Shown: positions 1 to 64,000 of the stretch, one piece after another
Layout of the letters: every line of letters begins with the position of its first letter
Position numbering within the stretch: the stretch's first letter is position 1
Source: Tychonema sp. LEGE 06208
Lineage (GTDB): Bacteria; Cyanobacteriota; Cyanobacteriia; Cyanobacteriales; Microcoleaceae
DNA length: 64,000 nt
Assembly: GCF_015207505.1 (NCBI RefSeq)
Contig: NZ_JADEWT010000008.1
Coordinates: 1-64,000 of the forward strand
Reading direction: 5' to 3'
The notes under the pieces: generated by a model
The model's input: the letters and a program-made list of their open reading frames with translations, nothing else
Told to the model about the DNA's origin: nothing
Database searches by the model: none
Made by a program: the position numbers and the translations under genes

Positions 1-43
1 CTGTTTCGATGTAAAGAGATTTGGCGTGTTCGGTCAGTTTCAT
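1..43 (-). CDS. Partial N-terminus, possible ISAzo13-type transposase
   Basis: An ATG at 41-43 on the minus strand opens a frame that runs off the left edge of the window after 14 codons (MKLTEHAKSLYIET). From memory, ISAzo13-family transposases often begin with a similar stretch, so a transposase is my best guess. Fourteen residues cannot settle it, and no terminal inverted repeat could be identified between here and the cobalamin gene. It is transcribed divergently from that gene. Confidence 0.3.
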   Translation of the reverse strand, partial: MKLTEHAKSLYIET

Positions 44-137
44 GATAGATTTTAGAGACATAAGATAGGCTGCACACTGAAATTATATTTTGACTATTAT
101 AGGATCAATCATTCTGTGGCGTTCTCTATATAAAACC

Positions 138-1961
138 GTGAATCGAGTTTCTCCCGCAATAGTTATCTTAGGTCAAAACAGCCTGCCGATCGCCCAAACC
201 ATCTCCGCAATCTTCCCAGGTTCCCAGATTTACGGTTTAGTCGATCGCACATCCGACACAGACATCAACTTTAGCAACTTCGGCGAAACACTGCGGGAAT
301 TGTTCGCAACCCAAACCCCAATCATCGCCATCTGCGCCGCCGGAATCATCATCCGCACCCTCGCCCCGCTGCTGTCAGACAAACGCGCCGAACCCCCAGT
401 CTTAGCCGTCGCCGAAGACGGAAGCGCCGTTGTACCGCTGCTGGGCGGTTTGCACGGCGTAAATGACTTGGCCAGAGAAATTGCCGCCGCCCTCGGCGTG
501 CAGCCCGCCATCACCACCACCGGAGATATCCGCTTTCGCACCGCCCTGCTGAGTCCTCCCCAAGGCTATTATTTGGCGAATCCAGAGGATGCGAAGACTT
601 TTATTTCAAATTTGCTCGCCGGGGCCAAAGTAAGCATTGAAGGGGATGCTAGCTGGCTTTGGGAGAGCAATTTGCCCTTAGCGCAGCCCGCCCCTAGGGG
701 GGCTGCGCCAACGGAGAGGATCGCCCCCGCAGCCAAATTAACCATCCGCGTCACCGAAAAAGCAGTTGTACCAACCCCAGATTGTTTAGTTTACCACCCG
801 CAAGTTGTGACATTTGCACTCACGCAACTATCAGATATCGAGCCAGAAAAAGCAATTTATTACGTGCAGCAAATCTTAGAAAATGCAGATTTAGCAGCAG
901 CCTCAGTTGCCGGATTTTTTGCTTTAAAACATGAGATGGGAAATCCGACTTTAGAAGCAATCAGTCAATTTTTCAAAGTTCCCGTGCGTTTTTTGAATCT
1001 TCCAGAACTTGTGGAATTCGACACAGTTAAATTAATACAATATAATTCCAGTTTTGATGTCACAGCCGCCCAAATTAGCCTGACAGCAGCGGGCGCAAAC
1101 AGTCAATTAATCGGGTACGATCGCACAAACGCCTTTTCTTGCGCGATCGCCCTGGCTGCAGAACCGATTGATGCAAGCGCGATCGGCATTAGTCGCGGCA
1201 AACTGGCGATCGTCGGTACCGGGCCCGGAGGCGCGCCCTGGATGTCGCCGGAAGTTAAGCAAATTTTGCGCGAAGCCACGGATTGGGTGGGTTACAAGTT
1301 TTATCTGGACTTAGCTGGAACCCTGCGAGAAGGACAAAAGCGGCACGATTCCGACAACCGCGAAGAGATCGATCGCGCCCGTTTTGCCCTAGATTTAGCA
1401 GCATCCGGCAAATCTGTCGCCGTGGTTTCGTCGGGAGATCCGGGGATTTTTGCGATGGCTGCGGCGGTGTTTGAGGCGATCGACTCTGACAGCAAACCCG
1501 AATGGCAAGGCATCGACATTCGGGTAGCACCGGGGATTTCTGCCATGCAGGCGGCTGCTGCTGCGATCGGAGCACCCCTTGGACACGATTTTTGTGCGAT
1601 TTCGCTTTCGGATATTCTCAAGCCTTGGGAGGTCATAGAACAGCGGATTGCGGCTGCTGCAAAGGCGGATTTAGTTATGGCATTTTACAATCCAATCTCG
1701 AAACAGCGGATTTGGCAATTGGGAAGGGCGATCGAGATTTTGTTGCAAACTCGCGATGCTAAAACCCCGGTTGTGTTGGGGCGAAACCTCGGCAGGCCAG
1801 GCCAATCCGTGCGCGTTTGCACCCTCGGCGAATTCCAGCCGGAAGATGCGGATATGAGAACTTTAGTAATTGTTGGTTCGAGTCAAACTCGGATTATTCC
1901 CCGCAAATATGGAGGAGATGTTTGGGTGTACACGCCGCGCAGGTACGATTTAAATTTGTAG
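138..1961 (+). CDS. cobJ: Fused cobalt-precorrin-5A hydrolase / precorrin-3B C17-methyltransferase (CbiG-CobJ)
   Basis: Corrin-ring enzyme of cobalamin biosynthesis carrying two activities. The first half (to about residue 340) looks like CbiG, with the conserved IRTLAPLLSDK and LGGLHGVNDLA segments. The second half is an SAM-dependent tetrapyrrole methylase, beginning at LAIVGTGPGG and containing SSGDPGIFAMAAA and the YNPIS segment typical of CobJ/CbiH. This fusion is common in cyanobacteria. The frame is open from a TTG at 90, but the GTG at 138 gives a more typical N-terminus leading straight into the first beta strand (SPAIVILGQ), so I prefer it. No other cobalamin gene is adjacent in the window. 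The B12-responsive riboswitch before metE shows that cobalamin level matters in this organism. Confidence 0.93.
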   Translation: MNRVSPAIVILGQNSLPIAQTISAIFPGSQIYGLVDRTSDTDINFSNFGETLRELFATQTPIIAICAAGIIIRTLAPLLSDKRAEPPVLAVAEDGSAVVPLLGGLHGVNDLAREIAAALGVQPAITTTGDIRFRTALLSPPQGYYLANPEDAKTFISNLLAGAKVSIEGDASWLWESNLPLAQPAPRGAAPTERIAPAAKLTIRVTEKAVVPTPDCLVYHPQVVTFALTQLSDIEPEKAIYYVQQILENADLAAASVAGFFALKHEMGNPTLEAISQFFKVPVRFLNLPELVEFDTVKLIQYNSSFDVTAAQISLTAAGANSQLIGYDRTNAFSCAIALAAEPIDASAIGISRGKLAIVGTGPGGAPWMSPEVKQILREATDWVGYKFYLDLAGTLREGQKRHDSDNREEIDRARFALDLAASGKSVAVVSSGDPGIFAMAAAVFEAIDSDSKPEWQGIDIRVAPGISAMQAAAAAIGAPLGHDFCAISLSDILKPWEVIEQRIAAAAKADLVMAFYNPISKQRIWQLGRAIEILLQTRDAKTPVVLGRNLGRPGQSVRVCTLGEFQPEDADMRTLVIVGSSQTRIIPRKYGGDVWVYTPRRYDLNL

Positions 1962-2541
1962 TAATAACTTGGGTTCCGATCTTTAAGGACTGGCTTTTGT
2001 GAGTGCGAACTTAATTAATTAGTCTTGGAGGGATGGGCAGTCTGAAACCGGGTTTGATGGACGAAAATTATCTGTTTTGACAGAAAGATCAGGTAAAAAA
2101 CCCGGTTTCTTCGGTCTTAATGCGTCTAGGAGTGTTAATCTCCGGTTAATTCTGCCTCTTGTTCGAGCTCAGAGTGTTCACTGAGATTGGCGATCGCCTT
2201 TGATGTCAGAAATTCTCCGTACTTAGGGCGATCGGCTGTCTGAAGCCGAGTTTCTTTGTCAGAGATCGATCGAATTTAGAGTTCTACTCAACCGCAGTCA
2301 GGATTTCAGCTTCATTTTTGGATATCTCTAATTTACATTGCAATCAATAATCTTTTAATTTGTAAATATAAAATTAAGGGCGATCGATATCTGCTACATT
2401 TCTTAATCCCGCGACAACTTTACCGTAAAAAAAAATAAACTTTTCACCACGATAACTCATCTATTCCCGTAGATATACCGAGAAAAGATTTTTTTGGATA
2501 ACATATGCTTAATCAAAAATTAAACAAACGGTTAAGAAAAA
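1962..2541. other. Intergenic region without a gene
   Basis: I see no credible reading frame in these 580 bases. The first part holds a dispersed hairpin repeat (2044-2109). The second part (about 2330-2540) is AT-rich and probably contains the promoter of the membrane protein that follows. Confidence 0.6.
2044..2109. repeat. Dispersed GAAACCGGGTTT / AAACCCGGTTTC hairpin element
   Basis: GAAACCGGGTTT at 2044 is answered by AAACCCGGTTTC ending at 2109, so the transcript could fold into a stem of about 12 pairs with a loop near 40 bases. The same pair of arms recurs between genes at several other places in the window. Confidence 0.7.
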
Positions 2542-3327
2542 ATGAAATTCCAAATTCCTCTAACTCCTGGGACTATCACCCAATTTTTGCTTCGAGTTGT
2601 AACCTGTCTGGTTGTAATATCTTTCTTAAGTGAGCTGGCCGCGTACTTCTTGCCTGGTGTCCGGTCTGAAAACTACTTCGTCAAGGTATTCAGCGTTAAT
2701 TCCGAGCGAAACATTCCAACCGCATACTCAGCTTTGGCATTGCTGTTTTGTTCTTTCTTGCTGGGTACGATCGCCTATATGAAAAATTTGGATAGTTGTC
2801 GCTACAAGAATCACTGGAAAGTTTTATCATTCATATTTTTATATATATCTATAGACGAAGCCGGTCAATTGCACGAAAAATTGGTACAACCGATGCGAAC
2901 CATGCTAAATGCCACAGGAATTCTTTACTTTACTTGGGTTGTGCCGGTGGGCATTCTAGTAGTGATATTTCTCTTATCCTACATTAAGTTTCTGTTCCAC
3001 CTTCCTGTTCCTACAAGAAAATTGTTTGTTGCAGCAACTGTTATTTATATTGGAGGAGCGCTAGGGATGGAATTGGTAGGGGCATACCAAGCTTCTGTAG
3101 CGGGAGAAGATAATATACCTTACAAGATAATAGTGACGGTTGAAGAGTCATTAGAAATGCTGGGCATCGTAGTATTTATCCACGCATTGACTTCATATAT
3201 CAAGACATATTTAGGCGGAGCCAGTTGGAATATTTCCATACAAGGAAAAAACACACAATTTACCGAACATGAAAATATCGGCATACCCGCCCTCAGCGAA
3301 CCAGCCAACACAAATATCTCAAGGTAA
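2542..3327 (+). CDS. Multi-pass membrane protein of unknown function
   Basis: I do not recognise this 261-residue protein. About six hydrophobic segments can be seen (roughly residues 16-38, 60-80, 92-104, 126-150, 160-182 and 203-222), so it is an integral membrane protein. Charged residues lie inside or beside the membrane segments: D105, E106, H111 and E112 in the ISIDEAGQLHEKL stretch, E177, and E201/E202/E205. That pattern could bind a metal or form an active site, but this is only inference. The C-terminal 40 residues are polar and probably cytoplasmic. It starts at an ATG after an AT-rich spacer and stands alone, with a hairpin repeat right behind its stop codon. Confidence 0.75.
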   Translation: MKFQIPLTPGTITQFLLRVVTCLVVISFLSELAAYFLPGVRSENYFVKVFSVNSERNIPTAYSALALLFCSFLLGTIAYMKNLDSCRYKNHWKVLSFIFLYISIDEAGQLHEKLVQPMRTMLNATGILYFTWVVPVGILVVIFLLSYIKFLFHLPVPTRKLFVAATVIYIGGALGMELVGAYQASVAGEDNIPYKIIVTVEESLEMLGIVVFIHALTSYIKTYLGGASWNISIQGKNTQFTEHENIGIPALSEPANTNISR

Positions 3328-3336
3328 ATCATTTAC

Positions 3337-3404
3337 AACCGGGTTTGATGAAGAACGAAAATACTGCATTCTGGTCTTGAATCACAATCAAAAACCCGTT
3401 TTTT
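3337..3404. repeat. Dispersed hairpin element, diverged copy
   Basis: AACCGGGTTTGATGAAG near 3337 pairs with AAAAACCCGTTTT near 3392. It is a diverged copy of the element at 2044-2109, sharing the GGGTTTGATG context. It lies just after the membrane protein gene and ends in a T-run, so it may act as its terminator. Confidence 0.6.
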
Positions 3405-3479
3405 TTAGTATTAGTTTGTCTGGGAATAGATGTTCTGCAATCTTCGGCGCACCAAACGAGTAATTAGAAGTGGAACAGC

Positions 3480-4241
3480 TTAGTTCACAGATGCCATCCT
3501 CACCTTTACTAAGAATTCACTAAGAGCAACCTTTGCATCAGGATTTGACGGTAAATGACTTGTCAAACTTGCCTCTTCTAATACATTGATTAGCCGATCG
3601 CGCTCCTGCTGATAAAATTCAATATCTGTATCTTCCAGCACAGATTTTTCCGCACCAGCCAGCTTGCGATCGATCAAATCGGGAATATACGACAACTGGA
3701 ACTTGTCGTTAAGTTTCACTAAATTCGCCTCAACTTCCCCCGTTTGCATCAAATGAATCCCCGCCAGCAACACCCGATAAACGTACAGCAGCGGCTTAAC
3801 TCGACGCGGGCTTTGCTTCTCAAACAATCTCCATTGAGTCTGAGCAAAACCGAGATAGTGGTGGCTGTGGTGCTTGGTAATGCAGTTCGAGGCGAGCTCT
3901 TTTAACTCTTCGTGTTCCTTGGTAGTGTAAACTATGAGTGGCGAATACAGTTGTTCCAACACGTAGCCGTTGCGCTTCAACAGCAACTCAAGAAACTTTT
4001 TAAGATCGTGAGTGACTAAATCGAGTTCCATTTTCTCCCGAACTTCCGAAACCTCGATTGTTTCTTCTCCCGCAATCAGTCCAATTACTTTCGGTAGCGG
4101 TAAGATATGTACTCCCCGCAAGTCGAAGTCAGAATCTGCGGAAGGAAAACCGTATAAGTGCGATCCGCTGACAGTCGCAAACAGCAGCGGGTAAGGTCGA
4201 ACTGAGATGATTTTGGCTAGATTAGAGATATATTCGATCAT
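3480..4241 (-). CDS. Predicted nucleotidyltransferase (COG3541-like)
   Basis: A 253-residue protein of the DNA polymerase beta superfamily of nucleotidyltransferases. The fingerprint is the GSHLYGFPSADSDFDLRG segment near residues 26-43, which gives the G-S motif followed by the D-x-D metal-binding pair (D38, D40). The rest is helical. These proteins transfer a nucleoside monophosphate to an acceptor, but the acceptor of this family is unknown. A second, diverged member lies immediately upstream on the same strand (4361-5302). The 119-base gap makes co-transcription possible but not certain. Confidence 0.85.
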   Translation of the reverse strand: MIEYISNLAKIISVRPYPLLFATVSGSHLYGFPSADSDFDLRGVHILPLPKVIGLIAGEETIEVSEVREKMELDLVTHDLKKFLELLLKRNGYVLEQLYSPLIVYTTKEHEELKELASNCITKHHSHHYLGFAQTQWRLFEKQSPRRVKPLLYVYRVLLAGIHLMQTGEVEANLVKLNDKFQLSYIPDLIDRKLAGAEKSVLEDTDIEFYQQERDRLINVLEEASLTSHLPSNPDAKVALSEFLVKVRMASVN

Positions 4242-4360
4242 TTTTCCAACATTTTATCAATGCTAATTTCAATTCCGGTTAAACAATCGTAAATAGCTGT
4301 AGTGGCGGGTTTTACCAACCATATATGTCTCAAATTAACGATCGCGTAAACCCGCCCCTT

Positions 4361-5302
4361 TTAGCCGATCGCACCTCTACGCGCTTCAATCAAAAACTGA
4401 TTAGCTTTCTCGTAATTAGGACGTTCCGGTAAGGAAGTTTCTGCAAAAGCGCGATCGAACTCTGCGTGCAAGCTCAATCGCCACCGATTCACCTCATCCC
4501 AGGATATTTCTTGATTGCGGATAGATAGCAATTGCGATCGAAAATCCTGCACCCGCACCGGCACAAACCCCTCCTTGAGCACCGTAATTCCCGACAGCAA
4601 CAAGCGAATCAAGTGCATCGCGTGCTTCGATCGCACTTCTCCTGTATTCCGCAAGTCTTGCTCCATTTTTTTAAATTGAGACAAAACGTAGCTATTGTAA
4701 GTTTGATAAATTAATTGAGACAGAAAGATTTCCCTAATTTCTAGCAATTCTTGTGCTACAGGAGAAACAGTTTCTACTAAAGGCGTGTACAAACATTCTA
4801 GCACATTGGGATTAGCTTTTAGTGCCAAAACCAGAAACTTTTGCAGTTCCCAATAACATTCCTGATTTTCCTTGTTTTCCAATTGTTCTGGAATGCCGTA
4901 AAGCGACCAATGAAGTATTGCCGGCGGCTGGTAAATCCCGCGCCTGTCTGTATCGGATTGCTCGTTATCCAAACCGTAGGCTCTGGAACCAACAATGCAG
5001 CGGTAAATTACAGAATCATAGAGGTTATATTCGGCGAGAAAATCTCCTCCTGAGTGCAATCCTTCGCTTTGAAACTGTTTGCGGATGCTGAATTCGTGTC
5101 GCCGCAGGCTAACTTGTGTTGCGTCTGGGAATTTGACTAAATATGCGTGGGAATTGTCGGTAGGCGATTGAACGATGACACCTACTAATCCCGGTTTCCA
5201 AGATTCGTTAGTTGCAGGATTTTTGACTTCAATTTTGGTGACAATTTGGGTTCCTGCGGGGATAATTAAGTTGAAATTTTGGGAAATATTGGCATTTGCC
5301 AT
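4361..5302 (-). CDS. Nucleotidyltransferase with extra N-terminal domain (COG3541-like)
   Basis: A 313-residue protein. Residues 1 to about 90 form an extra, beta-rich domain not present in the neighbour at 3480-4241. The nucleotidyltransferase core begins with VGSRAYGLDNEQSDTDRRG (G105, S106, D117, D119), which keeps the G-S and D-x-D signature. Both tandem genes share this core plus a helical tail containing an HLIRLLLSGI-type segment (HLMQ in the other). The extra domain has an SH3-like look (KPGLVGVIVQS, AYLVKFPDATQVSL) and may contact the substrate, which is inference. ATG start; substrate unknown. Confidence 0.85.
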   Translation of the reverse strand: MANANISQNFNLIIPAGTQIVTKIEVKNPATNESWKPGLVGVIVQSPTDNSHAYLVKFPDATQVSLRRHEFSIRKQFQSEGLHSGGDFLAEYNLYDSVIYRCIVGSRAYGLDNEQSDTDRRGIYQPPAILHWSLYGIPEQLENKENQECYWELQKFLVLALKANPNVLECLYTPLVETVSPVAQELLEIREIFLSQLIYQTYNSYVLSQFKKMEQDLRNTGEVRSKHAMHLIRLLLSGITVLKEGFVPVRVQDFRSQLLSIRNQEISWDEVNRWRLSLHAEFDRAFAETSLPERPNYEKANQFLIEARRGAIG

Positions 5303-5475
5303 GAGGGAACCTCCTGCGGTGGCACGAGCTACAATGTTAGTGTAACATAGATGTAGTATAAAATTCGAGCGAGAATTTTTAGCAATTCGGAAAAGTACAG
5401 CTACATACAGAATTCTGTTTAGCGAAAAAGCAAAAAGTTCTCTAATTTTATCGCTGCTTAATTTTTCGCTTTAGC

Positions 5476-6057
5476 TTATACCCCCTTTTCACTTTCATGT
5501 TGTGCAGGAAGTGCTACACGCCCATGAAAGTCATGATAACGATGTGAAAAGTCTTCTAAATATGGACTTTCAAGCACAGCACGTCGTTTAGAAAAATTAT
5601 TATTTATTTGATGGTATAAGAAATCAGCATCTATCGCAAAAATTTTTTTAAAATCTACTGTTAATTCTGGTATGCCTTCCTGAGATGATTCACATTCTAG
5701 AGGTATTTTTTCCAAAAAATGGTATTGCTGATAACGATTAGATTTAACTAAATTCCAATCTGCTGAATTTTGGTTGGGGCGAATTTCTTGAGCTGTAAAT
5801 ACTTGACAAAAAAGTATAGAATTTAATAACTTATTAGGTTTATCTCGATTTTGCCTAGCGCTATAGTCCCAATCTAAATCACAGTTTTGAGTAACAATAA
5901 TTGCATAAGGATGAACAATAGGTTTAAACTGAATTTGATCGAGGTTTGGAGAAGATTCACTTGCAACTGGTTTAATCTGTATAAGTCCAGTCAGAATTTC
6001 CCCTTGTCTAAGAGCCTCTTTGTCATTCGAGGCTCTGTAAATCAAAGGTTTACTCAT
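5476..6057 (-). CDS. Unknown protein, third gene of TIGR04255 cassette
   Basis: A 193-residue soluble protein that I cannot assign to a named function. It has a notable central segment, PYAIIVTQNCDLDWDY, with adjacent Asn, Cys and acidic residues that could be catalytic or metal-binding. It starts six bases after the stop of the gene before it, so it is almost surely translated from the same message as the TIGR04255-family gene. Base composition is AT-rich compared with genes on either side, which suggests acquisition. Function is unknown; a role with the two upstream genes is inferred from spacing alone. Confidence 0.7.
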   Translation of the reverse strand: MSKPLIYRASNDKEALRQGEILTGLIQIKPVASESSPNLDQIQFKPIVHPYAIIVTQNCDLDWDYSARQNRDKPNKLLNSILFCQVFTAQEIRPNQNSADWNLVKSNRYQQYHFLEKIPLECESSQEGIPELTVDFKKIFAIDADFLYHQINNNFSKRRAVLESPYLEDFSHRYHDFHGRVALPAQHESEKGV

Positions 6058-6063
6058 GGTTAG

Positions 6064-6468
6064 CTACTCAAAATCTAGGACTAAAGGCGGTCTGACTTCG
6101 CTAGGTAATACGCTACCAGTAAGTAATCCTAATTCTTTAGGTAAGGCAGTTTGTCCTAAATCCGACCGACAGTCACTATAATATTCCACCATTCGTTCAA
6201 GCACTTCAGATGCTTCTTGCAATCCTTCGGGAGTGTTAGCAAAAAGCAGATGGAGTAGCGTTAAACACTTAACCCAAGTGATGGTGTTTTGATTGAATTG
6301 ACCAAACCATTCACCACTAATAGGTGATTCGATGGAAACTTCGATTTTTAAGCTAGGAGTACCAGAGGCTAAAGTGTGCCGATACTGCGTCTGAGCAGGA
6401 GTAGGTAAAACTTCATACCTTTGTCCAATTATATTTTTGCTTTGAGTACCACCAGTTGTTACGTGCAT
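6064..6468 (-). CDS. Unknown protein, second gene of TIGR04255 cassette
   Basis: A protein of about 134 residues with no family I recognise. The frame stays open upstream to 6582, but that part overlaps the preceding gene in another frame. The ATG at 6466-6468 (MHVTTGGTQSKN) sits four bases after the TIGR04255 stop codon and is the natural start. The protein looks soluble and mainly helical in its second half (LTLLHLLFANTPEGLQEASE). It is the middle gene of a tight three-gene unit. Confidence 0.65.
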   Translation of the reverse strand: MHVTTGGTQSKNIIGQRYEVLPTPAQTQYRHTLASGTPSLKIEVSIESPISGEWFGQFNQNTITWVKCLTLLHLLFANTPEGLQEASEVLERMVEYYSDCRSDLGQTALPKELGLLTGSVLPSEVRPPLVLDFE

Positions 6469-6472
6469 AGGA

Positions 6473-7273
6473 TTATATTGGTTGAGGTTGCATTGCTCTG
6501 TGCAACTCTTCCGTGATACCCCACCGGAAGAGATTTCTGGCTGTATGGTTGTAGTTATCGAGTATTTTCCAGGCATTTTCACTTTTTTCTATTTTATCCT
6601 CAGTAAAAAAATCACTATCTAATAAATAAGCTGTTTCATCTATACCTCCTTCTGTGTCCCTAACGTTAACAAGCCCATGACTAAAATTAACTTGACCGAA
6701 TTCAGTTTTTAGCTGTAAATTTTTAACAAAATTTTGAATTGAATCTGCTACTTCTGGTGTATAAAGTTCAGAAGCAATATGTTGCGGTATTAATTCATGC
6801 CACTCTTTGTCTTTGATATTTAGTTTTGATCTAATAATTAAATCGCGATATCTTAGTCCTGTTCGTGAATAAAAAGAGGGATTATATATCTTTTCAAAAA
6901 GTTCTACAGCGCGTTTAAATTTATCAATAAAACTTTCATATCTTTCATACTTTGTCGTAGCAAGCGTGATAGAGTTTTTGTCTAAAGATATCTGGCAACT
7001 CAAGTCTTCTGACTTAAATTGATAAGTCAAGTCAATTGAAGTCAAGTCACTGGTAAAATTTGAGCTGAATTGGGTTAAAAGATTAGATAGCTCAACCGGG
7101 AACTGCAAATTTCTAGAAGTTTCAAAAATTGGGTATTCAAACCTTATACTATCTTGAAAGTCTACAGGCTGTTGGGTGGCAATTTTCAGGATAGTTGGAA
7201 ATCTAAGTTGAGCAATAACCTCAATTAGGGGGCTGTCCTCATAAATTACTCTTTCATAGTTTGGGAGCTTCAT
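6473..7273 (-). CDS. TIGR04255 family protein
   Basis: A 266-residue protein whose N-terminus (YEDSPLIEVIAQLRFP) carries the hallmark of the sporadically distributed TIGR04255 family, whose function is unknown. The length is normal for the family. The remainder is a beta-rich body with FYSRTGLRYRDLI near the middle, also characteristic. It is the first gene of a tightly packed minus-strand trio (gaps of 4 and 6 bases) that is AT-rich and lies beside a tRNA-Val gene. These are signs of horizontal acquisition. Confidence 0.8.
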   Translation of the reverse strand: MKLPNYERVIYEDSPLIEVIAQLRFPTILKIATQQPVDFQDSIRFEYPIFETSRNLQFPVELSNLLTQFSSNFTSDLTSIDLTYQFKSEDLSCQISLDKNSITLATTKYERYESFIDKFKRAVELFEKIYNPSFYSRTGLRYRDLIIRSKLNIKDKEWHELIPQHIASELYTPEVADSIQNFVKNLQLKTEFGQVNFSHGLVNVRDTEGGIDETAYLLDSDFFTEDKIEKSENAWKILDNYNHTARNLFRWGITEELHRAMQPQPI

Positions 7274-7400
7274 TTTTTTAAAGTATCCATTACCAATTAG
7301 AAGAGCGTCTATTACTCTAGCTTAACTTACTTCCAAACAGAATCACATTCAGGATCGATGCCATCGCCTTTTCCCAATCAAATTTTACAACTTAGAAATA

Positions 7401-7472
<72 letters not shown>

Positions 7473-7581
7473 GCAGATCGTTAACATATCACACTCACTC
7501 GATATTCGCAACTTAATTTTCCAAAAAATTCAGTTGCACTCGACACAATGCCCACAAGACAGGCATTTGTCGAGCCTAGAA

Positions 7582-7794
7582 TCAATCAACCTGCCACCAA
7601 CCCGCCGCAGGGCCGACGAACCGCACCACAATCCACCAACCCACCAACAGGCTAATCCCGATCCAGCTTCCGCGAGATGTCCACCTCACAAAATCTTCGC
7701 TTTGGGTTTTCGTGATTGGCAGCCACGAAACGATGCGCTCTTCTTTACCTAATTCGTCGCCGATCGACTCTTTACGACGCTTAGCTTCACCCAT
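7582..7794 (-). CDS. DUF2839 family small membrane protein
   Basis: A 70-residue protein starting MGEAKRRKE, the typical opening of the cyanobacterial DUF2839 family. A single membrane segment (about residues 43-62, ISLLVGWWIVVRFVGPAAGW) follows a hydrophilic, charged N-terminus. Function is unknown. It lies between the tRNA-Val and the helicase-like gene. Confidence 0.85.
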   Translation of the reverse strand: MGEAKRRKESIGDELGKEERIVSWLPITKTQSEDFVRWTSRGSWIGISLLVGWWIVVRFVGPAAGWWQVD

Positions 7795-7859
7795 AATTTT
7801 TGTCTGCTAAATCAGATTTCAATTGTATAACCAACCAAATTATACGCCAACAGGTCATC

Positions 7860-9371
7860 TCAGGCCAGCGTCAGCCAAGTCGTATCCAAATAATTAATCC
7901 TCGCAAACGGACTCAGCGCCGCTAAAACCTGCTGCCCGTAACTGCGGTGAATCACCCTACTGTCAAAAATCGCCACAACCCCCTGACGTTCTCGCACCGG
8001 CGCGATCGCCCGTTGCAACTCATTCAGCGCCGCCGGCAGCAAATACAACCGAAACCAATCTAGACGCCGCTCCTTATAATCAGCCACACGCGCCGCCACC
8101 AAAGGATTCTCCAAGGTAGGTAGCGGCAAAGTGGCGATCGCCAGCAAGTGAGGCACGCTCAACTCCCCCTGATGTTCCCGCCAAAACTCCCACCCAGTCA
8201 CCAAAATCCCATTCTCCCCCACATCAGTTTTTTCAACCTGCACCCGAGAACCGAACTCAGAAGCCAAAATCGCCGCCAGCCGAGCCCTCAGCGGTACATC
8301 ACCCACAATCAACACCGTTAAACCCGCCACCGACACGCTCATCAACAGCAAAGTCCGAATTTCTTGAATCAAAACACCCTGAAATTCCGGCGTATTCGGC
8401 AGCGGCAGCCAGTTGGGAATGTACAGTTGAATTAATTCGTTTTGTCGATCGGGCGAAAACTTCACACTCGTCAACTCTGGCAATCCCATCATTTGCCGGA
8501 AGATCGGAGCCTTCGGTTCCACATCCACCGCACAGCCAATCAACACCACAGGCACGGCAGACCAAATTTTGCCCAAAACCTCCGCCACCTGCACCGGCGC
8601 GCAGTAGAGAGAAAATGACCCGCTCGATCGATGAATTTGCGCCCACCGCAGTTGGCCGTTAGTTTGCCAGCAATGCCAAAAATTACTCCAAGCAGCCGGC
8701 GGAATCAGCCCGTTAAGCTCGATCCTTCCTAGCAGCCCCTCCAAAATATTTTGCTCTGCCGTTTCCAGCAAATAGCACTCGTCAGGCTTAGCTGGATGCA
8801 AAAACACAGCCCGCGTTAGCAGTACCCGCACTTGGAGGATTTCATCCGCCAGCATTGGCTCAGATTGCATTAAATCATTCCAGTCAGGAGGTTGCAAACC
8901 CGCAGTCAACTGCTGGCGCGTCCAAACTTCCAAATCATCCACACCGTCGATAATTGTCGGAATATTGCCGCGAAGTTCCGAATTTTCCGCCAAGCTATCC
9001 GCCAGCCAAGACTCTGGATCTATGAGCATCAGCCCTTGGAAATCGGCATTATGGGAATAAATCTCGATCGGCTTCTCTGTTTGCAGCCACTCTTGCAAGC
9101 GAGGAATTTCCACCCGCTGCAAATGTTCCAGCAGCGGTGTCGGCGCGACTAAAATCACCGGATCGGGCCACATCAACACCGGCATCAAATAACTGACTCG
9201 ATACCGCTGTCGGTAAGCTCCTGCGGGCAGCCCCGTTTGAATTAGAGCGCTGCGCCCCAAGCGCAAAGCCCGCGCCACGAGACGCGCCATCGTTAAATGG
9301 TGGGGCCAGTGCGGCTCGGAGTGCGATCGCAAGAAGCGGAGCAGCGAGTTGTGGACTTCTACCTCAATCAA
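7860..9371 (-). CDS. DinG/XPD-like helicase-related protein, probably ATPase-deficient
   Basis: A 503-residue protein of a cyanobacterial family usually annotated as ATP-dependent DNA helicase. The order of elements follows superfamily 2 DinG-type helicases: a nucleotide-binding region, a DEAH-like segment and a C-terminal helicase half with RQGVVAIFDSRV near the end. The Walker A position reads IQTGLPAGAYRQR and has no GKT/GKS. The DEAH position reads IIDGVDDLE. ATP hydrolysis by the usual mechanism is therefore doubtful, and the protein may have a structural or regulatory role. The start is a TTG at 9369-9371, chosen because the reading begins IEVEVHNSLLRFLR, which resembles the family start as I remember it. 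It is followed by DUF2839 on the same strand. Confidence 0.75.
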   Translation of the reverse strand: MIEVEVHNSLLRFLRSHSEPHWPHHLTMARLVARALRLGRSALIQTGLPAGAYRQRYRVSYLMPVLMWPDPVILVAPTPLLEHLQRVEIPRLQEWLQTEKPIEIYSHNADFQGLMLIDPESWLADSLAENSELRGNIPTIIDGVDDLEVWTRQQLTAGLQPPDWNDLMQSEPMLADEILQVRVLLTRAVFLHPAKPDECYLLETAEQNILEGLLGRIELNGLIPPAAWSNFWHCWQTNGQLRWAQIHRSSGSFSLYCAPVQVAEVLGKIWSAVPVVLIGCAVDVEPKAPIFRQMMGLPELTSVKFSPDRQNELIQLYIPNWLPLPNTPEFQGVLIQEIRTLLLMSVSVAGLTVLIVGDVPLRARLAAILASEFGSRVQVEKTDVGENGILVTGWEFWREHQGELSVPHLLAIATLPLPTLENPLVAARVADYKERRLDWFRLYLLPAALNELQRAIAPVRERQGVVAIFDSRVIHRSYGQQVLAALSPFARINYLDTTWLTLA

Positions 9372-9393
9372 TCGATTTCACAGTTGATATTGC

Positions 9394-10923
9394 TCAATCA
9401 ACATAATCAAAACTTGCCAGAAAATCAACTACTTTTTGACGCTCTGGCACACTGAATTTATTCTCCTGATTTTTTCCACCTCGCCCACCAAAATTCGGGT
9501 GAGACTGCACGGTCAAACTTTCCTGCCCAGAACTAATTAAAATAGTTTGGGTAGGCGATTGAAAAAACTTGGTCTCCCGAGCTAAATTTAGTGTTATTTG
9601 CAGCATTTCCTTCGCTTCACTTAAATTATCTATCGCTGCATTCAATCCTTTATACAACTGCACAATTCGGTTTTTATTCAAATTTTGACTTGCGATATTT
9701 TTGCTAACAGCCACAATATTTTTCTGAGTTTCTAAAGCATCATTAAAAGGTAAGATTGCTAAAAAAGCGACTGGCAATAAATGCTCGTCGCTCTCAAATC
9801 TAAAAGTTATATTTGTCCGGCGGTAGCCTACTTCAATATTGGGAGGAAAGCTCATTGCCCGGTAATGCCGAGCTATTTCGCTATACGCTGTTGCTAAAGT
9901 GATGTTTGCTGAGTAATCTAAAACTGCATCAACCACAATTCGCACTAATCCCGGCGTGTGATTTAAAAATTTTCTCGCTTCAGACGGCGAATTAAATTGT
10001 TGAATCGCAGAGCAATCGCCCGCAGGGCTGATGTCAACCCACTCGCAACTAATATTATCGACTATGATGCCAAACCGGGGAACAAAATACAGTTTTGCCC
10101 CAGTTAAAGTTGCCCCCGTCAAATCTGCCCCCACCCAATCAGCGTTAATCAAATTAGTTTCTGTCAAATCTGCGTGAACCAAATTAGTATTTGCTAAATT
10201 AGTATTTCTTAAATCCGCTCCGTTGAGGTTAGCTCCGCTCAATTTAGCATCGCTCAAATCTGCGTCTTTGAGGTTAGCTCCGCTCAAATCAGCCCATTTG
10301 AGGTTAGCTCCGCTCAAATTGGCACCGCTGAGATTCACCCCCTGCAAACAAGCTTGTCTCAGATCCGCATCGATTAAATTCACGCCATTAAGTTCTGCTT
10401 TTGTCAAATCCGCACCGTGCAAGTTAGCTCCTTGAAAGTTAGCCGATGAAGCCGAAGCACCTCTGAGATTTGCACCGGAAAGATTAGCACCGCACAGGTT
10501 AGCTTCTATCAGTTTGACCTCTCTTAAATCGGCTTCCGTCAGATTAGCGCGACTGAAGTTAGTTTGGCTGAGTTGGCAGCGGACTAATTCGCCTCTAATC
10601 AGCGATGCTCCGATTAATTGAGCCGCAGTTAAATCGGCTCTCACTAAGTTGGCTACGTTGAGATTAGCCCCGTTTAAGATTGCCCGCGAGAGATTGGTGC
10701 TGCTGAGTCTAGCCACATTTAGGTTAGCATCGCTCAAGTCAGCATCGCTCAAGTTAGCGCCGCTGATGTTGGTGATAAATAAGCTAGCCCGCCTTAAAAT
10801 TGATTGGCTGAGGTTGATGCGGCTGAGATTAGCTTCATTCAGATTGATTCCTGTGAAATCTCTGTCGCCTTCTGTGTATCTTTTGACGAGTTCAAATCGT
10901 TTGAGAAGTTCTTCAGATTCCAT
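9394..10923 (-). CDS. Pentapeptide-repeat protein, paralogue 1
   Basis: A 509-residue protein. After a short N-terminal helix (ESEELLKRFELVKRYTEGDRDF) come about 50 tandem A(D/N)LxX pentapeptides up to about residue 290. These form a right-handed quadrilateral beta-helix. A globular C-terminal domain of about 210 residues follows, shared with the next two genes (for example DWVGADLTGA then ISPAGDCSAIQ, VRIVVD, FQSPTQTILISS). No signal peptide or membrane segment is visible, so it is probably cytoplasmic. The binding partner is unknown. It lies 23 bases from the helicase-like gene and could be co-transcribed with it. Confidence 0.9.
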   Translation of the reverse strand: MESEELLKRFELVKRYTEGDRDFTGINLNEANLSRINLSQSILRRASLFITNISGANLSDADLSDANLNVARLSSTNLSRAILNGANLNVANLVRADLTAAQLIGASLIRGELVRCQLSQTNFSRANLTEADLREVKLIEANLCGANLSGANLRGASASSANFQGANLHGADLTKAELNGVNLIDADLRQACLQGVNLSGANLSGANLKWADLSGANLKDADLSDAKLSGANLNGADLRNTNLANTNLVHADLTETNLINADWVGADLTGATLTGAKLYFVPRFGIIVDNISCEWVDISPAGDCSAIQQFNSPSEARKFLNHTPGLVRIVVDAVLDYSANITLATAYSEIARHYRAMSFPPNIEVGYRRTNITFRFESDEHLLPVAFLAILPFNDALETQKNIVAVSKNIASQNLNKNRIVQLYKGLNAAIDNLSEAKEMLQITLNLARETKFFQSPTQTILISSGQESLTVQSHPNFGGRGGKNQENKFSVPERQKVVDFLASFDYVD

Positions 10924-11236
10924 GTTTTTTACCTGAATGAAATGCCGATCGGCTAACTTATTTTGGGCGTAAATCTAAATTATCTCCACTTAATTTATAT
11001 AGCAAACCCAAGGTTATTAAATTTTTAATTGCTGAAATTATTGCCAACAATTGCATTTACATTTTTCTTGATTCCTTCTTCCTGATTCCGACGGACTTAC
11101 ATCCGTTACATCCCGTACATTGCTCGTTGCCGAACTTCCTTATTCCTGATTCCGACGGACTTACATCCGTTACATCCGTTACATCCGTTACATCCCGTAC
11201 ATTGCTCGTTGCCGAACTTCCTTCCTTCGGCTATAT
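10924..11236. other. Intergenic spacer with tandem repeat
   Basis: 313 bases between two pentapeptide-repeat genes. No gene is seen. Most of the second half is an imperfect tandem duplication (11079-11222). The part nearest 10924 probably holds the promoter of the downstream paralogue. Confidence 0.6.
11079..11222. repeat. Tandem duplication with internal 9-bp expansion
   Basis: A unit of about 63 bases beginning TTCCTGATTCCGACGGAC and ending TTGCCGAACTTCCTT occurs twice in a row. The second copy contains two additional ACATCCGTT nonamers. This looks like replication-slippage expansion within a recent duplication. Confidence 0.85.
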
Positions 11237-12799
11237 TTACTCGCCGAGCTGATAAAAGCTTTTGACAAACTCAACCACCGTATTTAGCGGAGGGGTTGTG
11301 AATCTTTGGGCTTTAATTGCAGGACTGATCGAGGTTTTGGTGACTCCAGGCAAATTTGCCAAGTTTCTGCCAAAGTCTGGGTGATAGTGAACCATCAAAC
11401 TTTCGGCGCTGGAGTTAGCAAGTATAGTTTGGGTAGGCGATTGGAAAAAACTCGACATCAATTCGCGTTCGAGGCGAATCGGCTGAATTTTTAATTCCCC
11501 TATTTTTCTGATTGTTTTGGTCAGCATTACGTTCAATTGGACTACTAGATTTGAGACTCTGACTCCCTGGTTATTGCCGTTTTGGGGTTGAATCATTTTG
11601 ATCAAAGTAATGAGATTTTTTTGAGTAAATGCCGCGTCGCTAAAGGGAATAATGGCAACGAAAGCTGTGGAAAATAATTGCTCGTCCCGATCTATTCTAA
11701 ACGAAATGATTGTCCGCCGCGAGTTAACTTCTATGCTGGGAGGATGGCTCAAACCCGAGTATTGACGGGCAATTTGGCGGTAGGTAGCCGCGAGGGCAAA
11801 GTTAGCGTCGGGGTCTAGGGGGCGATCGACAATAATTTGAACTGTCGGCGGTGTAGCATTAAAAAACCGATGAGATTCTTGTGAGGTAAACCGCTGGATG
11901 TGGCTGCGATCGCCGTTGGGACTGAGGTCAACCCAATCGCAGGTAATATCATCTGCTTTCAGATTAAACCTCGACACCCCATAAATTTTTGCCCCCGTCA
12001 GCGCCGCCCCGGTCAAATCTGCGCCCACCCAATCAGCGTGAATCAAATTCGCTTGAGTCAAATCCGCGTGTACCAGAGTAGAGTTCAACAGGTTGACATT
12101 GCTCAAATTTGCCCCGTACAAGTTCGCCCCGCTCAATCTCGCTTCATCGAGGTCAGCGCCGGTCAAGTTGGCCCCGCTGAGGTCGGCCCACCGCAGATTA
12201 GCGCCTCGCAAGTCAGCGCCGCTGAGGTTGGCTTGAGACAGATTAGCTTGTCTGAGTTCTGAATTACAGAGGTTTACTCCTCGCAAGTCCGCCCTGCTGA
12301 GGTCGGCTCTGTGCAAGTTAGCCCGTTCCAAGTTGGCCGCTGTCAAACAAGCGCCTCTGAGGTGAGCCCCGCTGAGGTCAGTTTGCTCTAGATTGGCTTC
12401 TCTGAGGGTTGCTTCTCTCAAATCTGCTTCGCTGAGGTTCGCACCGCTCAAGTTTGCACCGCTGAGGTCGGCTCTGATCAATTCGGCTCTGATCAGTGTA
12501 GCTTCGACGAGTTGGGCTTCGCTGAGGTCGGCTCGAATCAGGTTAGCTACGTTGAGAATAGCGCCGCTGAGGTTGGCTTTGTTGAGATTAGCACCGCTGA
12601 GTCTAGCAACATTGAGTTTGGCTTTTCTCATGTTGGCGTTTGACAGATTGGTGCCGCTCATGTTGGTTAGGCTCAAGATTGCCTCGCTGAAATTAGCCCC
12701 AGCTAGATCGATCCTGCTGAGATTTGCCTCGCACAGGAGGATGGCAGTAAAGTCTCTTTCTCCTGCTGCATATTTGGCTATGAGTTCTTCGGCGTCCAT
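11237..12799 (-). CDS. Pentapeptide-repeat protein, paralogue 2
   Basis: About 520 residues with the same architecture as its two neighbours: a short N-terminal helix (DAEELIAKYAAGERDF), a long pentapeptide-repeat beta-helix (LSGANL-type units to about residue 280) and the shared C-terminal domain (WVDLSPNGDRSHIQ, VQIIVDRPLD, FFQSPTQTILANSS). The open frame extends upstream to a TTG at 12850. The ATG at 12797-12799 matches the N-termini of both paralogues and has AGGGAAAG just upstream, so it is the better start. Function is unknown. Confidence 0.9.
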   Translation of the reverse strand: MDAEELIAKYAAGERDFTAILLCEANLSRIDLAGANFSEAILSLTNMSGTNLSNANMRKAKLNVARLSGANLNKANLSGAILNVANLIRADLSEAQLVEATLIRAELIRADLSGANLSGANLSEADLREATLREANLEQTDLSGAHLRGACLTAANLERANLHRADLSRADLRGVNLCNSELRQANLSQANLSGADLRGANLRWADLSGANLTGADLDEARLSGANLYGANLSNVNLLNSTLVHADLTQANLIHADWVGADLTGAALTGAKIYGVSRFNLKADDITCDWVDLSPNGDRSHIQRFTSQESHRFFNATPPTVQIIVDRPLDPDANFALAATYRQIARQYSGLSHPPSIEVNSRRTIISFRIDRDEQLFSTAFVAIIPFSDAAFTQKNLITLIKMIQPQNGNNQGVRVSNLVVQLNVMLTKTIRKIGELKIQPIRLERELMSSFFQSPTQTILANSSAESLMVHYHPDFGRNLANLPGVTKTSISPAIKAQRFTTPPLNTVVEFVKSFYQLGE

Positions 12800-12894
12800 G
12801 CTGTTCACTTTCCCTGATGTGTTAGCTAGAACAAAGCTTTGTTGTGCCAACCTTTAAATAGAATAAGCATTTTTTGTAACTTGATGCAATATGC

Positions 12895-14460
12895 TTAGAC
12901 ATCTATATTGTGGAAGCCTTTTATAAAATCCAAAATGCTGCTGATATTAGCTTGACCCAATTTTGTATTTTCGGCTAACTTGGCGGTGGTTGCATTGTTC
13001 GGAGCGTATTTTTTTTTGAGCTGGCGCTTGCCGAAGGCTGGGTGATGATATACGCTAATTTTTTGATCGCTGGAATTAATTAAGATCATCTGTGTAGGGA
13101 TTTGAAAAAAATTGATGCTTTCGCCGATTCTTGGAAAAGAACTTGAAATTTTAATTTGGTCTACTTTGCTGATAGCTTGGTTGAGATCTTTGCTGGATAA
13201 TTGGACGTGTTTGGATTCTTTAACGTTAAGTTTGCCTGCGTCGTGGGATTGAATCATTTTCATCAAAGCTATCAGGTTTTTTTGAGTTGTGGCGGCGTCG
13301 TTAAAAGGAATGATGGCTACGTAAGCGGTGGCAAATAATTTATCGTCGCTGTCCATTTTAAAGGCGAGTACGGTGCGCCTGGAGCTGACTTCGATGGTGG
13401 GCGGCTGACTTAAAGTCGGGTATTGTTGGGCAATTTGGTAATAAGTTGCAGCTAGGGCAAAATGAGCGCCTTGGTCTAGGGGCGAGTCAATCACAATCCG
13501 AACTGTGGGTAAGGTTTCGTGAAAAAATTCGTTGGTTCCTCCCGAGTTTAACCAATAAATTTGGCTGTGGTCGCCGTTGGGGCTTAGATCTACCCATTTG
13601 CAGGTCATGCCTTCGGTTTTGATACCCAGCCGCGAAGCTGCGTGGAGTTTGGCTCCGGTTAAGGTGGCTCCGGTTAAGTCGGCTCCAATCCAGTCGGCGC
13701 GGATCAGATAGGCGTTTGACAGGTCGGCGTGAACTAAACTTGCATTGAGTAAGTTGGCGTGGCAGAGGTCGGCTCTGCTGAGGTCGGCTCCGCTCAATTT
13801 GGCTTCGCTCAAATCTGCCCAGCGCAGGTTGCAGCCGCTGAGGATGGCCCAGCGCAAATTGACTCCGCTGAGGTCGGCTCCGCTGAGTATGGCTTGAGTG
13901 AGATTGGCTTGTCGGAGTTCCGTCCCTCGCAAGTCGGCGCTGCTGAGGTCGGCTCGACTGAGGTCGGCACCTTGCAGGTTGGCTTGTTCGAGGTTGGCTT
14001 CTGTCAAGTACGCGCCGCTTAGGTGAGCGCCTCGGAGGTTGGCTCCGCTGAGGTTGGCTCCTCGCAGGGTGGCTTCGGTGAGGGTGGCTCCGCTGAGGTT
14101 GGCTCCGCTGAGGTTGGCTCCGCTGAGTTCGGCTCGAATTAGCTCGGCTCTGATCAGTTTGGCTCCTGTGAGGTTGGCTCTTTTGAGGTCAACTCGCACT
14201 AGGTAGGCGACGTTGAGGTCGGCGTCGGTGAGGTTTGCACCGCCGAGATGGGCGCCACTGAGTCTGGCGATGTTGAGTTTGGCACCGGTCAGGTCGGTTT
14301 TGCTGAGGTTGGCTCCGCTGAGGTTTGCTACACTCAGATTCGCACCCTTGAGGTTGGCTCCGCTCAAGTTGACGCCGCTGAGGTTGGCCTCAGTTAGGTT
14401 GATTCCGGCAAAGTTTCTTTCTCCGGCGGCATATTTTTTCAGGAGTTCCTCGACTGTCAT
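12895..14460 (-). CDS. Pentapeptide-repeat protein, paralogue 3
   Basis: A 521-residue protein, first of the minus-strand trio. It has an N-terminal helix (TVEELLKKYAAGERNF), about 50 pentapeptides dominated by LSGANL/LSGADL, then the shared C-terminal domain (WVDLSPNGDHSQIYW, VRIVIDSPLD, FFQIPTQMILINSS). The ATG at 14458-14460 lies only 38 bases from the divergent tyrA start, so the two promoters share a very small region. The repetitive code makes long spurious open frames on the opposite strand. Function is unknown; the fixed C-terminal domain suggests a shared ligand. Confidence 0.9.
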   Translation of the reverse strand: MTVEELLKKYAAGERNFAGINLTEANLSGVNLSGANLKGANLSVANLSGANLSKTDLTGAKLNIARLSGAHLGGANLTDADLNVAYLVRVDLKRANLTGAKLIRAELIRAELSGANLSGANLSGATLTEATLRGANLSGANLRGAHLSGAYLTEANLEQANLQGADLSRADLSSADLRGTELRQANLTQAILSGADLSGVNLRWAILSGCNLRWADLSEAKLSGADLSRADLCHANLLNASLVHADLSNAYLIRADWIGADLTGATLTGAKLHAASRLGIKTEGMTCKWVDLSPNGDHSQIYWLNSGGTNEFFHETLPTVRIVIDSPLDQGAHFALAATYYQIAQQYPTLSQPPTIEVSSRRTVLAFKMDSDDKLFATAYVAIIPFNDAATTQKNLIALMKMIQSHDAGKLNVKESKHVQLSSKDLNQAISKVDQIKISSSFPRIGESINFFQIPTQMILINSSDQKISVYHHPAFGKRQLKKKYAPNNATTAKLAENTKLGQANISSILDFIKGFHNIDV

Positions 14461-14498
14461 GGGGGCGGCACCGTATCATTTATCCCCATTTTATTGCT

Positions 14499-15338
14499 AT
14501 GAATATCGGTATTGTAGGACTTGGTTTAATTGGTGGCTCGATCGCTCTGGATTTGCGATCGCGCGGGTTTGATGTTTTTGGGGTTTCGAGTCGCCAGCAG
14601 ACTTGCGATCGCGCGCAAGAAAGCGGTGTTGTCTCTGAAGCCAGCATACACCTGTCTCTGATGGCAAGAGCCGATTTGGTTTTTATTTGCACGCCGTTAG
14701 GAGCGATCGAGTCGATCGTCCGAGAGTTGGTGCCCTATCTTTCCCCTGATACTATTCTAACCGATGTCGGTTCCGTAAAAACACCCATAGTACAAGCTGT
14801 GTCCTCTCTGTGGCCGAATTTTGTGGGGGGACATCCGATGGCGGGGACTGCACAAAACGGCATTGAGGCGGCGGTAAGGGATTTGTTTGTGGGGCGGCCT
14901 TATGTCGTGACTCCGACTCCCCAGACTCCGCTGCACTCTGTGGAGAAGGTGGAGGAAATTGCGCGGTTGTTGGGCGCTAAAGTTTATCGGTGCGGAGCAC
15001 AGGAGCACGATCGAGCTGTGGCTTGGATTTCTCATTTGCCGCTGATGACTAGCGCGACTCTGGTTGCTGCCTGCGCTGTTGAGGGCGATCGGGATATTGT
15101 TAATTTAGCCCAACATTTGGCGAGTTCGGGTTTTCGGGACACGAGTCGCGTAGGGGGCGGCAACCCGGAGTTGGGAGTGATGGTGGCGAAATACAATCGA
15201 GAGGAATTGCTGCGATCGCTCTCTATTTACCGCGACAGTCTCGACGAGTTTATCAACGATATCGCATCCGAAAATTGGCAAGCTCTCGAACATAAGCTAA
15301 AGCATACTCAAAAAGCCAGAAATAATTATAACTTGTGA
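14499..15338 (+). CDS. tyrA: Prephenate/arogenate dehydrogenase
   Basis: A 279-residue TyrA, the NAD(P)-dependent oxidative step of tyrosine synthesis. The N-terminal Rossmann motif GLGLIGGSIA (residues 7-16) is followed by DVGSVK, the GGHPMAGT active-site loop and EHDRAVAWISHLPL, which contains the conserved His. The length fits the single-domain cyanobacterial form without a chorismate mutase or ACT domain. Cyanobacterial members studied so far prefer arogenate and NADP, so arogenate dehydrogenase is likely. It is divergent from the pentapeptide genes, and the APC permease follows 67 bases later. Confidence 0.95.
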   Translation: MNIGIVGLGLIGGSIALDLRSRGFDVFGVSSRQQTCDRAQESGVVSEASIHLSLMARADLVFICTPLGAIESIVRELVPYLSPDTILTDVGSVKTPIVQAVSSLWPNFVGGHPMAGTAQNGIEAAVRDLFVGRPYVVTPTPQTPLHSVEKVEEIARLLGAKVYRCGAQEHDRAVAWISHLPLMTSATLVAACAVEGDRDIVNLAQHLASSGFRDTSRVGGGNPELGVMVAKYNREELLRSLSIYRDSLDEFINDIASENWQALEHKLKHTQKARNNYNL

Positions 15339-15405
15339 GCCGAAAATTGCTTAAAACTGCCCCCATCTCGATTATGATTTGTGGACGCCTCTATATTGAG
15401 TTTTA

Positions 15406-17241
15406 ATGTACACCTATTCTCGACTCAAGCGGGTTTTACTGGGTGAATCTTTGCCCACCAGCGCATCTGTTCACGAACGTCTGAGCAACGCTACAGGACT
15501 TGCTGTTCTTGCTTCCGATGCACTGTCGTCTGTTGCCTACGCTACTCAAGAAACTCTGCTGGTACTCTTACTAGCGGGGAGCAGCAGTTTGAGTTGGTCG
15601 TTACCTATTTCGGGCATTATTGTTTTACTGCTGGCGATCGTGGCCCTGTCTTACCGGCAGACGATTAAAGCTTATCCAAAGGGCGGCGGCGCTTACATTG
15701 TAGCGCGAGAAAATTTGGGTACTTATCCGGGTTTGATCGCAGCAGCTTCCCTGATGATTGACTACATACTCACAGTTACGGTGAGTATTTCTGCTGGTGT
15801 GGCAGCCTTGACTTCAGCGGTTCCCTCGCTGCTGCCCTATACGGTGGAAATATGCTTAGTTTGTATTGTCTTAATCATGTTTGCCAATCTCAGGGGCTTG
15901 CGGGAATCTGGCAAAATATTTATGGTTCCCACCTATGCGTTTATCGTGGGTATTTTTGTCTTGATTGGCTGCGGTTTATTCCAACAGGCAACAGGTCATG
16001 TTTTGCCGGCATTAGAAAATATTCCAGCTAAAGAACCTTTGGGATTGTTTCTGATCGCGCGCGCCTTTGCTGCTGGCTGTACGGCGCTGACTGGAGTTGA
16101 AGCGATATCGGACGGTGTGTTGGCTTTTAAACCTCCTGAATGGAAGAATGCGCGCCTAACTTTAACTTATTTGGGCGTAATTCTGGGGGTAATGTTTTTA
16201 GGAATTAGTTACTTGGCTCGTATTTATCAAGTGATTCCTCAAGAAAATGAAACCCTGCTTTCTTTGTTGGGAAAAGATATTTTTGGAGTAGGCATATTTT
16301 ATTACTATTTGCAGGTTGCAACTCTGTTAATTTTGCTGTTGGCGGCGAATACGAGTTATGCGGATTTTCCGCGACTGTGTTATTTTTTGGCGCGGGACGG
16401 GTTTTTGCCTAGGCAGTTGTCGCTGTTGGGCGATCGGCTGGTTTATTCTAATGGCATTAATCTGCTCAGCTTCTGCGCGGCTTTGTTAATTATCATCTTC
16501 CAAGGCGATACCACTGCAATAATTCCGCTGTATGCCGTTGGAGTTTTTACTTCTTTTACTCTGTCTCAATCGGGAATGGTAATTCACTGGTTTAAGGAGC
16601 GAGGTAAAGGTTGGCAAGCTAGTGCTGTGATGAACGGTATTGGTGCAGTGGCAACCACGGGAGTTTTGGCTGTAATTGTCGCTACCAAATTCCTTTTGGG
16701 AGCTTGGGTTGTGGTAGTAACTATTCCGATCGTAGTCAGTCTATTTTTAGCTATTAACCGACACTATCGCTATGTAGCAGCTCGCTTGAGCATTCAGGGA
16801 ATCGCACCTAAATCCTATCTTCGGAGACCTAAAGTTAAGGAGGTGAAACATCCGGCAGTGGTGCTAGTCGGACAGTTGCACCGGGGAACTTTGGATGCGC
16901 TGGATTACGCTCGTTTAATTGCTGATGAGGTTGTGGCGGTTCACGTAGATATTGGTTTGACAGACATAGCAAAATTGCAAGCGGCTTGGCAAGATTTGCA
17001 GTCTGACATTCCTTTGGAAATTCTGGAATCGCCTTACCGTTCTGTTGGTGAGCCTTTAACTCACTTTTTGGCTTTGTTTGAAGAGCGGCGGCCGGGAGTG
17101 TTCTTAACGCTGATTATTCCGGCGTTTGTGACGCGAAATTGGTGGGAGGGACTGCTGCACAATCAAACTGCTTTCTTTTTAAAGGCGGCTTTGCGGGCTA
17201 AAAAAAGTCTGGTGGTGACGACGGTGAGGTATTTTCTTTAA
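15406..17241 (+). CDS. APC family amino-acid permease
   Basis: A 611-residue integral membrane protein of the amino acid-polyamine-organocation superfamily. The N-terminal region LASDALSSVAYATQE, the GGGAYIVARENLG segment and the GVEAISDGVLAFKPPEWKNAR loop are typical of large cyanobacterial and Gram-positive APC permeases. About twelve membrane segments extend to about residue 460. The last 140 residues form a soluble domain (VVLVGQLHRGTLDALDYARL and on) like those seen in this group. The substrate cannot be read from sequence. It may be co-transcribed with tyrA. Confidence 0.88.
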   Translation: MYTYSRLKRVLLGESLPTSASVHERLSNATGLAVLASDALSSVAYATQETLLVLLLAGSSSLSWSLPISGIIVLLLAIVALSYRQTIKAYPKGGGAYIVARENLGTYPGLIAAASLMIDYILTVTVSISAGVAALTSAVPSLLPYTVEICLVCIVLIMFANLRGLRESGKIFMVPTYAFIVGIFVLIGCGLFQQATGHVLPALENIPAKEPLGLFLIARAFAAGCTALTGVEAISDGVLAFKPPEWKNARLTLTYLGVILGVMFLGISYLARIYQVIPQENETLLSLLGKDIFGVGIFYYYLQVATLLILLLAANTSYADFPRLCYFLARDGFLPRQLSLLGDRLVYSNGINLLSFCAALLIIIFQGDTTAIIPLYAVGVFTSFTLSQSGMVIHWFKERGKGWQASAVMNGIGAVATTGVLAVIVATKFLLGAWVVVVTIPIVVSLFLAINRHYRYVAARLSIQGIAPKSYLRRPKVKEVKHPAVVLVGQLHRGTLDALDYARLIADEVVAVHVDIGLTDIAKLQAAWQDLQSDIPLEILESPYRSVGEPLTHFLALFEERRPGVFLTLIIPAFVTRNWWEGLLHNQTAFFLKAALRAKKSLVVTTVRYFL

Positions 17242-17893
17242 GCAATATTTAGTTAAAGATTTGCCATTTTACGCTCGTTAAACAAATGTATGGCTGCTGG
17301 GTAAGATTTGGAGAGAAGGTTTATTTAAGCTATCGCGAATTTCAATGGTATCTTTCAATCTTTGTGGCAAAAGCATCAAATCCTTTCCCCTTCTCCCCAT
17401 CTGCCATAACAGGCCATTTAAGTGCTATAAATATCGGAATATTTTCCGCATCTCAAAAGGTAGAGCCAAAATTCATGCTCGTTCCATTTGATATAGACAC
17501 ATTAGAGTTTAATTAAAATCCGGTTCTCAGACACCTTGATTAATTTTAATAACCGAAATAAATCGCTTTGTGACAAGTTACAGCATATTCCAAGTTCGTG
17601 AAGTACCGTAGCAGCTATATTGTGTGGTACATATTATGTAGGGTGGGTCCCTGCCGGCGCAGGTTCAATGAAACTTGCAGATTGTTGATGATGGCGACGC
17701 ACCTTACTTACTACAAGATGGTGTGTACCACATATACATGGAATATGGTGTATGTGTCCAGCTTTACTGAAAATAGAGTCTCGAAGCCCCCCGATTTTAA
17801 AAAAAATAAATTTTCTGATAAATTACACTTGTCTAAATATCAGTAAGTTATAATGAACCTGTGCAAATAATATGAGCAGCAAAAAAATAAATC
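17242..17893. other. Intergenic region without a supported gene
   Basis: 652 bases. Two short frames (17286-17516 and 17598-17846) exist, but neither has a recognisable domain or ribosome site and their composition is not protein-like. Imperfect inverted sequence GTGTGGTACATATTATG / TGTGTACCACATATACATGG (about 17620-17740) could fold. An AT-rich stretch before 17894 probably holds the glycosyltransferase promoter. Confidence 0.5.
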
Positions 17894-18799
17894 ATGAGCG
17901 AACTCGTTAGTAAGCTAAGCCAAGTTTCAATGGTGTCAGCAAATTTTGGCAATCGGTTAGCCTATAAAAAAATTCTGCTGGATTGGTTTGATTTTTTAGG
18001 TGGCAAGCCCGGCGAAGTTGTTGTTGTTGACGGCGGCAGCGATAGCGACACTCAAAAACTTTATTGGGAACTGTATCAAGATGGTTTGATTGATAAGCTG
18101 CAAATCATTCCCCCGCACCATAAAGATAATGACAAGGAGAGGTGTTTTATTCAGGAGTATACAGCCGGAGTAATTGCTAGCAATCCTTATATATTGTGGT
18201 TCAAAATTGATACGTTACCTTACAGAGAAGGTCACGAACGTTGGTTGGAGGAAGCGATCGACGATCTCGATCGAGATAACGTTTTTGCAGTGGGCGGTGC
18301 TTTTAATAGAAGCTATCCACATTTCGAGGCTAAGTCTGGATGGTACTTCAGTCAAGCCTGTACTATCAATTTTTCTTTGATGAAGCGCAGTACGTTCGTC
18401 GCAGTTATGCAAGAATTTGCGGGAGAGTATATTGCTTCTGGGTTTCAGGGAGAACATGAATTTAGCAGGTTTTTGCTTGAAATAGCATTTAGCGCATATA
18501 TGGAGCGCCACAAGGTTTATACTTTATGTAAAATAGAAGACCCAACTTGGACGATATTTCATACAAATGCTCAAGACGAATATTTGCAGGAAGTGCGTAA
18601 GAAATATTTGGAGCGCCAAGATATTGAAAGTTTTATGAACCCATGCCTTTCTAAGGACATAAGTCAATTCCTTTATTATGGAAAGCCACCGATCAAAAGT
18701 GGAAGTTTGAAGAAAATGCAAATGATTTTAGGAGAAACAAAAGCTGGGAGTTATTGGCGGGAGTTTAAAAAACATTTTGATCCGTCAACAAACGATTAA
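17894..18799 (+). CDS. Glycosyltransferase, family 2-like
   Basis: A 301-residue soluble protein with a GT-A-type N-terminus. Strand-loop VVVVDGGSDSDTQKLYWEL (about residues 41-60) binds the nucleotide sugar, and ILWFKIDTLPYREGHERWL near 98-116 supplies the acidic region where the DxD equivalent should be. The C-terminal part has no further recognisable domain. It is an isolated gene on the plus strand with AT-rich upstream DNA, so no pathway can be read from the context. Donor and acceptor are unknown. Confidence 0.75.
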   Translation: MSELVSKLSQVSMVSANFGNRLAYKKILLDWFDFLGGKPGEVVVVDGGSDSDTQKLYWELYQDGLIDKLQIIPPHHKDNDKERCFIQEYTAGVIASNPYILWFKIDTLPYREGHERWLEEAIDDLDRDNVFAVGGAFNRSYPHFEAKSGWYFSQACTINFSLMKRSTFVAVMQEFAGEYIASGFQGEHEFSRFLLEIAFSAYMERHKVYTLCKIEDPTWTIFHTNAQDEYLQEVRKKYLERQDIESFMNPCLSKDISQFLYYGKPPIKSGSLKKMQMILGETKAGSYWREFKKHFDPSTND

Positions 18800-19099
18800 A
18801 AATGCTAGCCAGCTCACTTGAATTTAAAGTTTAATTGGACAGGAATTACGCTGCATGAGTCAATAAAAAAACCGAACACTCAGAACCCCGCAACACGTAA
18901 AAGTTGTCGGGGATCTAACAGAAAAGCGTTTTAGGTTAGCTTGACATATCAAAAATGATGTGTCAGGATTGTAGTAAGTGAAAAAGTTGCCTTTCAACCT
19001 TTCTCCAAAAAGATTGCGGCTGCTGAACCAAAGTCTTTTACTAACTACAACATCTCTTCAATTTGTGGGGGTTGCATAGCAACCCGCAACAGACTATTT
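18800..19099. other. Intergenic region with stem-loops
   Basis: 300 bases with no gene seen. A stem-loop CCCCGCAAC / GTTGTCGGGG lies at about 18885-18913 and may end the glycosyltransferase transcript. A second sits just before the rtcB-like gene (19069-19085). Confidence 0.5.
19069..19085 (+). promoter_or_regulatory. Perfect 7-bp hairpin just upstream of the RtcB-family start
   Basis: GGGTTGC-ATA-GCAACCC forms a perfect stem with a three-base loop, ending 14 bases before the ATG at 19100. If transcribed it would sit next to the ribosome-binding region and could affect translation. This is inference from position only. Confidence 0.4.
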
Positions 19100-20563
19100 A
19101 TGCAGCAGCCAAAAAAAATGAACCGGCTTTTGCGAGCTTTGTCTCGGCAAGGTCTGGATGTTAGTTACAGCAACAAAGTCTACTCTATTTCTCTCAAGAG
19201 TTCCCTGGAAAAATACTGGCAGGATGCTAGTGCTACAACAGCAGAAGTTTTGCTCCCAGAGGATTTTCCTGTGGAAGCAAAGGCGCTCAAACAGTTGGCA
19301 AATTTGGCGAATGTTCGACACCCTCAAGGTGGTTGCGTTTGTCGCGCCTGCGCTACTCCAGATTTCCATCCGGGGGATGCGGGAGTGGCAATTGGCTCGA
19401 TCGCCCAAACAGCAGGAATGGTGATTCCGGCGGCTGTCGGTTCCGATATCAACTGTGGGATGCGCTTGCACGTTGCGGATTTGTCGATCGAACAATTCCT
19501 CAGTCAGCGCGATCGCTTTGTAGAATTGCTCAAAGGCGATTACTTTTTCGGTACTCGCGATGTCAGCATGACTGCAAAAACTGCTAGCGCGATGTTCCAA
19601 CACGGGATTCCCGGATGGCTGGAGGCTTTGCGGGACAAGCCAACCGGCAGCGCGGCCAATTCTGATTTCGAGCAGTTGGTGACAGAGTGCAATCGCACTT
19701 TCCTCGGCGGTTCCATGAATGGCGATGTCAAATGGGCTCCCGAAGAATTAGTCCCAAATGACGGCTTAGTCAGGGATGGCGGCTTAGGTACTATCGGCGG
19801 TGGCAATCACTTTGTGGAAATTCAAGTGGTTGAGGAAGTTGTGGACAAGGCTACGGCTTATACTTGGGGTGTGCGATCGGGACAAATCGCTTTCATGATT
19901 CACTCCGGTTCGCGGAATGTCGGTAAATATATTGGCGGAATGTGGCGCGATCGAGCTTGCGAAGCCTGGCCAAAAACTTTGAAACATCCAGAATCCGGGC
20001 TGTTTCCGCTGTCTGTCGCAGCAAATCCCGAACTTGTGAGCAGCTACCTGCAAGCGGAAGCAACAGCCGCTAACTACGGTTTTATCAACCGCTTGCTGCT
20101 AGCAGAACTTCTGCGCTTGCGTTTGCGACAAGTTTTCGGCGATGTCGAAGCTCCCTTAGTATACGATTTGCCTCACAATATTACTTTAGCTGAAGGTGCC
20201 GGCTGGGTGACTCGCAAAGGCGCTTGTCCCGCACCTGATGGTCAGCCTGTAATTGTACCGGGTTCGATGGGCGCGCCCTCTTATTTGCTGGTTGGGAAGG
20301 GGAACGATCGATTTTTGCGATCGGCCTCTCACGGTGCTGGCAGAGCGCGATCGCGCTTCGATATGAGTCGCAAAGGTGTTGACAAAACTGACTCCGCTTT
20401 GGGATTAAGCGACGTAGATTGCATTACCTTGCGCGAAGAACGCAGAATCGAAGAAGCACCGGCCGCTTACAAGCCAATTCAACCAGTAATTGACGCTCAA
20501 GTTGAGGCGCAAATAGTTGGTGTAGTCGCTAAAATGAAGCCCGTGTTAACATTTAAAGCGTAG
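19100..20563 (+). CDS. RtcB family protein (RNA ligase homologue)
   Basis: A 487-residue protein of the RtcB family (COG1690), whose best-known members join 2',3'-cyclic phosphate or 3'-phosphate RNA ends to 5'-OH using GTP and Mn. The family motifs are present in order: PDFHPGDAGVAIGS, GSDINCGMRLH (metal-binding Cys), LGTIGGGNHFVEI (His), MIHSGSRNVG (His), DLPHNITLAEG (His) and RSASHGAGRARSR, which contains the His expected to be guanylylated. It is a diverged branch: the first motif lacks the DVHxG form of classical RtcB. ATG at 19100 or 19118 is possible. No archease or rtcA gene is adjacent. Confidence 0.88.
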   Translation: MQQPKKMNRLLRALSRQGLDVSYSNKVYSISLKSSLEKYWQDASATTAEVLLPEDFPVEAKALKQLANLANVRHPQGGCVCRACATPDFHPGDAGVAIGSIAQTAGMVIPAAVGSDINCGMRLHVADLSIEQFLSQRDRFVELLKGDYFFGTRDVSMTAKTASAMFQHGIPGWLEALRDKPTGSAANSDFEQLVTECNRTFLGGSMNGDVKWAPEELVPNDGLVRDGGLGTIGGGNHFVEIQVVEEVVDKATAYTWGVRSGQIAFMIHSGSRNVGKYIGGMWRDRACEAWPKTLKHPESGLFPLSVAANPELVSSYLQAEATAANYGFINRLLLAELLRLRLRQVFGDVEAPLVYDLPHNITLAEGAGWVTRKGACPAPDGQPVIVPGSMGAPSYLLVGKGNDRFLRSASHGAGRARSRFDMSRKGVDKTDSALGLSDVDCITLREERRIEEAPAAYKPIQPVIDAQVEAQIVGVVAKMKPVLTFKA

Positions 20564-20604
20564 CCTGGGGCTATTTTTCCATTCTCAATAACTGTGTCTA
20601 AAGC

Positions 20605-20732
20605 AGGCTAAAAGCCCGTTCTAAAAGACAATTTTTTAGTTGTGGAACGGGCATCTTGCCGAGTCGGAACAGGCTAAAAGCCCGTTCTCAAAGACAATTT
20701 CTTAGTTGTGGAACGGGCATCTTGCCCGTTTC
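20605..20732. repeat. Two tandem copies of AGGCTAAAAGCCCGTTC element
   Basis: Copy 1 (about 20605-20660) and copy 2 (about 20670-20732) share CAGGCTAAAAGCCCGTTCT, then AAAGACAATTT, TTAGTTGTGGAACGGGCATC and TTGCC. Within each copy GCCCGTTC pairs with GAACGGGC, making a hairpin. They lie behind the RtcB-family gene and may end its transcript. Confidence 0.8.
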
Positions 20733-20789
20733 TCAAACTGTGAGAATAAGTGAAAATCTAAAAATTACCCAATTACCCCCAATCCTCAA

Positions 20790-22571
20790 TTGTCACCAGA
20801 TCAATCAAAACCTGTCCATCCCCTGAAGCGGCTGCTGAAGTACGGCCGCCGCTACCGCATCAAAACTTGGCTGGCAAGTATTTGCTCGCTGCTGAATAAA
20901 TTCTTTGATTTAGCGCCGCCAGCATTAATCGGTATTGCCGTTGATGTAGTGGTGAAACAACAAGATTCTATCCTCGCTCAGTGGGGCATCAAAGATGTTT
21001 TTTGGCAACTGGCAATTATCACTCTTTTGAGCGCGATTGTTTGGACGTTGGAATCTGTTTTTGAATATGCCTATGATTATTTGTGGCGCAATTTGGCTCA
21101 GGATATCGAACACGATTTGCGCCTGGAAGCTTACAGCCATTTGCAGGAATTAGAATTAGCTTATTTTGAAGAACGCAGCACGGGCGGTTTGATTTCTATT
21201 CTCAACGATGATATCAATCAACTCGAACGTTTTTTGGACGACGGCGCTAATGAGGTGATTCAGGTAATTACAACCGTTGTCGTAATCGGCGCGGCTTTTT
21301 TTGCTGCGTCTCCTGGTGTTGCTGGGCTGTCAATGCTGCCGATACCTTTTATTATTTGGGGTTCGATCGCCTTTCAAAATCGCCTCGCTCCTCGCTATGC
21401 TGATGTGCGGGAAAAGGTGAGTTTTCTAAACGGGCAACTGTCGAATAATTTGATGGGAATTACTACTATTAAAAGTTTTACTTCCGAAGATTACGAAACT
21501 CAGCGCATCGAAACACAAAGCCAAGCTTACCGCCAAAGCAATCAACGGGCGATCGCACTTTCGGCTGCTTTTATTCCGCTGATTCGGGTGGTGATTTTCT
21601 TGGGGTTTATTGCAACGCTGTTTCTGGGTGGTTTGCAGGTTGTGGCGGGCCAGTTGTCTGTGGGAACTTACAGCGTTTTAGTGTTTTTAACCCAGCGTTT
21701 GCTGTGGCCGCTGACTCGCCTGGGAGATACTCTGGATCAATACCAGCGCGCAATGGCTTCTACTAATCGAGTGATGAATTTGTTGGATACGCCGATCGCC
21801 ATTCGCACGGGCGATATTCGGTTGCCGGTTAGTTCGATTAAGGGCGATATAGAATTTAAAAATGTTACCTTTTCTTACAATCAAAGAAAGCCGATTTTGC
21901 AGTATTTTTCCCTGACTCTGCCGGCGGGTAAAACTACTGCGATTGTGGGCGCAACTGGTTCGGGAAAAAGTACCTTGGTGAAATTGATTTTGAGGCTGTA
22001 CGAGGTACAGTACGGTCAGATTTATCTCGACGGTATAGAATTAAATAACCTGAATTTGAAAGATTTGCGGAGAGCGATCGGATTGGTGAGTCAAGATGTG
22101 TTTTTGTTTCACGGTACGGTGGCAGAAAATATTGCTTACGGCAGTTTTGAGGCAACAGATCGAGAGATAGTAAATGCTGCTAAAATTGCGGAAGCTCACG
22201 AGTTTATCGCGCAATTGCCGGACGGTTACAAAACTATTGTAGGGGAACGCGGTCAAAAATTGTCGGGGGGACAGCGACAGCGCATTGCTATTGCGAGGGC
22301 TGTTTTGAAAAATCCGCCGATTTTGATTCTTGATGAAGCTACTTCAGCGGTGGATAACGAGACGGAGGCGGCAATTCAGCGATCGCTCGAACGAATTACC
22401 AAGAATCGCACTACAATTGCGATCGCCCACCGTCTTTCTACAGTCCGCAATGCCGATTGCATTTGTGTCATGGAAGAGGGGCTAGTGGTAGAATCGGGGC
22501 AGCACGAACAACTTATCGAACATGACGGAGTTTATGCGTCGCTCTGGCGCGTGCAATCTGGTATAAGATAG
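20790..22571 (+). CDS. ABC exporter, fused permease and ATPase
   Basis: A 593-residue half-transporter. The N-terminal part (to about residue 330) has six membrane segments of the type-1 ABC exporter fold. The C-terminal part is the ATPase with Walker [11 protein letters not shown]-loop [11 protein letters not shown], signature [10 protein letters not shown], Walker [13 protein letters not shown] and switch His in [10 protein letters not shown]. It would work as a homodimer and resembles MdlB/MsbA-type lipid or drug exporters; the substrate cannot be told. The start is a TTG at 20790, with no closer in-frame ATG. It stands alone. Confidence 0.92.
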
Positions 22572-22611
22572 AAACGCAGCGGTTTTGGGCATTGGCCAAA
22601 CAGGTCATTGG

Positions 22612-22697
22612 GCATTGGTCATTGGTAATTAGTTATTCACACTCTTCTAATAACAAATCACCAATAACAAATAACCAATAACAAGTAACCAATAACA
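22612..22697. repeat. Short tandem repeats (ATTGGTCATTGGT / AATAACAAATAACC)
   Basis: Degenerate heptamer-like runs, first on a TTGGTCA theme and then on AACAAATAACCAAT, separate the ABC exporter from the next gene. They are simple-sequence repeats of the kind frequent in filamentous cyanobacteria. Confidence 0.7.
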
Positions 22698-22738
22698 AAT
22701 AACCGTAAGATATTAGTTTCTACAAGCAAAGAGAGAAA

Positions 22739-23170
22739 ATGTTTTTATTTGATAGCCCCCAGTCCAAACCCAATCCCAATAGCTGGCGCAGCAAGTTGGA
22801 TACATTTGTCAAAGATAACAAACAAGAATTGGCTGCTTTGGCTTGGGGGCTATTTTTGGAGAGAGGCGAAGAAAGTGAGGATGTTTTGGGCATTGATGTT
22901 GTAGAAAATCCGCGTTTCGTGTATTGTAAAAAAGAGGCGATCGAGGAGTTGAACCGCCAAGTCAAAAATCATATTCAGGAAATTTTAGGAATTTTAAAAG
23001 CTCACAAACCTGAAAAAGAAGTGGCAATTGTGGCGATCGGTGAAGGTGAAATCAAGCTAATTTTATTTGAACCTAAGCCTGAACCTCCTGTTTGTTTTGA
23101 GCAAGCAGCGACTGATGTCGATACATTGTTGGCTAAGCTGGAACAGCAGATGCTTGAATATATGAAATAA
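22739..23170 (+). CDS. Small conserved protein, CcmS-like (possible beta-carboxysome assembly chaperone)
   Basis: A 143-residue soluble protein. The pattern NSWRSKLDTFVKDNKQELAA, followed by LGIDVVENPRFVYC and the strand VAIVAIGEGEIKLILFEP, resembles from memory the cyanobacterial family recently named CcmS, a chaperone for carboxysome shell protein CcmK1. I am only moderately sure of that match. No ccm or rbc gene is in the window, which is not unusual because CcmS is often unlinked. ATG start with a clear gap after the ABC exporter gene. Confidence 0.55.
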   Translation: MFLFDSPQSKPNPNSWRSKLDTFVKDNKQELAALAWGLFLERGEESEDVLGIDVVENPRFVYCKKEAIEELNRQVKNHIQEILGILKAHKPEKEVAIVAIGEGEIKLILFEPKPEPPVCFEQAATDVDTLLAKLEQQMLEYMK

Positions 23171-23265
23171 TCCAAAAAATACAGCCCTGCCTACTTGCCG
23201 GGGCAGGCACGGGGGGCACTCCCTCTGCTTCGCCCAGGCCTACTTGTACAGATGATTTAGGCTGG

Positions 23266-25194
23266 CTATACACCTTTCTTTTTTTTAGGAGATGCTTTTT
23301 TACCTGATTTTGTTTGAGGGCGATCGGGTTCTTTTACAGCATATTTAAACAGAAAATCATCAGGCTTTACTAACGCCGAGCCTGGAATACCCAAACGGCG
23401 GAACTCTGACCAAATCTGTTCGTTTAATAACTTCAAAGCTTGGCGGCGATCTAAGGATGCGATCGCACCCATTACTTGACACAAATTCGATCGCAATAGC
23501 TCTATATTAGAGTCATCCACAGAAAATTGACTCACCATTGAAATCCCTGTTGCCAAATAAGCTGAATCCGGCGATATTTTTTTCGATCTTAATCCCTGAC
23601 AAACCAGCTTTAGCCACACCGGATAAAGTTCTAACCAATTAGCGCGTTGCAATTCATTTAATGCCATTTCCTCCATTCCCAACGCCCCCCAAGTACAAAG
23701 CGATGTTTCAGCTAAATTAGCATCCCGATTTTGCACCGCAGACTCCCATAATTTGCCCGCATAATCCTTAAACCGAACCGCCAGAAAATCATAGGCTTCC
23801 TCAACTTTATCAGTAGCCGTAACCTGATAAACCGTCTCGCCGCGCGGTAACTTATCGCCCCGATAAGATAGCCAATTGTGAGAACCGCACAAATGTATTT
23901 TTCGATCGACTACAACTTCCTTCGCATGAGAATTTCCCAGCCAAAATACCTGCACTGCTGACAAACCTTCCCGCGTTTTAATTTCTCTCAGCTTTTGCTC
24001 GACTTGCGGCGGAATCGGTCGGGTTTCATCCTGCTGTCGCCGGGAAATACCGTGACCAATTAAAATCCAAACTCCCCGATTAGCCAAATTTTGAAGTAAT
24101 TGAATAAACTCATTATCTACCACTTCCTTGCTCACCCAAGGAGAATAAATTAAGACTTGATAATTCCCCTTCCTCAATGTTTCTAAAAAAGACTGCCGAA
24201 TTTGACTGTCACGCAGTAAAATTACTTGGTCTTTTTCCTGACTTCCCTTTGATGCAGCTTGCGTCTCTGTTTCCCTCAATCCTTTAACATTTTCAATCGC
24301 CTGCTGTTCTATTTTCTGAAGTCTGGCTTCAACTTCTTTATTTCGCCGATTCAGGAGTTCTTCCCGTTCCGCAGCAATAGTTTCATCGCTCAAATGCAGC
24401 AAGGTTTGCAAAGAAAGTTTACCTTCAGTTTGCAGAATGTCAAGCAGATCGGAAGCATAGTGTAAAATTTGCTTTCCTCGTCTTACTTGCAGTTTAACCG
24501 CATCTTCAAGGGCATCAAAAATTACAAAAATTGCCACAGATTGCCAGATAGCTTGACTCTCCTGGGTAAAAGAAGCAGCAGTAATCATTTTACCATCTTC
24601 AGGAACGTGTAAGCCTAAACTAGAAGCCTGAATAATTCGTTGGAGTTCCTCAAGTCCTAACTCAGATATTTCTTGACACCGATTTTCGATGGTAATCAAA
24701 TCTTCAAAAATTGGTAGCTCGATTTGTACTTCTTCTAAAGGGGAAGATAGAAAAAATAGATTTCCCTGCAAGGGGTCGGAAATCGCATAAATCTGCTTCG
24801 TTTGCGGCGGTTGCGGTACAGAACCTTCTAAGTAAAATTGTCTCCCTTGAGAAGTTAGAATAATTTGGGAATCCGGTGTCCAAGCTAAAGTTTCTAAACT
24901 CCGCAGCGTCGTAGCAGTATTTTGCACGAATACAGGGTCGAGTCCCAAAGCTTGTGCTAATTCATTTTCAGTTGGTGTCAATTCCATCTCCATCCCAGCG
25001 CGGAGAATAAACTCTTCAAGAATGTTAAATTTGCGGGGTTCGCTAATAGTAACTTCTACTGATATTTGCTCTAAACAACAGCGAAATTGTCGGGCAGCTA
25101 GCACTGATATGCCAGCCGGACTTTGCTTTTCAATTTGTTTGACAAATTCCTGTAATTGGGGGTTAATTGGTTTAGGGGAGGATACTAAAAACAT
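23266..25194 (-). CDS. Phospholipase D-family (HKD) protein, partner of the giant helicase
   Basis: A 642-residue protein. The N-terminal 280 residues are unassigned and helical, with a winged-helix-like region (ELAQALGLDPVFVQNTATTLRSLE). Residues 280-320 look like coiled coil (EREELLNRRNKEVEARLQKIEQQ). From about residue 345 there is a PLD-family nuclease fold: YQVLIYSPWVSKEVVDNEF, then GVWILIGHGIS, and the catalytic motif SHAKEVVVDRKIHLCGSHNW near residues 422-441 (H, K, D, then G-S-x-N-W). Only one HKD motif is seen, so it would act as a dimer. The tail ends in a lysine-rich stretch. It lies downstream of the SF1 helicase on the same strand. Confidence 0.85.
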   Translation of the reverse strand: MFLVSSPKPINPQLQEFVKQIEKQSPAGISVLAARQFRCCLEQISVEVTISEPRKFNILEEFILRAGMEMELTPTENELAQALGLDPVFVQNTATTLRSLETLAWTPDSQIILTSQGRQFYLEGSVPQPPQTKQIYAISDPLQGNLFFLSSPLEEVQIELPIFEDLITIENRCQEISELGLEELQRIIQASSLGLHVPEDGKMITAASFTQESQAIWQSVAIFVIFDALEDAVKLQVRRGKQILHYASDLLDILQTEGKLSLQTLLHLSDETIAAEREELLNRRNKEVEARLQKIEQQAIENVKGLRETETQAASKGSQEKDQVILLRDSQIRQSFLETLRKGNYQVLIYSPWVSKEVVDNEFIQLLQNLANRGVWILIGHGISRRQQDETRPIPPQVEQKLREIKTREGLSAVQVFWLGNSHAKEVVVDRKIHLCGSHNWLSYRGDKLPRGETVYQVTATDKVEEAYDFLAVRFKDYAGKLWESAVQNRDANLAETSLCTWGALGMEEMALNELQRANWLELYPVWLKLVCQGLRSKKISPDSAYLATGISMVSQFSVDDSNIELLRSNLCQVMGAIASLDRRQALKLLNEQIWSEFRRLGIPGSALVKPDDFLFKYAVKEPDRPQTKSGKKASPKKKKGV

Positions 25195-25254
25195 CTTGAT
25201 TTATAAAGCTTTAGTGAATTGCGGATTTTAAGGCAATACGGTTCAGATAAGACC

Positions 25255-25361
25255 GATCCCCCCGGCGCCTTGAGGGCGGGCACGGGGGCACCGCCCCTAC
25301 AAAGGGGGGAACAAGAAGGTGCTGCGAAGTCCCCCGACTATCCGGGGGATTTAGGGGGATC
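25255..25361. repeat. Miniature inverted-repeat element (GATCCCCC ... GGGGGATC)
   Basis: About 107 bases bounded by GATCCCCC at 25255 and its exact complement GGGGGATC ending at 25361. Inside are a GC-rich run with GGGCACGGGGGCACCGCCCC and a second hairpin CCCCCGACTATCCGGGGG. It sits between the helicase and PLD genes and looks like a non-coding mobile or palindromic element. Confidence 0.7.
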
Positions 25362-25467
25362 TCCGGGGAATTAACAGTGTTAACCCAAGCGTATTGGATT
25401 TTAAGGAATAAGTATTTCAGTCGCTAAAGGTTGATTTTCCTCGGCAATTCTGAATTTGCTACCAATT

Positions 25468-28400
25468 TTAGCCCAAGATGCTAGAAACATCAATCATTCC
25501 TCCATTGCGGCGTACAATATTTGCTACTTCGGAATACATACCTCCGACTTTGCCTTTGTGCTTGGTAAATAGTGAATGGCATCCCACAATTATTAGCAAT
25601 TCCTGAGCGCGGGAAAAGGCAACGTTTACCCGTTCTGGCTTTTTCGCAAAACCAATATCTCCATCGGAATTGTTCCTCACCATGCTGACAATAATAATCG
25701 GGCGTTCCATGCCCTGAAATCGGTCAACAGTACCCGTTCTAATGGAAAGTGAGGGGAATTTGCGATCGCCGAGCATTTCTTCAATGCGCCTCAATTGAGC
25801 GCCGTAAAAAGTAATGATGCCAATTTCTTTTTTCGGTTGTCCTTCGGCAACTTTCAGGCTCCAAACGTCCTCCATTTGCTCGCAGAGAATGTCGATCGCT
25901 TCGACTTCTTTAAGATTATATCTTGATGTGCCTTCTAGCTGCTCTGCAAAACTCGGTTCTTGCGGCATTTTCACCCAAATTAGGTGATGTTGTTCTCGGA
26001 TAATGTCGCCAGCTAAATTGTGCGATCGCACTTTTTCAGGCTCCACAATCCCACAACGCAAGCTATGGTCGTAAAATTGATTAATTGCTCCCATAATGTA
26101 GGGGTGCATCCGATACTGAACAGTCAGCCGCCGCTTGATGCTTTCTGGCGCAGCTTCAAATTGTTTCTTAAATAGAGATTCTTCCAAAAAGCTGATATCT
26201 TCGGGTTCGCTTCCCATTTCGGTGGCAATTTCTTCTAAACTCTTTTCATGTAGCATTGGCGGTAACTGGCGGTAGTCGCCAATTAATATTAATTTTTTGC
26301 CTTTGAGTGCAGGAATCAAAATTTCGGGAGGCGTGCATTTGCTCACTTCGTCAATGATGACTGCATCAAAATTGGTAAATTCTTTGAAGCCGTACCCCGC
26401 TACTTGGCTGCAAGTAATGCCGATGACGTTGGCATTGTCGATGTAAACTTGTCTCAATTCGCCCCGATCTTGTTCCGAGGGGCTGCGGAGTTTGGCGATC
26501 CAATCTTGAGTTAGTTTTTCATAGCCTTTGAGGTGGGATTCTGCTCGATCGCGTTGTTGGTGCCAAGCATCGAATTGTGTTTTGATTTCGTGCAAGAAGT
26601 TGAGATCGTATAAGCCGCTGTCGGGAATTGGTGGCTTTAGGCGATCGGGGATACTTTGCCACGCTGACTCCCACCATTCTCGATCGGAAATTAAAGTGGG
26701 TGGTAGTTGCTGTTGTTGTTGGATTTGTTGCAGTTCAACATCCATTTCCTGAACCAGATTTTGACATTCTCGAAGTTGATTGAAAGCTTGACTAGCTGCT
26801 TTTTGCAAGCTGGCTTGAATGGTTGTTATAGCCTCTTCTATTACTAGCAGTCCCAATAATGGATCGAGGGAGGAAATTAATTGTTCAAACTGACTTATCC
26901 GATCTTCCCACAACTTCGCTCGCTGCGTAAATTCTGATACAGGTGTGTTAGCGATCGCTTGTGAAAGAGAAGAAAAAGATTGATAGCGCATAACTAAACT
27001 GCGTAAGTTCGCTGGAATACCCGATCGCTGGCTCAATTCTGCTAAGACTTGTACCGCTTTTTGTGCCTTGGCTCGATATTCACGCTCAAGAGGCTCTAAC
27101 TGCTTTTTAGCAGTTGCTATTTCCTGTTGTTGCTTAGTTGTTGCTTGTTGAGACTTGTTAAGCTGTTGTTTAAGATTCTGGAGTTGTTTTTCAGTTTCCG
27201 GTTGCTCCAGCTCCAGCCATTGAGATATGCTGGTGGCAATGCCCTCGATCGCCTCCGATGCAATCACATTTAATTCCGCATCAAAGTTGGATATTGGCAC
27301 TTCATTTTGTTGGGCAATTAAACTAGCAATTTTTGACCGACACCTATCGACGTTAGAACGCCAAGGCTGAGGTTTTGCAGGGACAATCGCCAGCAACTCC
27401 GGTGGCAATTTAATCAGATTATCTGTAAATTTACGCTTCTCTTGCACGCATTTTTTTAACTCCTCATATACGCTCTGATAAGCTGTGGATTCCCATTTTG
27501 TTAGGGCTTTCAAAACAGAGTTTTTATGATCTTGCTCTAATTCCTGTTGTTGGTTAAGCCAGTTTCGCGCAGTAGTAGAAATCCCGCCGATCGCTTCTTT
27601 TGCTACCTCGTTTAGTTGCGGTTCAAATGCAGAAATTTTCTTGACTTCACTTTTTTTTAAATTAGCAATCTTTGATTTGCACCGATCGAGATGCGATCGC
27701 CACGGCGCGGAATTAGCCTTTACAAATGATACCACGTCCAGCGGTAATTGCATCAAATCGTCTGTAAAGACTCGATCAGTTTCTAGACATTGCTTCATCG
27801 CTGCATACACGCGATCGTAAGCGGTGGACTTCCAGCGATCTATTGCAGGTCTGACTGCAACAATTTTTAAACTTCGCTGTTCCAAAGAGTTGATATTTTT
27901 TTGTATATTTTTTTGGTTATTCAGACCTAGCTGATAATTTGTTTCCAAAAGTTGAACTGCGGCTGGCTTATCGCGGAGCGATCGTTCAGATTCTGCCGCT
28001 TCTCTGATGGATGATATCGCCTCTCTAGAATGAGACAATGACCTTTTAATCTGTGGAAGACCTTGTTCCTTTAACCAAGCTGCTAAACTCAAATAATTCA
28101 GCCATAAATTTGGAGGGTTTTGAACACCTAAATCGGCGGCCATTCTAGCTGCATTTTCTACTTTTACCTTAAAGCTTTTTTCAGAACTATACCCAAGTTT
28201 AATGAGTTCGGTACTGTTGCATACTTTGATAGCTGTTCTCCATAAATTAATCACACTCTCATCTTCCCAGTTAATTGAAGGTTGAGACATTAGCAATTCC
28301 AAAGTAGGCAGGATATGTTCAACAATTTCGTGCTGTTTAGCTTCCGCTTCTCGATAGAGACTTTCCTTAAGCCTACAAGTTTCCTCTAACTCTGCCTTGC

Positions 28401-30639
28401 GCGATCGCAACTTCTTGTGATTTTCTTGCAACTTTTCTTCCGATCGCAGGTACACATCAAACTGCTGCGATCCTGCTAACAAATTCCCGAAAAAATCTAT
28501 ATTTTCTCGCTGTTTTGCCAACCGCTGCTCGCAGTCATCAGCCGTATTTCTCAGCCAATTGCCAATTACTTTATCTTCCACAAATGGCAAACCTTCCTCT
28601 TCAACTCGCTCCGCGCGCCCCTTTCGCAAAGCGCGGATAACGGGACTGTGAATTAAGCGACTCAAAGCATTATCAACAGCTAAATTTGCTTGAGAAGCAA
28701 TTAAAGTCCTCCCGCCCCGCAGCGCAATTTGATAGGAAATTTCAGCGATGACTGTTGTTTTTCCCGTTCCAGGTGGCCCTTGAATTAACACTAAATCGGG
28801 TGCAGACAATACAGCTTCTACTGCTGCAATTTGGTCGGCATTTGCCCCAGATAACAACAAATCTTCTGGTTTCAGTTTAACCGTTGTTTGCGGGGTTCTG
28901 GCCTGGGAAGCATCGAAGAAAAATTCGCCTACATAGGGATTCTGAGCAATTCCCTTTTGCAAATCGTCTAAAGCTTTTTTCTGCCGTTTAATTTGAGTTA
29001 AATCTCCCGCAGCCTCGAAAGACAAAAAGCCTGTTTTCGGCAATTGATAGTTTCCTTCTCCTATTTTTTCTACTAACTCAGCATCCAGTCTCACCCGGAT
29101 AAATCCCTTTGCTTTGTCAACCTCTTCGATCGAACCTAACAAAATTGCCTGCCACTTGAAAAGCTGCGGGACAGATTCTCGATCGTCGGATGTGCGATCG
29201 TCTTGCTCGCGGATTTCTTCAACTCTAACTACAAGTTTTATATCCTCATTTCTCGCCTTAGCTGCTCTCGTCCAAAAGTCATCTTGTTTGAGAGCGGTTC
29301 CTGATGATTTGTCGAGTTGCGCTAAAGATGCGTTAATCTCAAAAGTAATTTTGCGGGTAGCAGAGCCGTAATTATGACCGAAAAAAGGTACGAAAAATTC
29401 TCGCGTTTTAGCAATTCGCTCTTCTATCTTTAAAAAGGCTTTCCAAGCTTTTAACTGTTCTTCGGTTGGCACGCAATCCCCGCAAAAGGGAACTGTTTTC
29501 ATGCGCTCTAAAGCCGAAGTTGGGACGGGCATTCGAGACTGGCGATCGAGGTGCAGTCCCAGGGAAAAAAGAACAGAAAAACCGTCATTGTATCCCCGTT
29601 CTGGGGATACTAAACGAGCTGAAAGCAACCGCAAGTTATTATGTCTATCTTCTGTTACCAGAGCTAACAAACTTAAGGTTTTTTGCCGTTGTTTCAAAAT
29701 TTCTGGTAAGTTGGCTGTTTCGATGTCTGTGGCGATCGCCAGTTCCCATTTTTCTTCGCCCGGTGATTCTCCCGGCCCTTTGCGACGGACGTAGAAAGGC
29801 CTGGGTTCGTCTCCGAGAATATCTGAAAGCAATTCGGCGGCACGATCGCGCCGATCGCTAAATTCAGGATACTTTAAGAGAGCATCTTTACCTTCTAGCT
29901 CGCGGATTAAGTTATCTGTCGCCCGATCGCCTAAAAACCGATATCCCCAATTTTCATTATTATTTCTAGGCTCTGTTGCACTTGGCAATGAAAAAATAGA
30001 TAGATTATTACTGATTTGAGGGGCTGTAACAATTGCCGAAATTTCTATTAAAAATTGGTGGTTAGATGCTTGCAAAACAATGGAGCCAGATAGATTAGTT
30101 CCGGCGGGAATATCTTGGGAATTGAGGATAATATCTAGTTTTTGCAACCCGCAAGAAAGGTAAGGCTGCTGTACTTTTAACCAAGGGTGAGAGCAGGAAA
30201 CTTTGCAGTCGCCGCCGAGTTGCAGTTGTTCGGTTCGCTGCAAATATCGGTTAGTTTGGATTTCCCCAAAATGGACTGCTGTGGGGATATCCCAGCTTAC
30301 TCCCAGCCATTGGACGTTGGGAGCGCTTCCCAAACATCTTACTCTATCTAAAACAGGTGCGGTATGCGGTGCGGATTCGATCGCAACTTCTCCCGTATTC
30401 CCGCCGACATTCCGCTCGATGCTCAAGTTTTCCAGTTTCACTCCGGAGACTGCGATTTTCAAAACAGGTTCGTCAGCGGCAAAAATGACGGTGTTTTCTC
30501 CTTCCCCCCGCAGCGCGATCGCTTTTTCAATGGTAAATGGCCCCTTATATTCCCCTGCTGTCAAAGCGATCTCAGATCCATCTTTAACAATTGTCAATAA
30601 CTCACCAAAGTTGTCGGGATCGGCGGAGAAAGTAGCCAT
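25468..30639 (-). CDS. Giant superfamily 1 helicase (COG1112 / DNA2-NAM7 type) with N-terminal beta-helix
   Basis: A 1723-residue protein. Residues 1 to about 100 resemble a right-handed beta-helix (IALTAGEYKGPFTIEKAIAL, VKLENLSIE). Residues 100-600 are unassigned. The helicase core starts at about residue 620: Walker A GPPGTGKTT, then ASQANLAVDNAL. It is split by an insertion of about 800 residues rich in coiled coil. The core resumes with VIIDEVSKC (Walker B, about 1427), LIGDYRQLPPM, VQYRMHPYI, TVDRFQGMERPIIIVSMVR and NVAFSRAQELLIIVG. All motifs look intact, so it should be an active 5'-3' helicase on RNA or DNA. The PLD gene follows 273 bases downstream. A helicase of this family plus a PLD protein is the content of the Mokosh phage-defence system; assignment here is inference. 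Confidence 0.9.
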   Translation of the reverse strand: MATFSADPDNFGELLTIVKDGSEIALTAGEYKGPFTIEKAIALRGEGENTVIFAADEPVLKIAVSGVKLENLSIERNVGGNTGEVAIESAPHTAPVLDRVRCLGSAPNVQWLGVSWDIPTAVHFGEIQTNRYLQRTEQLQLGGDCKVSCSHPWLKVQQPYLSCGLQKLDIILNSQDIPAGTNLSGSIVLQASNHQFLIEISAIVTAPQISNNLSIFSLPSATEPRNNNENWGYRFLGDRATDNLIRELEGKDALLKYPEFSDRRDRAAELLSDILGDEPRPFYVRRKGPGESPGEEKWELAIATDIETANLPEILKQRQKTLSLLALVTEDRHNNLRLLSARLVSPERGYNDGFSVLFSLGLHLDRQSRMPVPTSALERMKTVPFCGDCVPTEEQLKAWKAFLKIEERIAKTREFFVPFFGHNYGSATRKITFEINASLAQLDKSSGTALKQDDFWTRAAKARNEDIKLVVRVEEIREQDDRTSDDRESVPQLFKWQAILLGSIEEVDKAKGFIRVRLDAELVEKIGEGNYQLPKTGFLSFEAAGDLTQIKRQKKALDDLQKGIAQNPYVGEFFFDASQARTPQTTVKLKPEDLLLSGANADQIAAVEAVLSAPDLVLIQGPPGTGKTTVIAEISYQIALRGGRTLIASQANLAVDNALSRLIHSPVIRALRKGRAERVEEEGLPFVEDKVIGNWLRNTADDCEQRLAKQRENIDFFGNLLAGSQQFDVYLRSEEKLQENHKKLRSRKAELEETCRLKESLYREAEAKQHEIVEHILPTLELLMSQPSINWEDESVINLWRTAIKVCNSTELIKLGYSSEKSFKVKVENAARMAADLGVQNPPNLWLNYLSLAAWLKEQGLPQIKRSLSHSREAISSIREAAESERSLRDKPAAVQLLETNYQLGLNNQKNIQKNINSLEQRSLKIVAVRPAIDRWKSTAYDRVYAAMKQCLETDRVFTDDLMQLPLDVVSFVKANSAPWRSHLDRCKSKIANLKKSEVKKISAFEPQLNEVAKEAIGGISTTARNWLNQQQELEQDHKNSVLKALTKWESTAYQSVYEELKKCVQEKRKFTDNLIKLPPELLAIVPAKPQPWRSNVDRCRSKIASLIAQQNEVPISNFDAELNVIASEAIEGIATSISQWLELEQPETEKQLQNLKQQLNKSQQATTKQQQEIATAKKQLEPLEREYRAKAQKAVQVLAELSQRSGIPANLRSLVMRYQSFSSLSQAIANTPVSEFTQRAKLWEDRISQFEQLISSLDPLLGLLVIEEAITTIQASLQKAASQAFNQLRECQNLVQEMDVELQQIQQQQQLPPTLISDREWWESAWQSIPDRLKPPIPDSGLYDLNFLHEIKTQFDAWHQQRDRAESHLKGYEKLTQDWIAKLRSPSEQDRGELRQVYIDNANVIGITCSQVAGYGFKEFTNFDAVIIDEVSKCTPPEILIPALKGKKLILIGDYRQLPPMLHEKSLEEIATEMGSEPEDISFLEESLFKKQFEAAPESIKRRLTVQYRMHPYIMGAINQFYDHSLRCGIVEPEKVRSHNLAGDIIREQHHLIWVKMPQEPSFAEQLEGTSRYNLKEVEAIDILCEQMEDVWSLKVAEGQPKKEIGIITFYGAQLRRIEEMLGDRKFPSLSIRTGTVDRFQGMERPIIIVSMVRNNSDGDIGFAKKPERVNVAFSRAQELLIIVGCHSLFTKHKGKVGGMYSEVANIVRRNGGMIDVSSILG

Positions 30640-30926
30640 AGATAATTGTGGGGGGCGATCGGGAAGTTGATTTTTAGGTTTCTGAAGTTAACTACAGTTT
30701 AACACTGTTTAATTACGGTTAACATACTCACCGCACTTTGGAAGCGATTCCCTACCCTACCCTACGGGAACCCCTAGGGGGAACGGGAAGTGCTAAGGAA
30801 AAAGGGATAGCTTTGCTTAACGCCGGGGTTTGCCTACGGAAAATGAAACTGTTACATAAAGATGAGAAAGCCTGCAAACCCTCTCCGGCTGTTAATCGCG
30901 CTCGATAGACCTTAATTTTTATGCCA

Positions 30927-31871
30927 TCAAAATAACCAAGAATCAAAATAACCAACAGGCGGCGAATCGTCATGCAAAATTTGAGCTTGATCTAAATTAG
31001 CTATAGATTCCGCCAATTCTCTACCTACTCTAATATCAAGCGCCCTATCGATTAAGGAAAATGAAAATTCATGCCCATCTTGCAAATATTTTGCTCTGGA
31101 AACAATCTCGCTTTTCTCTAAACTAGGGCTGTTACTCCCAATTAAAACGCTATTAATATCCTTCCAAGGAGACACGCATACCTGAGAAAACACGCTTTGA
31201 AAAGTCTTCACCTTTTCGGCATAAAACTCATCTCTTTGCAGCAGATTTACCAGCACAACTCCGGCGCTTGACAAGTGTTTTTGGCAGAGTTGATAAAATT
31301 CTTTGGTAGCCAGCCGGTGCGAAGAGTAACCGTTGCCACAAAACACGTCGGTCATGATGATATCGTACTTAATATCGGGATTTTTCTGTTCTAGATATTC
31401 TCTCCCATCTTGGATTGTGACGCTGAGTCGGCTGTCAAACTGCACTCCAAAACACTTTGTGGCTGCTGAAATCGCGATCGGGTCTACATCAGCACATTCT
31501 ATAACAGTTTCCGGCAAATAATGGTGCAGGATTAACGGAATTCTGGCACCGCCAAACCCAGCTATATAGACTTTTTGGGGTTGATTTTGCCAAACTAAAC
31601 CCAACATCATCGCTTGGGTATATTCAGAAACTAAATGCAGGGGATTGTTGAGGTCGATGACAGATTGCAACAAATCTGTATGCAAATTCACTTTCTCTAC
31701 CAAAGAGAATTTTATTTTATTTTTATCTTTATTAACTGTAACATAGTGAACTCCCGACTCTTGACAAAAAATAACTCCATCCGGCTGTTGTTGTACCCAA
31801 GCCAGCCGCTGTTGAATATTCGCTAAATTGAGAGTTTGCCAGTTTTTTTGTTGGTCAATCATTAATTTCAA
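30927..31871 (-). CDS. Spermidine synthase-like SAM-fold enzyme
   Basis: A 314-residue protein with the fold of polyamine aminopropyltransferases. The glycine-rich loop VYIAGFGGARIPLIL (about residue 103) is followed by the acidic VIECADVDPIAI, then TIQDGREYL and the catalytic-type IMTDVFCGNGYSSHRL near residue 170. The Asp positions that bind the decarboxylated SAM amino group in SpeE are broadly kept, but the HxH-containing N-terminal region differs, so the acceptor may not be putrescine. It starts at an ATG, with the cyclase-domain gene upstream on the same strand 99 bases away, across a hairpin repeat. Confidence 0.8.
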   Translation of the reverse strand: MKLMIDQQKNWQTLNLANIQQRLAWVQQQPDGVIFCQESGVHYVTVNKDKNKIKFSLVEKVNLHTDLLQSVIDLNNPLHLVSEYTQAMMLGLVWQNQPQKVYIAGFGGARIPLILHHYLPETVIECADVDPIAISAATKCFGVQFDSRLSVTIQDGREYLEQKNPDIKYDIIMTDVFCGNGYSSHRLATKEFYQLCQKHLSSAGVVLVNLLQRDEFYAEKVKTFQSVFSQVCVSPWKDINSVLIGSNSPSLEKSEIVSRAKYLQDGHEFSFSLIDRALDIRVGRELAESIANLDQAQILHDDSPPVGYFDSWLF

Positions 31872-31896
31872 ATTTTATGGCACACAGGGGCAGTCA

Positions 31897-31960
31897 GAAA
31901 CCGGGTTTTTGGAGAAAATTCTGCTTCGCCGCCCGCAGATTCAGCAAAAAACCCGGTTTC
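31897..31960. repeat. Dispersed GAAACCGGGTTT hairpin element
   Basis: GAAACCGGGTTTTT at 31897 pairs with AAAAAACCCGGTTTC ending at 31960. It sits between the cyclase-domain gene and the spermidine-synthase-like gene, and on the minus strand could act as a terminator or attenuator. Confidence 0.75.
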
Positions 31961-31970
31961 TTGAGTTTGA

Positions 31971-32579
31971 TTAAGCAGGCTGTACGCGCTTGTAAGTCAC
32001 TAACTCCAAACCAGAAATCGAAAAATCAACTCTTTCCCAATCTTCCTTCTCGCCTTCCAAATTTTCAAACGCTGCGGAGGTGAGCAAAATCTCTCCCCGT
32101 TCCGCCAAATCCTCTCCCAGCTTGGATGCTAGATTGAATTCAGATCCGTACATATCCTCTCCTTCTAGCATCAAAATGTCACCGTAGCCAATTCCAATGC
32201 AGAGGTAAATATCCATTTCCGGCGGCAGAGTTGTGTTTACAGCCCCCGTTTGTTTCAGACAGTCAATTGCAGCTTCAACAGCCGATTTCACATCGGGAAA
32301 TACTGCAAAAATATTGTCGGCTTCTTCTTTAACAACAATGCCGCTATATTCCGAAATTACGGGCTTGACAATTCCGTGCATCCGGTGAATCATTGCCAGA
32401 AAGTGGATGATTCCGTAGCGGACAGTGGTTCGCGAAAACCCCGACATATCCATTACTAAAATTGCGTGGGTTTGGCGGAATGTGGCATTAATTTTTTCAT
32501 CAATTTCTGCCATTCTTTCGGGGTGTTCGTTTCTTTCTTGCAGCAATTTTTTTAAATAACTGCGGTTATTTGTTTTCAT
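31971..32579 (-). CDS. Class III adenylate/guanylate cyclase-domain protein
   Basis: A 202-residue stand-alone cyclase homology domain after a short helical N-terminus. The two metal-binding aspartates are visible, D44 in ILVMDMSGFS and D88 in VVKEEADNIFAVF. The transition-state region reads SEFNLASKLGEDLAERGEI, so Asn149 is kept but the usual Arg is Lys153, and the glycine before the second Asp is Ala. It may be a weakly active or regulatory cyclase-like protein. No sensor or membrane domain is attached. ATG start. Confidence 0.82.
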   Translation of the reverse strand: MKTNNRSYLKKLLQERNEHPERMAEIDEKINATFRQTHAILVMDMSGFSRTTVRYGIIHFLAMIHRMHGIVKPVISEYSGIVVKEEADNIFAVFPDVKSAVEAAIDCLKQTGAVNTTLPPEMDIYLCIGIGYGDILMLEGEDMYGSEFNLASKLGEDLAERGEILLTSAAFENLEGEKEDWERVDFSISGLELVTYKRVQPA

Positions 32580-32782
32580 TAGCTAATAATACTAAATTTG
32601 GGTAACTTTTCTCAATTTTATTCAGCGCTTCCAAGCCGCGATCTGCCTGAATTACGTTCAATTCGTTGCATCTCAACTGATGTGAAATGCACTCTCGCTG
32701 GCTGTGGGAATTTTCCACCACTAAAACTGTACTTATCACTCCCCACCTGGTTTTTTAGGTGAACTCGTTCGCTGCTGTGAGT

Positions 32783-32898
32783 TATCATTGCTGAAATTAT
32801 TTTACCCGCATTGGATGAATTTGCGATCGCCTTCCCGGAAAAGCTGCTGCAGCAAATTTTCAACGGAGAAGTTGTTGGTAAGCTGTTGTGCAAATAAA
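32783..32898 (+). pseudogene. Possible remnant of a coding sequence
   Basis: An in-frame stretch reading VIIAEIILPALDEFAIAFPE and ending with FNGEVVGKLLCK before a TAA has normal protein character but no start codon, and a stop lies just upstream. A second stretch (about 33026-33202, containing RLGDEEVAMLDFTAEES) also looks like decayed coding sequence. I cannot name the parent family. Confidence 0.25.
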
Positions 32899-33474
32899 CA
32901 TTGTATATTTTGACTATAGATCAAACAAAAATCTTCTCCCCCTCTTTACCTCCTCGCGAAGCCGAATAGCCCCTCTCTCCGTCTCCCCCTCTCCCCCTCA
33001 CCATACACAATTGGGATGCACAACAGCTTAGCGGCTTGGTGACGAAGAGGTGGCGATGCTGGATTTTACGGCAGAAGAAAGCGATGCAGCGGCGCTGCTA
33101 GTTTGGCTGCGACTGTCAGTTTTGGGTCAATTCCCGGCGATAGTTGCGCCGTTTGCCGCCCTTGGACTTGACTTGAGGCGATCGCCTTCCACCCTGCAAT
33201 AATTTGATTATTTGTTGAAATACAATTTAAATATTGATGAGCTTAGCAGCGACTCATCCTAACTTCGCAAGACTCAAACGAAACATATTTTTAAAGGGTG
33301 GAAGTGAGAAAATTAAACATTTGAAAAAACCAGGCGCTGATAATATTTTGGCGGTGCATCTTTCATGATTATAACTTCCAGGATTTGGTTGCGGGAATCC
33401 CATTCTGCCGTTAATTTATAATCTTAAAGATGCAGGAAAATGATTTCGAGCCGGACTTACGCATCGACACCAAA

Positions 33475-33537
33475 GAAACCGGGTTTGGGCCTGATTTGCT
33501 GGCTGCAACGAAGGATTTTGATGAAAAACCCGGTTTC
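33475..33537. repeat. Dispersed GAAACCGGGTTT hairpin element
   Basis: AAGAAACCGGGTTTGGG at about 33473 pairs with AAAAACCCGGTTTC ending at 33537. It lies about 95 bases upstream of the cobalamin riboswitch. Confidence 0.75.
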
Positions 33538-33630
33538 AAATCGCGCAGGTGTTCAAGATTATTGATGATATTCGATCGCCCGACCCGATCTTAGGGGTTG
33601 CATATTTTGGAAAATGTGCTATGGTATGAC

Positions 33631-33754
33631 CTAATCGGTTCTGGTGGAGATCAGCCACTAGACGAAAGGGGGAAAGTTCGGTGCAAACCCGGCGCTGTCC
33701 CGCAACTGTGATGAAGCGTAGAGTAGCTTCTTAGTCAGGATGCCCGCCGATTGT
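33631..33754 (+). promoter_or_regulatory. Cobalamin riboswitch upstream of metE
   Basis: The conserved cobalamin aptamer parts are readable in order: closing stem AATCGG (33633-33638) with CCGATT (33747-33752), GCCACTAGACGAAAGGGGGAA, then GTTCGGTGCAAACCCGGCGC, TGTCCCGCAACTGTGATG, and the B12 box AGTCAGGATGCCCGCC (33733-33748). It is on the same strand as metE and the only gene it can control is metE. That makes sense because MetE is the B12-independent methionine synthase and is switched off when cobalamin is present. The distance to the metE ATG is about 600 bases, unusually long. Confidence 0.93.
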
Positions 33755-34357
33755 ATCGTTCTATTAACCCATCTGCGAGGTACGGATGTCTTCAGTATTT
33801 TGTTTTCGATTCGATTGTTTTTCACCAGATGCTGCGCGATCGGCTATTATGCTCCTTAACCCGTGAGAAACCTTTGGTGCAATTGGTTTCTAGAGCAACA
33901 TAACGAGTTAAAAAAGTTAGCCTCAACAGCATTATCTAGTTTTAGACGCAAGAAATATTGCGCGGGGTTTTGCCTGCTGTAATTTCTAACAGCTTTGTGA
34001 TAGCGATGTTAGATATTCAGACGATTTCACCTTTGAGGCATCACATTACATTCTGATGACATTGCTGTAGAAAATTCTGCATCGGATACCCCTTAGTTTC
34101 CGACAGAGTTTCTATGGAATATCAAAGACTCAACTCGATCATTCAGCAAATATCAATAGTAAAAATTCAGTCATCTAATGTCCGGTTCATTACCATCACA
34201 AAAACCTTTTGTAGTGCGGACTTCAGCCCGCTCAACATTGCGGACTTCAGTCCGCACTACGAACCAATCGGACAGGATATCAATTGCGATCGCTCTTTGT
34301 AATATCGCTATTTGTACTGATGATGCTATTGAAACCCATACTTAAGAGAGAAAAATC
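33755..34357 (+). other. Long metE leader
   Basis: 603 bases between the riboswitch and the metE start. No credible gene is present. A hairpin-forming repeat (34211-34260) and the shared 13-mer CGGACAGGATATC (34269-34281) lie in it. A T-rich stretch (TTTTGTTTTCGATTCGATTGTTTTTC) directly after the aptamer might be part of the expression platform. Confidence 0.5.
34211..34260. repeat. GTAGTGCGGACT / AGTCCGCACTAC inverted repeat
   Basis: GTAGTGCGGACT at 34211-34222 is exactly complementary to AGTCCGCACTAC at 34249-34260. A related element occurs at 62192-62225, and the short sequence CGGACAGGATATC follows both copies, so this is a dispersed element. Confidence 0.75.
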
Positions 34358-36604
34358 ATGTCAATTTCAACTGCAACAATTGGATATCCTCGCATTGGTA
34401 AAAATCGCGAAGTTAAAATCGCACTAGAAGCATTTTGGAGTAGCAAATTAGATGCCAATAATTTATTACAAACAGTCAGAAAAGTAGAAATAGAAAACTG
34501 GCAAATACAGCTAAAAACAGGTATAGATCGCATCGGTGTTGGCGATACTACCCTCTACGATAGTGTTCTGGATTGGACAGTTCGCCTGGGGTTAATCCCC
34601 GATCGCTTTCGGGATTTATCAGGTTTAGATCGCTACTTTGCAATGGCGCGGGGCAAAGAAGGGATACCTGCACTAGAAATGACTAAATGGTTCGACACCA
34701 ACTATCACTACCTGGTGCCAGAAATTCCCTCAGAATGGCAGCCTGCTGATTTTAGCGACTTTCTCGAAACGGTTAATCGCGCTCAAACTTTATTAGGCGA
34801 AAAAGTAATTCCTATTGTTTTAGGCCCCATTACTTTATTGCGATTAAGTCGGTTTGACATACCCTTAAATGAAGCAATTTCAAGATTACGAGAGCGTTAT
34901 CTGGCGTTGCTGAAAGCCTTAAAAAACTTGGGTATTTCTGAAGTGCAAATTCACGAACCTGCCTTGGTTCTAAGTGATGCTGGTCAATTCAAAGAAGCCT
35001 TTGAGTCAACCTATAGTTCCTTAGCTGAAATTAAACTTCCCATCGATTTAGTTACTTACTTTGATGATTTAGGAGATACCTATCCTTGGGTGATACAGTT
35101 ACCAGTTGCTAAAATTAGCTTAGACTTTACTCGCGGATGCAATTTGAAATTGCTTAAAGAACAGGGATTTCCGGCTGATAAACGATTGGGTGTGGGAATT
35201 GTAGATGCTCGCAATATTTGGCAAATTCGTCCCGAACAAGTGCTGCCAGTGCTGCAAGAGATTCAGCAAATTACGCCCGATATTGTAATTCAGCCGTCGG
35301 CATCGTTGCAGTTTGTTCCCTACGATGCCGCACGGGAAACAAAGTTGCCAGAACCTCTCCGCAACGTGTTGAGTTTTGCCGAACAAAAACTGCAAGCTGT
35401 GAAGTTTTTGGCACGCAGTTTAGCCGGAGAAGAGACTGGAAGCGATCGCGCTAAAATTAGCAATGCCTGGACAACCTTCGAGGAGTTTAGCCCTACCAAT
35501 ATTGCCGTGCAGGAACGTCTGAACAGCCTGACAACCAATGACTTTCAACGCAAATTATCCTACGGCTTGCGGTTGTCGAAACAGATTTCTCTGCCCATTT
35601 TTCCCACCACAACGATCGGCTCGTTTCCTCAAACCCCGGAAGTGCGAAAACTGCGGCTGCGCTACAAAAAGGGTGAATTGAGTCAAGAAAACTATCAAGC
35701 TGCGATCGACGTTCAAATTGCCGATAGCATTAAAATCCAAGAAGAAATTGGGCTAGATGTGTTGGTGCATGGCGAATTTGAACGCACCGATATGGTGGAA
35801 TATTTCGGACAACAGTTGGATGGATTCGCCTTCACGGCAAATGGCTGGGTACAAAGCTATGGCAGCCGTTACGTGCGTCCGCCGATTATTTACGGTGATG
35901 TTGTTCGCACTGATCCAATGACTGTGCGCGAGTTCAAAGTAGCGCAATCATTGACGCAAAAACCCGTTAAGGGAATGCTAACAGCTCCCGTAACAATTTT
36001 AAATTGGTCATATCCGCGCACCGATATTTCCAGACAAGTACAAGCATTTCAAATAGCTTTGGCCTTGCGGGATGAAATAGCAGATTTAGAAGCAGCAGGA
36101 GCGCAAGTAATTCAAGTAGATGAACCAGCATTGCGCGAAGGCTTACCTCTGAAAGTAGAAAACTGGAATCAATACCTGTCTTGGGCTGTAGATGCGTTTC
36201 TTCTGGCTACCGCAAGCGCTCATCCTCAAACTCAAATTCACACGCATATGTGCTACTGCGAATTTGGCGATATCATCAAAGATATTGAACGGTTAGATGC
36301 CGATGTAATTTCGATTGAAAATAGCCGCAGCAATAACCAAACGCTGCATGAAATAACCGCCGCAGGTTACACCTATCAAGTAGGTAATGGCGTGTATGAC
36401 ATCCACAGTCCAGTGGTGCCAACGACGGAACAGATTTTGCAACAACTGCGAACTGGCATTGCTAATCTACCAACTCAACAAATTTGGGTAAATCCCGATT
36501 GTGGCTTGAAAACACGACGTTGGGAAGAAGTAATTCCGGCGCTAAAAAATATGGTGGAAGCTGCCAAAATCCTGCGGGAGGAAGTAAATGCGACCGGAAA
36601 ATAG
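34358..36604 (+). CDS. metE: Cobalamin-independent methionine synthase
   Basis: A 748-residue MetE, transferring the methyl group from 5-methyltetrahydropteroyltriglutamate to homocysteine. The N-terminal folate-side domain opens with TIGYPRIGKNREVK. The C-terminal catalytic barrel begins near FPTTTIGSFPQTPEVR. Zinc ligands are visible: the His and Cys in IHTHMCYCEF (about residue 628), the Glu in VISIENSRS and the Cys in VNPDCGLKTR (about 713). Length is normal. The gene is under a cobalamin riboswitch and its 3' end overlaps the following unknown gene by 17 bases, so at least one more protein is made under the same control. Confidence 0.97.
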   Translation: MSISTATIGYPRIGKNREVKIALEAFWSSKLDANNLLQTVRKVEIENWQIQLKTGIDRIGVGDTTLYDSVLDWTVRLGLIPDRFRDLSGLDRYFAMARGKEGIPALEMTKWFDTNYHYLVPEIPSEWQPADFSDFLETVNRAQTLLGEKVIPIVLGPITLLRLSRFDIPLNEAISRLRERYLALLKALKNLGISEVQIHEPALVLSDAGQFKEAFESTYSSLAEIKLPIDLVTYFDDLGDTYPWVIQLPVAKISLDFTRGCNLKLLKEQGFPADKRLGVGIVDARNIWQIRPEQVLPVLQEIQQITPDIVIQPSASLQFVPYDAARETKLPEPLRNVLSFAEQKLQAVKFLARSLAGEETGSDRAKISNAWTTFEEFSPTNIAVQERLNSLTTNDFQRKLSYGLRLSKQISLPIFPTTTIGSFPQTPEVRKLRLRYKKGELSQENYQAAIDVQIADSIKIQEEIGLDVLVHGEFERTDMVEYFGQQLDGFAFTANGWVQSYGSRYVRPPIIYGDVVRTDPMTVREFKVAQSLTQKPVKGMLTAPVTILNWSYPRTDISRQVQAFQIALALRDEIADLEAAGAQVIQVDEPALREGLPLKVENWNQYLSWAVDAFLLATASAHPQTQIHTHMCYCEFGDIIKDIERLDADVISIENSRSNNQTLHEITAAGYTYQVGNGVYDIHSPVVPTTEQILQQLRTGIANLPTQQIWVNPDCGLKTRRWEEVIPALKNMVEAAKILREEVNATGK

Positions 36605-37028
36605 CGTTTGGCAAGGAAATTTTGGCTATTGGCAACAGGGATTTATTCATACCAATTTGCTGGTTATTGGTTATACAGCATGGAAGGGATTTGAGTTTTT
36701 CGGGCGGGGTGTTGTGGTCTGTGATGTAGATACTCAAGTTCTTGATTCTACAATGACAAGCCTCGAATCAATTCCTTTTCAAATTCAGTTTATTCCTGTG
36801 AATTTGATGCAATTTTATCTGGGATCGCTATCCGTTGACTCATCGAATATTCCATCTGTGATAGCAGCAACTGTGAAGTACAATCCAGAGCAAGATATTC
36901 TGCTATTGCTGAAATTTGGTCGTCAAACAGAGGTAAATCTATTAAGGAAACTAGCCATTTCTCCTGCCGATTGCCACGAACAAGTCTGTAGGCGCTGGGA
37001 GGAATTTCAACCAAGTTTGATACCGTAA
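36588..37028 (+). CDS. Unknown protein overlapping metE, paralogue A
   Basis: A 146-residue soluble protein of unknown function. Its ATG lies 17 bases before the end of metE's coding region, in another frame, which points to translational coupling. It is clearly related to the next gene: both have a TNLLV(I/L)GY segment near the start, (Y)NP..DI(L/I)LLL in the middle and a C-terminal CxEQ(V/I)CxxWEEFQP. No catalytic motif or membrane segment is visible. Being downstream of the riboswitch, it should be expressed when cobalamin is scarce, which is inference. Confidence 0.7.
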   Translation: MRPENSVWQGNFGYWQQGFIHTNLLVIGYTAWKGFEFFGRGVVVCDVDTQVLDSTMTSLESIPFQIQFIPVNLMQFYLGSLSVDSSNIPSVIAATVKYNPEQDILLLLKFGRQTEVNLLRKLAISPADCHEQVCRRWEEFQPSLIP

Positions 37029-37107
37029 AAATTCCGATCTTAATGCCTAAATTAAACTCGATTCATATTTCGCATAGGTTGATAACTTGATACTGGATAT
37101 TTAATAC

Positions 37108-37572
37108 ATGATGACATCTGAAACAAATAGCGAAGATTGGCAGCAATCCTTTATTGCAACTAATCTGCTGGTGTTAGGCTATAACGCTTGGGTTGGCTAT
37201 CTGAATGGTGAACGAGGCGCAGTAATTTGTAGTCTTAATAACCCATTGATGGGAGTTACTGGTGAAACATTCCAATCGCATTTTGTTCCCCGCAGTCGTT
37301 TGGCTCCCTTTCTCAATGCTTGGTTATTGGCTCCCGACACCGCTATCCTGCAAAATCACCACATGAACGGTCATATTTTGCAAGCTGCAGATACCTATAA
37401 CCCTAGTAAAGACATCATTCTGCTGCTGGAATCCGGTCGGGAAGTCACGTTCTTTTATCTGCGAAATCTACCGATTTCGCCCTCGCAATGTTACGAGCAA
37501 ATCTGCAAAGAATGGGAAGAATTCCAACCTCAGTTCACCCGTTTGAACGAAGAAAATCTACGATGCAATTGA
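37108..37572 (+). CDS. Unknown protein, paralogue B of the metE-linked pair
   Basis: A 154-residue homologue of the preceding gene. Shared landmarks are WQQSFIATNLLVLGYNAWVGY, YNPSKDIILLLESGREV and SQCYEQICKEWEEFQP. The pair looks like a local duplication that has diverged greatly. The gap of 79 bases allows read-through from metE. Function is unknown; no family name comes to mind. Confidence 0.7.
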   Translation: MMTSETNSEDWQQSFIATNLLVLGYNAWVGYLNGERGAVICSLNNPLMGVTGETFQSHFVPRSRLAPFLNAWLLAPDTAILQNHHMNGHILQAADTYNPSKDIILLLESGREVTFFYLRNLPISPSQCYEQICKEWEEFQPQFTRLNEENLRCN

Positions 37573-37757
37573 TACTACACAAAGTTGGGATGGAACCAGT
37601 TGCCGAACGCAAGTTAGAGGGTTTTTTAGTGTTGGGGTTTCGGTTTGCGATCGGTTTGGCTAGCGGTGCATTGTTTGTCCGAATAGCAATAGTGCGATCG
37701 CAAATAGCAAAGCTGCATCTTCCTGAACAGGATTCTCTCTCTGAACGATCTGACTAA
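37563..37757 (+). CDS. Small single-span membrane protein
   Basis: A possible 64-residue protein starting at an ATG that overlaps the end of the preceding gene by ten bases. One hydrophobic segment (FLVLGFRFAIGLASGALFVRIAIV, about residues 21-44) follows a charged N-terminus. The overlap suggests translational coupling to the unknown pair downstream of metE. It is short and has no recognised family, so it may be spurious. Confidence 0.4.
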   Translation: MQLILHKVGMEPVAERKLEGFLVLGFRFAIGLASGALFVRIAIVRSQIAKLHLPEQDSLSERSD

Positions 37758-38114
37758 TTCAGGACTGACGCATCAAGACCAAAGAAACCGGGTTTTTGAG
37801 CTAATCTGTTGCGCTATTGTCACAGCGGAAAATACTGTCGCTTTTGATTTTTTTGCTACTAATTTAGTACCGCAAAACACTAACAACAGCATCGCAGAAA
37901 CCGGGTTTCTTGGATGTGCGCGGGGTGTCAGAAACCCGGTTTATTCCTCAATTTTGGTGGGGATGCGTAAATTATCGCAGAAACCGGGTTTCTTGGATGT
38001 GCGCGGGTGTCAGAAACCCGATTTCTGGCGATCGATGCGTCCAGGACTATATCGATCGCCCTACTGGTACAATAGAATGTACAAGATCAGCAAATTCAAC
38101 CGCTACTCGAAATC
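37758..38114. other. Intergenic region filled with hairpin repeats
   Basis: 357 bases without a gene. They contain one single arm (GAAACCGGGTTTTT near 37785) and two near-identical hairpin copies (37893-37942 and 37976-38028). The remaining 80 bases should carry the sufE promoter. Confidence 0.6.
37893..38028. repeat. Two direct copies of the GAAACCGGGTTTC hairpin
   Basis: Copy 1 (37893-37942) and copy 2 (37976-38028) both read CGCAGAAACCGGGTTTCTTGG, then ATGTGCGCGG and GTGTCAGAAACCC. Each contains the palindrome GAAACCGGGTTTC followed by GAAACCC. Their similarity shows recent local duplication of the dispersed element. Confidence 0.85.
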
Positions 38115-38561
38115 ATGTCCGCAAATACCGCGCTACCCGCAGCCCTAGCTAAAATCGTCCAGCGCTTCCAGCGACACTCCGATCCGAAACAGCGCTACGA
38201 ACAACTGCTGTGGTATGCAAAGCGACTCCCAGCATTTACCGAAAGCGATAAACTCCCAGAAAACAAAGTTTCTGGTTGCGTATCGCAAGTTTATATTACC
38301 GCAAATTTGACCGACGGAAAAGTTTTGTATCAAGGCGATTCTGACGCTCAGTTAGTCAAAGGATTAGTTGGCTTGCTTGTGGAAGGCTTGAGCGGATTAA
38401 CGCCTGCTGAAATAGTTAGCATTACCCCAGATTTTATTCAAGATACGGGATTGAATGTGAGCCTGACACCTTCCCGCGCTAACGGATTTTATAACATCTT
38501 TCAAATGATGAAAAATAAAGCAGTGGCTTGCGAATTGAGCGCGCAAGCAGAAGCAAACTAA
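38115..38561 (+). CDS. sufE: SufE family cysteine desulfuration protein
   Basis: A 148-residue SufE. It accepts persulfide sulfur from the cysteine desulfurase SufS and passes it to the SufBCD scaffold for iron-sulfur cluster assembly. The acceptor cysteine is C55 in KVSGCVSQVY, preceded by the typical RYEQLLWYAKRLP helix and followed by TPSRANGFYNIFQMM near the C-terminus. The length is standard. The hydrolase gene starts 15 bases later, so the two are probably co-transcribed. No other suf gene is present. Confidence 0.95.
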   Translation: MSANTALPAALAKIVQRFQRHSDPKQRYEQLLWYAKRLPAFTESDKLPENKVSGCVSQVYITANLTDGKVLYQGDSDAQLVKGLVGLLVEGLSGLTPAEIVSITPDFIQDTGLNVSLTPSRANGFYNIFQMMKNKAVACELSAQAEAN

Positions 38562-38575
38562 CCGGAAAAACAGCC

Positions 38576-39481
38576 ATGATTCAGACTGCCGATTTAACCA
38601 AATCTAATTCTAGCAACTATCCCGCGACAGTTCAGAAATATCTCTGGAACTGGAAAGAAACACAGATTGAAGTTATTTACGAAACCAGGGGAGAAGGAAA
38701 ACCCGTATTGTTACTGCCGGCTTTCAGTACGGTTTCAACGCGGGAAGAAATGCGTCCTTTAGCAGAGTTGTTAGCTCCAAATTTTCAAGTTTTGAGTGTA
38801 GATTGGCCTGGTTTCGGCGAATCTTCGCGCCCGCGCACCGACTACGAACCGCAATTATACCATCAGTTTTTGAAGGATTTTGTAGAGTCAGTTTTTAACA
38901 GTCCTGTGGCTGTAGTTGCGGCCGGTCACGCTGCGGGTTATGCGATGCAATTAGCGCAATCAAAGCCGAATGTTTGGTCAAAGATTGTGTTAGCTGCACC
39001 GACTTGGCGCGGGCCTTTGCCGACAATGAGCAAACAGCAAAGGGGTTGGCACGGAATGGTGAGAGAATTAGTACGATCGCCCTTAATCGGTCAATTCCTG
39101 TACAAACTGAACACTGCGCCGTCATTCCTGAGTTTGATGTACCGCCGCCACGTCTACGCCGATGCCGCCAAAGTCACAGCGGATTTCATTCAAAATAAGC
39201 GGAAAGTCACTCAACAAGCAGGCGCGAGATTTGGTTCGGCGGCTTTTGTCACCGGAGGTTTAGATCCGGCAAAAACGCGGGAAGAATTTGTCGCCAACTT
39301 CCAAGGATTAACAGTACCGGTGATGGTTGTAGTTGCGGAAAAAGCGCCGCCCAAATCAAAGGCGGAAATGGAAGTATTAGCTCAATTACCGGGAGTGGAA
39401 TCGCGAGTTATTCCGGGAACTTTGGGCCTGCACGAAGAGTTTGCAGAAGATTTGGCAAATGCGGTTAAGTCTTTTATTTAA
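38576..39481 (+). CDS. Alpha/beta hydrolase-fold protein without the nucleophile serine
   Basis: A 301-residue alpha/beta hydrolase-fold protein. The oxyanion region VLLLPAFSTVST, the strand-turn LSVDWPGFGESSRP and the C-terminal His in GTLGLHEEF are typical. The nucleophile elbow, however, reads AAGHAAGYA, so the usual G-x-S-x-G has Ala at residue 119. Unless another residue substitutes, ordinary esterase chemistry is excluded, and it may act as a binding protein or a non-hydrolytic enzyme. An upstream in-frame start at 38528 would overlap sufE; the ATG at 38576 is more likely. It follows sufE by 15 bases. Confidence 0.85.
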   Translation: MIQTADLTKSNSSNYPATVQKYLWNWKETQIEVIYETRGEGKPVLLLPAFSTVSTREEMRPLAELLAPNFQVLSVDWPGFGESSRPRTDYEPQLYHQFLKDFVESVFNSPVAVVAAGHAAGYAMQLAQSKPNVWSKIVLAAPTWRGPLPTMSKQQRGWHGMVRELVRSPLIGQFLYKLNTAPSFLSLMYRRHVYADAAKVTADFIQNKRKVTQQAGARFGSAAFVTGGLDPAKTREEFVANFQGLTVPVMVVVAEKAPPKSKAEMEVLAQLPGVESRVIPGTLGLHEEFAEDLANAVKSFI

Positions 39482-39540
39482 GAGGTAATGAACCGCAGAG
39501 GACGCTGAGGGCGCAGAGGAGAGAAGCAAAGAGGGGATGA

Positions 39541-40497
39541 ATGCAGGCTATTTTTTTTACGTTAGTTTTAATTTTTTGCTATTGGTTTTGTCTGCCAGTT
39601 TATGCTGTCGGACAGTTGCAGCCGATGGACTCACAAAAAAGTATCATTGAAGGTGCGATCGACTTTCACATCCATTCGTCTCCTGATGTGATTCCCCGCA
39701 GGTTGGATGATTTTGAGGTAGCTAAATTTGCCACCAGCGCGCACATGAAAGCAGTTGTCTTAAAAAATCACTATGGCAGCACCGCAGCACGGGCAGTTCT
39801 AGTCAATAAAATTGTACCGCAAATCGAAGTTTTCGGGGGAATTGTTCTCAATCATTCCGTAGGCGGGATTAATCCCCAAGCTGTAGAAGCAATGCACCGC
39901 ATCGGCGGCAAATACGGTAAAGTAGTGTGGCTGCCAACCGTTGATTCCAATCATCATTTAAAGGTTTTTCACAAATCGGGAATCGGGATTAAAGTAGCAG
40001 AAAACGGCAAACTTTTACCAGAAACAGCAGCGGTACTCAAGATAGTAGCTAGAGATAATTTAGTATTGGAAACCGGACACATTTCCTCAGCAGAAGTTAT
40101 GGCAGTTGTCCGGCAAGCCAGACTTCTCAACATTAAAAACATCCTGATTACCCACGCAATGGCAGATGTACCCGGTTTGTCCCTAGAAAATATGCAAACA
40201 GCAGCCCAGATGGGAGCGTTTCTAGAATTAGCATTTGTCAACGATTTGATGGGAGAAAATGCCGCCGATGACGGACATAAAAACTGGCATCACGTTTCCA
40301 TTAATCAGATGGTAACAGCCATTAAACTCATCGGAGCCGAGCATTTTGTTCTGAGCACAGATTTGGGAAGAAAACCCGATCCTTTACCTGCAGAAGGTTA
40401 CAAATTATTTGTAGAAAAGTTGATGGATGAAGGCATTTCTCAACCTGAAATTGATTTAATGATGAAAAAAAATCCCGCTCGCTTGTTAGGGATTTAG
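39541..40497 (+). CDS. DUF6282 family metal-dependent hydrolase with signal peptide
   Basis: A 318-residue protein of the amidohydrolase-like DUF6282 family. The N-terminal 22 residues (MQAIFFTLVLIFCYWFCLPV and on, ending in VYA) look like a signal peptide, so export to the periplasm is likely. The mature part has the metal-binding set: HxH in GAIDFHIHSSPD, His in LKNHYGS, LETGHISS and ILITHAMAD, and Asp in VLSTDLGRKPDP. This is the pattern of a TIM-barrel metallohydrolase. Most family members that I know of have no signal peptide, which is worth noting. Substrate unknown. Confidence 0.8.
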   Translation: MQAIFFTLVLIFCYWFCLPVYAVGQLQPMDSQKSIIEGAIDFHIHSSPDVIPRRLDDFEVAKFATSAHMKAVVLKNHYGSTAARAVLVNKIVPQIEVFGGIVLNHSVGGINPQAVEAMHRIGGKYGKVVWLPTVDSNHHLKVFHKSGIGIKVAENGKLLPETAAVLKIVARDNLVLETGHISSAEVMAVVRQARLLNIKNILITHAMADVPGLSLENMQTAAQMGAFLELAFVNDLMGENAADDGHKNWHHVSINQMVTAIKLIGAEHFVLSTDLGRKPDPLPAEGYKLFVEKLMDEGISQPEIDLMMKKNPARLLGI

Positions 40498-40498
40498 A

Positions 40499-40690
40499 AT
40501 TGTTAGCTGTTAGCTGTTGACTGTTAGCTGTTGACTGTTAGCTGTTAGCTGTTGACTGTTGACTAATGACTAAGGACTAAGGACTAAGGACTAAGGACTA
40601 AGGACTAATGACTACCGCCAACTGCCAACTACCAACTACCAACTACCAACTACCAACTGCCAACTGCCAACTGCCAACTGACTAATGACT
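40499..40690. repeat. Heptanucleotide repeat arrays
   Basis: Three successive tandem heptamer arrays: TGTTAGC/TGTTGAC, then GACTAAG/GACTAAT, then CCAACTA/CCAACTG. They fill the space between two convergent genes. This is the classic short tandemly repeated sequence of filamentous cyanobacteria. Confidence 0.9.
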
Positions 40691-40694
40691 TTTT

Positions 40695-43424
40695 CTATTC
40701 TTGATTATTTTTACCGCGCACGTATCCGTTATCTGCAATCCGCCAAGCACCGCCAGCATTACCCGTTAAATCGCAATCATCTACTGTAGCAATGCCATCT
40801 CTGTAAACTACAATCGCCTCACCTTCATTGCTATTAATCCGACAGCGGCGCACGATCAATTTTCCTCCCAATCCGACACCGATTCCCAGACTGCCGTTAT
40901 TATAAATATTGCAATCTTCCACCGTTGCTTTCCCATTATCCGAGATAAAAATCCCGTTCCATATTGCATCGTGAATTTGACAGCGGCGGATTACCGAACT
41001 CGCCTCGGAGCCACAAATTACCACCACAGAATAGTTGGCAGAAGTGATATCGCTGTCTTCTAAAATTAACTCGCCTCTACGAATATCTACAGCATAATAT
41101 TTCCCCGTGGCTATCAGCGTCAAACCTCGGACTAAAGCGCTATCGGTTTGCATTTGAATGCAGTTTGAGTCGGTGCTTTCCACAGTGACGCTACCCGCTT
41201 CTGTGCTGCCGATAATTTCCACAGATTTGTCGATGATTAAACTTTCTCGATACAAACCGGGCTGTACATAAATGTGCGTACCCGAAGCCGCATTTTTTAC
41301 GGCTTCGCTAATAGTAGTATAATCGCCTTGACCTTCTTGGCAAACGATAAGGCCTTGACTTTTATCAACTATTGGTTGTGAGGTGGATTTTTCAATTTTG
41401 TCTGCTAATTCAGCCTTGGGAATTTCTCGATCGCCCTTTTCGACAATTGGCGATTGTAACTCCAAGCTTTCTTGATTGACTGTTCCTAACTGAGGTTCTA
41501 ACTCAGATTCTTGACGTTGCAATTGAGCTTGATTCTCGTTGGCTGTCTCGATTTGACTTTGAAGTTCTGAGAGTTGAGCATCAAGTTGCGATCGTTCTCT
41601 GTTAGCAGTGTCTAACTGAGATTCCAATCGTGAGCGAATTTGAGTCACACTTTCTAACTGACTTTCTAACTCGGATATTTGAGATTGTAGTTGATTTTGA
41701 TTTTGGTTTGCTGTGTCAATTTGAGTTTGAAATTCCAACTGTTGAGCTGCCATCTGAGATGCCAATTCTGAGCGAATTTGACTTACGCTTTCTAACTGAC
41801 TTTCCAACTCAGATATTTGAGACTGTAGTTGATTTTGGTTTTGGTTGGTCGTGTCAATTTGAGTTTGAAATTCCAACTGTTGAGCCGCCAGCTGTGATTC
41901 CAATGCTGAGCGAATTTGACTTACGCTTTCTAACTGAGTTTCTAACTTGGATATCTGAGATTGCTGTTGATTTTCGTTTTGGTTAGCTTGCTCGACTTGA
42001 GTTTGGAATTCCGACTGTTGAGCTGCCAGATTTGATTCCAATTCTGAGCGAATTTGAGTTACACTTTCTAACTGACTTTTTAACTCGGATATTTGAAATT
42101 GCAGTTGATTTTGATTTTTGTTGGCTGTGTCAATTTTAGTTCGGAATTCCGACTGTTGAGCCGCCAGCTGTGATTCCAATTCTGAGCGAATTTGAGTCAC
42201 GCTTTCTAACTGAGTTTCTAACTTAGATATCTGAGATTGTTGGTGATTTTGATTGTGGTTGGCTTGCTCGACTTGAGTTTGGAACTCCGAGAGTTGAGCC
42301 GCAAGTTGTGATTCTAATTCTGAGCGAATTTGATGCGCGCTTTCTAACTGGGTTTCTAACTCGGATATTTGAGATTGTAGTTGATTTTGATTTTGGTTTG
42401 CTTGCTCGATTTGACTTTGGAATTCCGAGAGTTGAGCCGCAAGCTGCGATTGCTCAGTGTTAGCAGTTTCTAATTGAGCTTGCAGTTCCGATAATTGAGA
42501 TATAAGTTGGGAGTTATCTCCCTCGCTGGGATTTACTTGAGCCTGCAATTCTGACAACTGCAAAAGCAGTTGTTCTCGCTCTCCAATAACTGTCTGTGAT
42601 TGATTTTGCAGCTCAGACAATTGAGAGTTTAACTGCATTTTATCTCGATTGGCAGCTTCTAACTGTGTTTCCAACTCTAATAATTCAGATAGAGTTTGTT
42701 CTGCTTGTTGGCGGGCGGTTTCCAATTGAGAATTGAGTATTTCCTGTTCTTGTTCTGCACTTTCCAATTGAGCTTGCAAATTCGACAGTTGAGAATGCAG
42801 TTGCTCCCGCTCTTGAATTGAGCGCTCGAACTTAATTTGAATTTCCGACAACTGGTACTGTAGCTGCAATTTGCCTTGACTGGCTGTTTCCAACTGACTG
42901 TCAAATTCCGACAGCCGATCGCGAAATAGAGCGATCTCTGCATCCAGCGCCTCTCGCTCTGTTTGCATTTCCAGGATTTGAGCTACAAGTTGCGATCGCT
43001 CCAGAGTCGCAACTTCTAGCCGATTTTGAAGTTCCGCCAATTCCGGTAACTGCGACTGAGCTTGCCCTGCGCTTTCTAACTGAAACTGCAAATCAGCAAT
43101 CAAAGCATCAACTTGCGATCGCTCTTCAGCAATTTGGGCCATAAACCCTTCCAATTCCGACACCTGATTATTTAATAAATCCTGCTCGCCAGTCACACTT
43201 GCCAAGCGATTTTGCAACTGAGACAATTCAGAATTAAGCTGATTTTCCATCTCAGTCTTTTGGCGCAATTCCGAAGTTCTGGCATCCAACTGCGACGCTA
43301 ACTTCGATATAGCCTCCTGCGAGCCGTGCATCCGCACCAAATTTCGTGAATTTCGCTTATTCAAAATTAGCCAGCAGACTAATGCACCGCCTCCAAATCC
43401 TATTAATAAAAGTAATGCTTCCAT
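40695..43424 (-). CDS. Membrane-anchored coiled-coil protein with C-terminal beta-helix
   Basis: A 909-residue protein. Residues 2-22 form one hydrophobic segment (ALLLLIGFGGGALVCWLIL) followed by basic residues, so it is a signal anchor. Residues 35 to about 645 are a very long coiled coil made of Gln/Glu/Leu/Ser heptads, with about six copies of a 46-47-residue module (ISELESQLESVTQIRSELES-type) in its second half. Residues about 685-905 form a right-handed parallel beta-helix of the pectate-lyase type (IVCQEGQGDYTTISEAVKNA, VQPGLYRESLIIDKSVEIIG, and repeated VEDCNIYNN/VRRCRINSN turns). It could span the cell envelope or act as a ruler. Partner and ligand are unknown. Confidence 0.85.
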   Translation of the reverse strand: MEALLLLIGFGGGALVCWLILNKRNSRNLVRMHGSQEAISKLASQLDARTSELRQKTEMENQLNSELSQLQNRLASVTGEQDLLNNQVSELEGFMAQIAEERSQVDALIADLQFQLESAGQAQSQLPELAELQNRLEVATLERSQLVAQILEMQTEREALDAEIALFRDRLSEFDSQLETASQGKLQLQYQLSEIQIKFERSIQEREQLHSQLSNLQAQLESAEQEQEILNSQLETARQQAEQTLSELLELETQLEAANRDKMQLNSQLSELQNQSQTVIGEREQLLLQLSELQAQVNPSEGDNSQLISQLSELQAQLETANTEQSQLAAQLSEFQSQIEQANQNQNQLQSQISELETQLESAHQIRSELESQLAAQLSEFQTQVEQANHNQNHQQSQISKLETQLESVTQIRSELESQLAAQQSEFRTKIDTANKNQNQLQFQISELKSQLESVTQIRSELESNLAAQQSEFQTQVEQANQNENQQQSQISKLETQLESVSQIRSALESQLAAQQLEFQTQIDTTNQNQNQLQSQISELESQLESVSQIRSELASQMAAQQLEFQTQIDTANQNQNQLQSQISELESQLESVTQIRSRLESQLDTANRERSQLDAQLSELQSQIETANENQAQLQRQESELEPQLGTVNQESLELQSPIVEKGDREIPKAELADKIEKSTSQPIVDKSQGLIVCQEGQGDYTTISEAVKNAASGTHIYVQPGLYRESLIIDKSVEIIGSTEAGSVTVESTDSNCIQMQTDSALVRGLTLIATGKYYAVDIRRGELILEDSDITSANYSVVVICGSEASSVIRRCQIHDAIWNGIFISDNGKATVEDCNIYNNGSLGIGVGLGGKLIVRRCRINSNEGEAIVVYRDGIATVDDCDLTGNAGGAWRIADNGYVRGKNNQE
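41630..42470 (-). repeat. Intragenic tandem repeats of about 140 bp
   Basis: Within the coiled-coil gene, the segment containing GAGCGAATTTGA and TTTCTAACTGA recurs about every 138-141 bases for six or so copies. The period is a multiple of three, so gain or loss of a unit keeps the frame and changes rod length by about 47 residues. Confidence 0.85.
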
Positions 43425-43843
43425 TTGGTTTATCTAATCTATATAAATTGAATTGCCCTGATGCTTGCCCAAAAAATGGACATCCACAAATCCTGTTCTT
43501 GCTCAAAGCTATCACAACTTGCGCGCATTTTTTTTTACTTGGCTCGGCAATTTATATTTATTTACATAAATTCAACAGGTAAGATGTCTGTTGCATTGGT
43601 GTCCAGTCAACCCTAAAAACCTTTGTATTTCTCGTTGATACGCGCGTCTCGCTCCCCCTTCCATACCCCCATACTCCCCCGGATAGTCTGGGAGTAGGGG
43701 TTGACTTTGATATTTTCCGCTCCCCTTTTCGATGCGGGGTCACCGGGGGAGCGAAGGCATAATCCTCCAACAGTAGATTGGCAATAAATTTGAATGCAAC
43801 GGCGTACAATGCACGCCCTACAAGATGTTTTGTCAAAGTTCAA
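43425..43843. other. Intergenic region without a gene
   Basis: 419 bases between two minus-strand genes. A GC-rich stretch around 43650-43760 (TCCCCCGGATAGTCTGGGAG, GGGGTCACCGGGGGAG) has local inverted repeats of the kind found in dispersed elements. Frames that cross it have no protein character. Confidence 0.5.
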
Positions 43844-45019
43844 TTAGCGAAGTAAATCCACAATATGAGGAATAATCGCGATATGTTGAGTCAACAAATA
43901 ATCCAACCTATCCGCCAGCAAACTAAAAATTAAATCGTTATAACTCATCCCGTATTCCGCCAAGCCCAAAGTAACCAAACTTGTCACATTTTCGTCTGGA
44001 TGTTTTAGATCCGGTTTCGGATTTGCTTCCAAAACATAAAGTGAACCCTCAGCATCACTCCTGACATCAATCCGCACCAAACTGTTCAAACTAAACTCCC
44101 AATATATTTTGCAAGCTAACTCAATTAACCTTTGTTTTAGTTCTGGTTCTTCCTCCCCCATCAACCGCCCGCGATCGGCCGTAATCGCCTTTTGATCCAT
44201 AGAAGTAAAGATGCGTTCCTCCGGTTCAAAAACTCGTTCTACCGTGGAAAAGGCAAAGGGTTTTGGATTTTTGGTAAAACAGCCTTTAGCATGAGTTACA
44301 TAACCACAAACCGCTACACAAAATTCTCTTCCTGGCAAATACTTTTCAATTAAAGCCGTATTATGAGTTTCTCGGTGAACTTCTGAAACCGCCTGAGATA
44401 AACCCTCAATTTTGTCAATCAAATGAACCTGCAGCGAAGCGCGGCCGGATACTGGTTTGACAATAAAAGGCCCTCGATAATCACCGAAGACTATGGCAAA
44501 ACGCTCGTGGAAATTAGGCTGAAAAATTCCTTGGGAAGGATGCCAAGTCATAAACGGAGCGGTTTTTATTCCGACTGATTGCAGTTCCCGTTTAAAAGCG
44601 TGTTTGTTGTCTAAAGTAGAACTGTTTAAAGGATTGTGACCGACATAGGGCATTCCCAACATTTCTAACAAGGCGGGAGTGTGACAAACAGGATTGTAGC
44701 CCTGCACTCCGCCCGTATTTAGCCAGACTAAATGGATTTTTTGTTCTTTTAGTTGTGCGGGTAAGTTCATGTCATCAGGGATGACACAGACGTGCTGAAA
44801 GCCGATTTCGGTTAATGCTCGGGCAATCTCGCGGGCGACGATTTCGTAGCTTTTCCAAGAACGGGGATTGTGCGTTTTGTAAATTACGGCTCCCTGGCGA
44901 TCGCAGTTGCCACCAAACACCACAGCAATCCGCAGTTTGGCAAACAGCTTTTCTAAGTATTGAGGGAGCAAACTCAATTCGTAATGCCAGGAATTTATAC
45001 CGGTTGATGTTGCTACCAT
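43844..45019 (-). CDS. ATP-grasp ligase related to D-alanine-D-alanine ligase
   Basis: A 391-residue ATP-grasp enzyme. The N-terminal Rossmann-like part opens with LRIAVVFGGNCDRQGAV. The middle contains GMPYVGHNPLNSSTLDNKHA, then GPFIVKPVSGRASLQVHL and the C-terminal ATP/Mg site SLNSLVRIDVRSD and YVLEANPKPDL. It resembles Ddl in layout, but the catalytic loops differ from true cell-wall Ddl and it probably joins other amino acids or peptides. It starts 22 bases after an EamA exporter on the same strand, so both are likely co-expressed: a ligase that makes a small molecule and a carrier that moves it is a reasonable inference. Confidence 0.8.
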   Translation of the reverse strand: MVATSTGINSWHYELSLLPQYLEKLFAKLRIAVVFGGNCDRQGAVIYKTHNPRSWKSYEIVAREIARALTEIGFQHVCVIPDDMNLPAQLKEQKIHLVWLNTGGVQGYNPVCHTPALLEMLGMPYVGHNPLNSSTLDNKHAFKRELQSVGIKTAPFMTWHPSQGIFQPNFHERFAIVFGDYRGPFIVKPVSGRASLQVHLIDKIEGLSQAVSEVHRETHNTALIEKYLPGREFCVAVCGYVTHAKGCFTKNPKPFAFSTVERVFEPEERIFTSMDQKAITADRGRLMGEEEPELKQRLIELACKIYWEFSLNSLVRIDVRSDAEGSLYVLEANPKPDLKHPDENVTSLVTLGLAEYGMSYNDLIFSLLADRLDYLLTQHIAIIPHIVDLLR

Positions 45020-45041
45020 TTAATTTTTTTCCTTTTTTGTT

Positions 45042-46106
45042 TTATTTGCGATCGGCATATTTGCTCGATTTGGCTAAATATATTCCAGCCAAAACTACAG
45101 AGAAAGCGAACCAATTAAACAAGCTCAAATTTTCGGAAAATAGCATCCAGGCAATAATCGCCGTAATTACTGGTTCTAGCAGCAGAAAAAGGGCGACAAA
45201 TCCCGATGACAAAGTGCCGAGACTGTGGATGAGAAGTCCTTGGCCAAAAGCTTGACAAATCACGGCTAAGGCAATTACAGTCAGCCATCCCTCCCAAGAA
45301 TAAGGGAAAATTCGATCGCCCTCCAGCAAAACCAAGGGCAAAATCAAGAGGCTACCAATCAAACAGCGCCACATCAATATAGTTGTCGCCGGGAACTTGG
45401 TTCGCAAATCTTCCGCAATCAGCAGATTTGCTGCATAAAACATTGCGGATAACAAAGCAGCAATGTCCCCGGTAAAATTGTCTCCGGCGATTTGCAAGTC
45501 GGTAGTGCCGATCGCAATTGCGCCTGATAAAGCCACTACCAATCCCAGCAAAAACCTGCCGTCAAAATGCCGTCCCAACAGCAGCCATCCCCCCAAAGTA
45601 GTAAATAAAGGAGTTAAGTTGCGAAGTACGGTAGAATTAGCGACATTAGTTTGAGTTAGCGACCAGGCCCAGAAACCGAGAGAAGCAGAAGAAACCACGC
45701 CGACGGCTGTTAATAACATCACATCCTTCAGAGTGTAGTTCGATCGCCCTTCAACTACATTCCCAGACATTCGGCGGCGCGCTTCCCCCGCCCCGTTCCA
45801 AATTCCAAATACCGCAGTTGCTATCCACAAGCGGTTAAAAACCGTAGCATTCGGACTGATTTCCCGTTCGCTCAACCGAATAAAAATGGCCGCCAGGGAC
45901 ACCGCCAGCAGCGCCGCAGACAGCGAGACGATCGCCCAAATTTTACCTTGACTTTCGTCAGCTAATTCACCGTTATTTAAATTGTCCGGGTTTCCAGAAA
46001 CAATAGTTGTTTCTTCTGCTATTGACGCAGGTATTAACTGATTATTTGCCAAAATATTGTGCTGAATGTCAATATTTTCTTCGGCTAATTCCAACTTTTT
46101 TGACAT
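45042..46106 (-). CDS. DMT/EamA family transporter
   Basis: A 354-residue drug/metabolite transporter. After a polar N-terminal extension of about 50 residues there are ten membrane segments in two EamA repeats. Landmarks are IFIRLSEREISPNATVFNRLW in the first and LIAEDLRTKFPATTILMWR, then GFVALFLLLEPVITAIIAW, in the second. Such carriers export metabolites or amino acids. The ATP-grasp gene follows 22 bases downstream on the same strand. The long hydrophilic N-terminus is unusual for the family. Confidence 0.88.
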   Translation of the reverse strand: MSKKLELAEENIDIQHNILANNQLIPASIAEETTIVSGNPDNLNNGELADESQGKIWAIVSLSAALLAVSLAAIFIRLSEREISPNATVFNRLWIATAVFGIWNGAGEARRRMSGNVVEGRSNYTLKDVMLLTAVGVVSSASLGFWAWSLTQTNVANSTVLRNLTPLFTTLGGWLLLGRHFDGRFLLGLVVALSGAIAIGTTDLQIAGDNFTGDIAALLSAMFYAANLLIAEDLRTKFPATTILMWRCLIGSLLILPLVLLEGDRIFPYSWEGWLTVIALAVICQAFGQGLLIHSLGTLSSGFVALFLLLEPVITAIIAWMLFSENLSLFNWFAFSVVLAGIYLAKSSKYADRK

Positions 46107-46188
46107 TATTGAAAAGTCCCACCAAGGCTGAAAGTATAAATTAGAAGACTGCCAAAACCCGGTCAGGAATTACACACTCCTTACTTAA

Positions 46189-46252
46189 GAAACCGGGTTT
46201 TTTGTTGGCATCAAGGGCTACAACCAAATTTTTGGCAAAAAACCCAGTTTCT
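46189..46252. repeat. Dispersed GAAACCGGGTTT hairpin element
   Basis: AAGAAACCGGGTTTTTTG at about 46187 pairs with AAAAAACCCAGTTTC ending at 46252, with one mismatch. A separate arm AAAACCCGGTC lies at 46154. It sits between the thioesterase gene and the EamA gene, both on the minus strand. Confidence 0.7.
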
Positions 46253-46294
46253 GGCGACCAGTGCAGGACTATATGTTTGATAATTAACAGGAGC

Positions 46295-46795
46295 TTAGGT
46301 TGAAGGTTTAACAGAAAGTTTTGTCAAAGCTTCCTTGAGCGCCGGCGGCAATTGGCGGATAATCTTGCCCTTGTCCCGATCGACACCAACCAAAGTTACC
46401 TGCGCCGTCACGTATAACTCCTGCGTATCGGGCGATCGAATTTCGTAATCCCAAAGCAGCCGCACACCCTCACTCGCCGCCACCCGCGTTCTGACAGCCA
46501 CCAATTGACCCATTTGCACAGAGCGGTGGTAGCGCAGCGAAAGCTCCACCACCGGCAATTCCAAACCCTGCGCCACCCACTCCGCATACTCAATACCGAG
46601 AGAGCGCAAACTTTCCACCCGCGCTTCCTCCATCCAAGCCAGATAAGTCCCGTGCCAAACCATACCCGAATAGTCAGTATGGTGAGGGTAGACTCGCACC
46701 AAATATTCAAACCAGCCCTCAGAGTCCATACCGGGTCGATTTTGAATAGCACCAGTCGGTGCGAGTTCTGGTTGAGTTCGATCGTTCTCTAACAC
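46295..46795 (-). CDS. Hot-dog acyl-CoA thioesterase (YbgC/4HBT type)
   Basis: A 166-residue hot-dog fold thioesterase. The catalytic-loop signature VYPHHTDYSGMVWHGTYLAW with Asp, then MEEAR, defines the 4-hydroxybenzoyl-CoA/YbgC group. In cyanobacteria one member acts on 1,4-dihydroxy-2-naphthoyl-CoA in phylloquinone synthesis, so that is a possible role, but the sequence alone does not prove it. The open frame begins at a GTG at 46795. The ATG at 46727-46729 (DSEGWFEYLVRV) would remove 22 weakly conserved residues and may be the true start. Confidence 0.85.
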   Translation of the reverse strand: MLENDRTQPELAPTGAIQNRPGMDSEGWFEYLVRVYPHHTDYSGMVWHGTYLAWMEEARVESLRSLGIEYAEWVAQGLELPVVELSLRYHRSVQMGQLVAVRTRVAASEGVRLLWDYEIRSPDTQELYVTAQVTLVGVDRDKGKIIRQLPPALKEALTKLSVKPST

Positions 46796-46941
46796 GTTAC
46801 AAATTGTTCCAAAACGCTACATTTCTACAAATCATAAAGCAAACTTCAGGCCTATGCTTGACATTGACCCACTAGAGTACCAACACCCTAGTGAGAGAGT
46901 CGCACAAGAAAACTCAACTGTTTTTACTGCAAAAAACAACC

Positions 46942-47796
46942 ATGATAGAAAAAATTTTAGTAGCCGTCGCCGGTCGTGGCTTGTGCGAAGAGATGTTTAA
47001 TATGTTGATGGACATCCCTTCCTTGCAACAAAGCTCTGTCACCGTCTTGCACGTCGTGCCGCCCCAAGTGACATCCGACGGCATGGCCCAAAAGTTGGAA
47101 GAAGGAGGCAAGATTTTAGCACAAGCAGTCCAGTCCTTAAAAATCGATCCCAACAAAGTCAATCCCCGGCTGAAACAGGGAGACCCAAAAACCACAGTTT
47201 GCCAAGTCGCAGAAGAAGAAAAATCCGACTTAGTGATTATGGGTTCTCGGGGATTGGGACGGCTGCAATCGATTTTGGAAAACTCAGTCAGCCAGTACGT
47301 TTTCCAGCTAACATCCAGACCGATGCTGTTGGTCAAAGACGACATCTACGTCAAAAAAATCCGGCGCGTCATGGTGGCCCTAGACCCATCTGAATCCGCC
47401 AAACAATCCTTAGAACTAGCCCTATCTTTTGTCAAAGAAGTCAACGGCGGACAGATAATTTTAGTGCACGTCACCAAAGATTTGACTGGAAAATCCACCG
47501 AAGATGTAACAGCAAATGCTGAAAAAGATCCAGTATTAGCTTCCGCAGTAGCCCTCGCGAAACAACTGGGAGTTAGCTACCGCTGCGTGAGTGCCACAGG
47601 TAAGCCCGGGGAAGAAATTTGTCGGATTGCAGACGAAGTGAATGCCGATTTATTAGTAATCGGTTCCCCGGATCGGCGGCCCAACGTTGCCAAAAACTTT
47701 TTGGATCTCGATCGACTCCTAGGAAATTCCCTCTCCGACTACGTGAGAGTCTACGCCAACTGTCCCGTCTTGCTAGCCCGCACAGTCGTGGGCTAA
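46942..47796 (+). CDS. Tandem universal stress protein
   Basis: A 284-residue protein with two UspA domains. The first (MIEKILVAVAG to about residue 135) ends with the ATP-type motif MGSRGLGRLQSILENSVSQY. The second starts at KKIRRVMVALDPSESAKQSL and ends with IGSPDRRPNVAKNFLDL, which departs from the G-x2-G-x9-G(S/T) pattern. So only the first half is likely to bind ATP. The open frame extends upstream to a GTG at 46891, but the ATG at 46942 starts exactly at the conserved first strand. It is divergent from the thioesterase gene. Confidence 0.92.
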   Translation: MIEKILVAVAGRGLCEEMFNMLMDIPSLQQSSVTVLHVVPPQVTSDGMAQKLEEGGKILAQAVQSLKIDPNKVNPRLKQGDPKTTVCQVAEEEKSDLVIMGSRGLGRLQSILENSVSQYVFQLTSRPMLLVKDDIYVKKIRRVMVALDPSESAKQSLELALSFVKEVNGGQIILVHVTKDLTGKSTEDVTANAEKDPVLASAVALAKQLGVSYRCVSATGKPGEEICRIADEVNADLLVIGSPDRRPNVAKNFLDLDRLLGNSLSDYVRVYANCPVLLARTVVG

Positions 47797-47941
47797 ACTC
47801 TCATCGCCAGCGGTGGGGTGCGGCGAGTGCGAGTAATTCTCGATCGTCCGCGAGCAATCTCAAAACCTCAGCACCATTTATTCCCGGCGTGCGTCAGTTT
47901 TGAGATTGTCAAGAAAGTAGCTAAAATCTTCCTAGGAATGG

Positions 47942-47969
47942 CAAGCAAATCGCTTAAGCGATTTGCTTG
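47942..47969. terminator. Perfect 28-bp palindrome, possible bidirectional terminator
   Basis: CAAGCAAATCGCTT is followed directly by AAGCGATTTGCTTG, a perfect palindrome of 28 bases with no spacer. It lies 145 bases after the universal stress protein stop. It could form a long hairpin in RNA, but there is no strong T-run after it, so a terminator role is uncertain. Confidence 0.5.
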
Positions 47970-48132
47970 TTTTGCTTGTCACCGACAAAAGTCTGGTAAC
48001 GAGCAATTATTAAATTGCATTCCTAAGTAATATCGTTTCCGGCTGCATCGTCAGGTGATAACTTAGAGGGAAATTCATAAATGATTTTTATAAGTCACCA
48101 CCTATATCGGTGCAATTTTCAGTTGTTCGATT

Positions 48133-48213
48133 CACAGTCAACAGTCAACAGTCAACAGTCAACAGTTAACAGTTAACAGTTAACAGTCAACAGTTAACAG
48201 TTAACAGTCAACA
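48133..48213. repeat. Heptanucleotide repeat array (CAGTCAA/CAGTTAA)
   Basis: About eleven tandem heptamers alternating CAGTCAA and CAGTTAA. The theme is the complement of the TTGACTG/TTAGCTG theme seen at 40.5 kb. Confidence 0.9.
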
Positions 48214-48270
48214 TCATAAGAAGTGCAACCGGAATTGATATAATTAAATTTTCGTTTCCAAACAGTTCAC

Positions 48271-48310
48271 AAAAAAAGCGCCCCAGAAAAAAACTGTTGG
48301 CGCTTTTTTT
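48271..48310 (-). terminator. Rho-independent terminator of psbM
   Basis: AAAAAAAGCGCC at 48271-48282 and GGCGCTTTTTTT at 48299-48310 form a stem of twelve pairs. On the minus strand it gives a GC-rich stem followed by a T-run 40 bases after the psbM stop codon, which is a standard intrinsic terminator. Confidence 0.85.
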
Positions 48311-48349
48311 TTACAACTAGCTTTTGCCAGACAAAAATAGCAGCAATTG

Positions 48350-48463
48350 CTATTCTTTTCCACCTTGACGGCTAGCCGTTTGAATGTACAGAATGATGAG
48401 AAAAACGCTGGGAACCAATACAAACAGAATGGTTGCCACAAAACCTAAATCATTAACTTCCAT
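48350..48463 (-). CDS. psbM: Photosystem II reaction centre protein PsbM
   Basis: A 37-residue single-span membrane protein. The translation begins [19 protein letters not shown] and continues to [14 protein letters not shown]. The N-terminal MxVN-LGF-AT-LF-LVP pattern and the FL-ILYI-T end are the PsbM signature, and the length is right. PsbM sits at the photosystem II dimer interface in the thylakoid. The start is an ATG at 48461-48463 behind a G-rich ribosome site (GCGGGGGTC). A strong terminator follows, so it is a single-gene unit. Confidence 0.95.
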
Positions 48464-48836
48464 GAAGACCCCCGCCTCTATCAAAAAATAGGAAAACACA
48501 CACTACTAGGATACCACTCAAAGGCCAAAGGAAAACTCGAAGACAGAAGGAGCCTCGGAGAACCCGAGAACCCGAGAACCCGAGAACCCCAGAAGTCTAC
48601 AGCTTCTTCCCTCTTCCCTCTTCCCTCTTCCCTCTTCCTCCTTCCCTCGGACTGATGACGTTGTACGGAAAGCTCGGAGGCGACAGCACTAATGACTGAT
48701 GACTGATGACTGATGACTGATGACTGATGACTGATGACTGATGACTGATGACTAATGACTGATGACTAATGACTAATGACTAATGACTAATGACTAATGA
48801 CTAATGACTTCTTCCCTAGAACTTGGCAAACCCTAG
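48464..48836. other. Intergenic region rich in simple repeats
   Basis: 373 bases between psbM and the ferredoxin gene, both on the minus strand. The first 60 bases should contain the psbM promoter. The rest is mostly simple repeats (48562-48809). No gene seen. Confidence 0.6.
48562..48809. repeat. Cluster of simple tandem repeats
   Basis: Three arrays in a row: about four copies of GAGAACCC (48562-48591), five of CTTCCCT (about 48604-48640), and about seventeen heptamers GACTGAT/GACTAAT (48691-48809). Within the last array the variant changes from mainly GACTGAT to mainly GACTAAT, which shows spread by local slippage. Confidence 0.9.
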
Positions 48837-49133
48837 CTACGGCTTAGTCTTCACGCTCACCGGGCCGTTGACCGTAGTTTGACAAGCCAACCGATAGTTT
48901 TCGGGCTTTTTCTTGAGCTTGCGGTTCTCAAAATCAGTACGGGGCGAGAGGTTTTCACTTCCCTCGACAATTTCCACAATGCAGGTGCCGCATTGACCGT
49001 AGCCCCCGCAATTCATCATCTTTCCCGAAAACCTGTACAAGTCGATGCGGTTTTCTAGAGCTTTGAGCCTCAAATTGGCTCCATCTGCTGCGATGACTTC
49101 CTGATTTTCCTTCACAAACTTGATATTGGCCAT
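48837..49133 (-). CDS. 2Fe-2S ferredoxin
   Basis: A 98-residue plant-type ferredoxin fold. The cluster cysteines are in [19 protein letters not shown] (C-x5-C-x2-C) and LACQTTVNG, the usual four ligands. The sequence around them is unlike the major photosynthetic ferredoxin PetF (which has CRAGACSTC), so this is one of the minor cyanobacterial ferredoxins, similar in kind to Slr0148. The open frame extends upstream to 49175, but the ATG at 49131-49133 starts right at the first strand ([12 protein letters not shown]). It lies next to psbM on the same strand. Confidence 0.9.
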
Positions 49134-49371
49134 TACCGATTCCTTAACGCAGTTGACATGGAGCTCTCTAACCAAATATTAACTAATGTGTCGAACGTTT
49201 CATACCCGATGTCTCATCCTTTGCGATGAAAGGTCGATCGCCCCAACCCAACCCAAGCCAACCCAACCCAATCTCATAGCATTTGAGATTTGAGATTTGA
49301 AAATTGGGAATGACCGATCGGATATGGGTTTGGAGTTAACCTACAGTGGCATTTTTTGGGGCAAACTCCTA

Positions 49372-51267
49372 TCAAGGAGCATCCGAGAGGTTATTACTGG
49401 GAAGATTGCTCACAGCCCGCTGGAGAGACGAAAGCCCCAGGTTGTAGGTGACAATTGCCGACAATCGGTTTCTCTCAGCCCTAGTCAAATCAGTTTCCGC
49501 CTGAATCACATCCGTCTGAGTACCCACGCCAGCTTGAAACCGCAGTCTCGCCAGACGCAGAGCTTCCCTCGACTGCAAAACCCCCGCCTCAGAAGTTTCG
49601 ATGTTCTCAAAACTCGACTCCAAGCCAAAATAGGCTTGTTCCACTTCCCGGCGCACTTGGTTGCGGAGTTGGTCAAATCGACTTTCGGCGATCGCAATAT
49701 CAGCATCCCGCTGTTGGATCCTCGACCTCACCGCACCCCCATCAAAGATATTCCAAGTCAAATTCGCTTGCAGCGCATAGCCACTCGCCCAGCCGCGAGT
49801 TGAAAACGGGTCTGGATTGTCAGAAGTTACCCCCTGGAAGTTGTAGGAACCGCTGACACTGACTTGAGGCAGTCCCCCCGCCCGAATCGATCGCCTTTGC
49901 TGCTTGCTGATATCCCTCTGTACCAACTGCTGTTCCAACTCAGGGCGATTCTTAATAGCCTGCACGATACTCTCTTCCAAAGACAGTCGCCAAGAGCCAG
50001 CTTGCTCCACCGGGTCAGCCGCCGTCAAGTTTGCCGACTGGCTGATATTCAAAAGCTCAGCCAGCCGGCGCTGGGCCACTCGCTGGTCGCGGCGGGCCAC
50101 CGAGAGTTGCTGCTGTTCGTTAGCCAAATTTGCCTGAGCTTGCAATACCGCAAACCTGGTTCCTACCCCGGCCCGTTCCAAAGCTTCAGCATCCCGCAAA
50201 CTTTGCTGGGCATTTCTCACAGAAGCTTGGCGGATAGCAACTTGTCCGTCGGAGTTTTGCAAATTGTAGTAAGCCTCAGCAGTGTCGAAGCGGAGTTGCT
50301 CGGCTTGGCGCTCCAAATCCAGTTCCCGAAAGCGCAACTGTTCCCTAGCCGCGCGGATGTTAGCATTGCGGCGGCCGAAAATGTCGAGGTCGTAGCTCAA
50401 CTGCAAACTGTTGTTGAGACTGGTGCTGCCGAAATTGTCGAACTCGGGAGAATTCGCCGGCAGTTGTTGGTTGGCCGGCAAAGTCTCATTGCGGCGTAGC
50501 CGGGACTGCACCCCAATCTGTCCGCTGGCGCTGACTTGGCGGCTCGCGTTCATTTGAAAAGTCAAGTCTGGAAATAAAGCAGCTTGTTGTTCGCGCACGG
50601 CCGCTCGACTTTGTTCGAGTTGTTTCTCGGCGATTTGCAAAGTTTGACTGTTGCGGCGGGCGATGTCTATAGCCTGCTGCAAGGTAATTGACTCTGTTTG
50701 CTCGATCCTGACATCCTCGGGCTTTGTCGGAAACAGCAGCGGATTCGGGTTGGGTTCTAGGGAAGCCGGAGGGTTGGTTTCTAAAATGCCCTTCGGGGTG
50801 ACTGGGGGGAAACTTTCGATGGGAGTGCCGCGGGGAGTTGGTGCTGGCAAATTGGGCGCCGGAACACTGTTGGGGCCGCTCGGAATTGGCTGCTGAGAGA
50901 CTGTATTTGCGGGCGTTCCAGACTGCGCCTTCTGTGCAGACTGAGTTGCAGGGGAAGCCGGAGCAGCCTGTTGGGGCTTTGATGCTTGCTCGGGCTTGGT
51001 TGGCTCAGTTGCTGCGATATTTGCTTCCCCTTGCGGAGCCGCCTCGGAGGTTGGGGGGTTAAGGGCGATCGACTCTTCGGGCTCTGATGCTGGTTCTGAC
51101 GCTGTGTTTGAGGTCGATCGAATATTCGGGCCTAATTCGAGCTGATTCAAGCTGGCAGAGCTGTCGAGAGATTGAGCCGGGGGCTGGGCCGAAGCAGTTT
51201 GTGCGGCGTTGCTGAAAGTAATTGCAGCGCCCACTCCGACCACGACGATTTGACGAAAAACACGCAT
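49372..51267 (-). CDS. TolC family outer membrane protein
   Basis: A 631-residue outer membrane efflux channel. A signal peptide (VVVGVGAAITFSNAAQTASA) precedes a low-complexity Pro/Ala/Ser/Gln-rich linker up to about residue 185. Two OEP repeats follow, starting at SITLQQAIDIARRNSQTLQIAE and at RLSLEESIVQAIKNRPELEQQL. The helical barrel and the periplasmic entrance helices, for example RLRFQAGVGTQTDVIQAETDL, are evident. Cyanobacterial homologues such as HgdD work with several export pumps. No pump is adjacent, though ABC and DMT exporters exist elsewhere in the window. Confidence 0.93.
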   Translation of the reverse strand: MRVFRQIVVVGVGAAITFSNAAQTASAQPPAQSLDSSASLNQLELGPNIRSTSNTASEPASEPEESIALNPPTSEAAPQGEANIAATEPTKPEQASKPQQAAPASPATQSAQKAQSGTPANTVSQQPIPSGPNSVPAPNLPAPTPRGTPIESFPPVTPKGILETNPPASLEPNPNPLLFPTKPEDVRIEQTESITLQQAIDIARRNSQTLQIAEKQLEQSRAAVREQQAALFPDLTFQMNASRQVSASGQIGVQSRLRRNETLPANQQLPANSPEFDNFGSTSLNNSLQLSYDLDIFGRRNANIRAAREQLRFRELDLERQAEQLRFDTAEAYYNLQNSDGQVAIRQASVRNAQQSLRDAEALERAGVGTRFAVLQAQANLANEQQQLSVARRDQRVAQRRLAELLNISQSANLTAADPVEQAGSWRLSLEESIVQAIKNRPELEQQLVQRDISKQQRRSIRAGGLPQVSVSGSYNFQGVTSDNPDPFSTRGWASGYALQANLTWNIFDGGAVRSRIQQRDADIAIAESRFDQLRNQVRREVEQAYFGLESSFENIETSEAGVLQSREALRLARLRFQAGVGTQTDVIQAETDLTRAERNRLSAIVTYNLGLSSLQRAVSNLPSNNLSDAP

Positions 51268-51406
51268 AATTTTTTAATTACTGCAATTCTAGAGACAATT
51301 TTAGAGCAAGATTGAGTTCTCAATTTTCGAGTCTGTAGCCGGGACTAAACATTTACAAGTCACAATTACCTACTCATCTTAAACTTTTGAATGCTTGATT
51401 CAAAAT

Positions 51407-52792
51407 TTAGAATTGAACTTCAGCAGTTGCCAGACCGATCGCCCCTGAGATTAGTTCCTCTACTCCGCTCACCGGCAAAATCCGGGTTTTCAGCGAGCTA
51501 GCTAGCTGTTCTACGGTCATGTCATCGAGAAAACGAGGTTCACCCTGTTTTAGCATAACCGAAGGCAGCAAGATGCCATCTCCCAAGTCTCGCCCCTGCA
51601 AAGCTTCCAGCAAATCTTGCCCGGTGAGCAAACCCGTGACGGTGATAGTTTGTCCCCAGTAGCGGCTGGAGAGTGCGGCCATGTTGACCGACAAGCCGGG
51701 AATTTGGTTTAGTTGTTGTACGATCGGCCCAAAAGCCTTTTCAACAGCATTCCCCACCACCCAAACCAACTGGCGCGGCGGAATAACCGGCAGCGGTTGC
51801 AGCTTAGCAAAAGCCGCTTCAAACTGCCCAATAAACTGGCGGATAGAACCCACACCATTACCAATTTGGGGATAATCCTCATAATCAGCCGCCGACGGCA
51901 AATCTAAACCCGCGATTAAAAACCATTCATCAGCCAGCCAAATACAGCCAGATTTTGAATTCTTTTTCTTGGCTTTTCCGCCTGCTTTTCCCTGACTCAA
52001 AACCCCTTGAATTTGATGCACTTGCGCGATAACTTCCCGCGCTTTTTCCGCAGTTACAGCAATTAATTCATCTGCCGCAGGGCGAAACCGAGTTAAACCC
52101 ACCGGCACCACCGCCACCGATGCCACAGCGGGAATATTTCCGGTATGAAACTTTGCCAAATCCAACAAAGTGCGTTCCAAATGTTCGCCATCATTAATTC
52201 CCGGACAAACCACAACTTGAGCGTGAATTTGCAAGCGGCGTTCTTGAAACCATTTAATTTGCTCTAAAATCTTCCCAGCCCTGAAATTTTTCAGCAACCT
52301 AATCCGCACGTCCGGTTCCGTAGCGTGCACCGAAACATAGAGAGGAGAAAGCCGCATTTGTTCGATTCGGTTCCACTCTTTTTCAGTCAGATTGGTAAGA
52401 GTCAAATAGCTGCCGTAAAGAAAGCTGAGGCGGTAGTCATCATCTTTGAAATACAGAGTTTCCCGCTTTCCCGGAGGTTGCTGGTCGATAAAGCAAAAAG
52501 GGCAGCGATTGTTACACTGAATTAGTCCGTCGAAGAGGGCAGTTTCAAATTCCACACCCAAGTCTTCGTCATACTCTTTTTCTATTTCTAACTTGTGAGT
52601 TTTGCCTTTGGCATCTAAAACTTCTAGTTCCAGAAATTCGTCGGCGCACAGAAATTGATAGTCGATCAAATCGCGGGGTTTTTGGCCGTTGACAGCGACG
52701 ATGGAATCTCCGGCATCAAATCCCATTTCTGCTGCGATGCTGTCGGGAATAACTTTGGTAATTCTGGCGGGTTTGGTTGAGGATTCGCTCAT
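51407..52792 (-). CDS. TIGR03279 family radical SAM protein (PDZ + DUF512)
   Basis: A 461-residue protein. It opens with a PDZ-like domain (ITKVIPDSIAAEMGFDAGDS, residues 12-31) and continues with the radical SAM cluster motif C-N-N-R-C-P-F-C in GLIQCNNRCPFCFIDQQPPG. That spacing is Cx3Cx2C. The C-terminal region corresponds to DUF512. The family is conserved in cyanobacteria and is named only by TIGR number; function remains unknown. ATG start, single gene. Confidence 0.93.
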   Translation of the reverse strand: MSESSTKPARITKVIPDSIAAEMGFDAGDSIVAVNGQKPRDLIDYQFLCADEFLELEVLDAKGKTHKLEIEKEYDEDLGVEFETALFDGLIQCNNRCPFCFIDQQPPGKRETLYFKDDDYRLSFLYGSYLTLTNLTEKEWNRIEQMRLSPLYVSVHATEPDVRIRLLKNFRAGKILEQIKWFQERRLQIHAQVVVCPGINDGEHLERTLLDLAKFHTGNIPAVASVAVVPVGLTRFRPAADELIAVTAEKAREVIAQVHQIQGVLSQGKAGGKAKKKNSKSGCIWLADEWFLIAGLDLPSAADYEDYPQIGNGVGSIRQFIGQFEAAFAKLQPLPVIPPRQLVWVVGNAVEKAFGPIVQQLNQIPGLSVNMAALSSRYWGQTITVTGLLTGQDLLEALQGRDLGDGILLPSVMLKQGEPRFLDDMTVEQLASSLKTRILPVSGVEELISGAIGLATAEVQF

Positions 52793-53031
52793 AAGTTCGC
52801 GCTTGCATTTTCAAGTTTGATAAATTGCTATTCAAAAATTAATTTTCTATTTTAATCAAGTCTCAACTCATATCATAATTTATACCATTTGTCAAGCAGG
52901 ATGCCTAGTAAAAAATATGTGTTTGTGAAGTGCGATCGACCCACAATCCACAAGCTTTCAAATGATTTATTGTATTTATTAAGTCACATTAAATCTGTAT
53001 CATTAATTGAATTATGACAATTTTATGGCAG

Positions 53032-53385
53032 TTAGCGTAAAGGTAAAAATCGCACTTGTCCTTCCCATTCTCCTTCCAGACTGCACTCAGAAATCAGCAA
53101 AATTTCCTCAATCGCCAAACCCACTGCAACACGGCGGCTGACTTCAAATAACCCTGGCATCGCCAAACCAGCTTCGATTCTATCGTAGGCAAAGTTTGTC
53201 ATGGTTGCTACATCATGAGTTAGTACAACCCGCCCTTGCAGCGCAGCCCATTCTAAGACTGTTGGATCGTCTGCTTCTCTGAGTCCTATATCTTGAACGC
53301 GGACAATCTCAACATCGGGATTCCGCCGCAAAACACCCCGAACAATTTGATTGTTAAAGTTTTCATCAGCCAATAATCGCAGCAT
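53032..53385 (-). CDS. DUF5615 PIN-like toxin
   Basis: A 117-residue PIN-like protein. Acidic residues expected in the active site are visible: D7 and E8 in LLADENFNN, the Asp residues in IGLREADDPTVLEWA, and D in VVLTHDVATM. DUF5615 proteins are predicted ribonuclease toxins. The gene begins six bases after the DUF433 gene, the usual antitoxin partner. The protein ends with a GEWEGQVRFLPL segment, also seen in the family. Confidence 0.85.
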   Translation of the reverse strand: MLRLLADENFNNQIVRGVLRRNPDVEIVRVQDIGLREADDPTVLEWAALQGRVVLTHDVATMTNFAYDRIEAGLAMPGLFEVSRRVAVGLAIEEILLISECSLEGEWEGQVRFLPLR

Positions 53386-53391
53386 ATAAAA

Positions 53392-53724
53392 CTACCCTTT
53401 TTGGTTGCGTCTTGCTAATAAGCGATCGCGTATTCCAACTGGGTTAAAACGCTTTTCTGCTTCCTGCTGAACTTCTGCGGCAAGACGTTGACGTTCCATC
53501 AGATAAGCATCAACTTCGGATTGGTGTCGCAAGTAGTAGCCGATCGCAAAATAAATATCCGAAAGTTCAAGAGACGGGTACTGTTCCCGGATTTCTTCTG
53601 CTGTGGCTCCTTCTAGAAAAGCTGTAAGGACTGTATCTAAGGTGACTCTGGTTGTGCTAATGCGGATGACACCGTTTGCATCAGCCACAAGCGGAATTGG
53701 TTCAGCCGTAGGAACGAGTAGCAT
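53392..53724 (-). CDS. DUF433 antitoxin
   Basis: A 110-residue DUF433 protein. The core reads RISTTRVTLDTVLTAFLEGA then TAEEIREQYPSLELSDIYFA, a small helix-turn-helix-like domain. It is the likely DNA-binding antitoxin of the DUF5615 PIN-like toxin six bases downstream. It starts at ATG 53722-53724 and has a basic C-terminal tail (IRDRLLARRNQKG) that could cover the toxin active site, which is inference. Confidence 0.87.
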   Translation of the reverse strand: MLLVPTAEPIPLVADANGVIRISTTRVTLDTVLTAFLEGATAEEIREQYPSLELSDIYFAIGYYLRHQSEVDAYLMERQRLAAEVQQEAEKRFNPVGIRDRLLARRNQKG

Positions 53725-53785
53725 TTTGAGATTGAGGGCGGTGTGAATTTTCTATCTTCAGCATAGCCGATCGACACTCCCGGCT

Positions 53786-54124
53786 CTAATATATTTTTTC
53801 TGCACATCCTCCTGCAATCTGCACCTGAAAAGTTATTCCCGATCGCATTGGCTGCCATCCGAGTTGCACCGCTTGCCGTATCCATTGTGCTACATCAGAG
53901 GGTGTTACTGGCATAAATGTACAGTTAGTTGTTGGATTCCAACCTTGAGAATGAGCTCTATCGGTGATAATAACTAACACCGATCCCGATCTATCAGCGT
54001 GTTCGACAGCAACATGAAGATTTCCCGATTCTGCTTGCAGATTAGCAGCTTGTCTTCGGATTAGCCAGACGAAAGGTTCCCCATCTACAATAATTTTTCT
54101 TGTTCCTTTTTTCGGTATTGACAT
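53786..54124 (-). CDS. Conserved hypothetical protein near the toxin-antitoxin locus
   Basis: A 112-residue protein without a named family that I recognise. It has an N-terminal strand pair (RKIIVDGEPFVWLIRRQ), SVLVIITDRAHSQGWN and a C-terminal VTPSDVAQWIRQAVQLGW segment, suggesting a compact alpha/beta domain. It lies 61 bases upstream of the DUF433 gene on the same strand, so it may be transcribed with it. A role in the toxin-antitoxin unit is possible but unproven. Confidence 0.6.
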   Translation of the reverse strand: MSIPKKGTRKIIVDGEPFVWLIRRQAANLQAESGNLHVAVEHADRSGSVLVIITDRAHSQGWNPTTNCTFMPVTPSDVAQWIRQAVQLGWQPMRSGITFQVQIAGGCAEKIY

Positions 54125-54207
54125 AGTTTGCTTCCAGCCAGTTTACTCATGGGATTATAACGAAAAGACTAAAGCATCTGATTCTTCAGAAGTTGTGCTA
54201 AACCCTC

Positions 54208-54429
54208 CTAAAGTTGAGAAAGGGGTAATGTTTGTCCAGTCATGGCTTGCTGCCAAGATTGGCGAAAGCTGAGGCGTAAAAAATCTGTATCTTCCTCTGT
54301 TGTCGTAGCTTGAGTTTCCAGAGAATGGGTGCGTTGAATAATAGTGGATAGTGTTTTAAGTAGTTCAAGTTGTTCTGTCAATGACATTGACTGAGCAAGA
54401 TCGATCGCTTTTTGAAGTTGTGAAGTCAT
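54208..54429 (-). CDS. Small antitoxin-like protein
   Basis: A 73-residue helical protein. The opening TSQLQKAIDLAQSMSLTEQL and LELLKTLSTII resemble short addiction-module antitoxins, which have an N-terminal amphipathic helix. The rest is acidic. No toxin gene directly follows; the gene downstream is the 112-residue unknown protein. Function is therefore inferred from size and style only. Confidence 0.5.
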   Translation of the reverse strand: MTSQLQKAIDLAQSMSLTEQLELLKTLSTIIQRTHSLETQATTTEEDTDFLRLSFRQSWQQAMTGQTLPLSQL

Positions 54430-54456
54430 AGTAAATCCTCCTGGTTTTATTTTACA

Positions 54457-57015
54457 TTAGTTACCCACGATCGCATACCACAAACTCACCATCAGGCACA
54501 AACTCGCTAAATGCTGAGGAATCAAAGATTTAATCGATCGCTTGGCAATTTTCTGAGTCACAAATATCGTCACCAACAATGAGAGAATTAAAGTAAAACC
54601 TTGCAAAAAGCTAATCACCGCTGGATCTCCTACAAAACTCGGTAAATCATCTCTAATTTGTCCGAAAGTGGCAAAAGTTACCGGAATCACTCGCCCGCCT
54701 TCCTGCAAACCCAATCGCCAATAGTGAGCCAAACTACCGCCCCAAACTAGAGGTAGATATCCGTAGGCGAGAGAGACAAATGAGAGAGGTTTATAGGTTG
54801 TAAATGGGATACTTTTTGCTTGTCCCAATCGGTAAATTGCCTGCATGACGGCGTAAGCTACTAAGGGAATCAGCGGCGGAATAATTAACACCGCGAGCGA
54901 CATTCCTAAGTGAGGTAAAAATTGCTCTAAATTGATGCCCAGCCCCAATAAACTATCGATTTCCGGTAAGCGATGGAGATAGATACCGCCTAATAATAGA
55001 AATAACAAGGCAACTTCATAACTGTGAGGAACATGGGTTGTCCATAATTCGATTCCCGGAGGGCGCACATTTAATTCTACCGATCGATGGGGACAAGCTT
55101 TTAAGCAAGTCATGCACAAGACGCAATCTTTATTATCAGTTAATTGGGCGGGATGGGAATAAATTGGACATCCATTAGTGGTTAATCCTTCCCCCAAGCC
55201 TGGGCCGCCTTTATAGCATTGGTAGGTGCTGCATTCCGCGGCGCAGGTTCCTTGTTGGGCGCGCAGTTCAATGATTGAAAGTTTAGCAAATAATCCATTC
55301 ATCCCTCCGATCGGGCATAAATACCGACACCAAAGCCGCCTTTCAAAAATTAGCGAGAAAATTACCGCCCCCGCCGTAATTAGCAACAACAAACAACTGG
55401 ATAAATAGGCGGTATTTTCTAAATTCCACAACTCTTCCCAGAGAAAGATTAGGGTAAATAGTCCGAATAGAAACCAACCACCCCATTTTTCAGCTAGTTG
55501 GCGGGGCCATTTATTGAGAGTTCGCGGGAAAATTTTCAGCGATAGTTTTTGGACGATTTCCCCATAAATCATAAAGGGGCAAAAGGCACACCACAATCGC
55601 CCGACAAGGGGGAATAATAATAACATCAACGGCCACCACCAGGCCCAGAAAATGTTCAGAGCAAAATTATGCTCTCTATCTTGGGGGGCAACAAATAGGA
55701 TGATTACTACTAATGCAAATACCCAACTGGTAAACCAATAATTCACGCGATCTGGATACCAATCACTCCGTAAAAATTGCCTAAATTTAGGATAGATATT
55801 TAATAAATTCAGGCGAAATTTTTGTTTTTTCGCCGCCTGAGCCCAAAATACTTCTTCGGTTAGTACCTGACTTCCCTGGGCTTGAACTAAAGCGCGATCG
55901 ACCATTCCCTGCAATTCCTGCAAATTACCGGGGAAATCGTAGGCTTGCAAGCGGCGAATTGCTTCTGGTGTGACTTGGGGCTTGACTAATTTCTTTTTGC
56001 GACCAATGATATTGAGATAATAGTTGACTTGTGCTTCTAAATCTGTTTTTCGTACCCGCAAGGATGGGACTTTAATCTTGTGTTGTGTCAGCTTATCTAG
56101 CTTGGGCTGCACAATTTCTGAGATTAAAATGATGCGGGCATTAGTAGAACGCGGTGGCGGTGGTATTTGTCCTTCTTTGACTACTAATGTATAGGTTCCT
56201 TCGGTTAATAGTTGCTGAATTTGGGGGCATAATTGAGCTGGTAATTCTTGCACGTCATTGAAAATTAACGTCCCTTCGCCCAACCATTCCAACAATCCTG
56301 GCTTGCCGCCCAAACGCCCGAATAATTCTGCTCCATTAGCCTGCAGCAAGGCACTTTTGATCTGAATAACTGGTTCGTTGCGGCGGTGGGAACCGAAATG
56401 AATTAAAGCTGCTAAGTTATCTTTTTCTAAACCAGGTTCGCCAGAGATTAATACCGATCGATTGTCACTTGATGCTGTGCGAATTTGTTGGCGCAATTTC
56501 ACTGCATAACGGCTATTTCCAATTACTCCGCGTTTCGCCCTTGGTACTAGATAGCTGCGGAGGGCGTTTTGACGCTCTCTTTCGTAGGCGATTTCTGATT
56601 CTAGCTGCTCTAATTTCGCGGCCAAGCGTTGAGCGTAGGCTTCGGTGATGCGTGGATATCTTTCTAGCAAACTGCGCCAGCGCGAGGCACTAATTACCCA
56701 AAATTGACATTCTGTACGGGCAATAATTCGACTATCTGCCGGTTGCGATCGTTGGAGGGCTGATAAATTGACGATCGCCCCCGGTAACAAACTACTCCCC
56801 CACATTAAACCGGGTTGTTTGCGCCGGTAGCGATCGGCTTGTCCACTTTCTAGGATGTAGAGATTGGTGACGGGCGTATCTTCGATTACCACTCGAAATC
56901 CCGTGGGAAAAGTTGCCATTTCCATTTCCAGCGCGATCGCCTGTAAAATCTCGCGGGATAATATGCCTAATTCGGTGTTTGATTCGAGCCAGTTAACTAA
57001 TTTTTCGGTAGACAT
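54457..57015 (-). CDS. Fusion of CRP-like sensor, degenerate NtrC-type AAA+ and membrane 4Fe-4S ferredoxin
   Basis: An 852-residue protein. Residues 10-150 form a cyclic-nucleotide-binding fold (ILESGQADRYRRKQPGLMWG). Residues about 165-400 resemble the central domain of NtrC activators, but Walker A reads GEPGLEKDNLA, Walker B reads GTLIFNDVQELP and the GAFTGA loop that contacts sigma-54 is missing. From about residue 425 there are membrane segments of the NapH/NosR kind with CAFCPFMIYGE and YLCPIGGMNG. A ferredoxin-like pair of Cys clusters follows, including CVLCMTCLKACPHRS (about 633-647). There is no DNA-binding helix-turn-helix. Cyanobacteria lack sigma-54, so the AAA+ part must do something else. 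It is probably a membrane redox protein with a sensory ATPase-like module. Confidence 0.88.
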   Translation of the reverse strand: MSTEKLVNWLESNTELGILSREILQAIALEMEMATFPTGFRVVIEDTPVTNLYILESGQADRYRRKQPGLMWGSSLLPGAIVNLSALQRSQPADSRIIARTECQFWVISASRWRSLLERYPRITEAYAQRLAAKLEQLESEIAYERERQNALRSYLVPRAKRGVIGNSRYAVKLRQQIRTASSDNRSVLISGEPGLEKDNLAALIHFGSHRRNEPVIQIKSALLQANGAELFGRLGGKPGLLEWLGEGTLIFNDVQELPAQLCPQIQQLLTEGTYTLVVKEGQIPPPPRSTNARIILISEIVQPKLDKLTQHKIKVPSLRVRKTDLEAQVNYYLNIIGRKKKLVKPQVTPEAIRRLQAYDFPGNLQELQGMVDRALVQAQGSQVLTEEVFWAQAAKKQKFRLNLLNIYPKFRQFLRSDWYPDRVNYWFTSWVFALVVIILFVAPQDREHNFALNIFWAWWWPLMLLLFPLVGRLWCAFCPFMIYGEIVQKLSLKIFPRTLNKWPRQLAEKWGGWFLFGLFTLIFLWEELWNLENTAYLSSCLLLLITAGAVIFSLIFERRLWCRYLCPIGGMNGLFAKLSIIELRAQQGTCAAECSTYQCYKGGPGLGEGLTTNGCPIYSHPAQLTDNKDCVLCMTCLKACPHRSVELNVRPPGIELWTTHVPHSYEVALLFLLLGGIYLHRLPEIDSLLGLGINLEQFLPHLGMSLAVLIIPPLIPLVAYAVMQAIYRLGQAKSIPFTTYKPLSFVSLAYGYLPLVWGGSLAHYWRLGLQEGGRVIPVTFATFGQIRDDLPSFVGDPAVISFLQGFTLILSLLVTIFVTQKIAKRSIKSLIPQHLASLCLMVSLWYAIVGN

Positions 57016-57356
57016 CGCTTAGCCTCGGCGAAAATAGAATTGTGCTGCTTGGTGTAGGATAAATTATTTAATTTTAATTGATTTTTGCCACCAGTAGCAG
57101 CATCTCAGTTTGGCATTTAAGTAAGTCGGTGGGGAAAAACACAACTGTGTTAAGAAAGATAAATGAGGCTCAAACCCCAATCCCTCCTGCATTCTGTCTC
57201 CTGACTCCTGCCTCATCCCAACTACAAATATTTACGCCTTTCTACTTATAGTGCGAGGGCCCCCCCTCGCCTATTGTACCACTCGCGAGGGGGGACGCTC
57301 TCACTACAAAAAAAATCTTTTTGCCAAACTGAGATGCTCCCTTTACTTGTTAACTA
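57016..57356. other. Intergenic region occupied by a miniature element
   Basis: 341 bases without a gene. Most of it is a 240-bp element with perfect terminal inverted repeats (57099-57338). Confidence 0.7.
57099..57338. mobile_element. Miniature inverted-repeat element (MITE-like), 240 bp
   Basis: AGCATCTCAGTTTGGCA at 57099-57115 is the exact reverse complement of TGCCAAACTGAGATGCT at 57322-57338, a 17-bp perfect terminal inverted repeat. Inside is a GC-rich hairpin, GCGAGGGCCCCCCCTCGC, and its counterpart GCGAGGGGGGACGC (57251-57300). No reading frame is present. The termini are related to those of the element at 60328-60432. Confidence 0.75.
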
Positions 57357-58124
57357 TCACTTTGCTTTTTCCCCCACAATCACAGCGATGGGAACCGCAT
57401 AATGAATTGCATCCCCTCGCAAATGTGCGCCAATTCCCAGACTGTCAACACCAATATCATCTCTAACAATTTGTCGCAGCTTATCGCCATCCCCTGGGTT
57501 TGGAAAAGAAGCCGCTAACTGCTGTTCTAGTTCTAATTCTACTTTGTAAAATGCCAAGTTCACATTGTGAAGGTTGGCATCAGCAACTAATTTTGGCAAC
57601 TCTTCCAGAGTCAAAGCGCGAGTGTGAGATGGATCGCGCAGTTTTTCAATATAGTTGTAAGCATCAACTTTTTCCGGCGGCATTACTACGTCAGCAATTA
57701 GAACGCGATCGCCCGGGCGACACACCCGAACCATCTCCGACAGTACAACATCGGGGCGCAAAAAATGATGGAAAGCGTAACGACTCAGCACAATGGAAAA
57801 ACTATCATCGGGAAACGGTAGCGTCTCGATATCGCCTTGCAACCACGAGAGATTAGTCAAGTTTTTTTGCTCGGTCAAAATCTGGGCTTGTTCTAGCATT
57901 GCTGGTGTTAAATCGATGCCAGTAACGTGATGGGAAACTGCCGCAAAAGCACAAGCAACAATACCGGGGCCGCAAGCAACATCTAGAACTGTATCCTTGT
58001 CAGATACGTTGGCCATTTTCATCAATAAATCCAGAGATTCTTGATTTGTATGGCCGTACAAGTTGGCGAATGGCACAGCCTGACGGGTGAATTGGTCGAT
58101 GATGGATTTTTGATGTGCGCTCAT
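57357..58124 (-). CDS. SAM-dependent methyltransferase
   Basis: A 255-residue class I methyltransferase. Motif I is VLDVACGPGIVACAFA (about residues 43-58), the acidic end of strand 2 is GIDLTPAMLEQA, and motif II/III appear as GDIETLPFPDDSFSIVLSRY and MVRCRPG-like MVRVCRPGDRVLIADV. It matches the UbiE/Methyltransf_11 group that modifies small molecules. The stop codon lies just after the MITE-like element. Substrate unknown. Confidence 0.9.
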   Translation of the reverse strand: MSAHQKSIIDQFTRQAVPFANLYGHTNQESLDLLMKMANVSDKDTVLDVACGPGIVACAFAAVSHHVTGIDLTPAMLEQAQILTEQKNLTNLSWLQGDIETLPFPDDSFSIVLSRYAFHHFLRPDVVLSEMVRVCRPGDRVLIADVVMPPEKVDAYNYIEKLRDPSHTRALTLEELPKLVADANLHNVNLAFYKVELELEQQLAASFPNPGDGDKLRQIVRDDIGVDSLGIGAHLRGDAIHYAVPIAVIVGEKAK

Positions 58125-58204
58125 AGTTTAATTTTGTCCTTGTTTGCTGCTATTTTGTAGGGCAGGAGCGGCTAAATTCGCTCCTGCTAAGCTTATTTCA
58201 CCTA

Positions 58205-59107
58205 TTAACTATTTCTCAATGCTCCACCTGCAATCGCGGTCAAGATAGCCACGCCAAAGGCCAGCCGATACCACACAAACACCCACGTATTCTGGGTTTG
58301 TAGGAACTTCATCAACCACGCGATAGACAAATAGGAAAACACAAAGGCCGAAATCGTTCCCACTATCAAAGCCACAAGTCCAGCACTGTCGATTCCTGAA
58401 CTCAACGCACCCTTCAATTCTACTAATCCAGCCAGAGTAATTGCCGGAATTCCTAATAAAAAAGAAAACCGCGCGGCGGCGGCTCTTTCCAGTCCCAGAA
58501 ACAATCCTGCTGTTAGGGTGGAACCCGATCGCGAACACCCCGGAATCAATGCCATTGCTTGACCTAATCCCATCAAAATACCATCTTGGACGGTTAGATT
58601 TTCATAAGTGCGATCGCGCTTGCCAATTTTTTCGGCTATTGCTAACAGCAGCGACATGAAAATCGAAGCAATGGCGATGCTAGCCAAACTCCTCAGCGGC
58701 GATTTGTCAAAATCTGGAACAAATATCTTGATTAGCAGCCCAAAAAAGACTATAGGTATTGTTCCCAAAGCAATCCCCAATGCCATTTTAAACTCTTGCG
58801 ATTTGTAGTCGCGCTGCACCACAGCGTTGACTGCACCCAGAGTTATATTTGTCAAGTCTTTCCAGAAATACCAAAGCACGGCGACAATGCTGCCTAACTG
58901 AATCACAGCAGTATAAACAACCCCCGGATCGCCCCATCCTAGGGCGATCGGCACTACCTTCAAATGAGCGCTGCTACTAATTGGTAAAAACTCCGTTAAT
59001 CCCTGTACAATTCCTAAAACAATCGTCTGCACCAAATTGAGTGGAGCGGGCCCGCCAACATCAGCAGCGGGCGTTTGGGCGAGGAATGCGTCAAGCAAAG
59101 CTATCAT
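58205..59107 (-). CDS. uppP: Undecaprenyl-diphosphate phosphatase
   Basis: A 300-residue integral membrane enzyme, UppP/BacA. It recycles the lipid carrier of peptidoglycan and exopolysaccharide synthesis by removing one phosphate from undecaprenyl diphosphate, and it can raise bacitracin resistance. The two signature loops are clear: GLTEFLPISSSAHLKV near residue 35 and PGCSRSGSTLTAGLFLGLER near 190. About eight membrane segments. The N-terminus has a short extra stretch (ALLDAFLAQTPAADVGGPA). ATG start. Confidence 0.96.
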   Translation of the reverse strand: MIALLDAFLAQTPAADVGGPAPLNLVQTIVLGIVQGLTEFLPISSSAHLKVVPIALGWGDPGVVYTAVIQLGSIVAVLWYFWKDLTNITLGAVNAVVQRDYKSQEFKMALGIALGTIPIVFFGLLIKIFVPDFDKSPLRSLASIAIASIFMSLLLAIAEKIGKRDRTYENLTVQDGILMGLGQAMALIPGCSRSGSTLTAGLFLGLERAAAARFSFLLGIPAITLAGLVELKGALSSGIDSAGLVALIVGTISAFVFSYLSIAWLMKFLQTQNTWVFVWYRLAFGVAILTAIAGGALRNS

Positions 59108-59500
59108 TAGTTGTCTGTTTCTAGTTATCAGTTGAATTGGACATTTTGCACTATTTTCAGAAGCTAGAAGTCAAGCCCACAAAAAATAATTTTTCTTGTG
59201 GTGCGGAAACTTCCAGCCCTCCGCTGAAAAGCCCAAATAGCGATATTTTGTCAGTTGAATCGCCTTGTCCGTAGGGTAGCATCTCTGTTTTGAATTGGTT
59301 GTTTTGTCGCCCCCTAGGGAGAATATACGATACTCGATCGGGGGGAGGGTACTATAACAACATACTTTTTGCATTAATTGAGATCCTGGCGGTCGATCGC
59401 AACAACAAGCAAATTATCATAGTCTATTCCAAACTACTTTAACCTACTCAGGAACATTTGCATACATTTGCTGATAAACTTAAAAAAGTTTTTGTTTTTG
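59108..59500. other. Intergenic region without a gene
   Basis: About 390 bases between divergent genes. It holds CGCCCCCTAGGGAGAATA and a nearby GATACTCGATCGGGGGGAGGG (59309-59350), which can partly pair. No frame in it looks coding. Confidence 0.5.
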
Positions 59501-60145
59501 ATGAAGCCAGCTTACAGCAACTGCCAACAACCTATGATATTTTCTGCATCCAAAAAATTAACTGTTAATGCTGATTCTGGCATCCGCTTGCTGCGGCGAA
59601 TCTTGTCAGCCAGTATTTTAACAGTGGCGATCGCCTTTAACTTGATACTGTTCGCGGGCACACCGCCAGCCTTCGCAAGTCTCACGGACGATCGCTTCGA
59701 CGGCACTATCTATGCCCTCTACGCCGGCAACGGTTCCCTAGTTCCTCCTAAAGTCAAGCTTACAGATTCTTTCAAACGCAACAAACCGGCATTGTTAGTG
59801 TTTTACACAGACGACAGCAGCGACAGCAAGCAATACGCGATCGTCGTATCTCAACTCCAGGAATTTTACGGCCGCGAGGCAGATATCATGCCGATAAGCG
59901 TTGACTCGTTGCCTCCGCAACCGTCACCGGAACTCACCGAACCAGGTCATTATTACGAAGGTTTTGTACCTCAAACCGTCATTTTAGACCAATCTGGAAA
60001 AGTAGTTTTTAACGAGAAAGGACAAATACCGTTTGAACAAGTAGACGATGCCTTTCGGAAAGTATTTGACTTGCTGCCCCGAGAAAAATCCCTCCCGCTG
60101 AAACGCCGTATAGTGAACGAACTCAACGTCGAATTGTCGAAGTAA
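59501..60145 (+). CDS. Thylakoid thioredoxin-like photosystem I accumulation factor
   Basis: About 214 residues. A signal/anchor segment (LSASILTVAIAFNLILFAGT, ending PPAFAS) directs it to the thylakoid membrane or lumen. The remaining domain is thioredoxin-like: KPALLVFYTDDSSDSKQYA, then ADIMPISVDSLP and FVPQTVILDQSGKVVFNEKG. The CxxC of true thioredoxins is replaced by DDSSDSK, so it cannot do disulfide exchange. This matches the cyanobacterial family called thylakoid membrane photosystem I accumulation factor (from memory, slr1796-like). The frame is open from a TTG at 59468; the ATG at 59501 or at 59534 is more likely, and neither has a strong ribosome site. Confidence 0.75.
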   Translation: MKPAYSNCQQPMIFSASKKLTVNADSGIRLLRRILSASILTVAIAFNLILFAGTPPAFASLTDDRFDGTIYALYAGNGSLVPPKVKLTDSFKRNKPALLVFYTDDSSDSKQYAIVVSQLQEFYGREADIMPISVDSLPPQPSPELTEPGHYYEGFVPQTVILDQSGKVVFNEKGQIPFEQVDDAFRKVFDLLPREKSLPLKRRIVNELNVELSK

Positions 60146-60327
60146 TATCTAAGGGCCGACTGCTAATTGTTGCTGCAATTTTAAATGATTCCAGAAAGAT
60201 ATTTTTCGGTGTCATACAGGTGTAAAGTGCGCTGCATCGCAGCCAGAAAAACCTGGTTAATTCATTCTCCTTAAAGCTATAGCCAGCCAGGGTTTTACTG
60301 AACCAAAATCTTAGAGTGAAAGTCGTC

Positions 60328-60432
60328 GGGAGCATCTGATATTTTGCATTTAATGATGGTGCTGTCCCCGCTCGCGAGCGGGATGCTCGCACTATAATTA
60401 AAAAATGCTTTTTACAAAAATGAGATGCTCCC
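60328..60432. mobile_element. MITE-like element, 105 bp, with target duplication
   Basis: GGGAGCATCT at 60328-60337 pairs exactly with AGATGCTCCC at 60423-60432. In the middle lies the 16-bp palindrome CCCGCTCGCGAGCGGG (60367-60382). The heptamer AAGTCGT occurs just outside both ends (60320-60326 and 60433-60439), which looks like a target-site duplication. No reading frame is inside. It is related to the 57099-57338 element through its GAGCATCTC/GAGATGCTCCC ends. Confidence 0.75.
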
Positions 60433-60560
60433 AAGTCGTAGGCGGCCGACTATAAATCCATATTTTAGTCGGCGACTGACGACTTTCGCTTGCAGACAGG
60501 GAATTTATTCCCTGGCGGGTTTAGTAAGAATTAATTAGCCATGCCTAGAGAAAGTTTGGT

Positions 60561-60650
60561 CGAGAGCATCCGGTGTTTTGTATTGATCTATAATAGTGCG
60601 ATCGTCCTCGCTCGCGGATGGTAATCGCTGATTGTAATGCAGGAGATCCT
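60561..60650. repeat. Decayed relative of the 60.3-kb element
   Basis: GAGCATCCGGTGTTTTGTAT, then ATAATAGTGCGATCGTCCTC and GCTCGCGG match the left half and core of the 105-bp element with changes. The right terminal repeat is lost or changed to AGGAGATCCTCCC. Confidence 0.5.
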
Positions 60651-60940
60651 CCCGTCTTGCCAGTCTCAAATGCTTGGTTTAAAGTTTATTTTTTTGTTTG
60701 AAATTTTGCCGTAAAATTACGCTGTTATTATAATATAAAAGTGGGCTGGCGGTGATTGTAACTCTCGGCTGGAGTTTGGTAACTGTGGTGACAATATTAT
60801 GTTAATCAAAAATTAGGAGATGCTAAAAACCCAGTATAAGTGAATTTAACAAAAGAAGCGTAAGCTAACAATCCAATGTGATGAAACTCTGGGCAATTCT
60901 AGTGGCTGTATCCTAAAGAATAAGTTGTGGAGATGGTGTT

Positions 60941-62185
60941 ATGGCAAAGATTTTGACGATCGCGGAGGCTGCGACTTTTGAAGTCGTGCAAGAGTTACTG
61001 GAGAGGGAGGGACATCAAGTGAGAGTCGCCCTCGACGGTAAGGATGCTTTAAATTTGGCGAGGGAATTCTCCCCGGATGCGATCTTTTGCGACGGGAATT
61101 CGCCTCAAATCAACTGGTTGGAGATGTGCCGCCTAGTGAAAGCCGATCGAGAATTGGCGGCTACTTATTTTGTGCTGCTGACAACACCAGAGCAATTTGC
61201 AGAAGTTCCAGAATTGGAGGGGCTGATTGACGATTTTCTGTTTAAACCGATAGTTAAGCAGGAATTGTTGGGGCGGGTACGCGCGGGGAAGCGAGCGCGG
61301 GATTTGAGGCTGGAGTTGGATTGCACTCAGCAAAAATTGCAACTGTCGGGCGATCGAATGCTGCAAACTGAAAAAATGTCTAGTTTGGGGGAATTGGTAT
61401 CTGGTATCGCCCACGATATTAACAACCCCATTACTTTTATTTACAGCAATCTCACTCACGTCCAAACTTACGCTACAGATTTAATAGAACTGCTGCGATT
61501 GTATCAAAAATACCTAGTCAATCCCGACTCGGAGATTCTGGAAAAACAGCAAGATATGGATGTGGAATTTGTACTCGACGATTTATTAAAAATTGTGAGT
61601 TCCATGCGAACCGGGAGCGATCGCATCCGGCAAATTATCTTATCGGTACAGGATTTTTCCCGCAGCGATCGCTCTGGCTGGCAGTTATTCGATATTTCCG
61701 ACGGTTTAGAAAACACTCTGTTATTGTTGCAGCACCGCTTACCGGCCCGCGAGGGGAGGCGGGATATCAAGGTGATGAAGCAATACGGAAATCTGCCGCA
61801 AATTGAGTGTTACGCAGGTCAGCTCAATCAAGCTTTTCTGAATATTATCAATTACGCGATCGATACTTTAGAAGAATCGAGTCAAGAGCTGGGCGAGTCG
61901 GAATCGGTCAACTTTAAGCCGATGATTGTGATTGGCACTAAGGTGATAGATGCTCAGCGGATTGCCATTGAAATTGCTGATAACGGCCTGGCAACTAGCC
62001 CAAATATCGCAGCGCAAATTTCCGATTCATTTTTGATAACAAAACCTATAGAAGACAGCCGGACATTGGGAATTGCTGCCAGCTATCGGATAATTGTAGA
62101 GCAGCACAAAGGAGAGTTAAAGTATGTTTTTGAACCTGGAAAAGGTACTAAATTTACCATAGAGATTCCGCTCAGGCACAGTTAA
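60941..62185 (+). CDS. Receiver-histidine kinase fusion with degenerate motifs
   Basis: A 414-residue protein. Residues 1-115 are a response-regulator receiver fold with the phosphorylatable Asp at D51 (AIFCDGNSP) and the Lys in FLFKPI, but the acidic pair that binds magnesium is missing from KILTIAEAAT. A coiled linker leads to the dimerisation domain with H158 in SGIAHDINNPITF. The ATPase domain keeps FLNIINYAID and IADNGLAT, yet the second Asn of the N box is Tyr and the glycines of G1/G2 are altered (SRTLGIAAS). Kinase output is thus doubtful. ATG start; long AT-rich upstream region. Confidence 0.87.
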   Translation: MAKILTIAEAATFEVVQELLEREGHQVRVALDGKDALNLAREFSPDAIFCDGNSPQINWLEMCRLVKADRELAATYFVLLTTPEQFAEVPELEGLIDDFLFKPIVKQELLGRVRAGKRARDLRLELDCTQQKLQLSGDRMLQTEKMSSLGELVSGIAHDINNPITFIYSNLTHVQTYATDLIELLRLYQKYLVNPDSEILEKQQDMDVEFVLDDLLKIVSSMRTGSDRIRQIILSVQDFSRSDRSGWQLFDISDGLENTLLLLQHRLPAREGRRDIKVMKQYGNLPQIECYAGQLNQAFLNIINYAIDTLEESSQELGESESVNFKPMIVIGTKVIDAQRIAIEIADNGLATSPNIAAQISDSFLITKPIEDSRTLGIAASYRIIVEQHKGELKYVFEPGKGTKFTIEIPLRHS

Positions 62186-62191
62186 TTAAAT

Positions 62192-62225
62192 GTTCGCAGT
62201 GCGGACGGTCGCCCGCACTGCGAAC
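62192..62225. terminator. Perfect 13-bp inverted repeat after the kinase gene
   Basis: GTTCGCAGTGCGG and CCGCACTGCGAAC are separated by eight bases, forming a strong hairpin seven bases after the kinase stop codon. It resembles the 34211-34260 element, and both are followed by CGGACAGGATATC (here 62250-62262), so it is a dispersed element that may also terminate transcription. Confidence 0.6.
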
Positions 62226-62377
62226 CCGTCGCGGTTGCAGTTGATCGAGCGGACAGGATATCGGGGCGAATAATTATCATGAACCAGCCTGTTTCAAGGG
62301 TTATTCATTTTTATTTTTAGTTGGGAAAATCAGAAAATGTTTGGAAAATCGCCCCTACAAATGCCGTACAATATTTG

Positions 62378-63115
62378 TTAATTAACTAGGAAAATTAGCC
62401 GATCGTTGATTTCGCTGCTAATTTTGTACTCGCACTGCTGTTGCAGCGGACACTCGCAGCAGCGGGGGTTTTTGGCAGTACAAACTGCCGCCCCAAAGTC
62501 CAGCAGTCCTAAATTCCAATACCCGACTTGCTGTTTGGGAGCGACTTGTTCTGCAGCTTGCCAAAGTTCGGGCGATCGCGATTTTACTTTACCGCCCTCA
62601 ATCCCAAAAAAACGCTGCAAAATCCGAGCAACATTCGTATCGATCACAGCTTTTGGCTGTCCGAAAGCATTAGCGCAAACCGATCGCGCAATGTACTTTC
62701 CAACTCCCGGAAGTTTCAGCAACTCAGCTTCGGTGCGGGGAACATTTCCCCGATATATTTCCAGGATAACCCGCGCCGATTCCTGAAGCTTTTGCGCCCG
62801 AAAAAACAGACCCAAAGGCTGCAACAAACTAGCAACTTCCGCAGCAGGCGCGGCAGCCAGATCGGAGATAGTCGGATACCGACCGACAAATTCCTGATAA
62901 ATTGGAGCCACAGTAGCAGCAGTAGTTTTTTGCAGCAGCAACTCAGCCACTAAAATCGCGTAGGGATCGCAGGTACGCCGCCAAGGAAAATCCCGGAAAT
63001 TCTGCCCGGCCCAAACTTTTAGCCGGCGGCGGAACCACTTGATTTTCGGTGCGTTCAAATGCTTCGATCCAAGTTCGACATCAGAATCCAAAACAGCGGC
63101 ATTTAATGCAGGCAT
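62378..63115 (-). CDS. HhH-GPD DNA glycosylase, MutY/MIG-like, with 4Fe-4S cluster
   Basis: A 245-residue base-excision repair glycosylase. The helix-hairpin-helix LPGVGKYIA (about residues 135-143) is followed by the catalytic Asp, D159 in VIDTNVARIL. The Glu of the MutY/MIG branch appears as E58 in AELLLQKTT. The cluster ligands are C-x6-C-x2-C-x5-C in CTAKNPRCCECPLQQQC. The NUDIX-like C-terminal domain of MutY, which recognises 8-oxoG, is absent. The residue after GVGK is Tyr, as remembered for MIG-type thymine-DNA glycosylases, where MutY has Ser and endonuclease III has Lys. A mismatch (T:G or A:G) specificity is inferred. Confidence 0.85.
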   Translation of the reverse strand: MPALNAAVLDSDVELGSKHLNAPKIKWFRRRLKVWAGQNFRDFPWRRTCDPYAILVAELLLQKTTAATVAPIYQEFVGRYPTISDLAAAPAAEVASLLQPLGLFFRAQKLQESARVILEIYRGNVPRTEAELLKLPGVGKYIARSVCANAFGQPKAVIDTNVARILQRFFGIEGGKVKSRSPELWQAAEQVAPKQQVGYWNLGLLDFGAAVCTAKNPRCCECPLQQQCEYKISSEINDRLIFLVN

Positions 63116-63413
63116 TTGATTGGTATTTTTGATAACTTGCCAGGATTATACTTATATAATAGCAGATTTAAATAAACTTTAAAACTCTCTTTCTATTCTC
63201 CCGCTCTGCGTCCTCTGCGTTCTCTGCGGTTAATAAAAAAAAGCCCGGTCGAGCATCCGCCCGACCCATAAACCGCTCAAATACTTTAATCTCAAATCAA
63301 CCAACAATGTAAAATTTTGTATAAAAAATGACCGAAGTCCCAAAGAATAGACGATAGTTGACATTTAAGAGATTTCAACAGTCCGCAAAAACAAATTTAA
63401 AGCAGGTAATAAA

Positions 63414-64000
63414 ATGGTAGTAGCAGCACCTGTTCAATCCGGCAATCAGTCGATTTTTCAAGGTCGTTACGACAACTTTATCGGCGGTAAGTGGGTAGCG
63501 CCGGTGAAAGGGAAATATTCGGAAAACCTTTCTCCAATTACAGGAAAATCAATTTGTCAAATCCCCCGATCGAGCGCCGAGGATGTAGAATTGGCACTGG
63601 ATGCCGCCCACAGCGCGAAAGACAAGTGGGGTAAGACGAGCCCAGCAGACAGGGCGCGGGTGTTGCACAAAATAGCCGATCGCATGGAAGAAAACCTCGA
63701 TCGCCTAGCCACCGCCGAAACCTGGGACAACGGTAAACCAATTCGCGAAACCCGCCTCGCAGACATCCCGCTGGCGATCGACCATTTCCGCTACTTCGCA
63801 AGCTGCATCCGAGCCCAAGAAGGGTCGATCGGCGAACTCGACGGCACAACAGTCGCCTACCACTTCCACGAACCCCTAGGTGTCATCGGACAAATCATCC
63901 CTTGGAACTTCCCCATCCTAATGGCCGCCTGGAAACTCGCCCCAGCCCTGGCCGCCGGTAACTGCGTAGTCCTCAAACCAGCCGGGCCCACCCCCGCCTC
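63414..64000 (+). CDS. Aldehyde dehydrogenase, N-terminal part
   Basis: An NAD(P)-dependent aldehyde dehydrogenase gene cut by the right edge of the window, with 195 codons visible. The N-terminus [20 protein letters not shown] leads into [12 protein letters not shown], then [23 protein letters not shown], and the cofactor-binding [20 protein letters not shown] and [13 protein letters not shown]. The catalytic Cys lies beyond the window. It resembles ExaC/AldB-type acetaldehyde dehydrogenases. The ATG at 63414 follows AGCAGGT. It is convergent to nothing and divergent from the glycosylase gene. Confidence 0.95.

Follow-up and report, generated by a model that had tools for sequence, protein, structure and literature searches.

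Does a giant SF1 helicase gene beside a PLD nuclease gene in a cyanobacterium form a new kind of Mokosh phage-defence system, or a housekeeping pair that processes nucleic acids? The question is raised by a stretch of 64,000 nucleotides from Tychonema sp. LEGE 06208 (contig NZ_JADEWT010000008.1), here called the window, in which such a pair had been predicted from the sequence alone. Both open reading frames were borne out at their coordinates and strand, and the two genes are adjacent on the same strand, the helicase at 25468-30639(-) and the nuclease at 23266-25194(-). A promoter and terminator scan gave signals that were not clearly above shuffles. The features of the locus are as follows.

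25468..30639, minus strand: kinase-less MkoA-like SF1 helicase, 1723 aa, with a beta-helix and predicted PapD/ASH-like N-terminus, a conserved 230-600 region and a core split by a long insertion
30022..30639, minus strand: N-terminal extension of the helicase (residues 1 to about 206), specific to its clade and not shared by the core paralogue
26320..28779, minus strand: helicase stretch from motif I to motif II, residues 621-1440, with the long insertion
23266..25194, minus strand: MkoB-like putative adaptor-nuclease, 642 aa
24295..25194, minus strand: residues 1-300, the MkoB-type N-domain, part of it predicted to be winged-helix-like; retained in relatives whose nuclease is swapped or missing
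23725..24237, minus strand: PLD nuclease domain, residues 320-490, with HKD at 423-430 and GSHNW at 437-441
23335..23724, minus strand: C-terminal helical domain, residues 491-620; kept in relatives without PLD in frame
25195..25467, no strand: extra sequence at the helicase/nuclease junction, a putative small-cassette remnant flanked by a 25-nt duplicated junction (76%)
23171..30925, no strand: whole inserted segment between ccmS and a spermidine-synthase-like gene, delimited by flank homology to empty sites

The two proteins and their relation to Mokosh

The helicase carries the complete set of SF1 core motifs that had been predicted: I at residue 621, II (DEVS) at 1430, III at 1454, IV (QYRMHP) at 1508, V at 1640 and VI at 1673. 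Pfam matches to AAA_11 (2.3e-43) and AAA_12 (2.4e-44) agree with this. A coiled-coil insertion of 800 residues had also been claimed; motifs I and II lie 809 residues apart versus 269 in the canonical cyanobacterial MkoA of L061, so the extra length is about 540, and self-comparison found no internal repeat in it. The proposed N-terminal beta-helix gains support from a NosD model that matches residues 14-80 (3.3e-6, well under the model cut-off) and from a strand-rich predicted model of the N-terminus (pTM 0.38). That model resembles a HYDIN PapD-like domain (2e6j, TM 0.66 by target), and the region after the beta-helix looks like a PapD/ASH-like domain. The extension is present in 14 of the 93 kinase-less helicases collected; the others start near query residue 205-230 or, in a few rows, later. 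Moellerella and Aliarcobacter plasmid matches cover the helicase core only.

Within the partner, Pfam PLDc_2 matches at 9.2e-6 (26 bits, cut-off 27), and the one intact HKD motif that had been noticed, at residues 423-430, is followed by GSHNW at 437-441. All three of H, K and D are kept in 39/41 aligned full-length relatives, and HxKx4D is found in 61 of the 65 partners of 500 aa or more (L067-L146); GSxNW has drifted in several Nostocales although H, K and D remain. Across window-type partners (7 sequences, 21 pairs), omega is 0.10 for the PLD part, 0.16 for the N-domain and 0.32 for the C-terminus. The PLD part, with the lowest value of the three, is under strong purifying selection.

An AlphaFold2 model of the partner (mean pLDDT 83.9, pTM 0.56) places three helices and strands at about 58-123, a long helix at 270-309, the PLD domain at about 320-490 and a helical C-terminal domain at 492-620. 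Foldseek matches of this model include NucT, Nuc and Zucchini/PLD6, and also TrmB/TrmBL2 regulators. One TrmB match, 2f5t, is a sugar-binding domain alone, so part of the TrmB likeness may sit in the PLD part. Residues 58-123 look in the model like a winged helix, a call based on the secondary structure and on weak matches of winged-helix models to relatives (3.7e-4 in L061, 1e-3 in L043). A sequence search of the PDB with the partner profile returned no matches.

PADLOC names the helicase MkoA (1.5e-106) and the partner MkoB (3.4e-34 over residues 43-496). By hhalign, a partner profile built from 50 relatives aligns to six canonical cyanobacterial MkoB proteins from the N-domain through PLD (E 1.2e-22), and the helicase cores align to canonical MkoA at 1.9e-62. 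The suspected kinship with Mokosh thus holds for both proteins and includes the N-terminal part of the nuclease, whose 280 residues had been described as of unknown fold; that description is rejected, as the region aligns to MkoB in PADLOC and in the profile-profile comparison.

Mokosh type I MkoA carries a serine/threonine kinase domain. The prediction that this domain is missing here was upheld, with no Pfam Pkinase match in the window helicase or in its kinase-less relatives L027 and L058. Canonical pairs with the kinase occur in the same phylum (L059 and L061, Pkinase 1.4e-33 and 8.5e-44), so its absence is a genuine difference. The window pair shares with type I an MkoA-type SF1 core and an MkoB-type N-domain plus PLD, encoded adjacently on one strand, but its helicase, besides lacking the kinase, has a longer insertion and the clade-specific N-terminus of beta-helix and PapD/ASH-like part, and its nuclease has an extra C-terminal helical domain; in relatives the effector is swapped or missing. 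MkoC of Mokosh type II is a single fused helicase-PLD protein. One PADLOC MkoC model of 1136 positions matches both window proteins, in their helicase and PLD parts (1.2e-32 and 5.8e-13), but here these are two genes. A NERD domain is listed for Mokosh type I in the part of one paper available to us (PMC10952713). No NERD match was obtained up to E 0.1 in the window pair or up to 0.01 in canonical L059 and L061, and NERD may not be a constant type I feature. Hachiman (HamAB), as far as the accessible part of its description goes, likewise joins a sensor helicase to a nuclease effector (PMC12278908), a likeness that is a mechanistic analogy only.

Judged by these sequence comparisons, the pair is a kinase-less, Mokosh-like variant, and is filed as such because it consists of two Mokosh homologues yet lacks the kinase that defines the system. 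The portions of the Mokosh literature available to us contain no description of this variant.

Exchange and probable loss of the partner's nuclease

Among the fetched loci, in which C-termini were inspected, two combine a kinase-less helicase with a partner whose N-domain is fused to DarT in place of PLD, one in genome G227 and the other on a conjugative plasmid of Nostoc sp. C052. DarT was called by PF14487 in G227 (2.3e-18) and by annotation in C052. A gene for an ADP-ribosylglycohydrolase follows the fusion in both (ADP_ribosyl_GH 3.9e-42 in C052; the two products are 76% identical). On the C052 plasmid, the trio of helicase, N-domain-DarT and ADP-ribosylglycohydrolase (L167:8262-15025) is flanked by pglX and pglZ within a BREX operon. 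In DarTG, the antitoxin DarG is a macrodomain protein. The two relatives share with that system a DarT and an ADP-ribose-removing partner, but their DarT is fused to an MkoB-type N-domain and paired with a helicase, and the partner is of the ADP_ribosyl_GH type, not a macrodomain DarG.

In G291 and G403 the N-domain carries a third C-terminus in place of PLD; G520 has this too, in two pieces. The G291 and G403 proteins are 86% identical over their whole length across genomes of two families, which points to a probably recent transfer. This domain gave no Pfam match above cut-off and one match in a PDB search, at E 0.54. The N-domains of G227, G291 and C052 jointly align to the canonical MkoB N-domain at 1.5e-7. 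The third type was located at the following positions.

L164:9866-11335, third C-terminal domain on an MkoB-type N-domain
L199:8968-10386, the same arrangement
L200:8856-10225, the same arrangement

These replacements bear on a rival account of the locus, namely that it is plain Mokosh type I minus its kinase domain, with no new mechanism. The same helicase core, the MkoB-type partner and the Mko names given to both proteins by PADLOC speak for it, but some kinase-less rows carry other effectors, and in a tree rooted on seven canonical cyanobacterial MkoA sequences the kinase-less rows are united with full support and stand apart from those seven. We regard this account as rather unlikely.

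In other relatives the nuclease is missing altogether. Its history was read from a quick LG+G4 tree of 68/100 helicases, 32 truncated, near-identical or partnerless rows being left out along with in-frame PLD-absent relatives; some effector labels were corrected by hand, and a warning attaches to long branches that meet (L114 with L035; L167). On this tree, six changes are required to explain the state "partner without nuclease", and well-supported branches force five of them. Loss is the simpler direction for most of these, since an effector is present in the canonical outgroup and on most deep branches. Nuclease-bearing L092 and L094 are nested among nuclease-free copies in the core clade of the genus, so regain by recombination is possible there. 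PLD is also absent in frame between two retained flanks, and the breakpoints differ among three sets of relatives: about 270-494 (L221-L224), 255-478 (L201, L227 and L228) and about 286-514 (L229). None of the four L221-L224 proteins has a helicase on its fetched stretch.

A mechanism compatible with these arrangements would have the UPF1-like helicase load on invading nucleic acid and unwind it or translocate along it, while the partner's N-domain would serve as the adaptor, attaching either to the helicase or to the nucleic acid. Cutting of the exposed strand would then fall to the PLD domain, which presumably dimerises as other single-HKD nucleases do. Because DarT or the third domain replaces PLD on the same N-domain in relatives, the helicase and N-domain could be seen as a sensing platform and the C-terminus as an exchangeable weapon. 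DarT acts on single-stranded DNA, so the platform would probably present ssDNA. This would run contrary to the view, in what is available to us of one source, that Mokosh degrades viral transcripts (PMC11291487).

We therefore put forward, tentatively and at less than even confidence, the general proposal that MkoB-type proteins are more than nucleases and serve as adaptors by which PLD, DarT or a new domain can be exchanged as effectors on a UPF1-like helicase sensor, that the platform probably presents ssDNA and not RNA, and that the disarmed platform was domesticated in cyanobacteria after repeated removal of its weapon. If this were true, Mokosh would become a modular platform and no longer a fixed helicase-nuclease pair. 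Natural weapon-swap and disarmed versions would allow sensing to be separated from killing, and the substrate, RNA or ssDNA, could be tested by comparing PLD and DarT versions. The locus would also offer a case of a defence-type machine seemingly turned into a core cellular gene pair.

Linkage and the helicase/nuclease junction

The partner lies on the same strand within 6 kb in 91 of the 93 kinase-less helicases, a set biased by the fact that 80 loci were fetched with the partner as query; within that limit, linkage of helicase and PLD genes in other genomes is usual, with exceptions. In the 91 linked loci, the two genes overlap in 59 and are more than 1 kb apart in 17. The exceptions include 7/80 partner-query loci with no helicase (some on short contigs), G125, in which the genes are 1.3 Mb apart, and G276, in which they are on different contigs. 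No helicase was found on 6 of 11 odd Nostocaceae-type stretches either, three of these being full 20-kb stretches. Partners without a helicase, together with the possible regain in the core clade, slightly weaken both the defence and the adaptor readings and slightly favour a housekeeping role. On three 20-kb stretches (L221, L225 and L231), MkoB-type N-domain proteins occur with no helicase on the stretch; these are possibly orphan adaptors.

Copies of the pair are plasmid-borne in Aulosira laxa, Cyanobacterium sp. HL-69 and Nostoc sp. C052, as would suit an addiction or plasmid-stability module of the toxin-antitoxin type in which the helicase restrains a C-terminal toxin. The ADP-ribosylglycohydrolase that accompanies the DarT versions and the frequent absence of the nuclease part fit such a module as well. 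We nevertheless consider it very unlikely: an antitoxin as large as this helicase (1,200-1,700 residues) would be unusual, and the overlapping genes of 59/91 loci leave no space for an antitoxin gene between them.

At the junction itself, the two genes as called share 25 bases in G304 and G129; in the window, 273 bases separate them. In G292, G298 and L207 the junction holds a ribbon-helix-helix-like gene (RHH_1 0.054 in L207; the G298 copy gave no match) together with a second gene, also found in G291, whose product of 121-127 aa looks membrane-bound by eye. The cassette was placed in relatives as follows.

L162:10692-11413, junction cassette
L158, junction cassette
L207:4150-4843, junction cassette

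The window keeps only the 3' end of the ribbon-helix-helix-like gene, together with duplicated junction sequence. Its junction appears to be the decayed remnant of a small cassette that is intact in relatives, and the cassette would be either a regulator/effector add-on or a passenger. Several Nostoc loci among L077-L128 have variable genes between helicase and nuclease, and in L084, L096 and L121 a C-terminal remnant of the helicase overlaps the nuclease start. The Nostoc junction behaves as if it were an insertion hotspot.

A core paralogue, an accessory copy and the reading as defence

At E 1e-3, the partner was matched in 38/291 genomes of the phylum, some by the PLD part only, and the N-domain profile was found in 86/340 genomes of the order. 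The whole-partner profile matched 143/217 genomes of one other family, Nostocaceae-like by its named loci, often with PLD. The pair or the partner occupies one conserved chromosomal place, with the same three following genes, in 14 of 40 fetched neighbourhoods. What lies downstream of nuclease-free partners varies among the neighbourhoods: glutamate-cysteine-ligase-like and TrmL-like genes, assigned by eye, in one set of genera, and other, unrelated genes in the rest. The idea that such partners are constantly followed by a swapped effector encoded separately was considered and rejected on this ground.

Within the genus of the window, a core paralogous pair is present in 28/29 species, and in 25/25 of the high-quality genomes; the sole member without it has a genome that is 84% complete. 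Its partner protein has about 300 residues and ends before the nuclease in 26/28, and carries PLD in the other two (G195 and G292). Purifying selection also acts on the nuclease-free core gene (5 sequences, omega 0.21), and the same upstream gene clusters precede the core pair in 4/4 genus members examined. Such a copy would now be a vertically inherited gene pair with a separate role. The window type, a beta-helix helicase with PLD, was counted in 6/29 (G000, G291, G292, G298, G304 and G305, where the PLD gene of G291 is cut by the contig end). This armed type is accessory in the genus, and universal conservation of the pair, which would have spoken against defence, was not found.

The near-universal paralogue, its constant surroundings, its omega and the conserved place in the 14 neighbourhoods are what a housekeeping pair would show, in which helicase and adaptor would take part in the quality control of RNA or DNA, with the nuclease as an optional processing activity. 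Raised in the original prediction, this alternative may hold for the mostly nuclease-free core paralogue. It leaves unexplained the sharing of a site by that type and a NACHT-HEAT protein, described below, and the DarT version inside BREX; as an account of the window pair it appears unlikely to us.

The site in question lies after ccmS, a carboxysome chaperone gene. Its neighbourhood was fetched for 15 of the 26 other genomes having ccmS, and the site was compared in the 10 genomes, the window included, in which ccmS and the spermidine-synthase-like gene lie on one stretch. The pair occupies it in 3/10 (window, G305 and G298) and a NACHT-HEAT protein in 3/10 (G099, G303 and G315; NACHT 8.4e-9 for the G099 copy, the other two called by similarity). 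Neither is present in 4/10 (G293, G300, G304 and G311), the spermidine-synthase-like gene of G311 being itself interrupted. Aligned to empty sites, the window loses homology at 23167-23169 and regains it at 30926-30927. G304 has its pair at another locus (77/85% identity to the window pair) and an empty ccmS site, around which 14 of 15 matched window genes are 86-99% identical and one short ORF 71%. The flanks are not side by side on the stretch in G309, G195, G297, G306, G307 and G291; AbiEi/AbiEii genes lie beside ccmS in G195, and a 45-residue NACHT remnant is found in G307.

The evidence for a location in defence islands is mixed, with defence genes beside some relatives but no clear island in the window. 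On the HL-69 plasmid the pair follows an HsdR-like gene by 94 bp, and in G292 its neighbours include an HsdM gene (MTase_I 2.7e-206) and one that resembles HsdS by eye. To these type I restriction-modification neighbours are added the BREX operon around the C052 trio and the NACHT-HEAT protein at the exchange site. The window has no clear defence neighbours: for 38 of its 39 other ORFs of 120 aa or more, defence-library matches were unconvincing as defence. Of the additional matches the strongest, in one ORF each, had E 1.4e-48 (type II nicking-endonuclease model) and 3.5e-38 (DinG model); by eye we take these ORFs for a DNA glycosylase and a DinG-like helicase.

We consider it moderately probable that the window pair serves as an accessory module against phages (or mobile elements) and represents a kinase-less, Mokosh-like variant. 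MkoA/MkoB homology, an HKD under purifying selection, the usual linkage, patchy presence at an exchange site, and relatives beside restriction genes and inside a BREX operon argue for it. Against it stand the lack of convincing defence neighbours in the window, a nuclease dispensable in many lineages and the absence of relatives in viral contigs (none among 6 pattern matches). The strongest argument against defence is the conserved copy in another family, since a fixed place and presence in about two-thirds of that family's genomes are unusual for a defence gene. For this reason, the armed accessory copy of the window is kept apart from the core copy; the former is probably defence, and the latter is possibly domesticated.

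Three further observations concern the rest of the window. A cobalamin-independent methionine synthase gene at 34358-36604 has a full-length match in G304 and in 0/7 other relatives. At 3480-7273 lies a cluster of small genes, one of them TIGR04255. Within that interval, positions 4361-5302 encode a 313-aa product, of which G292 and G291 have a close homologue near their helicase-nuclease pair.
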